Source: Rusavskia elegans
Lineage: Eukaryota; Ascomycota; Lecanoromycetes; Teloschistales; Teloschistaceae
Direction of reading: 5' to 3'
Assembly: GCA_011316305.1 (NCBI GenBank)
Contig: SAUG01000075.1
Location: 248,001-312,000 of the forward strand
DNA length: 64,000 nt
Shown here: piece by piece, positions 1-64,000 of the stretch
Layout: each line of letters starts with the position of its first letter
How positions within the stretch are numbered: the first letter of the stretch is position 1
Made by a program: the position numbers and the translations under genes
Notes under the pieces: model-generated
Database searches by the model: none
What the model was told of the DNA's origin: nothing
The model's input: the letters and a program-made list of their open reading frames with translations, nothing else

Positions 1-72
1 CCCAGGGTCCAAGGAACAATTAAGGGTGTTTTTGGCGGGCGGAGGACTCGCCGGACTAGGAACAAGCCTGGC

Positions 73-112
73 TATGGCGGACGGTAGGAGGCTTCCAGAT
101 AAAACAATTCCT
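73..112 (+). repeat. Left terminal inverted repeat of the 12.4-kb block
   Basis: This 40-bp terminal inverted repeat pairs with 12467-12506, with 3 mismatches. It is preceded by CCTGGC at 67-72. Unlike the interior it keeps TpG and CpA dinucleotides, so RIP fades at the edge. Confidence 0.8.
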
Positions 113-1462
113 TAAGCCGTAGAACGTCGATCCTAGGATTTTAAAGCTATAAATACCTAGTCGTATAGTAGATTTTTAACTTTCTATTATATTTTAATAA
201 CTTCTATAGTTTATATTTAATATTATATTTATTATACGTTTAGATTTTAAAGTTTAAATAGTTATAATAATATAAATAGCCGCTATTAAACGTATATTCG
301 TCTAAATAAAGAATATATAAAAGTCTTTATATAAACTTTTTTTTTTTTTTATTAAAAGCTAATTTTTTTAAAATATATATAGTATTTAATCTCTATTTTA
401 GATAATATTTAATTTCTATTTTACTTTATTTTTCTATTTCTAGAATATTCTATCTATTATATAATAGTAAAAGAATTTATATTAATTATACGATAGATAA
501 TATTTCTATAAATAAATATTTTTATATAAATTAATAGATTTTCGGGTTAACTAATTTTTATAATTATTAACTAAAATTTTATTCCGTTTATATAAATAGA
601 TAGAAATCGTACTATTTTAATTTTACCGGAACGTAATATTATATATAATTTCTAGATTATTATAGTAATAAAAATCGTAATATTTTACTTTTTATATATA
701 ATAGCTATCTTTATCTAGTTTTAGAACTAACGGATAGTTTAATTCTATAAAAACTATTAAAATCTTTAAAATTTAAAATATTAAAAAGTTTTCCTATTAT
801 ATATCTATCTATTTAAATATTATAGCGGGTATTATATTAACTATAAATAGTTTAACTATATTATATATTATACTATATAAAATAGTAATTTTTTATCCGA
901 ATTTTTAAATAATAATAATAAAGAATTTTTATTATTAAATTTATCGGAGTTTTTAGATAATAATAATAATAATAGTAAAATTTAAAATAATTTACCGAAT
1001 AATAGCAGCTTAATTAATATAGAGTTTTCTAGAAATTTAAACGTTAGTAGCAGCTTTATTAATGTTATAATTCTAATATCTAGTTAGATAATTTTTAATT
1101 TAGTTTTCGGACCTATTTTATCGTATAATTTATTATACGTAAAGTAAAAGGATAATTAGATCGATAATAGATAGTTCTATTTTTAAAACTATTTTTCTAT
1201 TTTATAATTTTTATATTAGCTATAGATAGCTATCGTATATCTACTTTTTAAAAATTTAATCGATAATTTAGATTTCTATATAGTAATTAAAACTAGTAAT
1301 ATAAATCGGTAGTAATATAAATATTAAATTATTAGTTTATATAAAATTAATATAGATTAAAATAAATAGAAATTAAAATTAAACTTTTATTTCTATATAT
1401 AATATAATTAATCCAGCTATAATCTTTTTCTATTATCTTTTTATTATATAATTTTCTTTTAT

Positions 1463-1672
1463 TATAGAATTCCAAGCTGATTTTCTATAATTATAGAAAA
1501 ATGAGATATTTATATATATAAATATTTCCACGCTAGACCTATACCCGCTTCTATATCCGCTTTTACGATTAGTAACCGAATTAGTTAGTATCCGAATTTA
1601 TATATAACTATATAATCTAAATATATATTCTATAATTCTTTAAACTATTCGAATAATTTAGAATTCTAATTA
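1463..1672 (-). repeat. 3' LTR of the gypsy element
   Basis: Starts TATAGAATTC and aligns over about 210 bp with 8666-8875 at a constant offset of 7203 bp. Most differences are C/T or G/A, as RIP predicts. The last few bases of the boundary are uncertain, and no target duplication could be read. Confidence 0.75.
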
Positions 1673-4600
1673 CTATATTCTTTCCTTCCTAAATAAAATA
1701 TAGAAGGAAGTAAATATTTTCTAAAACTAAATAGTAATAGAAATAAAACTATAACTAGTAATAGTAAATAAAGTAAAATAAAGAATACGAATTTACCTTC
1801 GTACGATTTATATAGAAATAAATAAGTATATTAGCGGGAGCTCGATATCGACTACTATAACCTCGAATTTTTTAACTTTCGGAACTTTTTCTCTTAATAA
1901 TATTATCGATTATCTACTCTAATAATAGTAATAATAACTATTATAGTATATCGTATCTAATCCGGCAGCAGTTAAAATTATTATAAAATTTTTATAGAAT
2001 AATAGATAGCGAGCTAATAAAGTAGTAATTATTATTCGTAAAGATAATTACTATCTTTATATAGTAATAGATACTATAAATTTGACTATTCGATAAAAAT
2101 ATTATTTATATTAGTAGTTCTATTAACTCGTTTTAGGAAGTATTACCTTTTCTAATAATTTCCGGCGCTAAAATATTAAAATTCGTATAAAATACTTCGG
2201 TAAACTTAGCCGATTTATCTAGATTATATATCTATAGAAATTTAATACTATTTTTATATAAATAAATCGTTCCTTAGATATATACGATCTATTTCTTTTC
2301 GAATAACTAATTTTATTCTAGCTATATAAAACTTAAGCGAGTAAGTTTTATAGTTTTTATACTAGCGATATTACCCGTCCTTTCGTATATTATATAAATA
2401 TACGATAGGAATTTAAAAGTATATATAGTAACTACCTATAAAAGTATTATTAAAGTAAATATCTATATTTATCTTTATATAGATTATAATCTATAGTCGG
2501 TATAGAACTTCTATTATAGATATAAATCCCGTAATTTTTTAAAAAATAAACGGATATAAAAGTTAGAAACCGTATAGATAATAATTCTATACCGTTTCTT
2601 TTTATTCTATTATAGCTACGTCGATCGTCGTCGAAGCGAATTATAGACTATAATATTTTTCCGCCTGATTTTCTATAGAATAATAGAGGCTTTAGTCTTC
2701 TAGCTTTATCCTCCTAGTTTACTATTAATAACTCTAATAGATCTAGATATAAGAATAAATTTTCTATAATTTAAATCGAAACTTCGTTAATAAATATAGT
2801 TAAAAAAAGAAAAGCTAGGAGTCGTCTATTAGCTAGATTTCTATTATATATATTAAAGGCTATAAACTCGTTTATTTATATATTTTTATCGGATATTAAT
2901 TATATATAATTAGAATTTTAGTTTAGTTCCGGGCCTTTTTAGAGATTATTTTTTCTTTTTTCTACGCCTTCGGATCTAGAAAGTATACTACTTTTACCGG
3001 CCGCTTCTATTAACGCCTATATAGCTTGCTATAAAGTTTACTGTATATATATCTTTAAAATATAGTACGTAGTAGCTTAATATTAAATAGATCGGCTCTA
3101 GAGTAAAAGGAAACGCGAATATAAAAATCTTAACTTTACTAATAAAAATCGCTCTAGTTTTAAATAGGTACTTCGGTCTCGTTAAAGGCGGTAAATATAC
3201 TAAAATTAAAGAATAGTAGATAGTTATTTAGATTTCGGTATAGCTATATTTAAGGTATAATAGTTATATTATAAAGGACGGCCCTATTATATCTTAGCTT
3301 TATACTAAAATATAAAAAGGATCTAATTTTCTAAACTTTTAATTTAAATATTTCCGGTTTAATAAATATATATTATATATATTTTAGAATAAAAAACCGT
3401 ATCTAAAATTACTATTAAATTTTTATTAAATATAATTTCGTAAACTAGTAAAAAACTCCGCTTTTAGTATTATTTTAGGATTATTTATATATTTATTTAT
3501 TCCTTACTCTATAGAAAATTAACGAAAATATCTTTTTTTTAAAATAAATAAAAGGTAAAGACGTTATATTTAAACTAGAATTAATTTATATTTTAATATA
3601 TACGAATATATAAAATAACAAATAAAATTAAAAATCTAATTAATTTTTCCTTTTTTTAAAGATTTATATTTTATTATTATCTTTTTTATAGAGATTATTT
3701 TTAGATACAGACCTAAATTTAGATAAATAATTATTATCTAGATTTTCCGCTAGTTTTAGTTTATAAAATCTTTTTCGCTTACGCTTTTCGCCTAGTAGAA
3801 GCTGTTCTATAGTAACTTTTCTTAGTCTTCTACGCCTATAAAGTATTTTCTATCTAATAGTAATATTTTCTTTTATAAAGTATTTTTTTATACGATTTCT
3901 ACTAATTAGATATTTATTAGCGGATTTATTAAAAGGTTTTAGAATATAAATATTTAAGATTTTAGTTTAAATAACCTTATATAGACTATACTAGTTAACT
4001 TTAAACTTTTAAAATTATTTAATTTTAATTAAAACTATATTTCCTTTAATAAAAGTATTACTTTTTATTTTCGCGTTCTATATCTTTTTATTTATCTTTG
4101 TTTATACTATTATATCTTTAAATACTTTAGTTCGATTACGCGAAAGAAACGGCGTAAAATCGATTCTTTTATTATATTCTTCCGGAAAAAGGCTAGAAAT
4201 ATTAGTCGGTAGCGTCGGGTTAATACTATAAAATAAATAAAAGAGAAAAAATTTAGTAGTTATATATATACGAATACGCGTAGTAAATAGAATTTAATTT
4301 AAATAAAGATTCTAAATCTTTTTCGACTACCCGATATAGTATTTAATAAATATTTTCCTAAAAACTCTATTAAACCTTTCGACCGCGCTATTTATTCGAA
4401 AGTAATAAAGTATCGTACTTCGATATTTAACTTCTAGTAGGTAGTATACCTTATCTATAACTAGAATTTAAAGATTTATATTTCGATTAGTAATAATTTC
4501 TTTTAGAAAGCTATAATTACGATAGATCCGATAGATAATAAATTCGGCTAGTACTTCTACTATTATATTTAGAAGCGACTAAACTATAGGCTATCTAATA

Positions 4601-7600
4601 GTATAGTTAATTATAGTTATAATCTATTTATTACTCTAGTTAGTTTCTAGTAAAAGACCGATAAAATCGAATCTCTAGTATTTAAAAGGATTTAATCTAT
4701 TTTTCTAGGTACTAGAAAGATATATTATATTCTATTTAATATCGCGAAAGATAGTAGTAAACTAACATTCGGAATAGTATTTAATATAATATTTAATATC
4801 TTTTTTTATCTCGGGCTACTACTATTTTATATAAATAATATCTATTATTATTTCGTATAAATAGTAACTATATTATTTATAGATATAGTCTAGGAAGTTT
4901 ATACAAGCCTATACTAAAGTATAGAATATCTAACTATTTTAAAGCAAGTCCCGGTATTATATTATATTATTTTTAATTCGGAGATAATATTTATATTTTT
5001 TTAAAGTAACTTTTATTTCCGGATTATTAGGCAGGGTTCCGGACTCTATATAAACTCTAATAGTATTATTAAATAAAATTATATAATTATTAACTTTACC
5101 GGTAAATAGCTAGAAGTCTTTTTTTCGGTTTAATATATCTACTACTATTATCTTACTATCCGGTTTATATTTAATATTAAATTTATATTTTTTAAATTCC
5201 GTAAGCTAGTAAATAAGCCTTCTAGAAGATTTAGTAATAATCCTAAAATATTATAAACTTATATAATCCGTTCTAATAATTATAGTTATTCCGTTTTCGA
5301 TATAGTAGCGCTATCGCTATAGAAATTCTTTAATAGTAAAAAGCTTTTATTTGTAGATAGCGTAGTTACGCTCTATAGATATAAATACCTTACTTTCGAA
5401 AATAATAGATTATTTAATACTATTAGTATTAATTTAATAGAGAACAGCGTCCTATCTAAAGTCGGAAATATCCGTTTTAATAATAAAAGATAGAGTTATA
5501 TTAGACTAAATAAATACTTTATTATTTATTATAACGTTTTTAATTAGTTTATATATATTTCGAATTTAAAAATTTATTCGGATTAGTTTATATTTTTTAT
5601 TTTTTAAATCTAAAATTAATTTATAAAAAAGCTTATATATTAAAGCGAAATCTTCTATAAATCTTCGGTAATAGATATATAATTCTAAAAAGGACCGTAT
5701 ATTATATACTATTTATAGCGGCAGCTAGTTTCTAATAGCTTTTATCTTCGCTATATTTATACGGACTTTTCTATTACTAATAATATATCTATAAAATTTA
5801 ATATATTTCTAGAAAAATAGATATTTCGAAGGTTTTATAAATAGTTAATTCTTTTCGAGTATCTCTATAATAGCTTTAATATACTATAGGTACTCCTCTT
5901 TATTCTTCGAATAGATTAAAATATTATCGAAGTAAATAACTATAAAATTATTAAAAAACGGTCTAAATATATTATTTATTATAGTTTAGAATATTATAGA
6001 TATATTCGTTAATCTAAATAGTATAACTAAGAATTTATATTTACTAGCTTTAATATTAAAAGCTGTTTTTATACGATTTTTATCGATAACGTTAATCTGC
6101 TAGTAACCGTTTATTAGATTAATTTTACTAAAGTACTTCGCTATCCTGATAGTATCTAGATAATTTTAAATTTTAGATAATAGATATCTATTCTTCGTAG
6201 TTATATTATTAAAGCCCCGGTAGTCGATATATATATACTAGCTACTATCCTTCTTTTTAGTAAAAAGAACGGGCGCGCTTTAAAAAAATTAATTTAGTCG
6301 AATTAATCCTCGCTCGGTAAAATATTTAATCTAATACTTCTACTCCTTATTTTATTTAAGAGATAAGCTATAATAAATTTAATTAATAAATCGAGTATCG
6401 CCGGTTTTAATTATATAATCTAATAGCCTTTCTAGTAGTAGTTTTATTAGAAAATTATTTTAGAAATAATTTAGAAATTTCGGGCCGAAAACTCTATCTA
6501 GTCCTATATAGTCTATTATTTTCTAGACCAGATTAAATTATTTTGGAAAATTAAATTCGTTTTATATAATATATAGGCAAGCCTATATACCTTTTCTAAT
6601 AAATCGTTTAAATTTTTTAAAATTAATTTTAAAAAACTCGGTCGGGATATTTTTAAAAAATTATAAATAATATATATTTGAAGCGCTATATAACTAATAT
6701 ATAATTCTATTTTTCTAGATTCGTACTTCTAGAATATTATAGTTAGGTACTAAGTAGTACTATTTCTAGAAATCTTTTTTAAAAATCAGATTATAGTCTA
6801 TATCCAATACTATATAAAGAGTAGTAATAGAAAAGATTCTATAAAACTATAAAAGCTTTATCGCTCCTAAAATATCTATAGTTTTACTATCTTCGAGCTA
6901 TATTCTACCCGATAACTACTAAAGTTCTAATCCTAGAAAATTAATAATATATCTAGTAATAAAATAGTTAGTAGTACCTAAATTAGTAAAAACTTCGAAG
7001 CGATTTCTACTAATCTCTAGGTTAAACTATATCTATCTATTAAGGTCCGGTATTTAATCTATATATAAAAGTCGTTTACTATCCTATATATCTTTAAACG
7101 ATAGTATTATATCGCGGGAAATAGTTAAAGCTTCTTCCGGCGTCCTTTTAGAGGTTATTTTTAATTCCTCGATTTTTATCTTAACTAGACTAAGCTATTC
7201 TTCTACTATTAAAGGCTTTTTATCGGCGTTATATATACGCTTAGATATATATAATACTATTTATTTTCCGATAATCTATTATTAACTATTATTAATAGGC
7301 TTTTTCTTTTAGAAAAAATCTATTCTACGGGAATATATTCCGGAATATAAATACTCCGGTAATCTTTTTTATAATAGCCAGGCTTCCTATAATTATAGTA
7401 TTTACTTATACTATTTAATCCCTTTTATCTATTTCTTTTTCTTTAACTACTTCGGTTTCGGCTACGGCCGCCTCGACTACTAGTATCTATAAAGTTAATC
7501 TCGGTAGTATTAGATTATTTAACTATCGAAAAAGTTATAGTATTCCGGTTATTATAGTATTTAATAGTAACCTTTTTAAATATTATTATAGTATTTATAA

Positions 7601-8665
7601 TATTTATAAAACTTACTAGTTATCTACTTTATTATTATAGAACGAAATATCTTTTAGTAACTATCTAGGTATTAGGCTTTAAATAATCGATAAAATACTT
7701 TAAAGTAGTATATTCGCTAATTTTACTCTTAATATCTATATACGATTTAATAAAAGTAGAATAGTAGTTTTTAATATCGCTGAATTTTTTATTTTAGGCT
7801 AATTTATATTAAATAGCTAAAGCGTTTTCTATAAAGTTCGGTTTATTCTATTATTTTAGAAAAGCCTTTTTAAAGTATTTCTAGGAGCTTTTATCTAGAT
7901 TAGAAACCTATTTAACGTACTACGGTTTAGTATTATTAATAAAATATTAACTACTATAGAAAACGGGGTCTATAATAGTTATACTATAAAATAAATAGTA
8001 GTATTTATAGCAGTAGAGCTAGGTATAGGCGATATAATAGTTACGCTTATAATTTTTAAAATCAGAAGATTTTTTATTATAGATATCCTATACTATATAG
8101 GCTATAGAAATATTAGAGATATTAGGAAAAATAAATCTACGTAATAGTAGATTAGAGTTTCTACTAGAAAGCCCTAGTAGCTCTAGATTAGAGCTACTAT
8201 AATAGGAACGATAATAATCGAAGCCGGTATAGCTGCTTCTATAGTTTATATAAAAATAATTAAAAGGTCGGTTACGTCTACTATTAGATCTATTTTCGTT
8301 ATCGCTATTATAAAAATTATTATTTCCGGAAGTATCTAGGGTACCCCCGAGACTAACGCCTTTTCTAGAAATATCCTTTTCTATAGTAGAGATAGTAGCG
8401 AATTAGACTGTAAATAAATCGTTTAAAGAAGTTCTATAATAGGATTTCTAGTTTATATAAACTTTAAAAAAGGCTATATTTTTATTATATACCGTTATTT
8501 ACTCTATACTAGTACCGAGCTAAAGGTAAAAGAAGTATTTTATTTAGGAATTTATATTCGAGTTTAGAAAATCTCGTTTATAAAGATAGATAAAACCGGT
8601 TTAAAAAAGCTTTAATAATAGAGTAAAAATAGATTATTTATAGCCTAAAAAGTTATTACTATTAG

Positions 8666-8875
8666 TATAGAATTCTAAGCTAATTTTCTATAACTATAGA
8701 GGAATAAGATATTTATATATATAAGTATTTCCACGCTAGATCTATATCCGTTTCTATACCCGCTTTTATAATTAGCAACCGGATTAGTTAGTATCCGAAT
8801 TCGTATATAACTATATAATCCAGATATATATTCTATAATCTCTTAAATCGTTCGAGTGATTCAGAATTTTAACCA
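8666..8875 (-). repeat. 5' LTR of the gypsy element
   Basis: Direct repeat partner of 1463-1672. This copy keeps more C and G (for example around 8850-8875) than the 3' LTR, so the two copies were mutated to different degrees. It is placed 5' because RT precedes integrase on the minus strand. Confidence 0.75.
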
Positions 8876-11800
8876 TTATATTATTACTTTTATTTCCGTT
8901 AACGTTCGTTCCGATAGATAAAAGCTTCTATTATATAAAATACCTATCTTTTAATATTATATAGTCTTTTAATTTTATAGTCTAAAGCTTTATTATCTAA
9001 AACCTAATTCTAAAAGATTTTCTACTATTTTAATTCTATATAATATTACGATTTAGTTTAATAACTAAAATTACTAACTATTTTATTAATATTTTATATT
9101 ATCGACTCTATTAATAGACTAAATAGTAATAGAATTAGAACGGAAAGGTTTATTATATAAAAAACTAAAAATATACTAGCTATAATAGCTTCGGATTTAT
9201 TTTATATAGTAAAAAGTAAAAGATTTACTAAATCTTCTTCCGCCGATAGAAATCGAAAATATTTAAAATTAATAGTTATAGTCTTTTTCTCTTATATAAT
9301 AGCTAGCTCTACTTTAATCCGAAATATTAAAAGTTTTTTTTTTAATTTATATAGTAATTAATAGCTTTACTTTTAATTTAATTTTCGATAATAGAAAATT
9401 TAAATTCTAGTTATCCGACGGTTTTATCTTAATATTTTATTTATATAAAAATATTTCTATCTATTTAGATTTAATTTTTTATTTATATAAAAAAGAACTT
9501 TCTTTAATAATATAGTAGATAATTAAATAGATTAGATAGCGGTTTAAAATAGAATTAAAATTATTTAGAAATTCTATAATAGTTCGTATATAATTAATTC
9601 TTTCGAGTCGAATAGTACCGTATTTAACTAATATTAAAATTATAAAATAAATCTTAAAGGTAAATCTATACGATTTCTTTTCTTCGATATTTATTATCTA
9701 ACGATAAACTATTACTAGAATAATATCGTAGATAAATTTTTATAGACTATTAATATTTTTATTATTAATTATAATTTAAAAAGTATTTAAAGAAATATAT
9801 ATATTATATAAATAGAAAATAGAATATAATAAAACTTTACTAAATTATTAAATAATTTAGTAATTTATTTTTAATTTCTTTATAAATATAAATTCGGTTT
9901 TTAATAATCTAGAAATAAATTTAGAATATAAATAATATAACGACTTTTTTTTTTTCCTTTTTTTAAATATTTAATTAATAGATTTCTATCTATTTTACTC
10001 TAATTTTTTACTATATATTATAAACTATTTAATATCTTTATATTCTACTAGTTAAAAAGATAATTATAAAAAAAAAAAAAAAAAAAAAAAAGACCGTATA
10101 GCTATAGTTACTAAATAGAACCTTTAATAAATTTAGTCTAAAGTTAATACTATACGGAAGAATTTATATAAAATAAAATCTTTTAAAATTAGAAATTTTA
10201 AAATTTTCTATTAAAATATTAAATTATATAATTTAGAAAACCGTATTAAATAAAGCGACGAAAGCTAGAAGAAAACGTAATAGAAATTATATCCGGATTT
10301 TAAAATACTATATAAATTCGTAGAAAAATATTATTAGAAATAAATATAATCTAATATCGATATTAGTTTTTAAATTCTAAAACTAAATTATATAAAATTT
10401 ATTTCGTTATCGTCTAGTATTAGATAGTACTTTTCTATACTATAGTTCTAGAAATATTTCGATTTATTATTATAGATATCGAATCTATTATATATAACTT
10501 TATATATTATATAAAAGGAATATAACTACTATAAAGTAGATATATTAGACGGAAGAAACTCGTACGATAAAAATTAATTTCGAAAAAAAAGAAAAGATAC
10601 GAATATATAATAGAAATAATAAAACTAAAGATTATTATATAAGCTATATATATATTAGTTAATTATTAACGGTATTAACTTTTATTACTAATATTATCTA
10701 AATTATTAACTATATATTTTAGATTATTTATTAAATTTACTTTTTATATATCTTCCGTATAGTTTTTTAATAGCTATTAATATCTACTTTCTTTTAATTT
10801 CTATATAAAATCTAACTATAGATTTATTTTATTTATTCGATAATTATATAACGTTTTCCGAAAGTTTTAATAGACTATATAATAAAGTTTTACTTATTTA
10901 TTATATAGAATTAATAGCGGATCGGTAAAATTAAAGTCGAAAAGCTAAAGCTATATTATATACTATATAAATATTATTAAAAGAAAATATTTATCTTTAT
11001 CTAACTAAAGTTAAACTATTATACGATTTAAAAGTTTCGCTAAATTTATTCTATTTTTTAATATTATTTTAGAATTCCGCTAGTTTTTTAGACGATAGAT
11101 ATATAATATAGTTATCTATTATATTTAGTAGATATATATAGAATATATATAGTTTATTTTTTAGATTATTAAATCTATTTTTTTATTTCCGAATATAGTA
11201 GCTATTCTATTTATTAATAAATTCTTTAATTTCGCGGTAGATAATTAAAAAGTAGATTATAAAAAAGATAATAAAATCTTTAATTTTATATATATTAAAA
11301 AGGCTAGTTTAAAAAAAAATTAGAAATAATTCTAAAATTTATACGAAATTAATAGAATTTTTTCGATAGAAAAGAAAAAAATATATAATCTAATAAAAGA
11401 GATAACTTTTTATAAACTATTTTTACTAGAATTCGATATATTAATTTTTAATATTTATATTATCGATAAAATAGTCTCGAAATACTATATTTTTATAGAT
11501 TATATAATATAGTTAATAATATATATCTACTATTATTAATATCTTTACTTTTTAATTTAATTATACGATAAATATTATTTATTTAAAAAGTTCTATAGAA
11601 TTAAATTACTATTTTAAAAAACTAATTAATATATAAATAGAAATTTCGATATAAATCTAAAAAATATAGCGAATAAAAATATTAATATTAGTATAGATTT
11701 TAATACTATATATTTTTAGTTTATTATAATTATTAAAAAACTAGATAAAATTTAGCCCGGATATAATATATTTTCTCTATAATTATTATATATTTATAAA

Positions 11801-12466
11801 ACGTTAGTTAGTATATTTAAATATAAAAAAACAGTATTAGAAAAAGAAATAATTTCTAAAAAAAATTAGTAATTATAAAATAGAAAAAAATACTATATAA
11901 TTTTTTAATAAATTTTCTATTTTTATAAAAATAGTTATAGAATTTAGTTTTATCTAAATTTTAGATAACTTTAAATTTAAATTTTCGTATAATAAAATTA
12001 TATATAATTTAGATAATCTATTTTCTTTTTTTTATTAAATTCTATTATTATATTAATTCTAAAATTTATTATAGTCGAATAAAATTAATTTAACCGATTT
12101 AATAATCTTCGCGCTATAAAATATAAAGGAACTTTTTATTATTAAATTTTATCTATTAGAAAAAGATTTAAATATAGTTTAAAAAGACTTTAGAATCTTT
12201 TATATATATCTATCGAATAATATTCTAGTTATAAAACTAGTAGTTAATTATATATTTTAAAACTTCGATCTAGAAATTATTATATAGAGTAGATATAATT
12301 TCGTTTAATATAAAATTAACTAAAAGTTAAAAAAAGATATAGTTTTTATATAAATTATTTAGTTTAGAAAAATATAATATTATTAAAAAAAAATAGAAAA
12401 AAAAAAAAGTAGAAGGTAAAATTATAATATTATACGGGGAATCTAAATTTTCTTTTATCCGAACCT
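8876..12466. other. RIP-degraded remnant of the host transposon
   Basis: This 3.6-kb stretch is AT-rich between the gypsy insertion and the right TIR. There is no open frame on either strand and no motif I can recognise. It contains a run of 24 A residues (10068-10091). Together with 113-1462 it is the likely body of the TIR element. Confidence 0.6.
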
Positions 12467-12506
12467 AGGAATTGTTTTGTCTGTAAGCCCCCTACCGTCC
12501 GCCATA
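12467..12506 (-). repeat. Right terminal inverted repeat of the 12.4-kb block
   Basis: Inverted partner of 73-112 (37/40 identical), followed directly by CCTGGC at 12507-12512. The contrast with the AT-rich interior is abrupt. Confidence 0.8.
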
Positions 12507-12512
12507 CCTGGC

Positions 12513-12945
12513 CTATAATAGCGTCGATTCAACGACGGGAATGGAATGCTCGTACCTTTTTAGTCTCGATCTCTCCTTTGATTATTAAGGTAAGTTTGCT
12601 CGGCTTGCTGGGCAGCGAGATGAGCCCGTGGACATCGGGGCCTTTTGATGGGCTTTCTTTAAGCCAACCAAGAGCATCAGAATGATATCGTTGTGAATCG
12701 TTCTCATATACTACATGTCGTCTCTTCTTCCTTCATACTCCACGGTTATACCCTGATGCTAATAGTAAGAGACCCATCCTGCCCATCACCCAACCAACGC
12801 CAATGGAAGAACCCCACCTCGCCATATATTGTCTCTGTGTCTTGGAGAAGTCATGCTCTACTTGTTGTCGGACGAGACGTTGCCCTTGGTGAAACTATTG
12901 CATCGTGTCAGTCGTGACTGTCGTGCATCTTGAGACGAGGATTCC
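12513..12945. other. Intergenic, no gene seen
   Basis: Normal-composition sequence between the transposon block and the 3' end of the small minus-strand gene. It presumably includes that gene's 3' UTR. I see no conserved ORF or RNA gene. Confidence 0.5.
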
Positions 12946-13237
12946 CTACCTATTCCACATGCTCCCCAACATTCCCGGCGCCTTGTTCTGTTCGGCAAAG
13001 CTGGCCTTGCGGGCGGTGGAAGCAATGTCGGCAGAATTGCGCTTCTGACCCATGAGGCCATTGAACTTGGTGCTTGAGGAAGACTGCAGCTGGATTAGCT
13101 GTGCAAGATGATCATGGAAGAAGGGTGGTGCTTACTCGACGACGTTGAGACTCGTCGGGCTTATCTTCAGGCACCACTCCCACGTTCTTGTATTTGCTGC
13201 CAATGACACCTTTGAGGGCACTGTTGTTTGCAGACAT
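12946..13237 (-). CDS. Small conserved fungal protein, function unknown
   Basis: A two-exon model, 13237-13136 and 13083-12946, encodes 79 aa. The first exon is 34 codons beginning M-S-A-N-N-S-A-L-K and ends at a clean GTAAGC donor. Exon 2 starts after CTGCAG, downstream of a CTAAT branch-like site. An alternative CACAG acceptor 15 nt upstream would add five residues (L-I-Q-L-Q) in frame. The protein is polar and basic, with no signal peptide or membrane segment. The segment K-F-N-G-L-M-G-Q-K-R-N looks like the conserved core, and from memory similar small proteins occur in other Pezizomycotina, but I know no function. Its start lies 489 bp from the pyruvate carboxylase stop on the same strand. 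Confidence 0.6.
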
Positions 13238-13726
13238 GATGATTTGCTGGGTGGTCTCTGGTGGTACTGGTTGTAGCTGTATGGTTCGGTGTCTTGTCTG
13301 TGATGGTTGCACGAGTGTGAGAGCAAGAAGCAGAGCAGGCTTGGTTGGAGGTTGAAACAGAGAAGCTGGCAGCATGAATTGACGAAGGGAGCTGGAATGA
13401 AGTCATCGTCATGGGTGCACCCACTGATCGAGCACTAATGCATTTTCTAAGCTTCACCCAGGAACCCCACCAGGAAGTAAGGGATGGAAATCTAAGGCTC
13501 CTTACCTCCTTACCTATTCCTTACTCTTGTAGCAACCCCGCAGTTCCAAAAGAGACTGGACTATCGATATGAGTACTGTGGCTACTATAGTCAATTCCAT
13601 AAGTATCACCTGCAGACGAGGAAGGTTAAGCTTCCAACATAAAAGACGTTGACCCTGCTCATTGGCCGTGTGCGATATGTCTATCCCCAGACCGATCTAC
13701 CATCAGCCAGCCAAAGACCCCCTCTA
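13238..13726. other. Intergenic between small gene and pyruvate carboxylase
   Basis: Holds the promoter/5' UTR of the small gene and the 3' UTR of pyruvate carboxylase, both minus strand. ORFs here are short and have no family resemblance. Confidence 0.5.
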
Positions 13727-16700
13727 CTATTTCAGAATCTTGCAAATCAGATCTTGACCGTCCACCGAGTCGCCTTCCTTCACCTTGAGCTCCCCTACCT
13801 TGCCCGAATGCGGTGCGCTGATCACCATTTCCTAGCGAGAATTGTTAGCCAGCGCTTCTCAACGATCACCACCAGCGCGTGCAAAATGTCCGCAGACACT
13901 CCCATCCACCGACTTGTAACAGGTCGTCTTGCACGTGGACATGTCCATGTGTGGTTGCAAGAGTGATAGTGGTAGTAGCAACACATCGGTGATGTGATAT
14001 TAATGAAGTGCAGGCGTACTGCAACCCCTGAGAGCACAAAGAAACTCGAACGACTCACCATCTTCATCGCACTGAGGATAGCCACCGGGTCTCCTTTCTT
14101 GACCTCGCCCCCATCGTGTACTCGTACTTCCACCACCACTCCCGACATGGGTGCTCCCACTTGACTGCTGTCACTGCTGTCTGCCTTGGGCCGGCTGACA
14201 TTCTCTACCGCTGCGTTGTTGTCGTCGACCGTGACCTGCCGCACTTCGCCGTTCATCTCGTAGAAAACCTCGCGTTGGCCCGTCTGCTCCGACAACGGTC
14301 CAATGGCCAACAGCTTAAGGATCAGCACCTTGCCCTTCTCCAACTCCACGTTGAATTCCTCCCCAATCTCCGGTCGTGCCAGGAAGTATCGCGTTGGCAG
14401 CACGCTGAGGTCGCCGTACTTATTCACAAACTTGCGGTAATCTTCGAATACCTTGGGGTACATGGCGTAACTCGCGACATCGCATTCCGACGCGCTGCCG
14501 AACTTCTCGTTGATCTCCTTCTTGATCTTGGCAAGGTCCAGGGGCTCCAGGAACAGCCCAGGTCTCTTGTCCAGCTTGCGACGCCCACGGAGTGCGTCCG
14601 ACCGGAGCGGTTCCGGGAATCCTCCGTACGGCTGTCCCATTAAGCCTTCAAAGAATTCCAGTACGGATCCGGGGAAATCGAGTTCTTTGGCCTTATTGAT
14701 CACGTCGTCATAGCTGAGTTTGTTCGAGACCATGAACTGAGCCAAATCTCCTACAACTTTCGACGTAGGTGTCACTTTGACAATGTCCCCAAGCAGATCA
14801 TTGGCTTGCTCGTATGCTTTCTTCGTCTCGGCCCATTGCGTTCCCAGCCCGAGCTGCGAGGCCTGGAAGATCAAATTCGTAAGTTGCCCGCCGGGGATTT
14901 CGTGTTCGTACACTTCGGGGTCCGGCCCCGTAAGACCAGCTTCGAAGGGTGAATAGAGCAGCCGTAGTTGAGCCCAGTAGGTGTCTATCGCTCGAATGTG
15001 AGCACCGTTCAGACCTGGTTCGAGGCCGGTGCCTTCCAACGAGGCCAGCAGAGCGCCGACACTTGGTTGTGAAGTCATTCCCGACATGGCGTCGTTCGCG
15101 GTATCCACTGCATCAGCTCCCGCTAAGTAGATTTCGGAGTCAGCATTCTTTCTTTGAGTAAGTTTTCGGAGTTACTCGCGAGACAAGGGCTTTGGGAGGG
15201 GAAGAGCTCGGGAATTTACTGACCTTCCACACAGGCAACGTATGTTGCAATGCCGGTACCTGCTGAGTCGTGCGTGTGTACGTGAATGGGAAGATCGGGG
15301 TATTTGTTCCGGATCGAGCCAATGAGCAGCGTCGCGGCTCTGGGTTTCAAGACACCAGCCATGTCCTTGATGCCAATGATATGTGTACCGATCTTGACAA
15401 TCTTGCCAATCAAATCCATGTAGTACTCGAGGCTGTATTTTTTCTTGGGATTCTGATTAGGATATTAGTAAGTCCTGCGAGCCCGAAAAAGGAAAAAAAA
15501 TTCTGGCTAAGGAAGCGTTTTGACAAAAGAAAGGTCCAAAAAAAGTCCAGTGGTCTTGAAGGTGAATTGAGCTAAGAGCTCAACTCAGCCACCTTTTTGA
15601 GGTGCTTTGCCGTAGTGAAATGCATTTTGAGTCTAGACCAAACTGTCGCTGTGTAATCGCAATCGCTGCAGTGGTATCTCTTCGGATCATTATTAGCAGC
15701 AAGGGGTTTCTGTTGTGCTGGCTGTTTGACGGGCACGTTGATCCCAACCTTGTCGAGATGTCTTAGTGTCTTGAAATGATTGTTGAGGTCTCGCTGTGTG
15801 TTGGCATTGTGATCGCAATCGCTGCAGTAGAATCTCTTGGTGGCACGATTGGCGGCCCAAAGCTTCGTGCTTGCTGGGCGTGCAGGAGGCTTAACGATCC
15901 CAGCAGCATTGTCGAGGTGCTTTTGGGTAACTTTGTGGTGCCTGAGCTTCGCCCCAGACTCGAAGTTGACATTACAAAGGTTGCAGGCCCATCTCTTGTT
16001 AGCTAGGATATTCTCACGACTTTTCTTTGCGATTGCGTTTGCTTTCTCCGGCCCCTGCTTTGCCGCATCTCTGCGACTATCTCGTAACTTCCTTTCAGCG
16101 TCAAGTTGGTTGATTTGCTCGGGAGTAAGTTCGGTGTCACCGTCATAGACACCGTCATGCAAAGAGAAGTGTGAACACAAGCCGTCATACTCCAGAGTGT
16201 CGACCGCCCAGGGACAGAGATGAGGCATGCCGTAGTCCTTTGTGCGAGAAATCATGGCCCACAGATACAGACTAAATGCCGCTTCGAGGACGAGAAAGAG
16301 GGTGCGGAGAAGAATTCTCTCTGCAGCATTTGGCAGTGGTGCCCAGCACAAAAGTCCTTTGTGTGAAATCGTATATCCGTCCTTGATAGCGCGCTCGACA
16401 TGACGTGATAAACGGGTCCCTCTGTTGTACTCTCCCATCCGACGGACCACGCCGCTTCGCTTCTCCGTAGCAGATCCAATGTAAATTTTCGGACGATGGC
16501 CTGATTTCTCCAGCACAAGAAGATAGACAGCCCAGAGTTTGACGGTGTGTAAGGGTAAACTCTTGAAGTAAGCAATGGTTGGTGGAGTTTTAGTCTGGAG
16601 AACTTCCAAGAGACCAGGGGCAAAGGTGAAAAGTGAGGACTGCAGCAACTGTTCCATTACTTCTAGGGAGGGGAATCTGATGGCAAAGGCACCATTCTTG

Positions 16701-19590
16701 AGAGCGGCAGGTGTGAGAGAAAGGAATGTCCAGACGAGTAGAGCGAACTCGACGACGTCGGTGGTGGTAGGCGGTGTAGGTGCCATCGGTGAAAGTACTT
16801 TGGAGGTACCCTCAAGCAGAGCTGGAGTGGTAATGAAGGCCTCGCAGGACTGGTCCAACAATGTTGCACTGTGAAGTACTTCAGGATGTATCCTCAAGCA
16901 GAGCTGGATGGCGGGACTCGCAGGACTGGTCCAGCAATGGTGCACCGTGAAAGTACTTTGGAGGTACCCTCAAGCAGAGCTGGATGGCGGGACTCGCAGG
17001 ACTGGCCCAGCAATTGAACAGTATGTAAGTGGGCGTTTCCAGTGTTCCAGAGTGGATGTGAATAGCGGACCTTGCAGGACTTGTCCAGAAGTTGAAAGGA
17101 AAGCAGGTCGGACGAACTGAAAAGTAACCCCATTGCAGCTGCGGACTAGAACCAAGGAAAGAACGATGAGATAGGGAAAGAGCAAGAACGAAGAAGACGA
17201 GGACGTACTAGCAAATCGCCCGATATACAGACGGTCCCTTCCACGACGCCGCCGGCTGCCTTCACCGCCTTGATACCTACTTCAAGTTGGTCGATATCAT
17301 TCAGGGCATCAAAAATACGGAAGATGTCGACTCCGTATTTCTTAGCCTGTACGCAAAAATGATAGATGGCGTTGTCAGGTAGTCTAGAGACTGTTAGCAG
17401 TGACTGGATTACGGACAGAGTACCCACACTTACGATGAATAGGCAACACCATTGGCACCTCGTAGCAGCATCTGGAAAGGAATGTTGGGGACTGCCCTTC
17501 GCATCTTACGAAGCCGGTCCCACGGGTCTTCGTACAGGAAGCGCATCGCTACATCGAAGGTGGCACCACCCCAGCACTCTAGGCTCAAAGCGTTACTGTA
17601 CGCATAGCTGGTCTGTCTAGAAATGTTGAGCAAGTCGACCGTTCGGACTCGAGTCGCCAGGAGGGATTGATGGGCATCACGCCAGGTAGTATCCATGAGT
17701 AGACAGCCTTTGTTAGCTCGAACTGCTTTTGCAAAACCCTCTGGCCCTTCCTGGTCGAGTACATTCTTCCAGCCCTTTTGACACGGCTCCGACATGTCAA
17801 TAATCTGCCCGGCGTCATCCTTGAGCTCAGGCATGATGATATCGCCCTTGAACTTGGGTTCCCCGATCTGGCCCTTGATGCTACTTCCATTGACGGCAAC
17901 GTCTCCCAGGTAGCCCAGCAACTTCTGAGCACGGTTTTGGCTCCCGACCAAGGCAAACAATTCTGGGGTGTCGTCGATGAAAGTCGTCCAACAGGTTCCT
18001 TCTATGAAAGTAGGATGGGTCAAGAGTGAACCCAAGAATGGGATATTAGTTTTGACACCTCGGATCCTGAATTCCACGAGGGCGCGAAGCATCTTTCTCC
18101 GGACAATCTCATAAGTCGATGCCAGACATGTACACTTGACCAGCATGGAATCATAATGAGGCGTTATAATGGCGCCGGCAAAGCCGTTACCGCCATCCAA
18201 ACGAACACCGTTACCACCCGCAGAGCGATACACCTCGATCTTGCCAGTGTCGGGTGAGAAGCCTTGGGCAGGATCCTCGGTTGTAATCCTGCACTGGATG
18301 GCAAACCCGCGAGTGGAGATTCTGTCCTGGGTCAGACCCAGCTGTTCAAGGCTTGCACCTGCTGCGATTTGGATCTGGGCTGCGACAATGTCGATTCCGG
18401 TGATCTCCTCGGTAATGGTATGTTCGACCTGTATACGGGGATTAATCTCGATGAAGTAGTGCCTGTTCTTTTGGTCGACAAGGAATTCAGCGGTCCCTGC
18501 ATTGCGATACTTCACGGATGATGCGAGCTTGACAGCGTCAGCAAGGATAGCATCCCTTACACCCACTGGCAGATCTTTTGCAGGCGCAAGCTCGACAACT
18601 TTCTGATGCCTTCGCTGGACACTGCAATCTCTTTCGTAGAGGTGGACAACGTTTCCTTGGTTGTCGCCCAGAAGCTGAACCTCGATGTGCTTTGGCCTAT
18701 CAAGGAATCGTTCTACGAAGACAGTGCCGTTCCCGAAAGCCGACTTTGCTTCTGATGTTGCGCGCTCGAATGAATCCTTGAGGGTTTCTTGAGCCCTGAC
18801 GACTCTCATCCCGCGCCCGCCTCCGCCAAAGGCAGCCTTGATGATGATGGGAAAGCCATACTGATCAGTAAAAGCTTTGACGTCTTCAAACTTCTCGACT
18901 GGTCCCTCGGTACCGGGTACGACAGGCACGTTGGAAGCCATGGCGAGTGTTCTTGCAGAAACCTTGTCTCCTAATTTGTCAATGGTGTCTGGTGAGGGTC
19001 CGACGAAGATAAGACCGGCTTGTTCGACCTTCCTTGCGAATTCAGCATTCTCTGACAGGAAGCCATAGCCAGGATGGATGAGGTTAACGCCATGTTGTTT
19101 GGCAATTTTGATGATTTCGTCCCCGGCGAGATAAGCAGCGACGGGGGTGTACTGTCCTCTTTTGCCAATGACATATGCTTCATCGGCCTTTTGCCTGTGC
19201 ATGCTGAGGCGATCCTCATAGCTGAAGACAGCGACGGTCTGCAGTGAAAGCTCATGTGCGGTTCGAAAAATTCGGATAGGTATCTCCCTGCAGTAGAGTT
19301 CGGAGTCAACATGCCTGGAATACAGCTGTCTCGAGAGCAGGCATGGGATTGATCATAGTATGTCGTATCCCATGGCATAGCAGGGCATCCGATTGACGTG
19401 TCACTCGAGGTCTCGAATGTTAAAGGGGTGGGTGGAAGGAGCTCCGAAAAACGACTTACCCTCTATTGGCTACGAGGATCTTCTTCAACTCCATGATGGA
19501 GGAATTGGCGCGCAGCCTTTGGTGGACGGTGTGTTCCTTCCCCGAATGACCTGCATCGAAATGCTCTGCGTAGGGGTCATGGTCGCCCAT
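13727..19590 (-). CDS. PYC: Pyruvate carboxylase
   Basis: A biotin enzyme that carboxylates pyruvate to oxaloacetate using ATP and bicarbonate (anaplerosis and gluconeogenesis; cytosolic in most fungi). Exons: 19590-19460, 19287-17434, 17383-17209, 15452-15224, 15122-14059 and 13831-13727, all phase-consistent, giving 1185 aa, the usual length. The start M-G-D-H-D-P-Y is chosen because an in-frame stop lies upstream and K-K-I-L-V-A-N-R-G follows about 35 residues later. The N-terminal biotin carboxylase domain has the Gly-rich loop G-G-G-G-R-G-M. The carboxyltransferase domain follows (A-F-G-type core, D-M-A-G, H-T-H-D-S-A-G-T-G). The biotinyl domain has A-M-K-M with the biotinylated Lys near residue 1150, next to the last splice junction. 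Intron 3, after codon 720, is 1756 bp and carries a nested gene; the other introns range from about 50 to about 230 nt. Nothing suggests loss of function if that intron is spliced. Confidence 0.96.
15572..16786 (-). CDS. GIY-YIG nuclease-like protein with three C2H2 zinc fingers
   Basis: A single-exon ORF of 404 aa, on the same strand as its host gene, lying wholly inside intron 3 of pyruvate carboxylase. The N-terminal 80 residues are of unknown fold. Residues about 84-178 match the GIY-YIG pattern: A-V-Y-L-L at 86-90, K-I-Y-I-G-S at 100-105, Arg residues at 110 and 115-116, and a candidate metal-binding Glu at 168 in L-V-L-E-A-A-F. A charged linker (about 215-262) leads to three zinc fingers: C268/C271-H284/H290, C321/C324-H337/H343 and C373/C376-H389/H395, each ending in K/R-H-L, like U1/JAZ-type fingers. 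Start M-A-P-T-P-P is preferred. An upstream in-frame Met at 16945 would add 53 residues encoded by DNA tandem repeats. GIY-YIG domains plus DNA-binding fingers are typical of intron-homing endonucleases, but here the host is a spliceosomal intron. Activity is inferred, not shown. Confidence 0.8.
   Translation of the reverse strand: MAPTPPTTTDVVEFALLVWTFLSLTPAALKNGAFAIRFPSLEVMEQLLQSSLFTFAPGLLEVLQTKTPPTIAYFKSLPLHTVKLWAVYLLVLEKSGHRPKIYIGSATEKRSGVVRRMGEYNRGTRLSRHVERAIKDGYTISHKGLLCWAPLPNAAERILLRTLFLVLEAAFSLYLWAMISRTKDYGMPHLCPWAVDTLEYDGLCSHFSLHDGVYDGDTELTPEQINQLDAERKLRDSRRDAAKQGPEKANAIAKKSRENILANKRWACNLCNVNFESGAKLRHHKVTQKHLDNAAGIVKPPARPASTKLWAANRATKRFYCSDCDHNANTQRDLNNHFKTLRHLDKVGINVPVKQPAQQKPLAANNDPKRYHCSDCDYTATVWSRLKMHFTTAKHLKKVAELSS
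16789..17020. repeat. Tandem repeat, about 76-82 bp unit, three copies
   Basis: Copies start near 16789, 16871 and 16947, each beginning GTGAA(A)GTACTT and sharing CTCAAGCAGAGCTGGA and CTCGCAGGACTGG. A degenerate fourth part-copy (GCAGGACTTGTCCAGAAGTTGAA) extends to about 17097. The array sits directly upstream of the preferred start of the intron-resident GIY-YIG gene and is transcribed as part of the pyruvate carboxylase intron. Confidence 0.85.
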
Positions 19591-20846
19591 GATGTCGAAA
19601 GAAAGCGAATTGCGGGATCAACTGGTCCTAGGCAAGCAAGTGACTACCTTGCAAAGCTGCAGAAAGCTCTGCTTCTTAATGGAAGCACCCTCCGAGGACA
19701 ATGACGAGCTGTGGTGATGGCATGGGGCAGAAAAAGCAATGAAGAGCTGTTGCTTGTGGTGGTGGGGGTGGGTGGCCGAGTGTACTCTAATAATAATACT
19801 CGGCGATACCAAAGGGGACTAACCACTTTGGCATATTAGCAGGGCAGTTCAATTGGTGAGGTGTTAGTGAAAGTCTTGGCAAGCAAGCTATATTACAAAA
19901 CATGCTTTGGATGATTGGCTGCGGTGTGCCAGCCAAGAAGCTACCTCACCAAGGCCATCTCGGACCGAGATGGGGACAGGCGAGATGTCCAGTACCGTAA
20001 TTTTGAGAAAGAATCGAGATTCTTGGAGATCAAGGATTAGATCTTGAGAATCACATAGAGATGAAAAAGGTAAGTGGAAGCCGAAAAGTAAGCTTGAGAA
20101 CGGTCGATTGTATGTGTCATATCTTACTCGTTATGATCCTTGTGATGAGCAGAGGATTGTCTAGACCTTGCCCTTATCTCTTTATATGATTGGTTATAGT
20201 CGTTGGTCCATTACGCACCCAAGATAACTCTCCTGCCCACGACTTTAAGACGAGGTATAAATTACTGACTTTAGGATCCGCCGGGCCTGACATAGTATAA
20301 GGGTCAGACTACAAAGAGATAATTGCTCATAGCATGAAAGTCAGCACTGTATCTTCCCCGGATAATACGGCTGAGAGCTTTTCTTGGGACGGTCAAACTC
20401 GCCGGCTTCGATGCCAGCAGAGTTGAGCAGCTTACCGACGTCAGCAAAAGTAAGTCCTCTATGAACGTAAATCTAACATGGCATTGGCGATGTGAAAAGA
20501 TACTCCTACCATATTCCTTGCGATCTGTTTGGCCGTTGGTCTATGGCTCCCATTCTCTACATGATGAGAACAAAAGTCATTCCATGCTGTGAGCTGATAG
20601 AAGTGATTATCCCTCCACCGTGCAAGGTTGAGAAGGTCTCTAGAATACAAATTTCCACCAAGCCGGCTAATAACAGATTCCTTGCTCTGCTTCCATTTTG
20701 TTACATCGCCACTGACTGTGCCAATCACTATGCTCACCCTCAGATCTTGCTTCTTCACCCGGTAAACCCAGCCAGGCCTACATCTGGCCTGGACATCCCT
20801 CCCCTTCTCCGTGACTCCGAGGATGAAACCCAGTCGAACAGCGTCA
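19591..20846. other. Intergenic: PYC promoter and clathrin 3' flank
   Basis: 1256 bp without a supportable gene. It must contain the pyruvate carboxylase promoter/5' UTR (minus strand) and the clathrin 3' UTR. A dispersed repeat copy is at 20495-20586. A 142-codon ORF at 20459-20887 on the minus strand overlaps that repeat and the clathrin stop, and I do not regard it as a gene. Confidence 0.5.
20495..20586 (-). repeat. Dispersed repeat, copy A
   Basis: Two blocks (20562-20586 and 20495-20539) are closely similar to blocks in the same order at 36031-36055 and 36106-36150 on the plus strand. Shared words include CTTTTGTTCTCATCA and CAAACAGATCGC. The spacer between blocks differs in length. 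Both copies lie just downstream of a gene, in that gene's orientation. Confidence 0.65.
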
Positions 20847-23800
20847 TCAAACTCCGCGATAACCCGTCGGCTGGGGTGCGAACCCATTGGCCATTGGGCT
20901 GGCCGAGCCTTGGGTGAGCATCAACCTGGAGCCCCCGAGGATTGGCGTACTGTCCTCTTCTTTCTGCTCCTTGGCCTCCCGTGCTTTGCGCGCCTCATTA
21001 TCTTTCTTCAGCGTATCAATCGCACTGGCCTGCTGGCTCATGTAGTTGATCATGAAAGGCATCGTAAAGTCGTTCAAGCCGTGCCGCCATGACACTTCCA
21101 TCACGACGTGCAACCGGATGAGATCATAGCATGCATAAAGCATTCCCACGTAACATTCCCGGCTGCCAATGTCCACAAACTGCGCCGTGTTAGTCTTTTG
21201 GTCAATCGGATAGAGGGCTTCCGACTTACGTATCGCAACAGTTCCTCCACCACATCCTCTTTGCCAGACATGGCTGCCGTCTCGATTGCGTCCTTGAACA
21301 ATTTGTCTTGCTTGGACAGAGCGATTGACTTGTCCCATCGCTTGTTCTTCCGGTAAATGCTCGCAGCTATTTGGCGGAAGAACACGAGCTCGTGCTTTTC
21401 AAGTCGGGACGCCAGATCAGCCGGTTCGTAGTTGTCATAGTTCTCCACCGAGTCACGCAACGTCTTGTAGTCTTCCTCCTCGATCAGGAGATCGTTCACC
21501 GCGCTGTTCACCGTCTTCTTGTTCTGCGGTTGCACACTGAGCAGGAACGGTTTGATAATGGGGATGTTGTCCGACTTCTCAAACATCTTGACTACCCGAT
21601 TCACATCGATCCGTGCTGTCAGAGCCTGCAGCAAGTCGGTGAGGAGCAGTGGCTGCTCTTGGAGATAGAAATTCAGAGCGCGGTAATAGATCTCAAGGTT
21701 GGCCACTTTGACGATGATGTCCTTGAAGGAGTGATGCTCCCACGCGTCCGACGCCCGTTCCATCATGGCAAGCGCGGCATTGTCCCACTCATCGTAATGG
21801 CAGTAGAGGAAAATCAGTTCAGGCCACAGATGTGCCTCCTCGCAAGAGCGAATCATCTTGGGGATGTTGATCCGTGACCAGAATAGCTTGAGATGTTCCA
21901 TGACCCGGTCGGGATGGTATTTGGACAGAGCGGTCCCCAACTCGGTGAACATTCCCATGTGAGCTCTCTCGAGTCCGAGACCAGCTTCGAGAAGGGCGAT
22001 GAGCTCGTCAAAGTAGCCGTTACGCTCATATTGGCGGACCAAGTCTTGTAGCTCTTCCGCATGAACAATAAGATTAAGACCACAGATTTGAGCCAGTCGG
22101 AACTCCTTCTTGTCAACGCAGGCGGCATTGACTTGTTTCCACACCTTGACGCTGTTGGCTTTGCGTGCGCATTCGACGGCAGCCTGGTATTCTTCCAAAT
22201 GTACCAGGGTCGTTGCAAGCTTGGCCCAGTTCGATATACTCGTGAAGAAAATCTTGGCGGCTTGATGATAACCTTCCTCGTAAGCCTTATCACCAGAGTT
22301 TTCAACATCGGCAACGTTTGTCGCATGCAGAAAGTCTTCGAGTTCGCTTAGCTGGTCGGTGCGAGCGTAACAAAAGGCAAGTGCCGTGTCGATAGCCGGT
22401 TCTCTCTGAGTCTTCCGGGCCATGCGTAGATACTTGATGAGATCCTCATCCTTCCCAGCATGAGTGGCAATGTCAATGACTTCGTGGTAGTTGTTCGGAT
22501 CTTCTGCACGGATGTAGGATCCAATCGCATCAGTGATCCTCAGGCCGTCGAGCTGGGCTTTTGCCACTTGGCTCCATACTTCAGGTAGTTCGACACGTTC
22601 AGCATAATCTTGCGCTCGATCGATGCTCACCACATGTTCCACAAGCACGTTCGCTGCGGCTGTATGGTTATCCTGTTTCTTGTATATCTCGAAGGCTTCT
22701 TCAAAGAGGCCGACGGAAATACACATGTTTGCAATCTCCTCGCCATTGTATGCGGAAAGTTGGTGAATATAATCCATGAGCCGACTTTTATCAGCTTTGG
22801 CTGCCGTCAGCATAAGCAGGTTCTGGAGGCTGCCGTTGTCACTGAATGGGGATGGTTCAAGGATGATCTTCTCCAGTAATTCGATCAATTCAGCAGGGAG
22901 ATCGGCATCTAAGAAGGCCTTGACGGCGACGGAAACCTTTTCAGGTTCAGTAGATTCGGGTACGGCTGTGGAGATGACTTGGTCGACGAGAGACCGCCTA
23001 TGGATGTTGTTGCCGTTCAGAACAAAAGCCCATATCTCTTGGTCGGCCCGCTCCAGTAGATATCGAGCCTGAGCTTTGTACATTCCGTTTTCATTGGTAA
23101 TATTGATGAGCTCAAGATCGTTCTGGCCTTTTCGATAGGCGATGTAAGCAAGATTAGGGTCGCGCTTCTCACAGTATTTGCCGACGGTGAGTGGATCGTA
23201 CATGTCGTTTTCCTTCAGGAACTTTTCAGGGTTGTTGTTGCTGTCGATGTATATCTTTGCCAAAGCATTGTATACGGCTTGCTGCTGGTTACCGCTGGCG
23301 AGGGTCGTCTCCAAGAATGGCAACAGGAGCTTCAGCCGATTTCTCGACTCAACCTCTGAGACTAGATCATCGATCGGGATTGAGTCCGGCTTGACGGACT
23401 GGAGCAAGTTCTTGATGATGGACTCCTCGCAGTCCACGTCCAGGAGCCCACCAATGACAAACGGCGTTCTTGAGGGATTGACTCGCTGAACATAAACCTC
23501 GATTGATTTGAAGTGTTGGTTCTGGTAAAGGTACAGGACTAGGTCGTGGATGAGATTGAAGCGATCGCATACAATGATGAGCGGAAGTTGTTCGGTGAGT
23601 TTCGCTTCTTTCAGGAAATTCTTGACTTTCTCCGGATTGTAGTGGTTGCTCTCACGACAGATCCGCTCTACTTCTGTCGTCTGACCCATCTTGGTTGCGG
23701 CTTCGATGTACTTAAAGTGCACCTCTGGGTCTTCGCTCAAGTTGACGATACTACCCAGGTAATAGTAGAGCCCCTCCGCTGTCCGATACTTTTCGAAGAG

Positions 23801-26177
23801 ATCAACAAGGCGGTTTGGTCCAAGTAGATCCGAATATTTGGTAGCTATCTGGACTACGGCTTGCAGATTCTGGCGGATGTTGATCTTCAACATCTCATTC
23901 AAACAGTCCAGCGACTGCTCCAAAGACATACGTCCAAAGTAGCCGACCAGCCAGTCAAGGTTCAGACGATCTGTTCGGACGATGTTCCGCTTGATGGTGG
24001 CAGGGTCTTCTGAATTTTCAAGTGCCCGCTGGTAAAGTTGAGCATTTTCGCAAAGTTGTGATATTCGGACCTTATCGTAGTATGAGAACATGTCGTTGCC
24101 TAGGATGGCATCTGCAACTTGTGGAGCGTTGACAAGGTTCATCTCTAAGAGGCGCGTTTGGAGATGTCCTTGCTCTGGCTTGTTGTCTTTCAGTGCATCT
24201 AGGAGGAAGGCTGTGGCTTGTTGAATCATGTTCTGTGATTGGAACACATCGACCACACGCTCTATGTCGACCAAGGGTCCGTTCTCATCGTTCGCAAGAG
24301 CAGTCGCAAACTCGGCTCCCTTTTCCGGGTTTACCCGCACGATGTTCTGTAGGAGCTGAGCGAAGTCTGGTTGGTACCCGCTCTGTTTTGCGTATGGGAG
24401 GATCCTCTCGAACTGACCAGTCTCAGCGAAGCCCGCGACGGCTTTATGAGGCACGTTCGCTTGGAGATAGATACCGAGAGCTAGATTTACGTCGTGGGGC
24501 CGCGCGAGATCACCGAGTTCCTCGGAGCATTCCAACTTACCCTCCTTGAGCCACTTCTCAAGTAAATGTTTCCGATTTTGCTGCAAAACAGGACGCACTA
24601 ATTCGATACTTTCGATCCGATTCAGAGTGCCCTTATCAAGCAACATGCCGAAGTACTGCAGGATGACAGACAGCTGACCGGTTTGTTGTTGCGCCCCTTT
24701 GAATCTCTCGATCGTCTGAGGTGTACGGAGAAAGCCACGTGGAGAATTAGCTGCGAGCTTTGCAGCTTCCGTATAATTGCCCTGACCATACAGCTGCTCA
24801 AATTGTTGCTGATACAGGTTATCCGCGCCCGGTAGACCGGCGCGTGAAGCGAGTTTAAGAGCCAGATCACCATTGGCAGGATTTGCAAGTAGGTATGGGA
24901 TGATTGTCTGCTCGTCGATCGTTACTGAGAGCACCTGTCCCTTTCGGTTTACCCCTACGATACCCGCTGAGTCCGAATCCGGTGCGGTGGTGAAGATTGT
25001 CTCGCTCGAAATGCGGTTCATGAAGATGCATCTGGCGGATTCCAGGTCGTAAAGATGAATGAAGCCATACTTAGTGACTAAATAGATCACGTTGTATTTT
25101 TGTGATATTTGCATGGCAACTGGGAAGTCATTGGTCGCCTCGGGTGGGAAGTAAATATCGACGGCTTTCTTGGGGAAGACGGGATTGCTTTGTTGGTGGT
25201 CGATCTCGACAACGTGGAGCTTTGCATTTGCTGCGTTGCGCACGGCAAAAGAGAAGAGTCGAGTGTCGGCTGGGGCTCCTTCGAGGCGGACGGTGCCAAA
25301 GGCCGCAGCGTGAGCTTCGATTGCCTGGCTAATGCCACGGTCACGAGAGTAGAGCTGCATAGCTCCAACGACACGGCCCTGTTGCTGTGAGATGCCGACA
25401 ACGCACATCCATTTATCATCTTCATTCACACGGTAATTGATTATCTGGCAGCCCTGTAGGAAGAATGATCAAAACTATGCAGTCCAATCATGCTTGGAGG
25501 GCTTACTGATAAATTGGTGTTGCGGTCAAATAGTTTCTGCGGCGCAGAGTTGGAGGCTTCGAATATTTTCCAGTGGTAGACCGAAGTGTCGGTAACCATA
25601 CCTAAAGTAGTATTGCTGATCCATTTCCAATAGACCACATCCTCATTCATGGTTGTCGACTGCAATTTGACCTTCTGGCCCAGATCAAAGACCTGAAGCG
25701 TCCGCTGATTTGCTTTGAGTGCGATCGCCTGGCGGTCCCAGTGCATGATGGCACTGTCAGCCTTGATTGGGCGCCGTGTGAGCTCATTATTCTTCTTAAG
25801 GTCGACAATGATGACTTCGGGGTTGGCATCCTCGGTCAACTTCTGGCGTACGCAGACATAGTGATCCGACTCAAGAGTCTGGCATCAATCAGCCATAAGG
25901 AACGACTCCACCTTGGCATGAGATTACATACACATGAATTAAAACCTATCGACGAGGCCTATGGGTACGTTAGCCGACGGGAAATTCCGACTTTGCATCG
26001 TCCGGGATGTTTGTTTAGGTAGCGAAGCGTGGGAGTTGAACATACATCGATGTCGGTCTGAGTGAGCTAGACAGCCAGTATCGTCAACACAAATATCTGT
26101 TGATCGCAAACCAGCCTGAGGAGTGCTAATCTTACTTGCAAGAGCTCCGTGAAGCGTATGGGAAGAGAGCCCGCCAT
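20847..26177 (-). CDS. CHC1: Clathrin heavy chain
   Basis: Triskelion-forming coat protein for endocytic and trans-Golgi vesicles. Exons: 26177-26136, 26066-26046, 25958-25932, 25878-25507, 25453-21230 and 21179-20847, giving 1672 aa, typical of the family. The N-terminus M-A-G-S-L-P-I-R-F-T-E-L-L-Q is followed by a 21-nt microexon (L-T-Q-T-D-I-D), then a 27-nt exon (A-S-S-I-G-F-N-S-C). This restores exactly the family spacing to T-L-E-S-D-H-Y-V-C-V. The beta-propeller (to about residue 360) includes V-G-I-S-Q-Q-Q-G-R-V-V-G-A-M. The long alpha-solenoid of clathrin repeats fills the large exon. The C-terminus has the trimerisation-region motif M-P-F-M-I-N-Y-M and a short Gly/Pro/Gln tail. All splice phases agree, and the two small exons rest on clear GTATGT donors. 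Confidence 0.96.
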
Positions 26178-26806
26178 GACTGTACTTGGCCAGCACTCAT
26201 CCAAGCCTCCTTACGCTGGGCCCTACTATGAGAAGTCGTACGATGCTGTCAAGGCTGACAATGCGACCAGCCTACGATGATATAAGAAGATCGAATGGAA
26301 AAGAGGAAGATGAAGGATGGAGTCAGCTCGAGGATAATGAATGGCCTTGCGAGCTCCTGAGTAATTTGGCCATTCGTAGCACGTACGAGCCGCCGTGCAT
26401 TAGCGTGTTAACTACACGCGGCCGCCGGCGTTAGGGGCCTTAGGGCTGATTCTGTTATCAATGATGTACAATAGTTCGGATGGATCCCAGGTTCTAGAGA
26501 ACCTTTTCGAGGTTTGTCCAACTCATTTGCGCAACGAGATATCGGGTTGTCACTACGAGACATTCTATTTCTTGAGTCTCAGGTACTGACTACTCTGTGC
26601 CTGATCTCCTATCACTTTCAATGAGTTTGCCTTATACGCTTTTACCGTTAACTTCATAGAAGATCGCTAGCCATCATGTCTTGCTTTTGATCTTCAAACA
26701 CATGCGCCTCGACATCGTCCTAGGTAGCCTACAATGCATGCCGAGTCGTGACCCGCGTGATGAACTGGATATCCTGTTCTGTGCAATTCCAAGGATGAGT
26801 GAAGGC
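26178..26806. other. Intergenic: clathrin promoter and eIF2-gamma 3' flank
   Basis: 629 bp, no conserved ORF. Expected to hold the clathrin promoter/5' UTR and the GCD11 3' UTR, both minus strand. I see nothing else. Confidence 0.5.
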
Positions 26807-28455
26807 TCAGTCGATACTAGGTTCCAGGATGTTTCCACTGCTCTTGTCAGCGCCAATAGCCCGTCATTCAGAAGATGCGAGACTCACGCTACAATGTTGG
26901 CCCAGCCAATCAGGCGCCAATGCTTATCAATCTTCCGGCTCAGGGCTATCTTTTCACCAATCTCGGTGCAAGCTGGAATCTTAAGCGTCAGTTTGGCAGC
27001 ATCGGCCTTGACTCCCATAACTGTGGCTCCACTCGATGTGGATCCAATGTTAACGAGGAGCATTTCATTCTTCGCCAATTTTGCCACCTTGGCCTGCTTG
27101 CCATCTGCCGTTTTGACTCCGAGGAGCCGACGTAAAAGGAAGAAATTGACTTCCAAACCCGTGTAAATGGCAGGCAGTTGGCCTTTGAGTCCAAGAACGA
27201 ACCCGACCAGTCGATCTGCACGGCACAAAGTGGGATCCACACGAGTACCCACTCCTATCAGACCTCCGGGTACAGCGAACTTGAGGTCATTGTGCTCGGC
27301 GAAAAGCGACACCACTCGGCTAAAGATGGGACGACACTTTATCTTTTGTTGGTCGTCCTTGGAAACCACACCGGGCCGGATTTCTATCTCGTCGCGGAGT
27401 TTCAGGACACCCGTCAGAATACTTCCCCCGGCCACGCCTCCTTTGAGATCTTCAATCTCTGCACCCGGTTTGTTCACGTCGAACGATCGTATGATCATCA
27501 TATGCGGTGCGGCTGTAAAGTCCCGTATAGGGACAGGGATCTTGGTGACGAGGTATTCACTGACTGCATCAATGTTGTATTTGAGTTGAGCAGATATGGG
27601 TATGATGGGCGAACCGTCCGCAACTGTACCCCGGATGAAGTTGAGAATAGACTGGTAATGTGACTCGGCGCCGTCTTCGCGCATGAGGTCGACCTTATTC
27701 TGCAGGATGATGATATGCTTCAACTTCATGATTTCGATGGCGGCCAAATGTTCGGACGTTTGTGGCTGCGGACAAGTCTCATTACCCGCGATGAGCAAGA
27801 GAGCGGCATCCATCACTGCGGCACCTGATAACATGGTACTCATCAGAATATCGTGACCAGGGCAGTCTACGAACCTTGTGGGTACTTAGCAGGGGAGTTC
27901 AACTCCAAAAGTGCTTTCGACTCACGAGACGTGTCTTAGCAATCTGTACCGACCTTCGCAGCCATCTCTTTCACAGGGTGGATCGACCTCTTTCTCGCTT
28001 TTATAGCTGCGATAGCATCCAGGCCGGGGACATTCTTCGTTGTCGCATTTGTAGACTTTGGCATTAGCATAGCCTAGCTTTATGGTGATGTTTCTCTCTA
28101 GTTCATTCTTGAAACGAACGGTTTGTACACCCGATATCGCCTTCACAACGGTTGACTTCCCATGAGCCACATGCCCGATAGTGCCGATGTTGATTGTAGC
28201 CTGTCTAGCAATGATCTCTGGTGATAGTGGGGTTAACGTGGAGACATCTAGATTTTGTGGATCTGGCTGCTCTGGTAGTTCGGGCCTTGTCACTTCAGGC
28301 AGAGGATCTAGTCTTGAAGTCTTCTTCAGAGCCGATTTTGGTTTTTCTAAGAAATCATCATCTCCTGCTTCGATCTCCTGGCCATCTGGACCGTCAAAGG
28401 GCTGGCCATCGGAAAGCGACTCGTCGTCCGACGGCAGGTCGCCGTTGGTGGCCAT
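26807..28455 (-). CDS. GCD11: Translation initiation factor eIF2 gamma subunit
   Basis: GTPase subunit of eIF2 that binds initiator Met-tRNA. Exons 28455-27926, 27874-26888 and a final 31-nt coding exon 26837-26807 give 515 aa. The G1 loop G-H-V-A-H-G-K-S-T is at residues 94-102. The zinc-ribbon cysteines typical of eIF2 gamma follow ([11 protein letters not shown] and C-E-R-D-G-C). D-C-P-G-H spans the first intron junction region, and N-K-V-D is in exon 2. The last exon (G-N-I-L-E-P-S-I-D) is short but needed: reading on past A-N-I-V-A gives an immediate stop, and the GTGAGT donor there joins in frame. An ATG 22 codons upstream is possible; [12 protein letters not shown] is preferred because it matches the family's acidic N-terminus. 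Confidence 0.95.
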
Positions 28456-28949
28456 TGTGGCCGCTCGGTATGCTATGGCCTGATCAGTCGGTTGGAGGGC
28501 GTATTGTACGGTGTCTGCCAATTGAGTGATCGAATCGCTGAGAGAATTCTTCGGGCGTTCAAGGTCAAGAGTAATGTGATTTCCACAAAGCCAATTCTAG
28601 TATAATGGCGAGAACGGTCAAGTCGAGCACTTTTATGCGACTCAAGTTGAGTCGGTTAAGAAATGACTCAAACACCTTGAAACTCCTGTCGTGAAAATGA
28701 CTCTGGTAGCGCGATTAGCGATCTGATTAGATCCGCGCTTCTCAACCAATTGAATGTTGATCTCGGCTTGCCCGCAGAATTGACCAGAAAAGGGATCAAT
28801 GGATGTTAAAACATCGGAAGGATTCTGAGAATGAATGCTGTAGTAGTAGGTAGACTGACAATGCCCAATGTAGAAATTAGGGGTCAGTGTTATTCCATTG
28901 TAAGGTGGAGTCCAAGGGATCTGATCAAACTGGCGAACACAGGGGTATC
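28456..28949. other. Intergenic: GCD11 promoter, MAK11 3' flank
   Basis: 494 bp between two minus-strand genes. No conserved ORF or RNA gene seen. Confidence 0.5.
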
Positions 28950-30525
28950 TCATGCACTATCTGAATTGCCTTCACTCGTAATTCCGGTACTGCCATTTGT
29001 CTCCACACTATTGTTTGGTGTTGGACTAGCACCATCTTCCTTATCATTCATGTCGGCCAGGACGAAGGCTTTTAGGCAAGTAATCCGATTGCCGGTTTCG
29101 TACCTGCCTAGAAGCTGTCCTATCTTTGGAATTTTCTCGGATGTCGTCCGGTCAATACGTTCCCCATTGAAACTTTTTGATGCATCGGCGACATGGCCAG
29201 AGGGCTGTAGTATCCCCAGATTTGGAAGCGAATCAAGCGCCCAAACACCAATGACCCCGTCACTGCTACCAGTCACAATCAACGGTGCTCGAGCAGTGTT
29301 CTGTTCGCCCTGAACTGTCAGGTACTCGAAATCCTTGATTCTGCTGCCAAAGCTTTCGACTCCGCCGCCAAGCTGCCCAATTGCTGGCCAGACAGGGATT
29401 TGGGAGGCTTGATCAGGGGTGGCTTTGGAGTCCGCCGAGAAGAATATCACACGGCCATCTTCGGTGGAGATTGCCAACGGGTTCGCGTACCTGCTTTCGT
29501 CCACCCCCAGATCGACGTAGTGAATCTGATGGATCTTCGAAGGGGGCGAAGTCTTGATGATTCCTTTGGGGTTCGAATCCTAGCAGGACAAGTTAACGCA
29601 GTCGGCATTGGGGTTTGCAAAGAGTTCTAACAAGACCGAAAACTACTGCGGCTTTTTCAAAGCTGAGTACAAATTCTTCCCCTTGGCTATTCCATTCGAC
29701 TTTGAATCCCTCTCCGCGTCCCCACCGACCTTCACCCACTGCCTGAAGCAGAGTTTTGTCAAAATTGAGGACGCCAGCTTTCTTGCCAGTAACAAGATTC
29801 CACAGGCGCATGCATCTCTCACCTTTGCTGACGCTGACCATGAGCTTCAAACTTGGGTGTATCGCAAAGTCATTTACGCCAGCAGGGGTTCCTCCCAGGG
29901 GAGCAGTATCTCCGCTTGGGCGTCCATGTGCTTTTGGTATGGGTACCTTAATGGATGAGAGGACTGTCCAGTCCCGGGTACGGGCAACGCCGATGGTGCT
30001 GTCATCGGCAGCGGAGAGAAGTTTCGACCGAGTCGGAAACTTGAGAGCATTGACGCTCGCGGCGTGATGTTGAAGAGAGCCTAATTCTCTGTTCCGAGGA
30101 TTCTCCACAATGTTCCGGCCTCCAACGCTGGGCAACGAATGGCATCGCCCCACTTTTTGCGAGATCCTGCTTGCAGATATATGGTAGATATTGATTGTCT
30201 GATCTGAACTTCCGCTAGCCAGAATGACTTTGTCCGACTTTGCGGGAGGGGATAAGGCGAGACACCGAATAGCAGATGCATGAGCATTGAAAAGGAAGGT
30301 ATCGGCGAAATCTACACCGAAATTCGTGCTGGCAGTGCTATCTTGGTGGCCGGGAATGGTAGCTGAGATGCCATGAAGGACTCTTTCATAAGTGCCAGCA
30401 ATGATCTGAAGTGCGACAGGTGCGCGATTCCCCCGTTTGGCTTTCTTGATTGCATGGGAGGTATCGTTGAATAGTATCTTCGACCCGCGAGCATTGTCCT
30501 CCGCCGCCCTCTCCCTCTTCCCCAT
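28950..30525 (-). CDS. MAK11: Mak11/PAK1IP1-like WD40 protein, 60S ribosome biogenesis
   Basis: Two exons, 30525-29632 and 29579-28950, encode 507 aa. The family chaperones the GTPase Rlp24 and acts in nucleolar 60S assembly. WD-type repeats are visible: F-N-A-H-A-S-A-I-R-C-L-A, A-S-G-S-S-D-Q-T-I-N-I-Y, L-Q-H-H-A-A-S-V-N-A-L-K-F, a repeat around S-A-A-D-D-S-T-I, I-H-P-S-L-K-L-M-V-S-V-S, and the C-terminal exon with E-D-G-R-V-I-F-F. The C-terminal tail is low-complexity and acidic. The start at M-G-K-R-E-R is chosen over a Met 87 codons upstream because that extension is not family-like and would enter the divergent promoter. The donor is a weak GTTAGA, but the branch site GTTAAC and phase are good. 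A tRNA-like GGTTCGAATCC in exon 2 is simply coding sequence. Confidence 0.85.
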
Positions 30526-30874
30526 TTCGCGGTGGTTGGTGATTGATGGGTAGTTGAAGGGATTTGGTTTGTGCGAGAAAGGAAAAGATTTATATTGCAC
30601 TTCTGAGAATCTGATTTTAGCCGGGCCCCGCCTAACCTCATCACCACCACCCACTTCCATCAAGGCATCAGGCAGTTGTTGCATCGATCCACAACGCTGG
30701 ATTATCACTCCATCAAGCATAGCTCTGCAGAGGGCACATTTGACTTGGGCCCAATCTATGCCAGATTTCTGTAGTGCGTGGGCCACTCTGTCGACCCAGA
30801 AAGCCGATAAGCTGGAGCCTGGGGATATTGCGACCGTGACTCAGGATCGACTATGAGCGGACTCCGTCTCACAA
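30526..30874. promoter_or_regulatory. Divergent promoter region MAK11 / EAF1
   Basis: The 349 bp between the divergent start codons of MAK11 (minus) and EAF1 (plus) must carry both promoters and 5' UTRs. No specific factor site is claimed. Confidence 0.55.
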
Positions 30875-33800
30875 ATGACACGAGAGGCCACCCTTCTCGC
30901 AAAACATGAGGATTTGAAGTGCGTCCATGTCATGCTACTCCTCCGGACCCGTTCGTTTGCTAACCATGATTGATTACTCGCAGAGGATGCCTTGAGAAAC
31001 GAAATTCCTTGCTGCTTGAGCTCTATCGGTCAACCGCTGTTCTTGCGAAAATCAGAAAGCACTCGAGTCATGTCGCAATTCAGCCAGACGATGACGCTCC
31101 AAGAGAGCAGTCATTCTTGGACGCCAATGATCTTTCCATGTGAGTCCTCCCATCCAGCCTGGCGACAAGTGTACGGAGCCTGATTGTGAGCCAGAGGGCG
31201 TTTCTTCCACCCTTCCACCTTACCCCCCCTGAGTCCAAAGTCTCCGCACAACTACCACTCACAGCAGTCTCGTCATGCATCTTCCGTCGATAGTGCTGCG
31301 AAGACTCTGGCCCCCTCCATCGCCAGCGTCGAACAATCGCAAATTCCTACTCCTCCAACGGTTGATACGAATGTAGTAGTCTCGTCATCAGCTCTGAACC
31401 GATCAGCCTCACCTGTACCATTTGTGACAGATAGGGCGTCGTCGAGTGTAACAGAACATGGAACCTTGAATGCCAGCAAAGACGAAGATGGGACAGTTGC
31501 TGCGAAGACAGCGAAAGGCGCCTATACAACAGAGTCGGCCAATGCTGCCGTACAAGACAAATTTCAGACTGTCAAACCTTTTGACGACTTGCCATTAACT
31601 GCCGATGACGCTGAAAAGCTCCCTGCACCGCTCCTTAAACAGCATGTGGCCGAAAACAACCCGGATGGAGCACGCACCGTCCACCTTCCACCAAGAGAGC
31701 AGCAAGAACAGCGCTTGAAGGACCTCGAATCTCACCAGCCCTTGGGAGGCTCCGGTCCAGCTGATGATCATATATCTGCTGAGACTTTGAAATGGCACCG
31801 TGACCGAAGGCTTTCGCCCCCACGCAGCGACCACCAGGATGATTCAAACGTATACTATCCTACTTTCTCTCCGCGTGATCAAGCTCCCGACCGTGGCGTG
31901 TTGGGGTCACAGATGGAAATTGCTCGCTCAGATACTGCGACGGGTTATTCTCCTTTTACCCCTAGTGAACAGATACGGCTTGAAGAGGCTCGGTCTTCTC
32001 GAGAAGCAATCACCGATACACGATCAGCATCTCTTGCAGCTGAAGCTGTTCCGTCGGATCCCGAGTCTGATCAGGCAAAGGACGATTCTAGCGTCATACC
32101 TCAGGTACCTGGGATGGAATTCAGACCCATGGATTCTTCACGGCGGGAACAACAGCAAGTTGATGCAGCATCCGAGAAATCGGCTCTGCGTAATTACACC
32201 CATCCTGGCGAAGTTGCCAAAAACATTACACTTAGCCAGCGGCCTCCGATGCGAATAGACACCGGTTTATTGCAGTCTGTGGACTCTACCCTGCCAAAAC
32301 TCAAGAAACCTCTAGAGAACGGTACCGGCATCACACATACTCCTCCTGACTCGGCCACTTCAGCAAAGGCGACTCAGACCCCTTCTCAGGCGCAATCCCC
32401 CCCAGAGCGTATGACTACTAGGGTATCTTCCGGGGTTTTGAGGCACAAACCTGTGTCTGAGATTCTTGGCGAGACCAGGAAGCCTGCGAGTCCGCAGGCC
32501 GACCGAGTTGCACATGAGCGGATATCAATTGACGCCAATCGAGACATTATAGGTGTACAAAGTCGGAGAACGTCAATCTCAACGACAACACCTGATTCAG
32601 CAGCATTCCGGCTACGCCTTAACGAGCTTAAGGGAAAAGACAAGAGCAAGCTGTCAACTGTAGTCTTTGCCCGTAAGCAGCCGTCACAGTTGATACGACA
32701 TCCGGATAATCCGAATCTACAAGGATCAGAAGTCCCTGAAGCAAAATTAAAGAACCAAGAGTATTTTCTGCCACTTTTCAGCGCACAATCAGCCACGCCT
32801 CCACAGTCTCAACTCTTAAATCGACTTCTTGGCTCCGCTTCAAAGACGCTGACCACAGCAAATCATTACGTGGACTTTCATGAACAGCAAGATTGCCGTA
32901 TATTGACCAAGATTCAGCACTTGCAAGCATCTAATCGGTGGTCTTTTCGACAACTCGAAAGGTCCGTCGAGCCTGACCGACCCATAGTGCATTGGGATGT
33001 GCTGCTCGGCCAAATGAAATGGCTACGTACGGACTTTCGCGAAGAACGTAAATGGAAGATTGCAGCTGCCGATAGTATGGCGAGGTGTTGCGCACAATGG
33101 GTCGCAGGCTCCAAGCAGGAGCGAGCTGCACTCCAAGTCAAAGTACGATCACCGCCTCCTATTTTGACAGCACCTCCAGATTCGGCCCCTACGCCGGACC
33201 TGATCCACTCCGCCGAAGACGACTCTAGTGATGCCGCCGAGGATGAAGTCTATAATGTTGAGGGCTTCCAGGGAAACGCGCCCGCTGCTATTTTCTCCAT
33301 GACACCGGATATGTTTTACTTTGGCCTAGAAAAAACACCCATCACAGAGAAGCTACTACAGGAATTGCCCTTATACCAGCCTTCGGTAGACGTTCAACAA
33401 GCGGTCCTTCGCCAAAGCCATCTCAAGGCAGACAAAGAATGGAAGGCCTCGTTGCTACCTGTCTCGAAATTTATTGAAGGAAAACTTACAAGTCACGATC
33501 AAGGCCCACCACGAAAAAGAAGTCGATACCATTACGCCGATCTTGACGAAGACAATAGCCTGACTTCTCTGGCCGCCCCAGATTTGCACGACATTGTGCC
33601 TGACATCCGGCCGGCTCAAGATGACGTTGCTCTGTTCAACCCAGACAACAAGCACATTCGAGATCGAATCCACGCAGGCCACGCTTTCAGGCCGCCATCG
33701 GATCATCCCATGCCTTCGCAAAGCTTTTTCGAGTCTCGACAGTCATCTCAATGGACTCAGGGAGAAGATGACGAGCTTCGACGGCTTGTCCGCGAATACG

Positions 33801-35568
33801 CCTACAACTGGTCACTGGTGTCAAGCTGTCTGTCCATGCCATCGGCTTTCTCGGCAGGAACAGAACGACGCACCCCATGGGAATGCTTTGAGCGGTGGAT
33901 TGGTCTGGAAGGCTTACCAGCTGAAATGGCTAAGACTCATTACTTTCGTGCTTATCATGGTAGACTTCAAGCTGCTCAGACGACTCACGAAGCACAGCAA
34001 CAGGCATTACAACAGCAACAAGGTAACAATGCACCGCATTTGCCCCTCAGACGGAGAAGTACGCAGCCTTTCCTGGTGGAGCGGAGAAAGAATACCAAAC
34101 ATGTTCACCTTGTGAATGCAATCAGAAACTTGGCGAGAAAGCGCGAGGCTACTACCAAGAAACAAGAAGAAGGTACAGTTTTCCTCAATGGGCCCCCGCG
34201 TGATTCATCCCTCGTGCATGCATTCGGGATCATCTATTTCATTAGCGCTTTACTCGTACAAGGAGTTGGACTAATGGACATCAGTCGCTGAACTTGCTGC
34301 CATCCGGAAAGCCACACAGTCCGTACAGCCGAGACATGCAATGCACACACCTCAGGAATTCAGTCGACTCCGGTACGAAAATGATTTGAAACGGCAGGAA
34401 CAAGCCAAAGCGTATCGGTTGCAAGTTCTGCAGCAGCAGCAAAAGGTACGGTGATTTCTTTGTCGGCCACAAGCTGCCACTGACGGCAGGATAGGCACAT
34501 GCTGCCCAGAGAGCGGCCATGCAAGTCAATCAACATCCCAACGGGACCAGCCTGACCCAACATGGACGCAGTAACTTGCAAGCTTCGGCAAATGGCATAG
34601 GTCCTACCAACGTGCCCGTCAACGGACAAGTTCAGGCAAATCCAGGTGGTCAGCCAAGAGCAGCTCCCATGCCTCGACCTTCGAACGGCGCCCAAAGCAA
34701 CAACGCTTTCCACAACCAGCCAGGAATCCCCCACGCACCCATGCAACCAACTGCTGTGCCGGGATCGGCACGCCTACCACCACAGACGGGGCCCGAAAAC
34801 TTACGTATCTTCCAGGAGGCCAACCGAGTCCAAGCCGAGCAGCAGAGATTCTTGCTGCAGCAACGGCAGCAGCAGCAGCAGCAGCATCCGCACATGAACG
34901 GCCAAACGTCACCTAATGTCAGCAACTCCAACTTTATGCCATCCAGCGGACCATCCGGTCACGGCGCATTTCAAGGCCGATCGGCAAGCCCCTCGATGAA
35001 CGGACAGGCGACGGCAAACGGCGCCTCTTCCTCACCTCGGATGACGAATCCACCACAGCCGCAAGCCCTTTCGAGCGGCATGATGCCCACGATCAACCAG
35101 ATCATGAGCCAGCTCCAGGCGCGGAACCCCAACGCCACGCAGGAGCAGATTGGCCAAATGGCGACGGACCGATTGAAACAATACACGACGCACAGCCATG
35201 CGCATGCCGCGATGCAGGCTGCAGCCGGGACCGGAGGGAGCAGCAGTACCAACGTCCTGAACGGCGCCGGCATGAGCAACAATGCGATGAACAGCAATCT
35301 CATGGGCAACCTGCCGGCAGGGTCGCATCAGCAGCCAGCAACGGCGATAATGAACGGAAGCCCGGCCGTGAGCACGCAGCAGTACGCTCATATGATTCGC
35401 AATCAGCAACAACATCAGCAGAATCGAAGTAGCGGGACGCCGTTCAGCGGACCAAGGCCTTCAAGTCGAAGTGGCACGCCGCAGATCCACCGGACACCCA
35501 GCGCTCAAGGCGGACATCCGAGCCCCAGCCCTGTTCCATCTCAGGCGCAAGTTGTAGGAGGGCAATGA
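30875..35568 (+). CDS. EAF1: Eaf1/Vid21, NuA4 histone acetyltransferase scaffold subunit
   Basis: Platform subunit of the NuA4 H4/H2A acetyltransferase complex in the nucleus. Exons 30875-30918, 30984-31139, 31234-34172, 34285-34445 and 34495-35568 encode 1457 aa. The N-terminus M-T-R-E-A-T-L-L-A-K-H-E-D-L-K and the Leu-rich L-L-L-E-L-Y-R-S-T-A segment fit the family. A long disordered Ser/Pro/Thr region follows. The HSA domain (about residues 610-700) contains W-D-V-L-L-G-Q-M-K-W-L-R-T-D-F-R-E-E-R-K-W-K. The SANT/Myb-like domain (about 905-970) starts Q-W-T-Q-G-E-D-D-E-L-R-R-L-V. The C-terminus is Gln/Asn/Pro-rich with a CAG-coded poly-Gln run near 34860-34890. The exon 2/3 acceptor (TGAG at 31233) was chosen because it alone keeps phase with the open frame, and it is the least certain junction. 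Confidence 0.9.
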
Positions 35569-36370
35569 GGGCAGGTTTCTATATATCTTCTTTCCGGCCT
35601 TCTCTTCATGTTTTGTACATATTGACGGCGGATGAGTTGTTTGGGACAGACTTTTTGGATGGAGCTCGAGGAAGGGGATTGAGGAGGATTGTACATAGCA
35701 ATGATCAGCCTATAAGACTACGTTATTGGTGAGCGATGGTTTTCATCTGCGCCGGGACATTCATGTAAAGTAATATCGGACTTACCTACTCTCCTGTTGC
35801 CTCTCGAACCAGGAGTGGCACATCATCTACCGGTTGCTGAGTATGAGTTAGTCCTGCCTGGGACACGTTGGTAATTTTTTAATGGAACTCGTGACAGAGG
35901 TAAAGCTGGTCTGATTAATTTGATGGTTCTAGGTACGCAGCAGAGCAATCTAATTGCCATCCGACATAGACACTGCCCACAATCACCGGTCGAGATGGAA
36001 TATATAAATCAGGTTTCATTTCAGCCAGATCATGGAATGGCTTTTGTTCTCATCAAGGCCAGGCTCAATATGTTGAAGATCAATCGCAATAACAGAGACC
36101 ACAAAGCAACCGTCAAACAGATCGCTAGGAATATAGTAGGAATATCTTTCGGCAATCACGTTCATACAGTACTAAAGTGCCAAGAGTGATGAACATAAAA
36201 ACTTCCGACTTTTGCACTAACCCGAGGTGACAGTGACGACTGTGACGGGACGAATAGCTGCCCGAATGTAGTTTAGTCTAGTTTGGAATATGACTGCCGG
36301 ACCACCTCGAGAATCAACTGCAAACCAGAGCCAGACGCAGCCAATGCTTCCATGACACTCCTCAATCAAG
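35569..36370. other. Intergenic: EAF1 3' flank and SPP2 promoter, with dispersed repeat
   Basis: 802 bp. A dispersed repeat copy is at 36031-36150. A 90-codon ORF (35920-36189) overlaps it and is not considered a gene. Confidence 0.5.
36031..36150 (+). repeat. Dispersed repeat, copy B
   Basis: Partner of 20495-20586 (opposite strand), with two conserved blocks at 36031-36055 and 36106-36150 separated by an unrelated-length spacer. It may extend beyond these limits; neighbouring sequence such as CACGTTCAT also has a near match in copy A. Confidence 0.65.
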
Positions 36371-37825
36371 ATGCCATCAGCAGGTCCTCCGAAAGATGCT
36401 CCATCCACCTTCGCCGCAAAACCTTTCTCCATTTCTCTTGCTGCATCAAAGGCCAACCCCTCAAAACCCAACAACTCTTCATCAAATCCATCGAAACCTC
36501 TCAACCCAAAGAAACGTCCTCACTCCTCTCTCAACGACGATTCCGACTCCGACTCCGACTCTGCTCTCAACGACCACGCCCAGCGAACGCCCCAACTGGT
36601 CTCCGCTTTCGACCGCTCCGCCGGCGGCGCCATCGCCCTCAACGGCAACGAAATCGCGACCGAACCCCTCGTGATCCAGGGCTTGAAGAACAGAAACTGG
36701 CGCGAGGAAAGCAGGCGGAAAAGAGGGAAGAAGAATCTCTTACCCGCCGAGGTCCAGGCGCAGAGAGCGGCACAGGCGAATGGAATCCACGGCCAGGGCG
36801 GTGATGTGGAAAGGGATGAGGTCGGCAAGGCTTCAGGCTTAAGTTTTATTGTACAAAAGGAAGATGGTGAGGATGTCATCATGCGGGAGGGAGTTGTGGC
36901 AGACGACGCTACGGATGCGAAATCCAAGACTGCGGATGAAGAAGCCCTGGAGGCGTTGTTGGGAGCTCAAACGAGCAAGTCAACCCTTGTTGTTCCTGCC
37001 ATAGAGGCCGAAAGCGAGGAAGCTATGAAGCAGCACACGGCGGGCATGAACGAGGATGACCATTTCCGCTCCGATGTCTCGTCGAGGCCGGATTCCGCCA
37101 GTCTGGACGACTACGCACGGGTTCCGGTGGAGGCGTTCGGAATGGGTATGTTACGTGGTATGGGCTGGAAAGAAGGAGAGGTCGTTGGGAAGCGGAAAAA
37201 TCAAGTCAGCAAGCCTAGAGTGGTGGAGCGGAGACCGGCGCTGCTGGGTATTGGGGCGAAAGAGGTGCCCGGTGGAGTGGGAGATGAGTTGGGTGCGTGG
37301 GGGAAAGAAGTCAGAGGGAAGAGGAAGGTGGACAAGATGTATAATCCGGTGCTTTTGAAGAACAGTAAGACGGGGGAGACGTTGACCGAGGAGGAGCTGC
37401 AGGCGAAAAAGGAGAAGCAGAAGGAGGCTGAGAAGGAGTGGAGGGATAGGAGAGATAGGAATCTGGCGATTGACGAGGAAAAGAAGAGTGACCGGAAGAG
37501 ACAGCAGCGGGAGATAGGATATGACGATGGAGCATCTAGGTCAGAGAGAAGGGAGCGAAGTAGTACATCCGATTCGAAACAATCCTCGTCGCGACGAGAG
37601 AGAAGCCGTTCATCCGGCCGCAAGCATGGCTCATCGAAGCGAGAGAGAAGTAAGTCAAGAGAGCGGCGCCATCACAGCAGGCAGAGGGACTACGACGAGG
37701 ACGACTCAAGGCACAACGATCGCCGGAGAGAAGGAAGAAAGGACAGAGACGATTCGAGATCCTCAAGCTATAGCCATAGATCGAGAGATGATGATACCCG
37801 CCGTCGGAGGCATGAGGAATACTAG
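36371..37825 (+). CDS. SPP2: Pre-mRNA-splicing factor Spp2-like G-patch protein
   Basis: A single-exon gene of 484 aa. Spp2 (GPKOW family) recruits and activates the DEAH helicase Prp2 before the first splicing step. The G-patch-like segment starts at residue 251, V-P-V-E-A-F-G-M-G-M-L-R-G-M-G-W, followed by K-x-G-E-V-V-G, which is the family hallmark. Just N-terminal to it are the conserved P-L-V-I-Q-G-L-K-N-R-N-W and L-L-P-A-E blocks. The C-terminal 130 residues are an Arg/Ser/Glu-rich RS-like tail. The gene ends 94 bp from the convergent UTP13 stop. No intron is needed. Confident in the family; the symbol follows yeast. Confidence 0.85.
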   Translation: MPSAGPPKDAPSTFAAKPFSISLAASKANPSKPNNSSSNPSKPLNPKKRPHSSLNDDSDSDSDSALNDHAQRTPQLVSAFDRSAGGAIALNGNEIATEPLVIQGLKNRNWREESRRKRGKKNLLPAEVQAQRAAQANGIHGQGGDVERDEVGKASGLSFIVQKEDGEDVIMREGVVADDATDAKSKTADEEALEALLGAQTSKSTLVVPAIEAESEEAMKQHTAGMNEDDHFRSDVSSRPDSASLDDYARVPVEAFGMGMLRGMGWKEGEVVGKRKNQVSKPRVVERRPALLGIGAKEVPGGVGDELGAWGKEVRGKRKVDKMYNPVLLKNSKTGETLTEEELQAKKEKQKEAEKEWRDRRDRNLAIDEEKKSDRKRQQREIGYDDGASRSERRERSSTSDSKQSSSRRERSRSSGRKHGSSKRERSKSRERRHHSRQRDYDEDDSRHNDRRREGRKDRDDSRSSSYSHRSRDDDTRRRRHEEY

Positions 37826-37919
37826 ATGACATAGAATTGAACACTGACCATACAAAGATTGCACACACCTCCATGAATATGACAGGATACCGCTGCAATA
37901 TTGGGATATTTATCCTACA

Positions 37920-40763
37920 TTATGACACCATAGCGACCTCGCCCAGTCCACCCTCCACATCCACGAATCCCACTTCCTCCATCTCCCTCAGGGTATATTC
38001 CACCAGATAGCTCTCATCCATCAGCTCCACCATCCGCTTATAATGCCTCTCTGTATACGCTCGCAACCCATCAACCACCTCCTTCCATCCCCTCCCCCTC
38101 AGGCTCACCAATCTCTGAGCAGGGTAAGATCTCACAATGACATTCAGTATCCTCTGCGCCACCACCGCCATTCTGGCATTGGTATTCCAATCCCGCAGTC
38201 TCCTCAACAGCTCCAGCAGCTGCTCGTCCGACAGGTGCATTAACACTTCGTCTACGGCTTTCAATCCGCTCAACGACCCATCTTCCGGTGGACTACGATC
38301 GACCACACCTTGGAACAACGACAGTAGCCTGGCCGGATGATGGAGAGACAGGGCTAGAACGATGGCTTCCCGATAGCTGCCCGCGTGCATGTAATTCAGC
38401 AATTGCTGCTCTTGTTCAACCCTCGCCGTGGAAGCAGCAGCAGTTGCCGCCATGGTGTGGGAGGTGGTGTCTTTCCAGAAAGTGACGACGCTGTCGCCGC
38501 CACCGGAGACGAGGGTGTTGGTCGATGGATCGACCGTTAGAGCCCAGATGCGGTCGGTGTGGTTGTCGAGCGTGCAAGCCGGTTCGCCGGTGTTGGCATC
38601 CCAGATCTTCACTAAGCCGTCACCGCCAGCTGAAGCTATCTGGACAGGTCGTCTGGTAGTTTCTTCGGAAGAACGGAGAGGCATCCAGAGCACTTTAAGC
38701 ACGCTATTGGTATGGCCTTCTAAGGTTCGGAGGCAGCTGTAATCGGTTAAACTCCAGATCTTGACCGTCTTATCGCCACTCCCTGTTAGTACGACACCGT
38801 GACGAGTGCTTGCAGGGCCCGCGCTATCGCCGCTGATAGCTGGAGTGTCTTTTGGGGCAAACATGACAGACCATACACCTCGGCGGTGGCCGCGGAGGAT
38901 GCCTTGAACTTCGCCTTCCTCAACGGACCAGATCTTGACTGTTCGGTCCTGGGAGGCTGAAGCGAAGAGGGTGTTATCATGGTTAACTGATATAGCGTTG
39001 ATGTCCTTGTCGTGAGCTTTGCGGGTATATACGGCTCGAGACAGGGGTTGAGTTCCGGGTTTGGTATTCGTCTTCGAAGGCTTGCCAAGGTTCCATCGCT
39101 TAATAGTTTTGTCCTGTGAGCCAGTGAGCAAAAACTTTGGAAGATTCTCGAGAGCCTCCGGGGTCAATGATATCGAAGATGATGGCTGTTGAGCCAAAGC
39201 GATTGCACCAAGCGACTCTGCATGGCCAGTATAGGTTGCGTAGTGCTCGTAGGTCTTTCGAGCATGGTCAATTCTCCACAGACGAGCAGTATTATCTTTT
39301 GCCCCTGTTGCGAGCCAGCAGCCAGACCAGTCAACGTCCAGGCAGATGACGATGTCTTCGTGACCTTTAAGAAGAGCAACGTCGGCGCCAAAATAAGTTC
39401 CGGTAGGCACGGGTGACGGATCCGCATTTTGGGCAGCGAGAGCGACCAGCCGAATACTTTCTGAGTTGGTTGCTAACGCAAGTAGTGATCGCTCAGGTGT
39501 GACGAAAGCCAAATCGATTATTTCGTCGTGCGTACCTGATATTCTGCGTATTAATGGCAAGGCTTCGATTTTGGAGCCTGGAGAAGTCTCAGAGAGAGTT
39601 GAGGTTGAGTGGAGCAACAAGCTTTGGTCGGCATGTACGCTTAACAAGAAATTCATGTGAGAGTTGTGGAGGACGTGTATGATTTCATCACCTTCACCTC
39701 CGCTTGGTTGTTCCTCTGTGATTTCTCTTCCGGTACCACAGTCCCAAATTCTTAATCTGCCGAATTCTCCTCCAGTAAATATAAATGCTGAGCTCCCCAC
39801 GAAACCCACGCTTTCGACTACCTCAATAATAGGGATCACTCTTTTTATTCCCCAAGTATGAGCGTCCCAAATGATCGTGGTCTTGTCACGACTAGCCGAG
39901 ACTAGGATGTTAAGACTTGCCGAGAAATCAAAGGACCGAACGACGGAAACGTGTGAATCCAACGTGGCGATCGACTTTCGTTTTGATAGATCCCATATCC
40001 TGATCATTCCATCTTCGCTACCCGAGGCGAGACGAAACCGAGCCGTAGCCGTGTCTCCATGAACTATGCCGGTCATTGTATCACCATCAGACTCGACGAC
40101 TTTCCGATGCTTCTTTTTCTGTTTCGATGCCTTCTCGCCTGTTGTTTCGGGAGCCGAGGATTCGAAAAAGTGAAGAGCGGATATGACGCCATTGTGACCC
40201 CTGAGAGTATGCGTGACAAAACCTCCCCGAATATCCCAGAGTTTAATAACGCCGTCGGCGCTACCGGTTCCCAGCAAGGTTCCAGTACTGTCGATGGCAA
40301 TGGTGATGACAGGGGTGGCGTGTGGCTTCAAGGTACGCAGCAATGTGGGCGCTAGAGTTGGGAGGCCATGATCAGATGGTTGTAGAGAATATATGCGCAT
40401 CGACAGCGAGCGTGAACATAGTATCAGATGTGATGCCGATGGTGTGACTGTAGATGCAGTGAGCAAGTGTGTCAGGCTGTACACTCAGGCTTTAGATGGG
40501 ACTGACTGGCTAGGGCGGTGAGGACTTCCCCATCCTGAAGGATCATCAGCTAGTTCACCATGGGCTGTACCAAGGCGCATACCTACTCCTTCCAGGCGTG
40601 CCAAAGTTCGGCCAGATTCCAGATCGGTCAGGACGGCTTCCTCGCCCAGACATGTGGCTAGAACACGGGCCTCCCTGTCAAGGGCTACATCTCCGCCGGT
40701 GTATATTGGCTGAATAGTTCGATCTGGCTCGAATGTGGTGAGCTTATTGTTGCGCGAAGCCAT
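37920..40763 (-). CDS. UTP13: U3 snoRNP / SSU processome WD40 protein Utp13
   Basis: Exons 40763-40587, 40534-40507 (28 nt) and 40447-37920 encode 910 aa. It is a component of the UTP-B subcomplex that binds the 5' ETS of pre-rRNA in the nucleolus. Two WD40 propellers are evident, with repeats such as G-T-G-S-A-D-G-V-I-K-L-W-D, A-S-G-S-E-D-G-M-I-R-I-W-D, A-T-G-A-K-D-N-T-A-R-L-W, L-T-G-S-Q-D-K-T-I-K-R-W and A-S-A-S-Q-D-R-T-V-K-I-W. The C-terminal about 150 residues form the helical Utp13 domain. The tiny exon 2 (D-G-E-V-L-T-A-L-A) joins in phase on both sides. Its donor is GTCAGT, a form also used in pyruvate carboxylase intron 4 here. Confidence 0.93.
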
Positions 40764-41176
40764 GACTGATCTGTACTTTAGGAAGAGTAAGGCAGTGAGT
40801 GTTTCGATGAAGAGCAACTTCGCACGAGGGGGCAGAGGAAATAAAGTTATCCTGCCGGTCTTGATCGATATCTTCCCGCCGCTAATGCAAAGAGAATGAT
40901 GATCTGCGCCGGGGTAGAAAGAAAGACCAAAAGACGGGGTACGCACATTAGTCAGCATTCAGGCACGGCAGCAGCGGTCCCCTTCTGTTGACAATAATAT
41001 TTTACCGAACAGATCTCGTTCGTTAGCTTGGCAATGGTACCAAGCATGTTGGAGATTGATGTACATAGTGATGGCCCTCCAAAAAACAAGCTTTGAGAAC
41101 TCACCCAGCTCCTAGGGGACTAATACTCGTGCACTTACCGTTTGGATAAACCGCTGGATAGACATTAATACTAGAT
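40764..41176. promoter_or_regulatory. Divergent promoter region UTP13 / 636-aa protein
   Basis: 413 bp between divergent start codons. It must contain both promoters and 5' UTRs. No specific element recognised. Confidence 0.5.
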
Positions 41177-43375
41177 ATGGGAGTCCAAGCCTACTTGACT
41201 CGACTGGCTTTGGTGAGTCGTATTTTTCCCTTCTCAGTCAGCGTTTCTCGCCTCTTCTTGGGCTTTCCTTGTTATCGTCCAGTAATGTAAACTATACTGT
41301 GTATATCCACGGGGCTGGAGCTGTCTATGAATCCAAACATTCTAGTTTCCACTAAGTCCTAAGGACATGTTTGTCTCTGATGTAACATACAGGGCCGCTC
41401 AGCACACGAGCCTCTTCCAGATGGGGAAACCGGTGCAGATTCTGACCGACCAACAGCACCACTTACGCAGCAATCCAATCAGCAAATTGATTACGCAGCT
41501 GATTTTCAAAGCCAACCTCCCTGCCAAGGCGACGACCTGTACATTCAGCAATATGATAAACGAGGGTATCCACAGAACGTCAGCTCCCGCGCGTTGTCCC
41601 GTCGATCTAGAAGAGCACAGAACGATGTCTTAGCTACTGTCGGTGTACTCCTTTCCCCAGACCAATTCGTCCAAGAAACACCTCATGCAAAAAGGCAATC
41701 AGAGCCATCTTCCGTCCAGACCCAACAAGACGTTGCTGCCGAGTCAAAGTTAGGCTATACGCTTTACAATACCTACCTCGCACTTGATATATTTTCTCAC
41801 TCGCGTATGACATGTGCAAGGCATCGGATTCAGGTACAGTCTTTAACACTCTCAAGCCTGTGTCAAATTTCTTTGACTCTCATCAACAGACTTTTGCATT
41901 CTATACTGGTGTGCCGCTTCATCGAATCTTGAACACCGAATGGAAAGTCTTCGGTCCGCTACTCTTCCTCACGGGTGGTTTGTCTGGAGACTTCTTGACT
42001 TTTCTCATGTTTGACAGCCAAGACATGTTCTACGAACTCGGTCGCTGTGCGTCTGAAGATTATGTGGTCAGATTGTTATCCCGAACCAGATCCGGACTCT
42101 TCCAACGTCTGCTGGGGTTTGGTGCCTCAACGATCAAATACTGGTAGGTCGGATTATGATCTTCCTGCATCACCAAAGTCTGATCGTTCGCATAGCCTTC
42201 GAGCATTTCACTGGTCGATCTTTGCTACTTTCCGCTTTCATTCGATCTTGCAAGGACTCGGTCTCCGACCTCTATCGCTAAAATCCCCAAGCTTGACAGA
42301 CTGCATACTTTCAACGGCCGGGTCACTGGTCAGGCCTATTCATTTACCTACCGCTCTGACTCTCCGCTCAGGCTTTGGATACTTGAATTCTGTAGCTACT
42401 AGCCCCTTGGTCCTCTTATGCCTGTTTGACACCCTACAACATGCAATTGGATCCAAAGCGTTTACTTATATCCGCCTTGCGTTGCCCAGACCTGACCACC
42501 CGAATAGTGAATCCAACATTGGTCAAACGCATCGAGGCGAGAATGTTCTAGGGCTTGATATTCTCCCAGAAGGGGTGCTTGCAAAGAAGGTCCCTACAAT
42601 CCGAGGGCAGGTGGATAAGGATTGGACAGCTTTCAGCAACTACTTCAAAACTCTGACCTCTTGGTGGGAATCTTCAATTGTACGCAATCAGTCCTCGGAT
42701 GCGACGGTTTCGGTCCCCAAAAACCCTCATACGTCAGATGACGCGCTGATTGCCAGGGCGTTATCAGTATCTGCCAATGATGGCCATGAAGACCATCTTG
42801 CGGAACTGAGTGATGATGCAGAGGCTGCCTTTTCTGGAAATGCATCAGACTCGCCATCCTCGGAGCGGAGTCACCGAGGAGCTGGTTCCGAGAGAAATAT
42901 CAATCAACGAGCATCGAGATCTGGCTCCAATGACTGGCAAGCCGATGTGGAAGGATCCGAGTTGGGGATCACTGCGCCAAGATCTTTGTACAGGACCAAA
43001 GATACCTCAAAGCCCACATACCGCGTCACACATCTTACAACTCTCATGGCTGACACATTAGCTACCTCCCTCTCGACCATCGTTGCAGATGTTGTTCTGC
43101 TGCCTCTGGAAGCGCTATTCGTCCGCTCGGTCGCGTTGACCTATTTGAACACATCAAGTGGAGCTGCATACTCGACCATGGGACTCCGTGACGAGATCTA
43201 TCCGCTGGGATCCTGGGCTGGAATGGGCCTGAGAGGTGGGAGGGTCATGGACTATGTCAGGAAGATGACCCTCTGCTTGGGGGTTGATATGTTGCTCAGG
43301 TTCGCAGTATGGCAAGCGATTGCCGGAGCAGCGTGGTGGGTTGGGAAGAAAAAGTTCAAGTGGAAAAGACAATAG
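41177..43375 (+). CDS. Conserved-looking fungal protein, probably membrane-associated, unknown function
   Basis: The model 41177-41212, 41393-41833, 41890-42143 and 42196-43375 gives 636 aa with all phases consistent. The first exon is only 12 codons (M-G-V-Q-A-Y-L-T-R-L-A-L) before a GTGAGT donor. I do not recognise the protein. Hydrophobic stretches occur around G-P-L-L-F-L-T-G-G-L and A-T-S-P-L-V-L-L-C-L-F, and near the C-terminus (T-I-V-A-D-V-V-L-L-P-L-E-A-L-F-V-R-S-V). The last is faintly like a mitochondrial-carrier P-x-E signature, with a basic tail K-K-K-F-K-W-K-R-Q. A Ser/Asp-rich disordered linker lies between them. The carrier resemblance is weak and offered only as a lead. The gene is convergent with SAD1. 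Confidence 0.65.
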
Positions 43376-43848
43376 AAATATATCGTAACGGATCGTGGTC
43401 TGGGGGCAGAAGGGACTTGAAGGTCCCAAGGACTGGAAGGGGATGACCATAAAGGTAGGGTGCACGACGGTGTTATAGCGGCAGTTTGATATGAAGGAGT
43501 ATGGAGAGAGGAGTTTAGCATGGCATTATTTGGTCATTGTAAGCCCAGCATAAGATACCCGGTTCAGGAGCAATTGTTGTACATTAGACGTGACGTTGAA
43601 CCAAAAGAGCATTTGGATATCAAGTTCAAGCAGAGCTGGTGATCAATCACGCTCGCATGATGGTTCTACTTCTTCTGGTACACGTATTCACTGTTGTTTT
43701 AACCCGCATGGACGGTGAACGCGACGTCGAACCACAATCACGACGACTTCAACACAACAGCGGGCCCGACATGGATCGAAGTCCTATTCTAGGCCGAAAC
43801 TCGTAAGTCAAATTTACATGTGATTAGTAGAAACCGACAACCCCGACC
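43376..43848. other. Convergent intergenic region
   Basis: 473 bp between the stop codons of the 636-aa gene (plus) and SAD1 (minus). Expected to hold two 3' UTRs; nothing else seen. Confidence 0.5.
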
Positions 43849-45558
43849 TCACCCCTTGCCTTTCCCCTTCCCACCACCCCTTCTCCTCTCCCAAACCATC
43901 AAGTAGCTCTCCTTCGTAAACAACGTCTCCGTCGCGACCCTCTCAACATACAAATCCTGCACCTGCAACCATTCATCCCTCGCTCTATCCCTCATCTGCA
44001 CTCTCCACACTTTCCGTTCCGCCTCCCCCTCCACACTATCATCTCTGGTCCTCACAGCCTCATGCGTCACGTTCGCCACAAGATCGTACCAGATTGGCTC
44101 ACCGGGCGGATGCAGCGTCGGGTTCGGCTCCACATAGGGCGACATGTCGAGGGAGCGAACGGGGAAAGTGACGATAGTGGGGTTACGCTCCGAGACGAAT
44201 TTATTGGTGGAGAAGCGCTTGACGTGGAAGAGGAGGAAAGGCGGCAGTGGGTGAAGAAGACGGTATCGCTTGCGCATACTGAGATGTTCCTGCGCTGTGC
44301 GGCCGTCGTATTTGGAGAGGATGGACGTCAGGGGGACTTGTGGGATGATGTTACGGTCTATTTCATCTTGGAACAATGGAGCGGGGGGTAGGTCGAGGGT
44401 GAGGATGAGGTAACGCATTGTTTCTACGATGACTTCGGCTGCTTCTTCGAAGCGCAGTCGATCCCCGGCGTCGGCTTTGGCGGTGATTTGCTGCGATTCG
44501 ATTTTCAGTTTGCCTTGGAAGACTCGGTGGATGATGCTTGTTCCAGGCTTGGTTTTGCTGCCGCCAAGAGCGAGGTGCATGTTTCCTAGAAACCAGCTGA
44601 GGAACTCGACTGGATCTGACTGATGCAGAAGGTCGTACTTCTTGTTGGATTGCCGGGAGACTTGTTGGATCAGCTCGTGAGGGGAAACGTGGGTCTTGAA
44701 GGCTCGCGTATTCCATATCTTACGGACGAGCACGGAGAAGCGTTGGACCAGTTCCGATTTGGAGGAGAGATCTTCCAGCATGAAGAAATTGCGTAAAGGG
44801 GGTATGTGAGCCAGGGCCTGGATCACAGCGTTGAAATAGTCGTTCTCCTTGATGTTGTTCATGCCGACAAATCCAGGCCGATACTTCTTCCCGGACAGAT
44901 CCCAGGCATCTTTGGCAACCTTGTCCAGCATGAGAACGTCTTCTTTGGGCAATCTGGGATCTACCACGAACTTGATGTCTTCTAAGCTCTTACTCGTGAC
45001 CTCGTAGCCTTCGGGAAGTACGTACACCTTCTTCGTCTGCATGTTGACATACACATGGTGTCCAATCTCCAGCGCATGGAAGTAGGCGTGGGACTTGGGA
45101 CCCCGTCCTTGGTAATATTTGCCGCATACGAGGCAAGCGTAAACATTGATGTTGGATAGCGATACCGAACAGAGCTTCTCGAAATCAAAGTCAAGCACTA
45201 CTCGATCTATGGTATCGAGGTATAGATCTGAATAACCCTCGGTAGGAGCGGCCTGCCGTGATACGGTAAAATAGACCGACTGCTCTTCGTCTTCCCCATC
45301 TTCAGCTGGCGACGATGGTGTTATATGCGCCGCTTCGTTTGATCGTGGATTTTCTTCCTGGCCCGCCGAATCCAACGTGATGCTGCCATTCCTCAAATCG
45401 TCGTCCTGTCGGTGTCCATTTGGTGGCAGGTGTGGGTTTGCTGAATTCAGGCCGTTACGCTGCTCTTCGTCTTGACCGTCGACGCGTGCCTTCTTCAATA
45501 ATGGCGAAGTCCTTGGTACCACATCTTCCAGCGACTCTTCTGCTTGCCTTTTTACCAT
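43849..45558 (-). CDS. SAD1: U4/U6.U5 tri-snRNP protein Sad1 (USP39-like, inactive ubiquitin protease fold)
   Basis: A single-exon gene of 569 aa starting M-V-K-R-Q-A-E-E-S. The family stabilises the tri-snRNP in splicing. After an acidic disordered N-terminus comes a zinc-finger UBP domain (Y-A-C-L-V-C-G-K-Y-Y-Q-G-R-G, then H-A-Y-F-H-A-L and H-H-V-Y-V). The USP-like domain then begins G-F-V-G-M-N-N-I-K-E-N-D-Y-F-N-A-V-I-Q-A-L. Where active USPs have the catalytic Cys, this protein has Asp/Asn, as in all Sad1/USP39 proteins, so it is a pseudo-enzyme by family, not by decay. The C-terminal tail is Gly/Lys-rich. A Met 12 codons upstream is possible but less family-like. A mariner-type transposon ends 125 bp upstream of the start. 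Confidence 0.93.
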   Translation of the reverse strand: MVKRQAEESLEDVVPRTSPLLKKARVDGQDEEQRNGLNSANPHLPPNGHRQDDDLRNGSITLDSAGQEENPRSNEAAHITPSSPAEDGEDEEQSVYFTVSRQAAPTEGYSDLYLDTIDRVVLDFDFEKLCSVSLSNINVYACLVCGKYYQGRGPKSHAYFHALEIGHHVYVNMQTKKVYVLPEGYEVTSKSLEDIKFVVDPRLPKEDVLMLDKVAKDAWDLSGKKYRPGFVGMNNIKENDYFNAVIQALAHIPPLRNFFMLEDLSSKSELVQRFSVLVRKIWNTRAFKTHVSPHELIQQVSRQSNKKYDLLHQSDPVEFLSWFLGNMHLALGGSKTKPGTSIIHRVFQGKLKIESQQITAKADAGDRLRFEEAAEVIVETMRYLILTLDLPPAPLFQDEIDRNIIPQVPLTSILSKYDGRTAQEHLSMRKRYRLLHPLPPFLLFHVKRFSTNKFVSERNPTIVTFPVRSLDMSPYVEPNPTLHPPGEPIWYDLVANVTHEAVRTRDDSVEGEAERKVWRVQMRDRARDEWLQVQDLYVERVATETLFTKESYLMVWERRRGGGKGKGKG

Positions 45559-45683
45559 CGTTTGCGATACGGATAAGATGTAAGGTATGAACAAGGTCGG
45601 AGCGCCGACTTGGCCAAAGATTAAATCGAAAGTGGTCCGTGCTCTCGTGGAATTTGAAGCGCCCTCTTGAGCCTCTCAAAATA

Positions 45684-45866
45684 CAGTCGTATTCAAAACC
45701 CTGAAGTTCCGGCCGAGGGCGGGGGACCTAGGGTCGATTTATTAGCGAACTATACTAAAATTAACTATAAATTCTAACCTAATTTTTATAGCTATAGAAA
45801 TTATAATTTATATATCTAATTCGGTTAAATTAAAGTTCGCGATAGTATTTTATTTATAAATTCTAG
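45684..45866 (+). repeat. Left TIR of the Tc1/mariner-type element
   Basis: Starts CAGTCGTATT and matches the reverse complement of 49191-49373 over all 183 bp without gaps. The differences I could see are C/T or G/A transitions only. Confidence 0.88.
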
Positions 45867-48800
45867 CGGTTACTTTTAGGCGCTATTATTTAATCCCCTT
45901 TCTACTATTACTATACTTCTACTATTTTCTCCTACTATTTATATAAATATCTTCTATCGTTTAACCCGCGATAATTTTAATAAAACTATTATTAACGGTT
46001 ATAAAGGCCGTATATCTTTTAGCTAAATAGAGAAAATAAGGCGAAATTAGAAAAAAGGCGGCGATATTATTACTAAATCGAAAGGGCTAAATAGAAAATC
46101 GATTCTTTTTAATAAAGAAAACTTTAAATAATTTAAAATTATTTTAGATTAGAAGCCGCTAGTCTATCTGAATAAAATATAATAGTTTTTATATAATTTC
46201 TATAGTACTATTATTAGTTAACTAATATTTAGTAGAGTTTTTAAAAAACTCTATTATTTTAGAAAAAAGGTTTATTATATCGCCGTCTAGAAATTTAATA
46301 AATTAAAAAAAGAATAGTATCGGTATATAGCTAAATAGCGTCTAGATTAAATCGTCTATCTAGATAAATCGGCGGCTTATAAGCGAATAGATTCGGCCTT
46401 TTCTTTTTCTTTCTACTAATTTAATATTAATCCGGTTAGATAATAGAAAATTCGAATAGAATTATATAAACGTATTTTATAAAATTAAATAGAATCTAAA
46501 ATATTTAAAAAAATAGAATATCTTTCTAATATTAGATATAATAAAATATATTATTTAAAGAATTATTTATAGAAATTATATAAACGAGTTTTTTAACTAA
46601 TTCGTTAGATAATACGTTTTATTTAAAATAGGTTCCGGTAATAACCCTCGTTTAATACTAGTATTAAATAATACGAAAATCTATTATAATACCGAATTAA
46701 AGAATATATACGCCGCTATAGGCGTTATATTAATATTTCTGCTTCTATATTTTCCGGATTTTAATTCTATCGAAATCTTATTTATATTACTAAAAATATA
46801 GATAAAAAAAAACTATAGACTCGTAAATATCTATAGCGAAAAAAAAAAAAAATTTCTAAACTTTTTTAATAACGCTATAGAATTTTAGATATAGAATAGC
46901 GAGCTAGCAGGCCTATTTCGTAGTATAGATTATATTTAAAAACTTTAAATAGAAATATATAAAGACTATCGCGAGGAATTAATTAAATCTAAACCGTTTA
47001 TACGTATAAATAACTTTTCTTTAAAATCTCTATCTATTTTATTATAGATTATTATTATTATTATTATTATTTAGCCTAGTATAATAGACACGATTATCTA
47101 GATTTTATATATTATCTTTATTAAATAAATTTTTATAATCTTTCTACTACGTCTAATTTTATATAATCTATTATAAAAGGTTTTCCGCCGGTTTAATACT
47201 AAAACTAGTATAGAAAAAAAGATTATTCTGAAAAAAATTTAATTAAAAGCGAGGAGGAAATAGCTACTAGCTTCTATATTATCTATAAAATTTGCTAAAT
47301 TCTTTTAAAATGAATTTAATAATACTAGACTTTATTTTAAACGCGTTCTATTTTTTTTTTAAATAAAAATTCCGTTTTTAATTTTATAGTACTATAAGAT
47401 TATAGCCTATATTTTTAATAGAAACGAAAGTATTTTATAACTTTTATATCTTTACCGGTCTAATATAGAAAAAATATTATAGAAATTCGTCGGGTTTACT
47501 ATTAATAGAACTATTTAAAGGAACTATTAAAGCTTTAGGCTGTCTAGTATCGATAGTAGTAGGTCTAGCTCTATTTAAAAAAGACGAATAAAATAGTAAT
47601 CGAGTTATATACTACTATTAAGCCTATAATTATAGATATTTTTACTATTTTCTTTATTCTAGTCTTTCTTTTTATTTTTTTCTATTCTACCGGTCCCGAG
47701 CTATATTTTACTAGATTAAATAAACTAGTATCGTATTATTACCTCTATCTAGTTAAATAATAATAGGATTAGAATTATTACTAGCGGTAGTCTTTATAGT
47801 AATATCTTTTTTCTATTATTTCTTTTTCTTTTTTCTTTTATTTTAGTAGAGAATCTAGAATATATATAGCGATAGATTCTCGAAATTATAGTCTTTTCCT
47901 TTATCTATACTACTAGCCTAGCTAACGATATAAGGTATACTAATTCTATAATAATAACTATTATAATTATTAGAATCCTTTTAGTAATAGATATTCGCTT
48001 TTAAATCTCTCTATTTATATATAATAGACCGGTAGCGGAGTTTTTTCTATAGCTTTTAGACTTTTAATAGAAGTTAACCTTTTATAATTCGCTCTTTATC
48101 GCGTTTAGCGGCTTCGAAAGTAAAGATTTAAATAGTAATACCTTTTTTTAATATAGGAATTTAAGATAGAAGTTAAAGTTATTTAATTAAAATCTATAAT
48201 AATATCGTTTTAGCCTTTTAGTTAAATATTATAGATAAAATTATATATTTTTTACCTTCGATTAAATACTATCTAATCTATTTAGATATTTTCTACTAAC
48301 GGCCGAAAGCGAAAATATCTAGATTAATTTTAGTAGAAGTCTTTTTATATAGTTTCTAAAATATAAATTTAAGTTTTATATTAATCGAAATTATATTAAA
48401 TAAAATAATTTCTTTTATAATAACGTACTTCCTTATAATATTTCTCGCTAAAATAAAGAAATTATTAAAATCGATATAATTTCTTCTACTAGAAATTATA
48501 TTAACCCGATTTATATCTAATTCTTTTTTATTAAATATATACTTTTAGATAATAGAATAGCTATATAATTTCTCTTTTTTTTTCTTTTTTAAATCTAGAT
48601 CCAGATCTAACGATAGCGAAACCGGCGGTAGTAAAAACTTTTTCTATTACTTTTTTACTATAACTATTCGAAGAATATTATTTTAAAAAGTCTAAATAAA
48701 AAGAATCTAGCTTCTAGAATTAACTAATAGTATAGAAATAGGAAAATTATTATTAGAAAAAATACTAGTATAAATATTTTCGTCGATTTAGTTTTTAATA

Positions 48801-49190
48801 TAATAATAATAAATTTAAATTATTAAATAGTTATACGTATCTAATATTTAAAAATATAGATCTTTTTCTACTTTTTTTTCCGTTTTTTTTTCCGTTTTTT
48901 TCTTTTTTTCCGCTATAGAACTAACTATAATTAAAGTAGAAAGCTTATTTTTTATAGTAGATTTCTTTTTTTCCGGAACTTTTTTTACTATAGGCTTTTT
49001 TTTTTTAGTAATAATATAATAGGCTTCCGGACTATAAACTTTAATTTTTAAATAAAAGGAACTTTAGTATTAGTTCGAAAAGTAATACGTTTATACTCTA
49101 GAGCCGGCGGTAGCGGTAGCGGCAAAATATCGCTATCGGGAAGAAAAAAAGCGGTTTTTTTCCTATAAAGTATAATAATAAGGACCTCTA

Positions 49191-49373
49191 CTAGAATTTA
49201 TAAATAAAATACTATCGCGAGCTTTAATTTAACCGAATTAAATATATAAATTATAATTTCTATAGCTATAGAAATTAGGTTAGAATTTATAGTTAATTTT
49301 AGTATAGTTCGCTAATAAATCGACTTTAGGTCCCCCGCCCTCGGCCGGAACTTCAGGGTTTTAAATACGACTG
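49191..49373 (-). repeat. Right TIR of the Tc1/mariner-type element
   Basis: Inverted partner of 45684-45866. The outer 30 bp (GC-rich, with CTTCAGGG) are not RIP-shifted, while the inner part is AT-rich. Confidence 0.88.
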
Positions 49374-49648
49374 TACCTTATAAGTACCTACCTTGGAGCT
49401 CGTGATCCACAAGTTTGTAGCTTACAATCAAGGCTTCCTGATAAGCTTTCTTCGCTCGTTACTAACGTAGATGTCACGGTGTAGCTCCACATTGAGGTAC
49501 TGCTTTCTAACCGCTATTAGGCACTCGACGCCAGATCTGATCACTCGTCATGGTGATCCGCAGCTGTAAACATCATTTTATCTATGACTGAGTTTACCTC
49601 AATGTTATCTCGCAAGCTCATGATACAGACTCCGTATAGAACGCCATG

Positions 49649-50520
49649 CTATGCACTCTTCACAATCTTGGAGTTGTCCCACTCTATCTCCCGAACGCCA
49701 TCCTTATCTATCACCTTGACAAGCATCTGTAACCATGATCATTAGCCAGGATGATGCTTTCGAAGGCGCGTTGAGCCAAGGGAATTAACTATACCCCTTT
49801 GAAGTCGATTGGCAACCTCCTCTGCAGCTCGTCCGTGCACATTCGAAGGATCTTGAGTCCCTGTTCGAAATCGATATCTGGGTGATGATGCTTGTCGAGA
49901 ATGGAGAGACAGTAGTACCTTTGGCAATCATTAGCTCCCACTCTGGCCATCCAGATATGAGTCCCCGAGGAGAAAGCGCCGGTGGCTGGAACATGGTACT
50001 TACTGGGCATATCCATGTGCAGCATACGGTAGTGAAGCCAGTGACGCTAGGTAGTCCAGCCAGAAGAGATGCGGTTTCTTGGTGATTGGATCGTATCCTC
50101 CCAACAGCAGATTGACCGTGTACGGCTTCTTTGATCTCAGACTTCTTGCAAGTTCACCGCGGACAAAGCTAGCGACGGCAGGAGGACCCAATTCCGTGTC
50201 GTTACGCATCGAGTAGAGCTGAATGTTGGCTTGTATGAACTCGGCAAATTGGACTGAGCGAGCGTGGTATCAGCGAGGTTGACTTTGCCAGACTTGCTGC
50301 CCAACTGTACCAGTATCGCCCGCTTCTCCCGAGAAGGCCATCAATGTATTCTTATTGAGACTCCTTGTCTTGTCATCGGACGCTTTGAGAATTGTGGCTC
50401 CTCTCATAGCGGCCTTCGAGGCTGCAACGATAGTGAAGTCCTTGCCAGTGAGACCAAGTAGGTTCTCCCTTCAACAATGATCAGCTTGGGAGGGTCTGTA
50501 CGAGGCTACACTACTCACAT
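49649..50520 (-). CDS. PRE1: 20S proteasome subunit beta-4
   Basis: Non-catalytic beta-ring subunit of the 20S proteasome. Exons: 50520-50519 (AT only), 50468-50311, 50253-50004, 49918-49795 and 49726-49649, giving 203 aa. The start codon itself is split: AT precedes a GTGAGT donor, and the G is the first base of exon 2, followed by [11 protein letters not shown]. This is the only way found to supply a Met in frame with the conserved N-terminus. Family signatures include [35 protein letters not shown] and [11 protein letters not shown]. It is divergent from RRP9. Confidence 0.93.
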
Positions 50521-50726
50521 CTTGAATGCTAAAGACAGTTGAAGCTGATGGACAACGAGGGTTTGAGTACCGTAGCTAGCTGTAGACTGAGACGCGGTAT
50601 GTACGTCAAGGGCAAGAAGCGGCGAGCGGTCGGCAAAAACTGCCAAACACTCACAGATCCTTGGCATAAAATATTCAACGTCGAAATTCTAATTATGTGG
50701 TAGAGCGCGATGCATTTTGAACAGCA
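50521..50726. promoter_or_regulatory. Divergent promoter region PRE1 / RRP9
   Basis: Only 206 bp separate the start codons of PRE1 (minus) and RRP9 (plus), so the region must serve both. I did not identify a proteasome-control element by eye. Confidence 0.5.
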
Positions 50727-52575
50727 ATGTCTTCCTTTTTCACCACGCCAGCTTCACAGAAGAAGCGCAAAAGGGATGATAGCTCGATTGCGCAGTTGTC
50801 TTCGAAGAAGAAGAAAGTCACCCAAGAGGGAGTAAATTCGAAACCAATAAATCGGAAGACTGCCAAAGACGAGTCGATATCAGGCAGTGGATCCGAAGAC
50901 GACGAGACCCCACGGAAAGCCATTGATGATGAGGCACTGAGTAGCGAGTCTGAGTCCGAAGACGAGACAGGCGCAGAACGACGTCTACGGCTTGCGGAGC
51001 AATATCTCGAGAACATCAAGGGAGAAACTGAGACCGTCGGCTTCGATGCAGAGGAGATCGACCGAGACCTCATTGCCGAGAGGCTCAAAGAAGACGCTGT
51101 ATGGCTTGCTGCTGATTCCTAAGGTGGTTTCACACTAACAATTCGTACAGGCAGCGACAAAAGGTCGACTTTACCGCCATATAGCCTCTGGCCTTGACTT
51201 CTCCTCAGCCCTCAGAACCTTGTTCCGTGCCGAAACTCTAACCACTACCTCAGTAGCCGTCTGCCCTCCATATGCCTATACTGTGTCCAAAGACATAACC
51301 TTGATCAAATGGGAACTCCCTACTCCTACCAAACCTCCTTCACAAAAGAAAAAGAAGAAGGCCACGACAAAGCCTCCTCCCCCAGCGCGCCGCCGTCCGA
51401 TCAAGCTTCTTTACACCCGTGGTAACAAGAATGAAACTCGGAACCTCAAATATCAGCACCACACTGCACCCATCCTCACCGTCGCCGCCTCATCCGATGG
51501 AAAATACGTCGCCACCGGCGGCGCCGACAAACGCCTCATCATCTGGTCCGCCGCCGATCTCAAACCATTGCGTATATTTCCGCAACACAGGGATGCAGTG
51601 ACAAGCCTTGCATTCAGGCGAGGAACGAACCAGCTTTATTCCAGCTCAAAAGATCGCACCATCAAGACATGGAGTCTTGACGAATTGGGTTACATGGAAA
51701 CACTATTCGGTCATCAGGATGAAGTCGTCGATATCGCCGCACTGTCGCTTGAGCGATGCGTAAGCGTTGGCGCTCGAGATCGCACAGCTCGATTGTGGAA
51801 GGTTGTCGAGGAGTCGCAACTCGTCTTTCGAGGTGGAGGGACCAGCGAAAAGCGGAAAATGAACACGAGAGAAACGCTGGTGAATGGTGAGACCACCACA
51901 ATAAAAACCTCATACGCTGAAGGCAGTATCGACCGCGTTGCCATGATCGACGAGGAAACATTCGTTACCGGTAGTGACAACGGCAGCATATCATTGTGGT
52001 CGCTGCATAAGAAAAAACCGGTCTTCACGGTGCCAGTGGCGCATGGGTTGGACCCGGCGTTGAAGCCAGAAGAGGCTTCTGCGGAAGAGGTTCCCAGTCC
52101 AAAAGTCCCAGGGGAGCCGCAGCCGAGGTGGATTACGGCGCTGGCAACGGTGCCATACAGTGATTTAATTCTCAGCGGGAGCTGGGATGGACGGGTGAGG
52201 GCTTGGAAGATTAGTGAGGACAAGAAGCGGATTGAGGTGGTCGGAGCGCTAGGACAGGCCCACGTTGTAGATGAGAGGGATGACGATGTCAACGTCCTAG
52301 AGACAAGAGATGGAGAGTCACAAGAAGATCAGGAAATATCGGTGAGGGGTATCATCAACGATATCGAAATCTTCGAAAGGGGTGACAGAGGCAAGGACAG
52401 TTTATGTGTGGTTATCGCAACAGGGAAAGAACATCGACTGGGGAGATGGAAAACTCTGCAAGGCAAGAACGGGGCTTGCATCTTTGAAGTGCCTCACAGG
52501 CAGGCAGGTCAGCCAGCGACGATGGGGGTAAAAACGGCGGACATAGAAAGTAGCGAAATCCAATCCAAAACATAG
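50727..52575 (+). CDS. RRP9: U3 snoRNP protein Rrp9 (U3-55K), WD40
   Basis: Two exons, 50727-51098 and 51151-52575, encode 598 aa. Rrp9 binds the box B/C motif of U3 snoRNA in the SSU processome. The N-terminus is Lys- and acidic-rich (nucleolar-like), followed by the conserved A-E-Q-Y-L-E-N-I and E-I-D-R-D-L-I-A-E-R-L motifs. After the intron comes G-R-L-Y-R-H-I-A, another hallmark. WD repeats follow: V-A-T-G-G-A-D-K-R-L-I-I-W, Y-S-S-S-K-D-R-T-I-K-T-W, S-V-G-A-R-D-R-T-A-R-L-W, V-T-G-S-D-N-G-S-I-S-L-W and L-S-G-S-W-D-G-R-V-R-A-W. The GTATGG donor and TACAG acceptor join phase 0. Confidence 0.94.
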
Positions 52576-52782
52576 CAAACATCGGGTTCGCTTTCTATTC
52601 GGCTATGATTGAGCCACCAAGTAAAATCACGAAGTTGCTGCAGCCGAGTCCTTGCCTGGCAACCCATTTGACTCCCCGATGTGAATTATGCATAAAGCTC
52701 TTCCGTCAGAGGAAGTCACCTTGGAGCGCCAAACCCTTCATCGCCTACCAGGGTCTTCCAGAATGGTTTCCTCGCAAATGCG

Positions 52783-54743
52783 TCATCCACCGATATAAGC
52801 TAGTTGCTGATGAGCAATTGGACGGTTCCATTCTTCGCGTGATGGTCTTTCCTGTCGCTGCCTTGCTCGCAATTGCCGCTTGAGTCGCTTTCGCTCTTGT
52901 CGGTGCTGTACGTTCGACGGTGATCCTGATTGACGCCCTCGTCGCTCAGATCGCTCCCGCATGTGTGCGAGACTAGCTCTTATCGTTTCACGCGAATCTG
53001 AGGGGCCTGCAGAAGTGTTGCGACTCGAGATGGAGGGCGGACCGTGAGGGCCAAGACGTTCAACTGAAGCATCTTCAGTAGGAGGTACAGATGCAAGGAG
53101 TCGGTGGCGTGCATTTAGCCGATCGCGTGCGTTGAGACGTGGTGATGGAGATCGTGAAGGGGAAGTTAATCTTAGAGGACTAGAATTTATAACGATCGAC
53201 GAAAGTGGGCTATTGGAAGCCATCGAAAGAGGAGCACCATTTCTTGCAGTTCTATCGCTCGCCCGGCTGCTAGGCGACGGCGGGATGTCCACCCCCCGAG
53301 TACCGCTAGTTTCCTCATCAGACGAGATTGACAATGCCGTCGGTCGCTTTCTCCGTCGTCCAACAGGCCGGATCGGTGGCGCATCGGAGTCACTATCAAT
53401 TGAGATCGGCACATCTTGGGAACGACCACTGACAGGACTCGACTGTAACGGTGAAAATCCGCCTGGCATGGAAAAGTCCTCGTGACGTTGGCCCGTTCGC
53501 TGTGTTGAATGACTGGTATCGGAATCGCTGTCGTTCGGCTCCGGAGAGGATATAGCCACGCGACGTCCTCGGATTCGTCGTCGTGCGGTAGTATTAGGGT
53601 TCATGTTCGAGCCAAGGTCGAATGGTGGAGATGATGGCTCGTCATGGTCCGCTGAATGTTCAGAGCCACTATCATAGGTGCTCGGCGGCATGTCGGAGGT
53701 ATGGTCAGAGTTGGCGCCAGCGTCATCTATACCCATGGTTTCATCTGCCACAAAGTCCCTCAGTGATCCAGTGCTTCCTGTGCTTTGCGAGTCAACAGTG
53801 AGGTCCGTGAGGTCCCCGTCAGTGATTTCATGGCTCGATTCGCTTAGCCCACGAAAGCGACGACGTCGATTATTGAACGGTAGACCCGTGCGGTGATGGA
53901 TTTGGTTGTGGCGGCGGTGCACATTTCCTGCCCTGTCAATCCTAAATTCCGCATCCTCTGCGAGTAGTGCCTCCGCCGCTAGCGAGATGTCAGAATGGTC
54001 CGAGTCCATGGACAGATCGTCGATGGTCATGGTGGTCTCGTCGGAATTTGAGAAGTTATCGAGGAAGCTATAGCCGCAAGAATTGCACGTGCCGTCTTCA
54101 AGCTCCCAGGTGCACTGGTGGATCTCGAGTCAGCATGTCTTCTGAGAATGGCATAGCAGAGTTCATCATGTGTAAATTCCAGAAAGAATGGGGTAAAGGA
54201 ACCCCGGAGATGGCCTTACTCTCGGGCATCTGTCGACGCCATCTAAAGAGTCCCGAATCGGGGCACGGTATCTGGCCAATCCATTGAAGCGACCATTGAA
54301 GAGACCCCCTCCGCTGGCTTGGCCGGCTTTGTCCTTCTCAACGAGTTCTGCTTCCTCTCTCTGTGGCTTCCTATGATCTTCTGTTGTTTCTCCAGCAGGC
54401 AGCAAAGCGGCTGTATTGACAAACGTTTGGGTGATCTCCCGCACCTGAATATGATTTAGCATAAATTATGGGAGAATGATAAGTACAAAAGACTCACCAG
54501 GAAAGCCGGAGCTGGCTGGCTCTGCACATGAGCACGGCAATCGGGGCAAGTCTTCTTGATCTGATCACGATCGAACCATTGGCGAAGACAGCTATAGCAG
54601 AAGGTGTGGCCGCACTGGGTTGTGTAAGGTTCGTACATGGGTCGAATGCAGATTCGACATGCTACGAGATTACGTAGTTCGTCCAGGTTCTTCTGAAGGA
54701 TGGTCATGAAGCCTTGATGACTCGCATCTGAGTTGACAGCCAT
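52783..54743 (-). CDS. RING-finger protein, Psh1-like E3 ubiquitin ligase candidate
   Basis: Exons 54743-54498, 54444-54220 and 54114-52783 encode 600 aa. A C3HC4 RING is at residues 29-69 (C29, C32, C44, H46, C49, C52, C66, C69), inside C-R-I-C and C-G-H-T-F-C-Y-S-C-L. A second small Cys cluster spans the exon 2/3 junction (D-R-C-P-R-C-T-W-E-L and T-C-N-S-C-G). The rest of the large last exon is Ser/Asp/Arg-rich and disordered, ending in basic helices. The RING resembles that of Psh1, the ligase for mislocalised CENP-A, but I cannot confirm orthology. The start M-A-V-N-S-D-A-S-H is preferred over a Met 55 codons upstream, whose extension looks non-coding. The gene is convergent with RRP9. 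Confidence 0.82.
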
Positions 54744-55506
54744 AGTGTTCAGATAAGATTCAGGTCCCCTGGGTTGTAGTGGGCGGAGTGGTGCTCCTCC
54801 AACGTGGTAGACGTAAATCAACTTAGGGGATGATCGGAGGACATGGCAAGGTGGCCTAGTTAGTAAGGTGGATGCAGAGAGACTGTTTGGAGTACGCAGT
54901 GTCAACATGGACGGTCAACTCGCTCGTCCGCGTCCCGCGGTACGAGCGCGGCATGGCGCTAAAACATTCGATGGCTGCTTGGGATCTGATTGGTCAGAAG
55001 TGCACAATCGCGCCGCTAACCACATCGAGCAAAGAACTGAGTTCCATGCTCTGACTAATGAGCGACTGGATCATCCGGCTGATGACTCGAAAGCATGGTA
55101 GTAAGTCCTGCTGGACGTACCCTAGCAGCTAGTCTGTTGCTCGACACGATGGCTCAACAATAGGATCTTACAGGGAGAATCACGATCTTATACCTGGTGA
55201 GAGTTATCTACCCAGGACATGGTCAAGAAAATGGATAGACTTTCTCATGACTTGGCTTCCTCTTGCTTTAATCTTCCAGACGTTTCGTCAGCAGACAAAC
55301 TCATATAGAATCCTCATCAGAATCATGCACATCATTCTAGTATCTGATCGTTGTCTCTTTGCAGTCATTCACCCTTTCTTCACTCTGCTTGCTTTCTTTT
55401 ATTGACCCGTGGCTTGTATTTCCACCCATTCATATACGACACTTCCTCGTAGTATTCTCTTTTCTCCCAGTACAACACAAGAACCACCTCCCAAAATCCA
55501 TTCTCG
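54744..55506. other. Intergenic: RING gene promoter and 128-aa ORF 5' flank
   Basis: 763 bp without a supported gene. Pyrimidine-rich sequence just before 55507 looks like a fungal 5' UTR. Confidence 0.45.
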
Positions 55507-55893
55507 ATGTCTCCCCAACCTACTAATGAACACACCATACGCCACTTTTCGCACCATCAACTCTTCTACTTGGCCTTCCTTCGCATCTACGTGTCCACTT
55601 CTTACAAGACGGTGGCCTCTCACTTCAATCGATGCTTTGATCTTCGCCCTCCACTCACGGCAAGAGACTGCGGTACCATCTATCTAGACCTTCACGACTC
55701 CGAACACAGTGGTTGGGTGAGAGCGAGAGACATGAATAGGCAGGAAGCCGAACTCCTCCGAACGATGATGCAGAATCTAGGGCTGGCAAAAAAACGGTGG
55801 GACGTGGATCCGATACAGCCGGTTGGGCTTACCACGTGCTATCGAATTGCCCGCCGTAATGATGGGAAGGCTGGCGTGGATTCCTCAAATTGA
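55507..55893 (+). CDS. Hypothetical protein, 128 aa
   Basis: A single open frame starting M-S-P-Q-P-T-N-E-H, preceded by a CT-rich leader and an ATG context (TCTCG before ATG) like nearby genes. The sequence has mixed composition with a plausible helical segment (H-Q-L-F-Y-L-A-F-L-R-I-Y-V), not the biased composition of a shadow ORF. There is no signal peptide or recognisable domain. It may be a lineage-specific gene or the first exon of a longer one; a second open frame (55823-56122) overlaps in another phase. I do not recognise it. Confidence 0.45.
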   Translation: MSPQPTNEHTIRHFSHHQLFYLAFLRIYVSTSYKTVASHFNRCFDLRPPLTARDCGTIYLDLHDSEHSGWVRARDMNRQEAELLRTMMQNLGLAKKRWDVDPIQPVGLTTCYRIARRNDGKAGVDSSN

Positions 55894-56503
55894 GCTGTTG
55901 TGCGAATGCTCTCACGGCCGCAAATTCGACCGCAGAGGAAACTCGGAGGACCGAATCCTGGAATTTCAAAGCCATTTCAAAGGTTTTTCGGAGCCTATGT
56001 GTAATGCAAGATTACGGGAGGACGAAATGATAAGAATAATATCACTGCAAGGATCTGTACAAGCGCGGATGAGCTCATCCATACAAGTAATGGCCTATGC
56101 CAAATCGTTAACTGGCGACTAATCTGTGTGGTTTTCTTTTCTCTTCGAAGCAAGTCACAGATGTACTGCGATCACCCGCTGTAAACCGTGCTCAATAATG
56201 ATCTCGCCGATGGAACAGGCTTGACAGTCAGTCTTTTGACGAATTTGGGAAAGAATATTATTACGATTATTCCCGTTGATTTTGAATGTCACGTTGCAAG
56301 AAATGTAGCTGATGATCATTTTCAACATGGAAAGTCAGAGAGGATTAAGAAAATCTTGCATGCTTCAATCACCAATCAAGTTAACTTCTTTCGCCGTCAA
56401 TCATCGCCCCAAGGCCAGCAAACTACCGAGAATCCAAGCAAAATGTCGCCTCATAAACACCCTCGAAAGATAATTCGAGTCGACCCGTATTACTTCCGTC
56501 CGC
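55894..56503. other. Intergenic, nothing recognised
   Basis: 610 bp between the 128-aa ORF (plus) and the oxygenase-like gene (minus). Short ORFs at 55823-56122 and 56188-56568 have no family resemblance. Confidence 0.4.
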
Positions 56504-57809
56504 TTACACTTTCGCCACTGTATGTCCTGACTGCAGCAGGTGGCTTTCATCAATGCTTCCCATGGTGACCAACTCTTCGTTCACCATTTCTTTGTTCATG
56601 TGGGCCAAGAATTCCGTCTGAGCATGGATGAACTCCTTGAGCGCTTTGACATTGACTTTCTTCCCACCACGTTTGTTCTCTCTGAGAGCGCGCAGCTGCG
56701 TTCTCACTCGCTCCTCAAGGATCTCAAGCCGGTACTCGCTGTACTGGGAATACAGTTCCGACAAGTTGGAGATTGGCCGAACGGTAGTAAGCACCGTGTC
56801 ATCCGGCAGGTTGGGGCTACGAGGGCGGAACGAGGTAACCATAGTGATCCGCTCCGTAGTCCCGAGCGCACGTAGGGCCTGATGCTCGATATAACGACCT
56901 TGCAGGATAACGGCACATCCCATCTGCGGGCCGCGGACCTTGACAATCTCCCCACTGCCAGTTCTGAGAGCGGTCTCCCCCCCGATCATAGACTCGCAAT
57001 CGCTCAGCATAGTGACGCAGACAAAGGGGTACGCATCGGTGTGCCAGTCAACGATGGGTTTTTCTTCGGGTTCTAGTAAAATACCGAGTCAGTATTGTCT
57101 CTTTTTGGATAATTGCTGGGAATTGAAACATGTCTTACGACTTGCGAGACAGGGGGTTGAGGGGAAAGAGCTCGGAAATGTACTTACCATATGGGCATCC
57201 AGCGATTCCCTCGTCTTCATCAAAGGCCTGCTTCTCGGCGAAAGCCGCAACTTGCTGCTTCTTTTCTTCTTCAGATCGAACACTAATGTTGATATGAGCG
57301 ATCTCAAAGTCCATTTCGGTAACGAGGTCCAGCCCAGCGAGCTTGGAGATGATGGACAGTGTTGCAGGACTTTTCCAGGTGTCGTATACGAACGGGGCAT
57401 ATCTAGTAGCATGGTTAGCCAAGAACAAAATCATCCAGGCCAATTAGGGTGGGGCAGGGTGTAAAGTAACTTACTTGGCAGCGAAGCCTCGGAGCTGGCA
57501 TTGGGCTAGGTTACTCGAATACTGGCAGTTATCCCAAACATCTTGGCTAAGAACCTCAGCTCGCATGCGGTGAATGGCCTCGGTGGTGAAGAGCCGAAAA
57601 GGCTCGGAGACGGCGACAGGGGATATGCCGGTGTTTTCGGCAAGGCTGAGATCCTTCATGGTGTGGACCTTTGCTGGTGGTTCATACTGGAGATGCTGAT
57701 CCGGATCAAAGTCTCCAGCAGCTACCTGATTGGGTGGGATAGAGTCGATGATGGGTTTCCAGTGAGGAGCCATGGCCGCAACGGGTATGGAAATGTCTGA
57801 GATATCCAT
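56504..57809 (-). CDS. 2OG-Fe(II) oxygenase-like fungal protein
   Basis: Exons 57809-57475, 57402-57188 and 57072-56504 encode 372 aa. A candidate iron-binding H-T-D is at residues 194-196 (D-W-H-T-D-A-Y), with a possible distal His at 247 in G-R-Y-I-E-H-Q-A-L-R-A. The core between them (G-G-E-T-A-L-R-T and M-G-C-A-V-I-L-Q) has the jelly-roll look of 2OG dioxygenases. From memory, similar proteins are widespread in filamentous fungi, often beside metabolic clusters, with no assigned substrate. The C-terminus is a charged helix rich in Arg/Glu/Lys. There is no signal peptide, so it is probably cytosolic. No cluster partner genes are visible here. Confidence 0.72.
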
Positions 57810-60285
57810 TTTGAAGATGGTGGTGATTCCGCTCTTATAGGTGGGCGACTCGAAATAGAAAATAGTGATGAGGTCTCTCCTCCTTTGTTGACGATGGAGA
57901 GGATGGGCGTCGTCACTTCTTAGCTGATGGAGACAATGTGTTGTGATGGTGCTCGCTACTCTTTGTCAAAACTGTCCCAGTCTAGTTCTCCAGTTTCTCC
58001 CCAGCAATTTGATGTGGAAGGGCAGGACAAAGTCTCGGCAAGCTCGAACGATTGACGATGAGCAATGTTCATGCGTAAACAAGTGAATTGTGTTTTTGCA
58101 CTATGCTTGATAGGACAGAGATGTTATACACAGAAAATACAATGAAACAACAATGGAGCATTCATCAGTCCAAATCTAGGAAAACATAGGCGAACGGTAC
58201 TTATCAGAGATGCAGATAGTGGTGCGAGATAAGGTGTCCACTTACCACTGACTGATACAGCCGTTTGATCTAGTTCGCCACCAATGAGTAGGATGTCTTC
58301 GAGAAACCTTTATGACTTCTTGATCGAAGATGCTTTATATTTCTGCGCCTTGCTCCCCAACGTTCCCCGTCGGATATTTCTCCGGCGGCGGTAATGAAGC
58401 CACAATGAAATCATAAGCACTATTTGATTCGCGGGAAAAGCTACGATGTGGTAATGGAAATTTCTTGCTTGTGGAGATCAATGTGGAGGACGATGTGGAG
58501 GACAACTTCCGATGTCACCACAATGCGTTTCAACCTGGTGGAAAGATCCAGCATACGTGGACGGTGCTTCGCACGAAGATTTGCAGGTTGGTTTCACACA
58601 ATGCAAACCGTGGGAATGTCCGGCAGTGGACCTTGAATCCCGCCACTACCAACATTAGAACCACCGTGACGGATCAAGGAGGAGCGTATTCGGTCCTTGA
58701 CTCGACCAGTAGGCGATTGCTAAGTGTTCGCAGATGAATTGAGTGTGGAGGGTCTCCTTGCGTATGGAAATGTTTACTCCCTTTGGTATAAAGTCCTAAC
58801 CAAAGCCACAGCCGCATGAGCTCCTGGGGCATGTCTTTGGGGTTGCTCTGAAACGACACGTTGGATACATCTGCCAGACGCTGCACGTCAATGGAACTTT
58901 CCCGGACAAAAGCCAGGGAGGTGAGTAAGTTGGGGGTAATGAAGAGAGGTTGGTTTCAGCAGGTGTGGAGGGCTATCATGAGCTAGCAAAGATTGCTATT
59001 GAACATCGGGAATTTGTTGCCCGATTCGGATGCCAGTCAGTTCCTATCAGCATAGTATTGGGTCGAGCTCAGGGCAAGTGGTAGAGATCAAGCCTCTATC
59101 ATCTGACGCCGTGGAGCCGTGATCTTCCCCGCATATATTGTGTGGTTCCGTGAGGCAGTATGTCGGGACGGATCCCCATGCTCCAGGAGAAGTCTCGTAG
59201 GTCTCTCGCATGCCCATGTGGACCGTGACATGTTCGAGTTACCAAAATTAGAAATGCTGAAGAATCCGTTCCTTCTGGATTATTATTATTGGCAGCCATT
59301 GAGTGAAAAGGATGAATCAATGATCGGACCGACTTCTCGGGGCCCAAAGGGGCCGTGGATGACGTCAGGATACGCTATCACCGTTTGGGGCACGGACAGT
59401 CGCAGGCAAATCTAATTCCAAAGCTACTCTCAACATCATCTCTTCAAATGGGCGAGGAAGAAGTAAAGGAGACAACATGGCAGAAGGCAGAGGCGGCCTT
59501 TACTGGGTACGATTGTTTTCACTGTTTACAACACCTTTACATGGCCAGTCAGCGTTACCAGCCCGGATATGCTGACTGGTATCAGCAAGCGGTACAGCGA
59601 GTACTATGACCCATGCCAAGAGGCCGCAGACAGAAGTATGAGATGTCTCCATCGAAATCCGGGGAACAAGGATCTATGCTCAGACTACTTCCAGTAAATG
59701 ACCAATGACCTGCAACAGCTACCTAGCAGCAGAGGCCGGGCTAATGAGACGGCAGAGCATATAGGGACTGTAAGAAAGCTTGGGTATGGCACCTTGGATT
59801 GTCGAAAGAGTAAGGTGGCTGATATCAAATCCAGATGACTGAACAGAAGGAGGCGAAACGAAAGGCGAAAATGGCACAGGCTGGGAATCAATCTTGAAGC
59901 AAGAAAAAAGGCTCGAGACACTCGAAGCCTTGGAAAACATGATCTCGGTAGAGAGAGATCCTCGATGTGTCCCCCATGCGTGTATGTCAGTCGCGAGATC
60001 TGCCTCTCGTGGGCCGCGGAAGCGTACAGCTTAACCTGGGATTGACTTAAAGCGAAGTTGTGATCACTCCCTGCCCTTTAATATGCATTGAACGTTCCAT
60101 GAGCAGAAGTGTGCAAGATCTCCAGAGACCGCAGTCATACCGATAAATCTTCGCCCGGATATAGAAGACTCGAGAAGACTCGTCCTCGAAAATGCGTGAC
60201 GACTACCATAACGCCACTGGAAGAGGACTGCCGGCATTATGCATGTGGTACGCCCGGATCGGATCGTCCCATCGTAGGGCGGTTA
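57810..60285. other. Gene-poor region with unsupported ORF fragments
   Basis: 2.5 kb of normal base composition. Open stretches at 58465-58737 (plus, 90 codons), about 58955-59090 (plus, starting V-E-G-Y-H-E-L-A-K-I-A), 59119-59415, 59355-59609 (ending [10 protein letters not shown]) and 59719-59940 (minus, 73 codons) have coding-like composition in places. They do not join into a convincing model. They could be decayed gene pieces or an intron-rich gene I cannot resolve. Confidence 0.35.
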
Positions 60286-60794
60286 CCCCAGATTAAATAA
60301 ACCTGGTCAGTGAAAAAAAGACTGTCAAACCCTACCAACCGTCGACTAAAAGTTTTAAAGTTTTTTTATTCCTTAAATAACTTAACAACCAGAAGCTAAA
60401 TTCGTTTTAAAATTTCGAGTCTTATTAATAAAGATATATAGTTAGTATCTAACTTTTTTCTATCTATCTTTTATCGTTTTTATTACTTTAGAGGACTAAT
60501 TTCTAGATTTTCGAAGAATTCTATCGGTCGTAAAAAGGACCTCGGCAGTCCGGCAGATATTTCCTAGACTAAAAGAAGAGATTCCTATATAAGATAATAA
60601 AAAAGAATCCTATTAATATAAAATTCTTCTAGTCGCTAGTATATATATAGCAGACTTCTTAAGAAAAGTTTTAGTAATTTCTAGCTTTTGGTTGTTAAGT
60701 TATTTAAGAAATAAAAAAACTTTAAAACTTTTGGTCGACGGTTGGTGGGGTTTGACAGTCTTTTTTTCACTGACCAGGTTTATTTAATCTGGGG
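60286..60794. mobile_element. MITE-like non-autonomous element, 509 bp
   Basis: Flanked by TA (60284-60285 and 60795-60796). Inverted repeats of about 110 bp begin CCCCAGATTAAATAAACC at both ends and differ at only a few positions, nearly all transitions. The centre (about 60400-60680) is AT-rich, not symmetrical, and has no ORF. TA duplication and long TIRs suggest mobilisation by a Tc1/mariner-type transposase. The TIR sequence is unrelated to that of the 45684-49373 element. Confidence 0.82.
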
Positions 60795-61000
60795 TAATTC
60801 CGTAGATCCGCCTTGAACCTCCCCAGATTACCTTAACGATTGAACTCATCCGCTACAATGATAGATTGTTGCCTTTTGACTTCGACCTTGACGGCAACCC
60901 CCCCCCTCCCCTGTAATTAACGCCTATGGCATATTAGCAAAGAGCGAATGAGCTATTGTATTGCACCCATAGATGATCTGGCAACACAGTGCGCATTAAC

Positions 61001-64000
61001 ATGGAGCTGGCACTGCGTGGTCTTAAGGATCATTCGGACCAGCAGATTCACGATGCAATCGTGCAGGAAGAATGGAGACACGCCCTGCAGATGATCGAGA
61101 AGAGGGAGAAAAAGCTGAAGAAAGGTCAAATCAACGATTGGCTCACGGTGTGTACAACCTTATGGCAATCTACCTTCCCGGAATTGACATGAGGACATCC
61201 AAAGGCTTGCAAAGCCTCCGTACTTCTGATGCTGCCCGAGCCTGTAAAGCGGCGCCAAGGACGTGTATTCCTGGATTCGCTCTATTCGAAAAACCCACCA
61301 GTCGTCGACTTCAATGCTGCGGAAACCCTCCAGGCTTTCGCCGAATTGCGCCATGAGTCGGACCCTCGCATGGATACCTTGTGGATGCAGGCAGCCAATG
61401 CGCAGCCCACCGATGAGCAGCTGCACAGACATTGGTTTCTATCCCGTTTCAGGATGCGCGACTGGCAAGGCGCACGAAAGGTAAGCAGGAGATCCAATTC
61501 AATGTATCCATCGGCTCAAAGGGTTCCTAATACCCCCTTCAGGCAGGCATGACTTACACCAAGCATTTCCCAAATAAACGTGACCCGTTCTTTTGGACCA
61601 TTTTCGCCAATTTCATGGCTTCGAGGACTTTGCCGGACGAAAACAGCGAAAAGCAATTGTGCGGTACCATGGCCTACAGGATGTGTGCAAAAACCGCCGA
61701 AGCTGTAGTGCTTGACCAGGATCAGGTAGGAAAGATATCTCATTCGGACTTTGCAAGAACCATAACACTGAAACGAAGAAGGAACTAAGAAATGGCAGAG
61801 TAATTCGCACCCTGGATGACATTGTCTTCCTCTTGGATGTATACGAGTCTCAAAAGAAATATGAAGAAGCCCTTGAACTTCTTGAGAGTGATCGTACAGG
61901 CATCGGATCTAAGATTGGAAGACGCTCGTGGAAGCTAGTAACCTCGAAGATCCGCCTACTAGGATCGGTGCACCGGTGGCTGGACCAGTTTAAGTTCTGC
62001 TTCGAGCTTTTGGAGGACGCCAGTCCAGTCAATGATAAGCCTCAGGTGCACGGTTTCGGAAAGCTTGGTAATGATGGCTATGTGTGGACAGCCCTGGTGA
62101 ACGCTGCTCTTTCGCTGAAGGTTTCTAGCTGGATGATCGACCGTGCGGCTACGTGAGTACTCTGTACGGCATCGAATCGACGAGCTTTGCGAGCTGATTA
62201 CTGTAGCGATGCAGAAACATCCGAGACTGCGGTCAGAGAGGCGATCGATCGGAAGTAAGTTCCTAATGTAAGATTCCTCGGATAAGTACAACCTTCTCAA
62301 TTGCCTTAGCTTTTACAAGAATACTCGCCTTGCGTTTGCTTCGCTGCTCGATGGTTACAAAATGGACCGAAACGCAATGTGTGCCGGCATGTTTTGGGCA
62401 AGTAAGCTTGAAAGGGACGTCCGAGGAGAGAATCTGGCTACTAAAACTTTCGAATATTTCGAAACGTACGGGCATAAGACCTTTTGCTTCAATGATCTTC
62501 AGCCGTACGTAGGTGCAATGCAACCGCCGGTGATGCAGTGCTTCTTACACAAGGTGAGAGTTTGGCTGATGGGACGGGGATACGGCTTCAGTCATCTCAA
62601 CCAGGACAAGGTAGGCTTCCCCTATGTCTTAACACGAGGCTGCATTCTGATCATGCTTGAACAGCCTTTCGACCCGAATATGCTCATGGCCAAGACGAAT
62701 GCATTGAAACTCGAGTATTGTTTGATCTATTCTCGAGACAAGAAATCAGACGAAGTGATCAAAGAAACCAACATTGAGGCCTTCGTCGTTGAGTGCATAA
62801 AGTACTACGACTTCGCTCTCGAAAACTCTGAAAACAATGCTAAAAAGCCGAGAGAATTCGCTGAACGCTTTCCTGGAGACGATGCCGGTCTTCTGGCTGC
62901 AGCAGCCCTTCTGAAGTTTTGTCGTAGAGCTCAGAATGATAAAAAGCTGCGGGCCATGATACTGCTTGACGAACTCATTACGCGCTCACCAGCTATGTAT
63001 GAAGTTTTTGGCACCTTGATATTGCTCTATATTCAAATAGGGGCTGGTTCATTAGCTGCAAGAACTTATCATGGATTGTCAATCAAAAACATACAGCTTC
63101 CCAGGTTGTCATGGCTTCTGTGGACACGTTTATCAACCGTACATCCGCACAGGCTACAGTCCAAAGACTTCACGAGTCAGAACGACTGGAGGGCCAGTAG
63201 AGGAGAAGCTGATCCGGTGCAGCACCTGATGCAAGCCCTAGATTATCACATGCATCTCCGGGAGACCGACCAGCAAGAGATTCTCGAATTTCTCGAAGCA
63301 AAGCAATACGCGAGCCTGCACAGAGCATTAGCCAACAGCCTGCAGAACCGCAATGGATTTGTCAAGTACCTGCTATTCACAGAATGGGCACGAACCGAAC
63401 GAGTATCAGGGCTGCAACAAAAGCACGATTATCGAAACTTGTTCGGTGGGTTGTCCGATCAAACTCATTGAAGCTATGTGTGCTCATCATATGCTTAGAC
63501 CTACCGGCTAACACGTATGATAACCGCGACGAAAGCTCAGTCCCACACTGGGAACACCCTGACTCGATGCCATTGCTTCTTGAAGTCATGCCCGGGCAGT
63601 GGCCCACGGTAGCTGATTCCTTAGACCGTGGGAGTACTTCCGAGTAAACGACTGACGGTATCAACAGGATGAATGGTTATCGCACCAAATGAGCATTGCC
63701 CATACATTCGACCATGTCACAAACGGGGGCGGGGCTAAGCAGAAGTCAAATGTCTACCCGAATCCAACAGCGTACTCTGAGCCCGAAAAAAGTATGACGT
63801 GGGAAGAGCATGATCAATATCAAACGGCAGTAGAGTGCCAATCTTTGTTCAATCTATTCGAATCAAAAGGCGCAGAGGAAGCGGCAAGAACGGCAGCGTC
63901 GTGGTCCGTTTCAGCAAGCCTCGAATCAATCGAGAGGCGACAGCAGGCCGTGAACGACGAGCTGGCCACGATTAGGAAACGAGAGAACCGGTACTTTTGG
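61001..64000 (+). CDS. MDM20: NatB N-terminal acetyltransferase auxiliary subunit Mdm20/Naa25, 3' truncated by window
   Basis: Ribosome-associated TPR-type auxiliary subunit of NatB, which acetylates Met-Asp/Glu/Asn N-termini. Exons: 61001-61147, 61205-61480, 61543-61725, 61782-62152, 62207-62254, 62310-62610, 62665-63445, 63499-63608 and 63668 to the window end, with 850 codons so far, all in phase. The start M-E-L-A-L-R-G-L-K is the best available, but an upstream exon cannot be excluded. Characteristic segments are A-L-Q-M-I-E-K-R-E-K-K-L-K-K-G near the N-terminus, H-W-F-L-S-R-F-R-M-R-D-W and D-P-F-F-W-T-I-F-A-N-F. The 54-nt stretch 62611-62664 has GTAGG...CAG ends, is a multiple of three and lacks a stop, so it could be retained or spliced. 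The gene lies about 200 bp downstream of a MITE. Confidence 0.85.

Follow-up and report, generated by a model that had tools for sequence, protein, structure and literature searches.

The origin of new spliceosomal introns is a long-standing question. Introners are mobile spliceosomal introns that occur in many similar copies per genome and carry no endonuclease ORF. I-TevI, which belongs to the GIY-YIG homing endonucleases found in group I introns of phages and organelles, is a modular protein made up of a nuclease, a linker and a DNA-binding part, and its target is a conserved coding sequence. In mirusviruses, endonuclease genes (HNH, GIY-YIG and others) are found in spliceosomal GT-AG introns, known as shintrons, and according to the report on them, endonucleases of this kind had previously gone unseen in association with spliceosomal introns (PMC12768974). 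An intron of the pyruvate carboxylase (PYC) gene of the fungus Rusavskia elegans is best read as a cellular shintron, a type of element so far described only in mirusviruses: it very probably represents a homing endonuclease gene for which the host spliceosome takes the place of a self-splicing ribozyme.

The PYC element differs from introners, as described above, in that one intact and one decayed copy of its family have been found, both at conserved sites. With I-TevI it shares the modular nuclease, linker and DNA-binding layout and the conserved coding target; unlike I-TevI-type systems, its intron is spliceosomal, has no Rfam ribozyme and is nuclear, and its protein bears three C2H2 fingers. 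With mirusvirus shintrons it shares the nested endonuclease, the target-gene specificity and the proposed homing into intronless copies, whereas the viral elements lie mostly in morphogenesis genes and the PYC element family occupies nuclear housekeeping genes of ascomycetes (PMC12768974). The combination of a GIY-YIG domain with C2H2 fingers also sets the PYC-intron protein apart, the words ‘fungi’, ‘fungal’ and ‘C2H2’ being absent from the main text of that paper (PMC12768974). The His-Cys homing endonucleases of nuclear rDNA are likewise nuclear and home to an intron-lacking allele, but there a self-splicing group I intron serves as host and it is the endonuclease gene that contains a spliceosomal intron, so that the nesting is the reverse of the PYC case (PMC9548176). 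UMAG_11064 of Ustilago maydis is likewise a gene derived from a GIY-YIG homing endonuclease in a fungal nuclear genome; it is, however, a mitochondrial cox1-type gene that has been inactivated and lies within a telomeric helicase gene, and ‘spliceosom-’ does not occur in the main text of the paper (PMC7593156). No report of spliceosomal homing introns in cellular nuclear protein genes was found in a literature search that excluded most subscription papers and bioRxiv. Because viral shintrons have been published, the rDNA and Ustilago cases differ, and this search returned no cellular report, we regard a cellular shintron as a novel setting of a known principle.

The window, meaning the whole stretch of 64,000 nucleotides that was analysed, lies on contig C194 of the 44.2-Mb, 217-contig genome of R. 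elegans. Its PYC gene is interrupted at GDLL/NPKKKY (the slash marks the insertion point) by a GT-AG intron of 1756 nt in phase 0, which begins and ends GTACGT...TACTAATATCCTAATCAG and has PYC Pfam domains on either side; the preceding PYC intron (17384-17433) measures 50 nt. The features of the element are as follows.

15453-17208, minus strand: PYC intron carrying the ORF, the whole element (flanking exons read GDLL/NPKKKY; Pfam PYC domains)
17203-17208, minus strand: 5′ splice site GTACGT (sequence)
15464-15470, minus strand: branch-site-like TACTAAT close to the intron end (sequence)
15453-15454, minus strand: 3′ splice site AG (...CAG) (sequence)
17209-17383, minus strand: PYC exon 2, which reads GDLL/ up to the insertion point, where it stops (frame and splice joins)
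15216-15452, minus strand: PYC frame 3′ of the insertion site (/NPKKKY...), the true end of the exon lying near the end of this stretch (reading frame)
16789-17014, minus strand: 76-bp tandem repeat, 2.9 copies, directly upstream of the ORF (Tandem Repeats Finder score 319)
15572-16786, minus strand: 404-aa GIY-YIG/C2H2 endonuclease-like ORF (open frame; 186 relatives at E<=1e-3; predicted fold)
16163-16540, minus strand: predicted GIY-YIG nuclease domain, about residues 83-208 (conserved about Y88, Y102-I-G104, R116 and E168)
15596-15991, minus strand: three predicted C2H2 zinc fingers, about residues 266-397 (Pfam below cut-off; C/H columns; secondary structure of the model)

Since the PYC protein is continuous across the site, splicing is implied, and with it removal of the 1756-nt intron by the spliceosome. 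Over 15300-17400 no Rfam family, whether group I intron, group II intron or other, attains its gathering score; the single match there is sub-threshold (E 0.12) and irrelevant. As judged from sequence, the locus thus combines an ORF in a spliceosomal intron with no detected group I or II ribozyme and, as set out below, with target-gene specificity, the features by which a spliceosomal homing intron would be recognized.

Two observations concern the surrounding DNA. A 14-nt stretch at 15471-15484 can pair as RNA, with one G.U, with 16838-16851, 16914-16927 and 16990-17003, and the energy of this 14-bp helix, which would link the 76-bp repeats to the sequence preceding the branch site, was reached by 5/500 and 4/500 shuffles; the SF3B1 remnant described below yielded no equivalent helix (114/300 shuffles). 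Such a helix might loop out the ORF and aid splicing, a hint from RNA folding that stands outside the main explanation. The window also contains AT-rich blocks at 1-12000 and 46001-48000, with 15-24% GC vs about 50% across most of the remainder, a composition that we take to be the one expected of RIP-degraded repeats.

The ORF is intact and runs on the same strand as PYC. Its protein consists of a GIY-YIG domain, then a long helix, then three C2H2 fingers, the first two of which are conserved family-wide. In an alignment of 64 sequences, the residues at about Y88, Y102, G104 and E168 are invariant and R116 is conserved in at least 90%; the roles of the conserved Tyr, Tyr-x-Gly, Arg and Glu are those established for I-TevI. 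The closest solved structure to the predicted fold of the domain is the I-TevI catalytic domain. Foldseek alone gave a weak match (I-TevI at E 0.24, rank 20, below zinc-finger chains), the Pfam GIY-YIG profile did not match the window protein at E<=1 and was absent from the best 25 of 104 families for the 64 members, and a PDB sequence search with the family profile matched the finger part alone among the best 60 of 314 rows. Predicted fold and conserved residues together place the domain, by modelling, in the GIY-YIG superfamily. The earlier note had read a central GIY-YIG domain and an intact GIY-YIG/zinc-finger gene nested in a spliceosomal intron of PYC; the predicted fold agrees with the former, and DNA, splice sites, ORF and predicted fold confirm the latter.

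A search of 5.8 billion proteins returned 186 relatives at E<=1e-3, of which the 120 listed were examined; most of those listed are unnamed or hypothetical, and relatives beyond the R. elegans genome were read as protein sequence. The ends of these proteins share a peculiarity: SS occurs within the last eight residues of 68/120 listed relatives vs 1.6% of internal 8-mers (15572-15580 in the window), 25/120 end in SSS and 14/120 in SS followed by at most two residues and LD. This enrichment may reflect a signal in the protein or else some feature of DNA or RNA where the ORF ends. Comparison with a viral structure library gave zinc-finger matches and weak GIY-YIG matches, so a giant-virus origin is not claimed. 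Scans for relatives gave 28 pattern matches in viral contigs and 30 in bacterial and archaeal genome contigs, none of which was confirmed.

Because the protein search leaves out much longer proteins, fusions with host genes were sought with a composite query. It returned nine long proteins (P0066, P0121-P0128), and all nine join the nuclease ORF to a conserved housekeeping protein.

PYC: Pochonia chlamydosporia (names from records and Pfam domains)
DED1-type helicase, two sites: Fusarium nematophilum, Lachnellula arida and Pseudogymnoascus (names from records and Pfam domains)
Aconitase, two sites: Zymoseptoria tritici and Meristemomyces frigidus (names from records and Pfam domains)
HSP70: Fusarium culmorum (name from record and Pfam domains)
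ATP synthase, alpha subunit by our own reading: a Chaetothyriales species (record and Pfam domains)
PMT1: Neocucurbitaria cava (name from record and Pfam domains)

The hosts belong to four ascomycete classes, the Sordariomycetes, Leotiomycetes, Dothideomycetes and Eurotiomycetes. We read the nine proteins as gene-prediction chimeras, in which the ORF appears to have been joined to one or both halves of its host. Nested nuclease ORFs would in this way account for one type of erroneous gene model in public genomes of fungi; the nine models seem wrongly fused, and their annotations may need correction. Chimeras are by nature mispredictions, and with most listed relatives being unnamed or hypothetical ORFs, they could in principle be an artefact of assembly or annotation that merely joins neighbouring genes. 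This is highly improbable, given that the nesting is read directly from DNA at the window and at the SF3B1 locus, that in P0122, P0123, P0127 and P0128 host sequence flanks the nuclease on both sides, and that the Pochonia chimera re-enters PYC at exactly the site of the window, its SPGKKYNLDYY aligning with NPKKKYSLEYY immediately past the insertion point.

The R. elegans and Pochonia elements thus share one PYC site. Over DED1 cores of 344 residues, a Sordariomycete and two Leotiomycetes are 92.7-97.1% identical to one another and 86.6-89.0% identical to the R. elegans genome; from this lower identity the window's fungus appears to lie outside the group formed by Sordariomycetes and Leotiomycetes (sordariomyceta), the clade of Pochonia. 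The nucleases of the two PYC copies are 56.5% identical and those of the three DED1 copies 53-57%, all other pairs falling at 33-48%. Pairs from the same host gene (n=5) have a mean identity of 53.1% vs 40.6%, a difference reached by 13/20000 label shuffles, and fungal class does not account for nuclease identity (11496/20000 shuffles). The two aconitase copies exit their host at different sites (the first read by eye), and their identity is not raised, at 42.2%. The nuclease tree comprises 127 rows from 129 sequences (P0034 and P0128 dropped), with bootstrap values not fully settled: the PYC nucleases of the window and Pochonia fall in a 25-row clade (100/94), all three DED1 nucleases in a 24-row clade (100/100), and three Sordariomycete nucleases are spread over three clades. 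Relatedness thus goes with host gene or target site and not with fungal class, which argues, on sequence comparison, for target-gene specificity. A DNA target shared by the two DED1 sites was also considered; by eye, the two are too dissimilar for such a claim.

In R. elegans itself, all seven orthologues of sites occupied elsewhere (two in DED1, two in aconitase, and one each in HSP70, ATP synthase and PMT1) are intronless at the site, its aconitase having other introns near the first site and none at it. Among 81 PYC fragments examined at GDxL/NPxKKY, 12 read through and 20 enter a GT-type intron exactly there; the other 49 are unclassed, having introns or ends nearby or a distant protein. 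Nine of the 12 intronless fragments, from metagenome-type sources, are clearly unspliced, as they continue further down into apparent other intron or foreign sequence; the remaining three, P0145, P0149 and P0163, come from other sources (NCBI for two of them) and may represent transcripts or models already spliced. The introns could be measured in 3/20 fragments, in which the frame continues out of phase into the next exon, at 59, 112 and 221 nt, and are therefore too short for the ORF. The ORF-less intron of 221 nt (P0141) shares a leader with the stretch upstream of the P0007 ORF (score 72, shuffled maximum 54), and the P0007 extension matches the PYC-intron tails P0138 (241) and P0132 (171), where shuffled tails gave at most 54 in 30 rounds.

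These short introns at the exact site, and the leader that one of them shares, would be expected if the nuclease gene had invaded an old, pre-existing intron at GDxL/NP, the ORF, alone or with the leader, homing between intron alleles. We consider this possible yet distinctly the less likely course of events: 12/32 readable PYC fragments lack the intron, nine of them clearly without splicing, and the other target sites in R. elegans are likewise empty. The targets moreover lie in conserved coding sequence, which a nuclease directed at introns would not need, and introns of different classes would hardly keep a recognition site. The preferred reading remains that an intronless allele receives the intron in its entirety.

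Several PYC fragments (among them P0131, P0158-P0161 and P0181) break off right after GD. We take this to reflect an intron that lies upstream by a few nucleotides (GD-A/TG), which would give two intron positions within about 5 nt; P0181 has the same contig size and source as nuclease P0108, a member of another clade. A PYC fragment and a nuclease occur on equal-sized contigs of the same source in three pairs, against 0.28 expected (P 0.001, jittered; P0145 left out, and a fourth pair from different sources, P0002/P0179, uncounted). The three pairs suggest a PYC exon and a nuclease relative on one contig; of their nucleases, P0008 falls in the PYC clade and P0029 and P0108 do not.

A second member of the family is present in R. 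elegans. An SF3B1 intron of 609 nt (contig C7, L002 1265-1873) holds, on the same strand, a decayed and truncated copy with 41% identity over the aligned stretch and one in-frame stop, and the exon past the intron matches solved SF3B1 (E 8.5e-237). From its sequence, this copy would be a remnant of another homing intron. The host of the decayed copy, SF3B1, is a core spliceosome gene. By protein searches the genome has at least one intact and at least one decayed copy, and both copies found (2/2; these counts are lower bounds) lie inside spliceosomal introns. Searching the genome at the DNA level with the PYC intron gave no second occurrence, and protein queries with five divergent relatives gave no further copy.

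Many similar copies per genome, the mark of introners and transposons, were thus not observed. The presence of the family in many genes across fungi would suit a transposon, or an element like an introner, with widespread insertion of introns, but the absence of a second intron copy at the DNA level and the single other, decayed coding copy found by protein searches make this very unlikely, as do the use of the same site in distant fungi and the lack of an inverted repeat of >=14 nt joining the two intron ends. Only slightly better placed is a domesticated or ordinary host gene, such as a DNA-repair or regulatory nuclease, nested by chance in the PYC intron: an intact ORF with conserved catalytic residues and a single intact copy found in the genome would fit it, yet the host genes differ among fungi, the nucleases cluster by target site and a decayed copy lies in the same genome.

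The spliceosomal homing intron accommodates these observations. Occupancy of the same site in distant hosts, a tree that appears to follow the site, and empty and decayed states are all features of homing endonucleases, as far as sequences can tell; no intron, a short intron, a leader without ORF and an intact ORF are seen at the PYC site, and a decayed copy elsewhere. Guided by the C2H2 fingers and linker, the GIY-YIG domain would cut a PYC allele that lacks the intron, at the conserved coding sequence GDxL/NPxKKY, once intron-plus and intron-minus alleles share one nucleus; repair would copy the whole intron, with its ORF, into the intronless allele, and excision by the spliceosome would leave the host enzyme unharmed. 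Once the element is fixed, decay or deletion of the ORF might reduce it to a short intron, or the intron itself might disappear. Rare transfer between fungi would start the cycle again, so that the tree would follow the target site and not the host species.

The earlier note had read the locus as a selfish element that homes and hides by being spliced out, had asked whether paralogues also sit in introns and whether related strains and species have the PYC intron without the ORF, and had set this against occupancy by vertical inheritance alone. Relatives do lie in introns or inside genes, as the SF3B1 copy and the nine chimeras indicate; intronless sites and introns too short for the ORF exist at the PYC position; and Pochonia, which belongs to another clade, carries a copy at the identical PYC site. 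The tests that could be run support the proposal, while cutting, homing with its biased inheritance, horizontal transfer and the order of events are what we infer. Our analysis suggests that homing, the way in which self-splicing introns spread, is also open to ordinary nuclear introns in cells. That homing endonucleases in fungi move whole spliceosomal introns into conserved intronless sites across classes, loss of the nuclease leaving short introns, is a broader proposition to which we give an even chance; if true, it would be a route of spliceosomal intron gain hitherto unseen in cellular genomes. A cellular spliceosomal intron driven by a site-specific nuclease would provide a concrete, testable mechanism of intron gain and would show that for homing any splicing system suffices and no ribozyme is required, and the family supplies natural GIY-YIG and zinc-finger proteins with predicted target sites.
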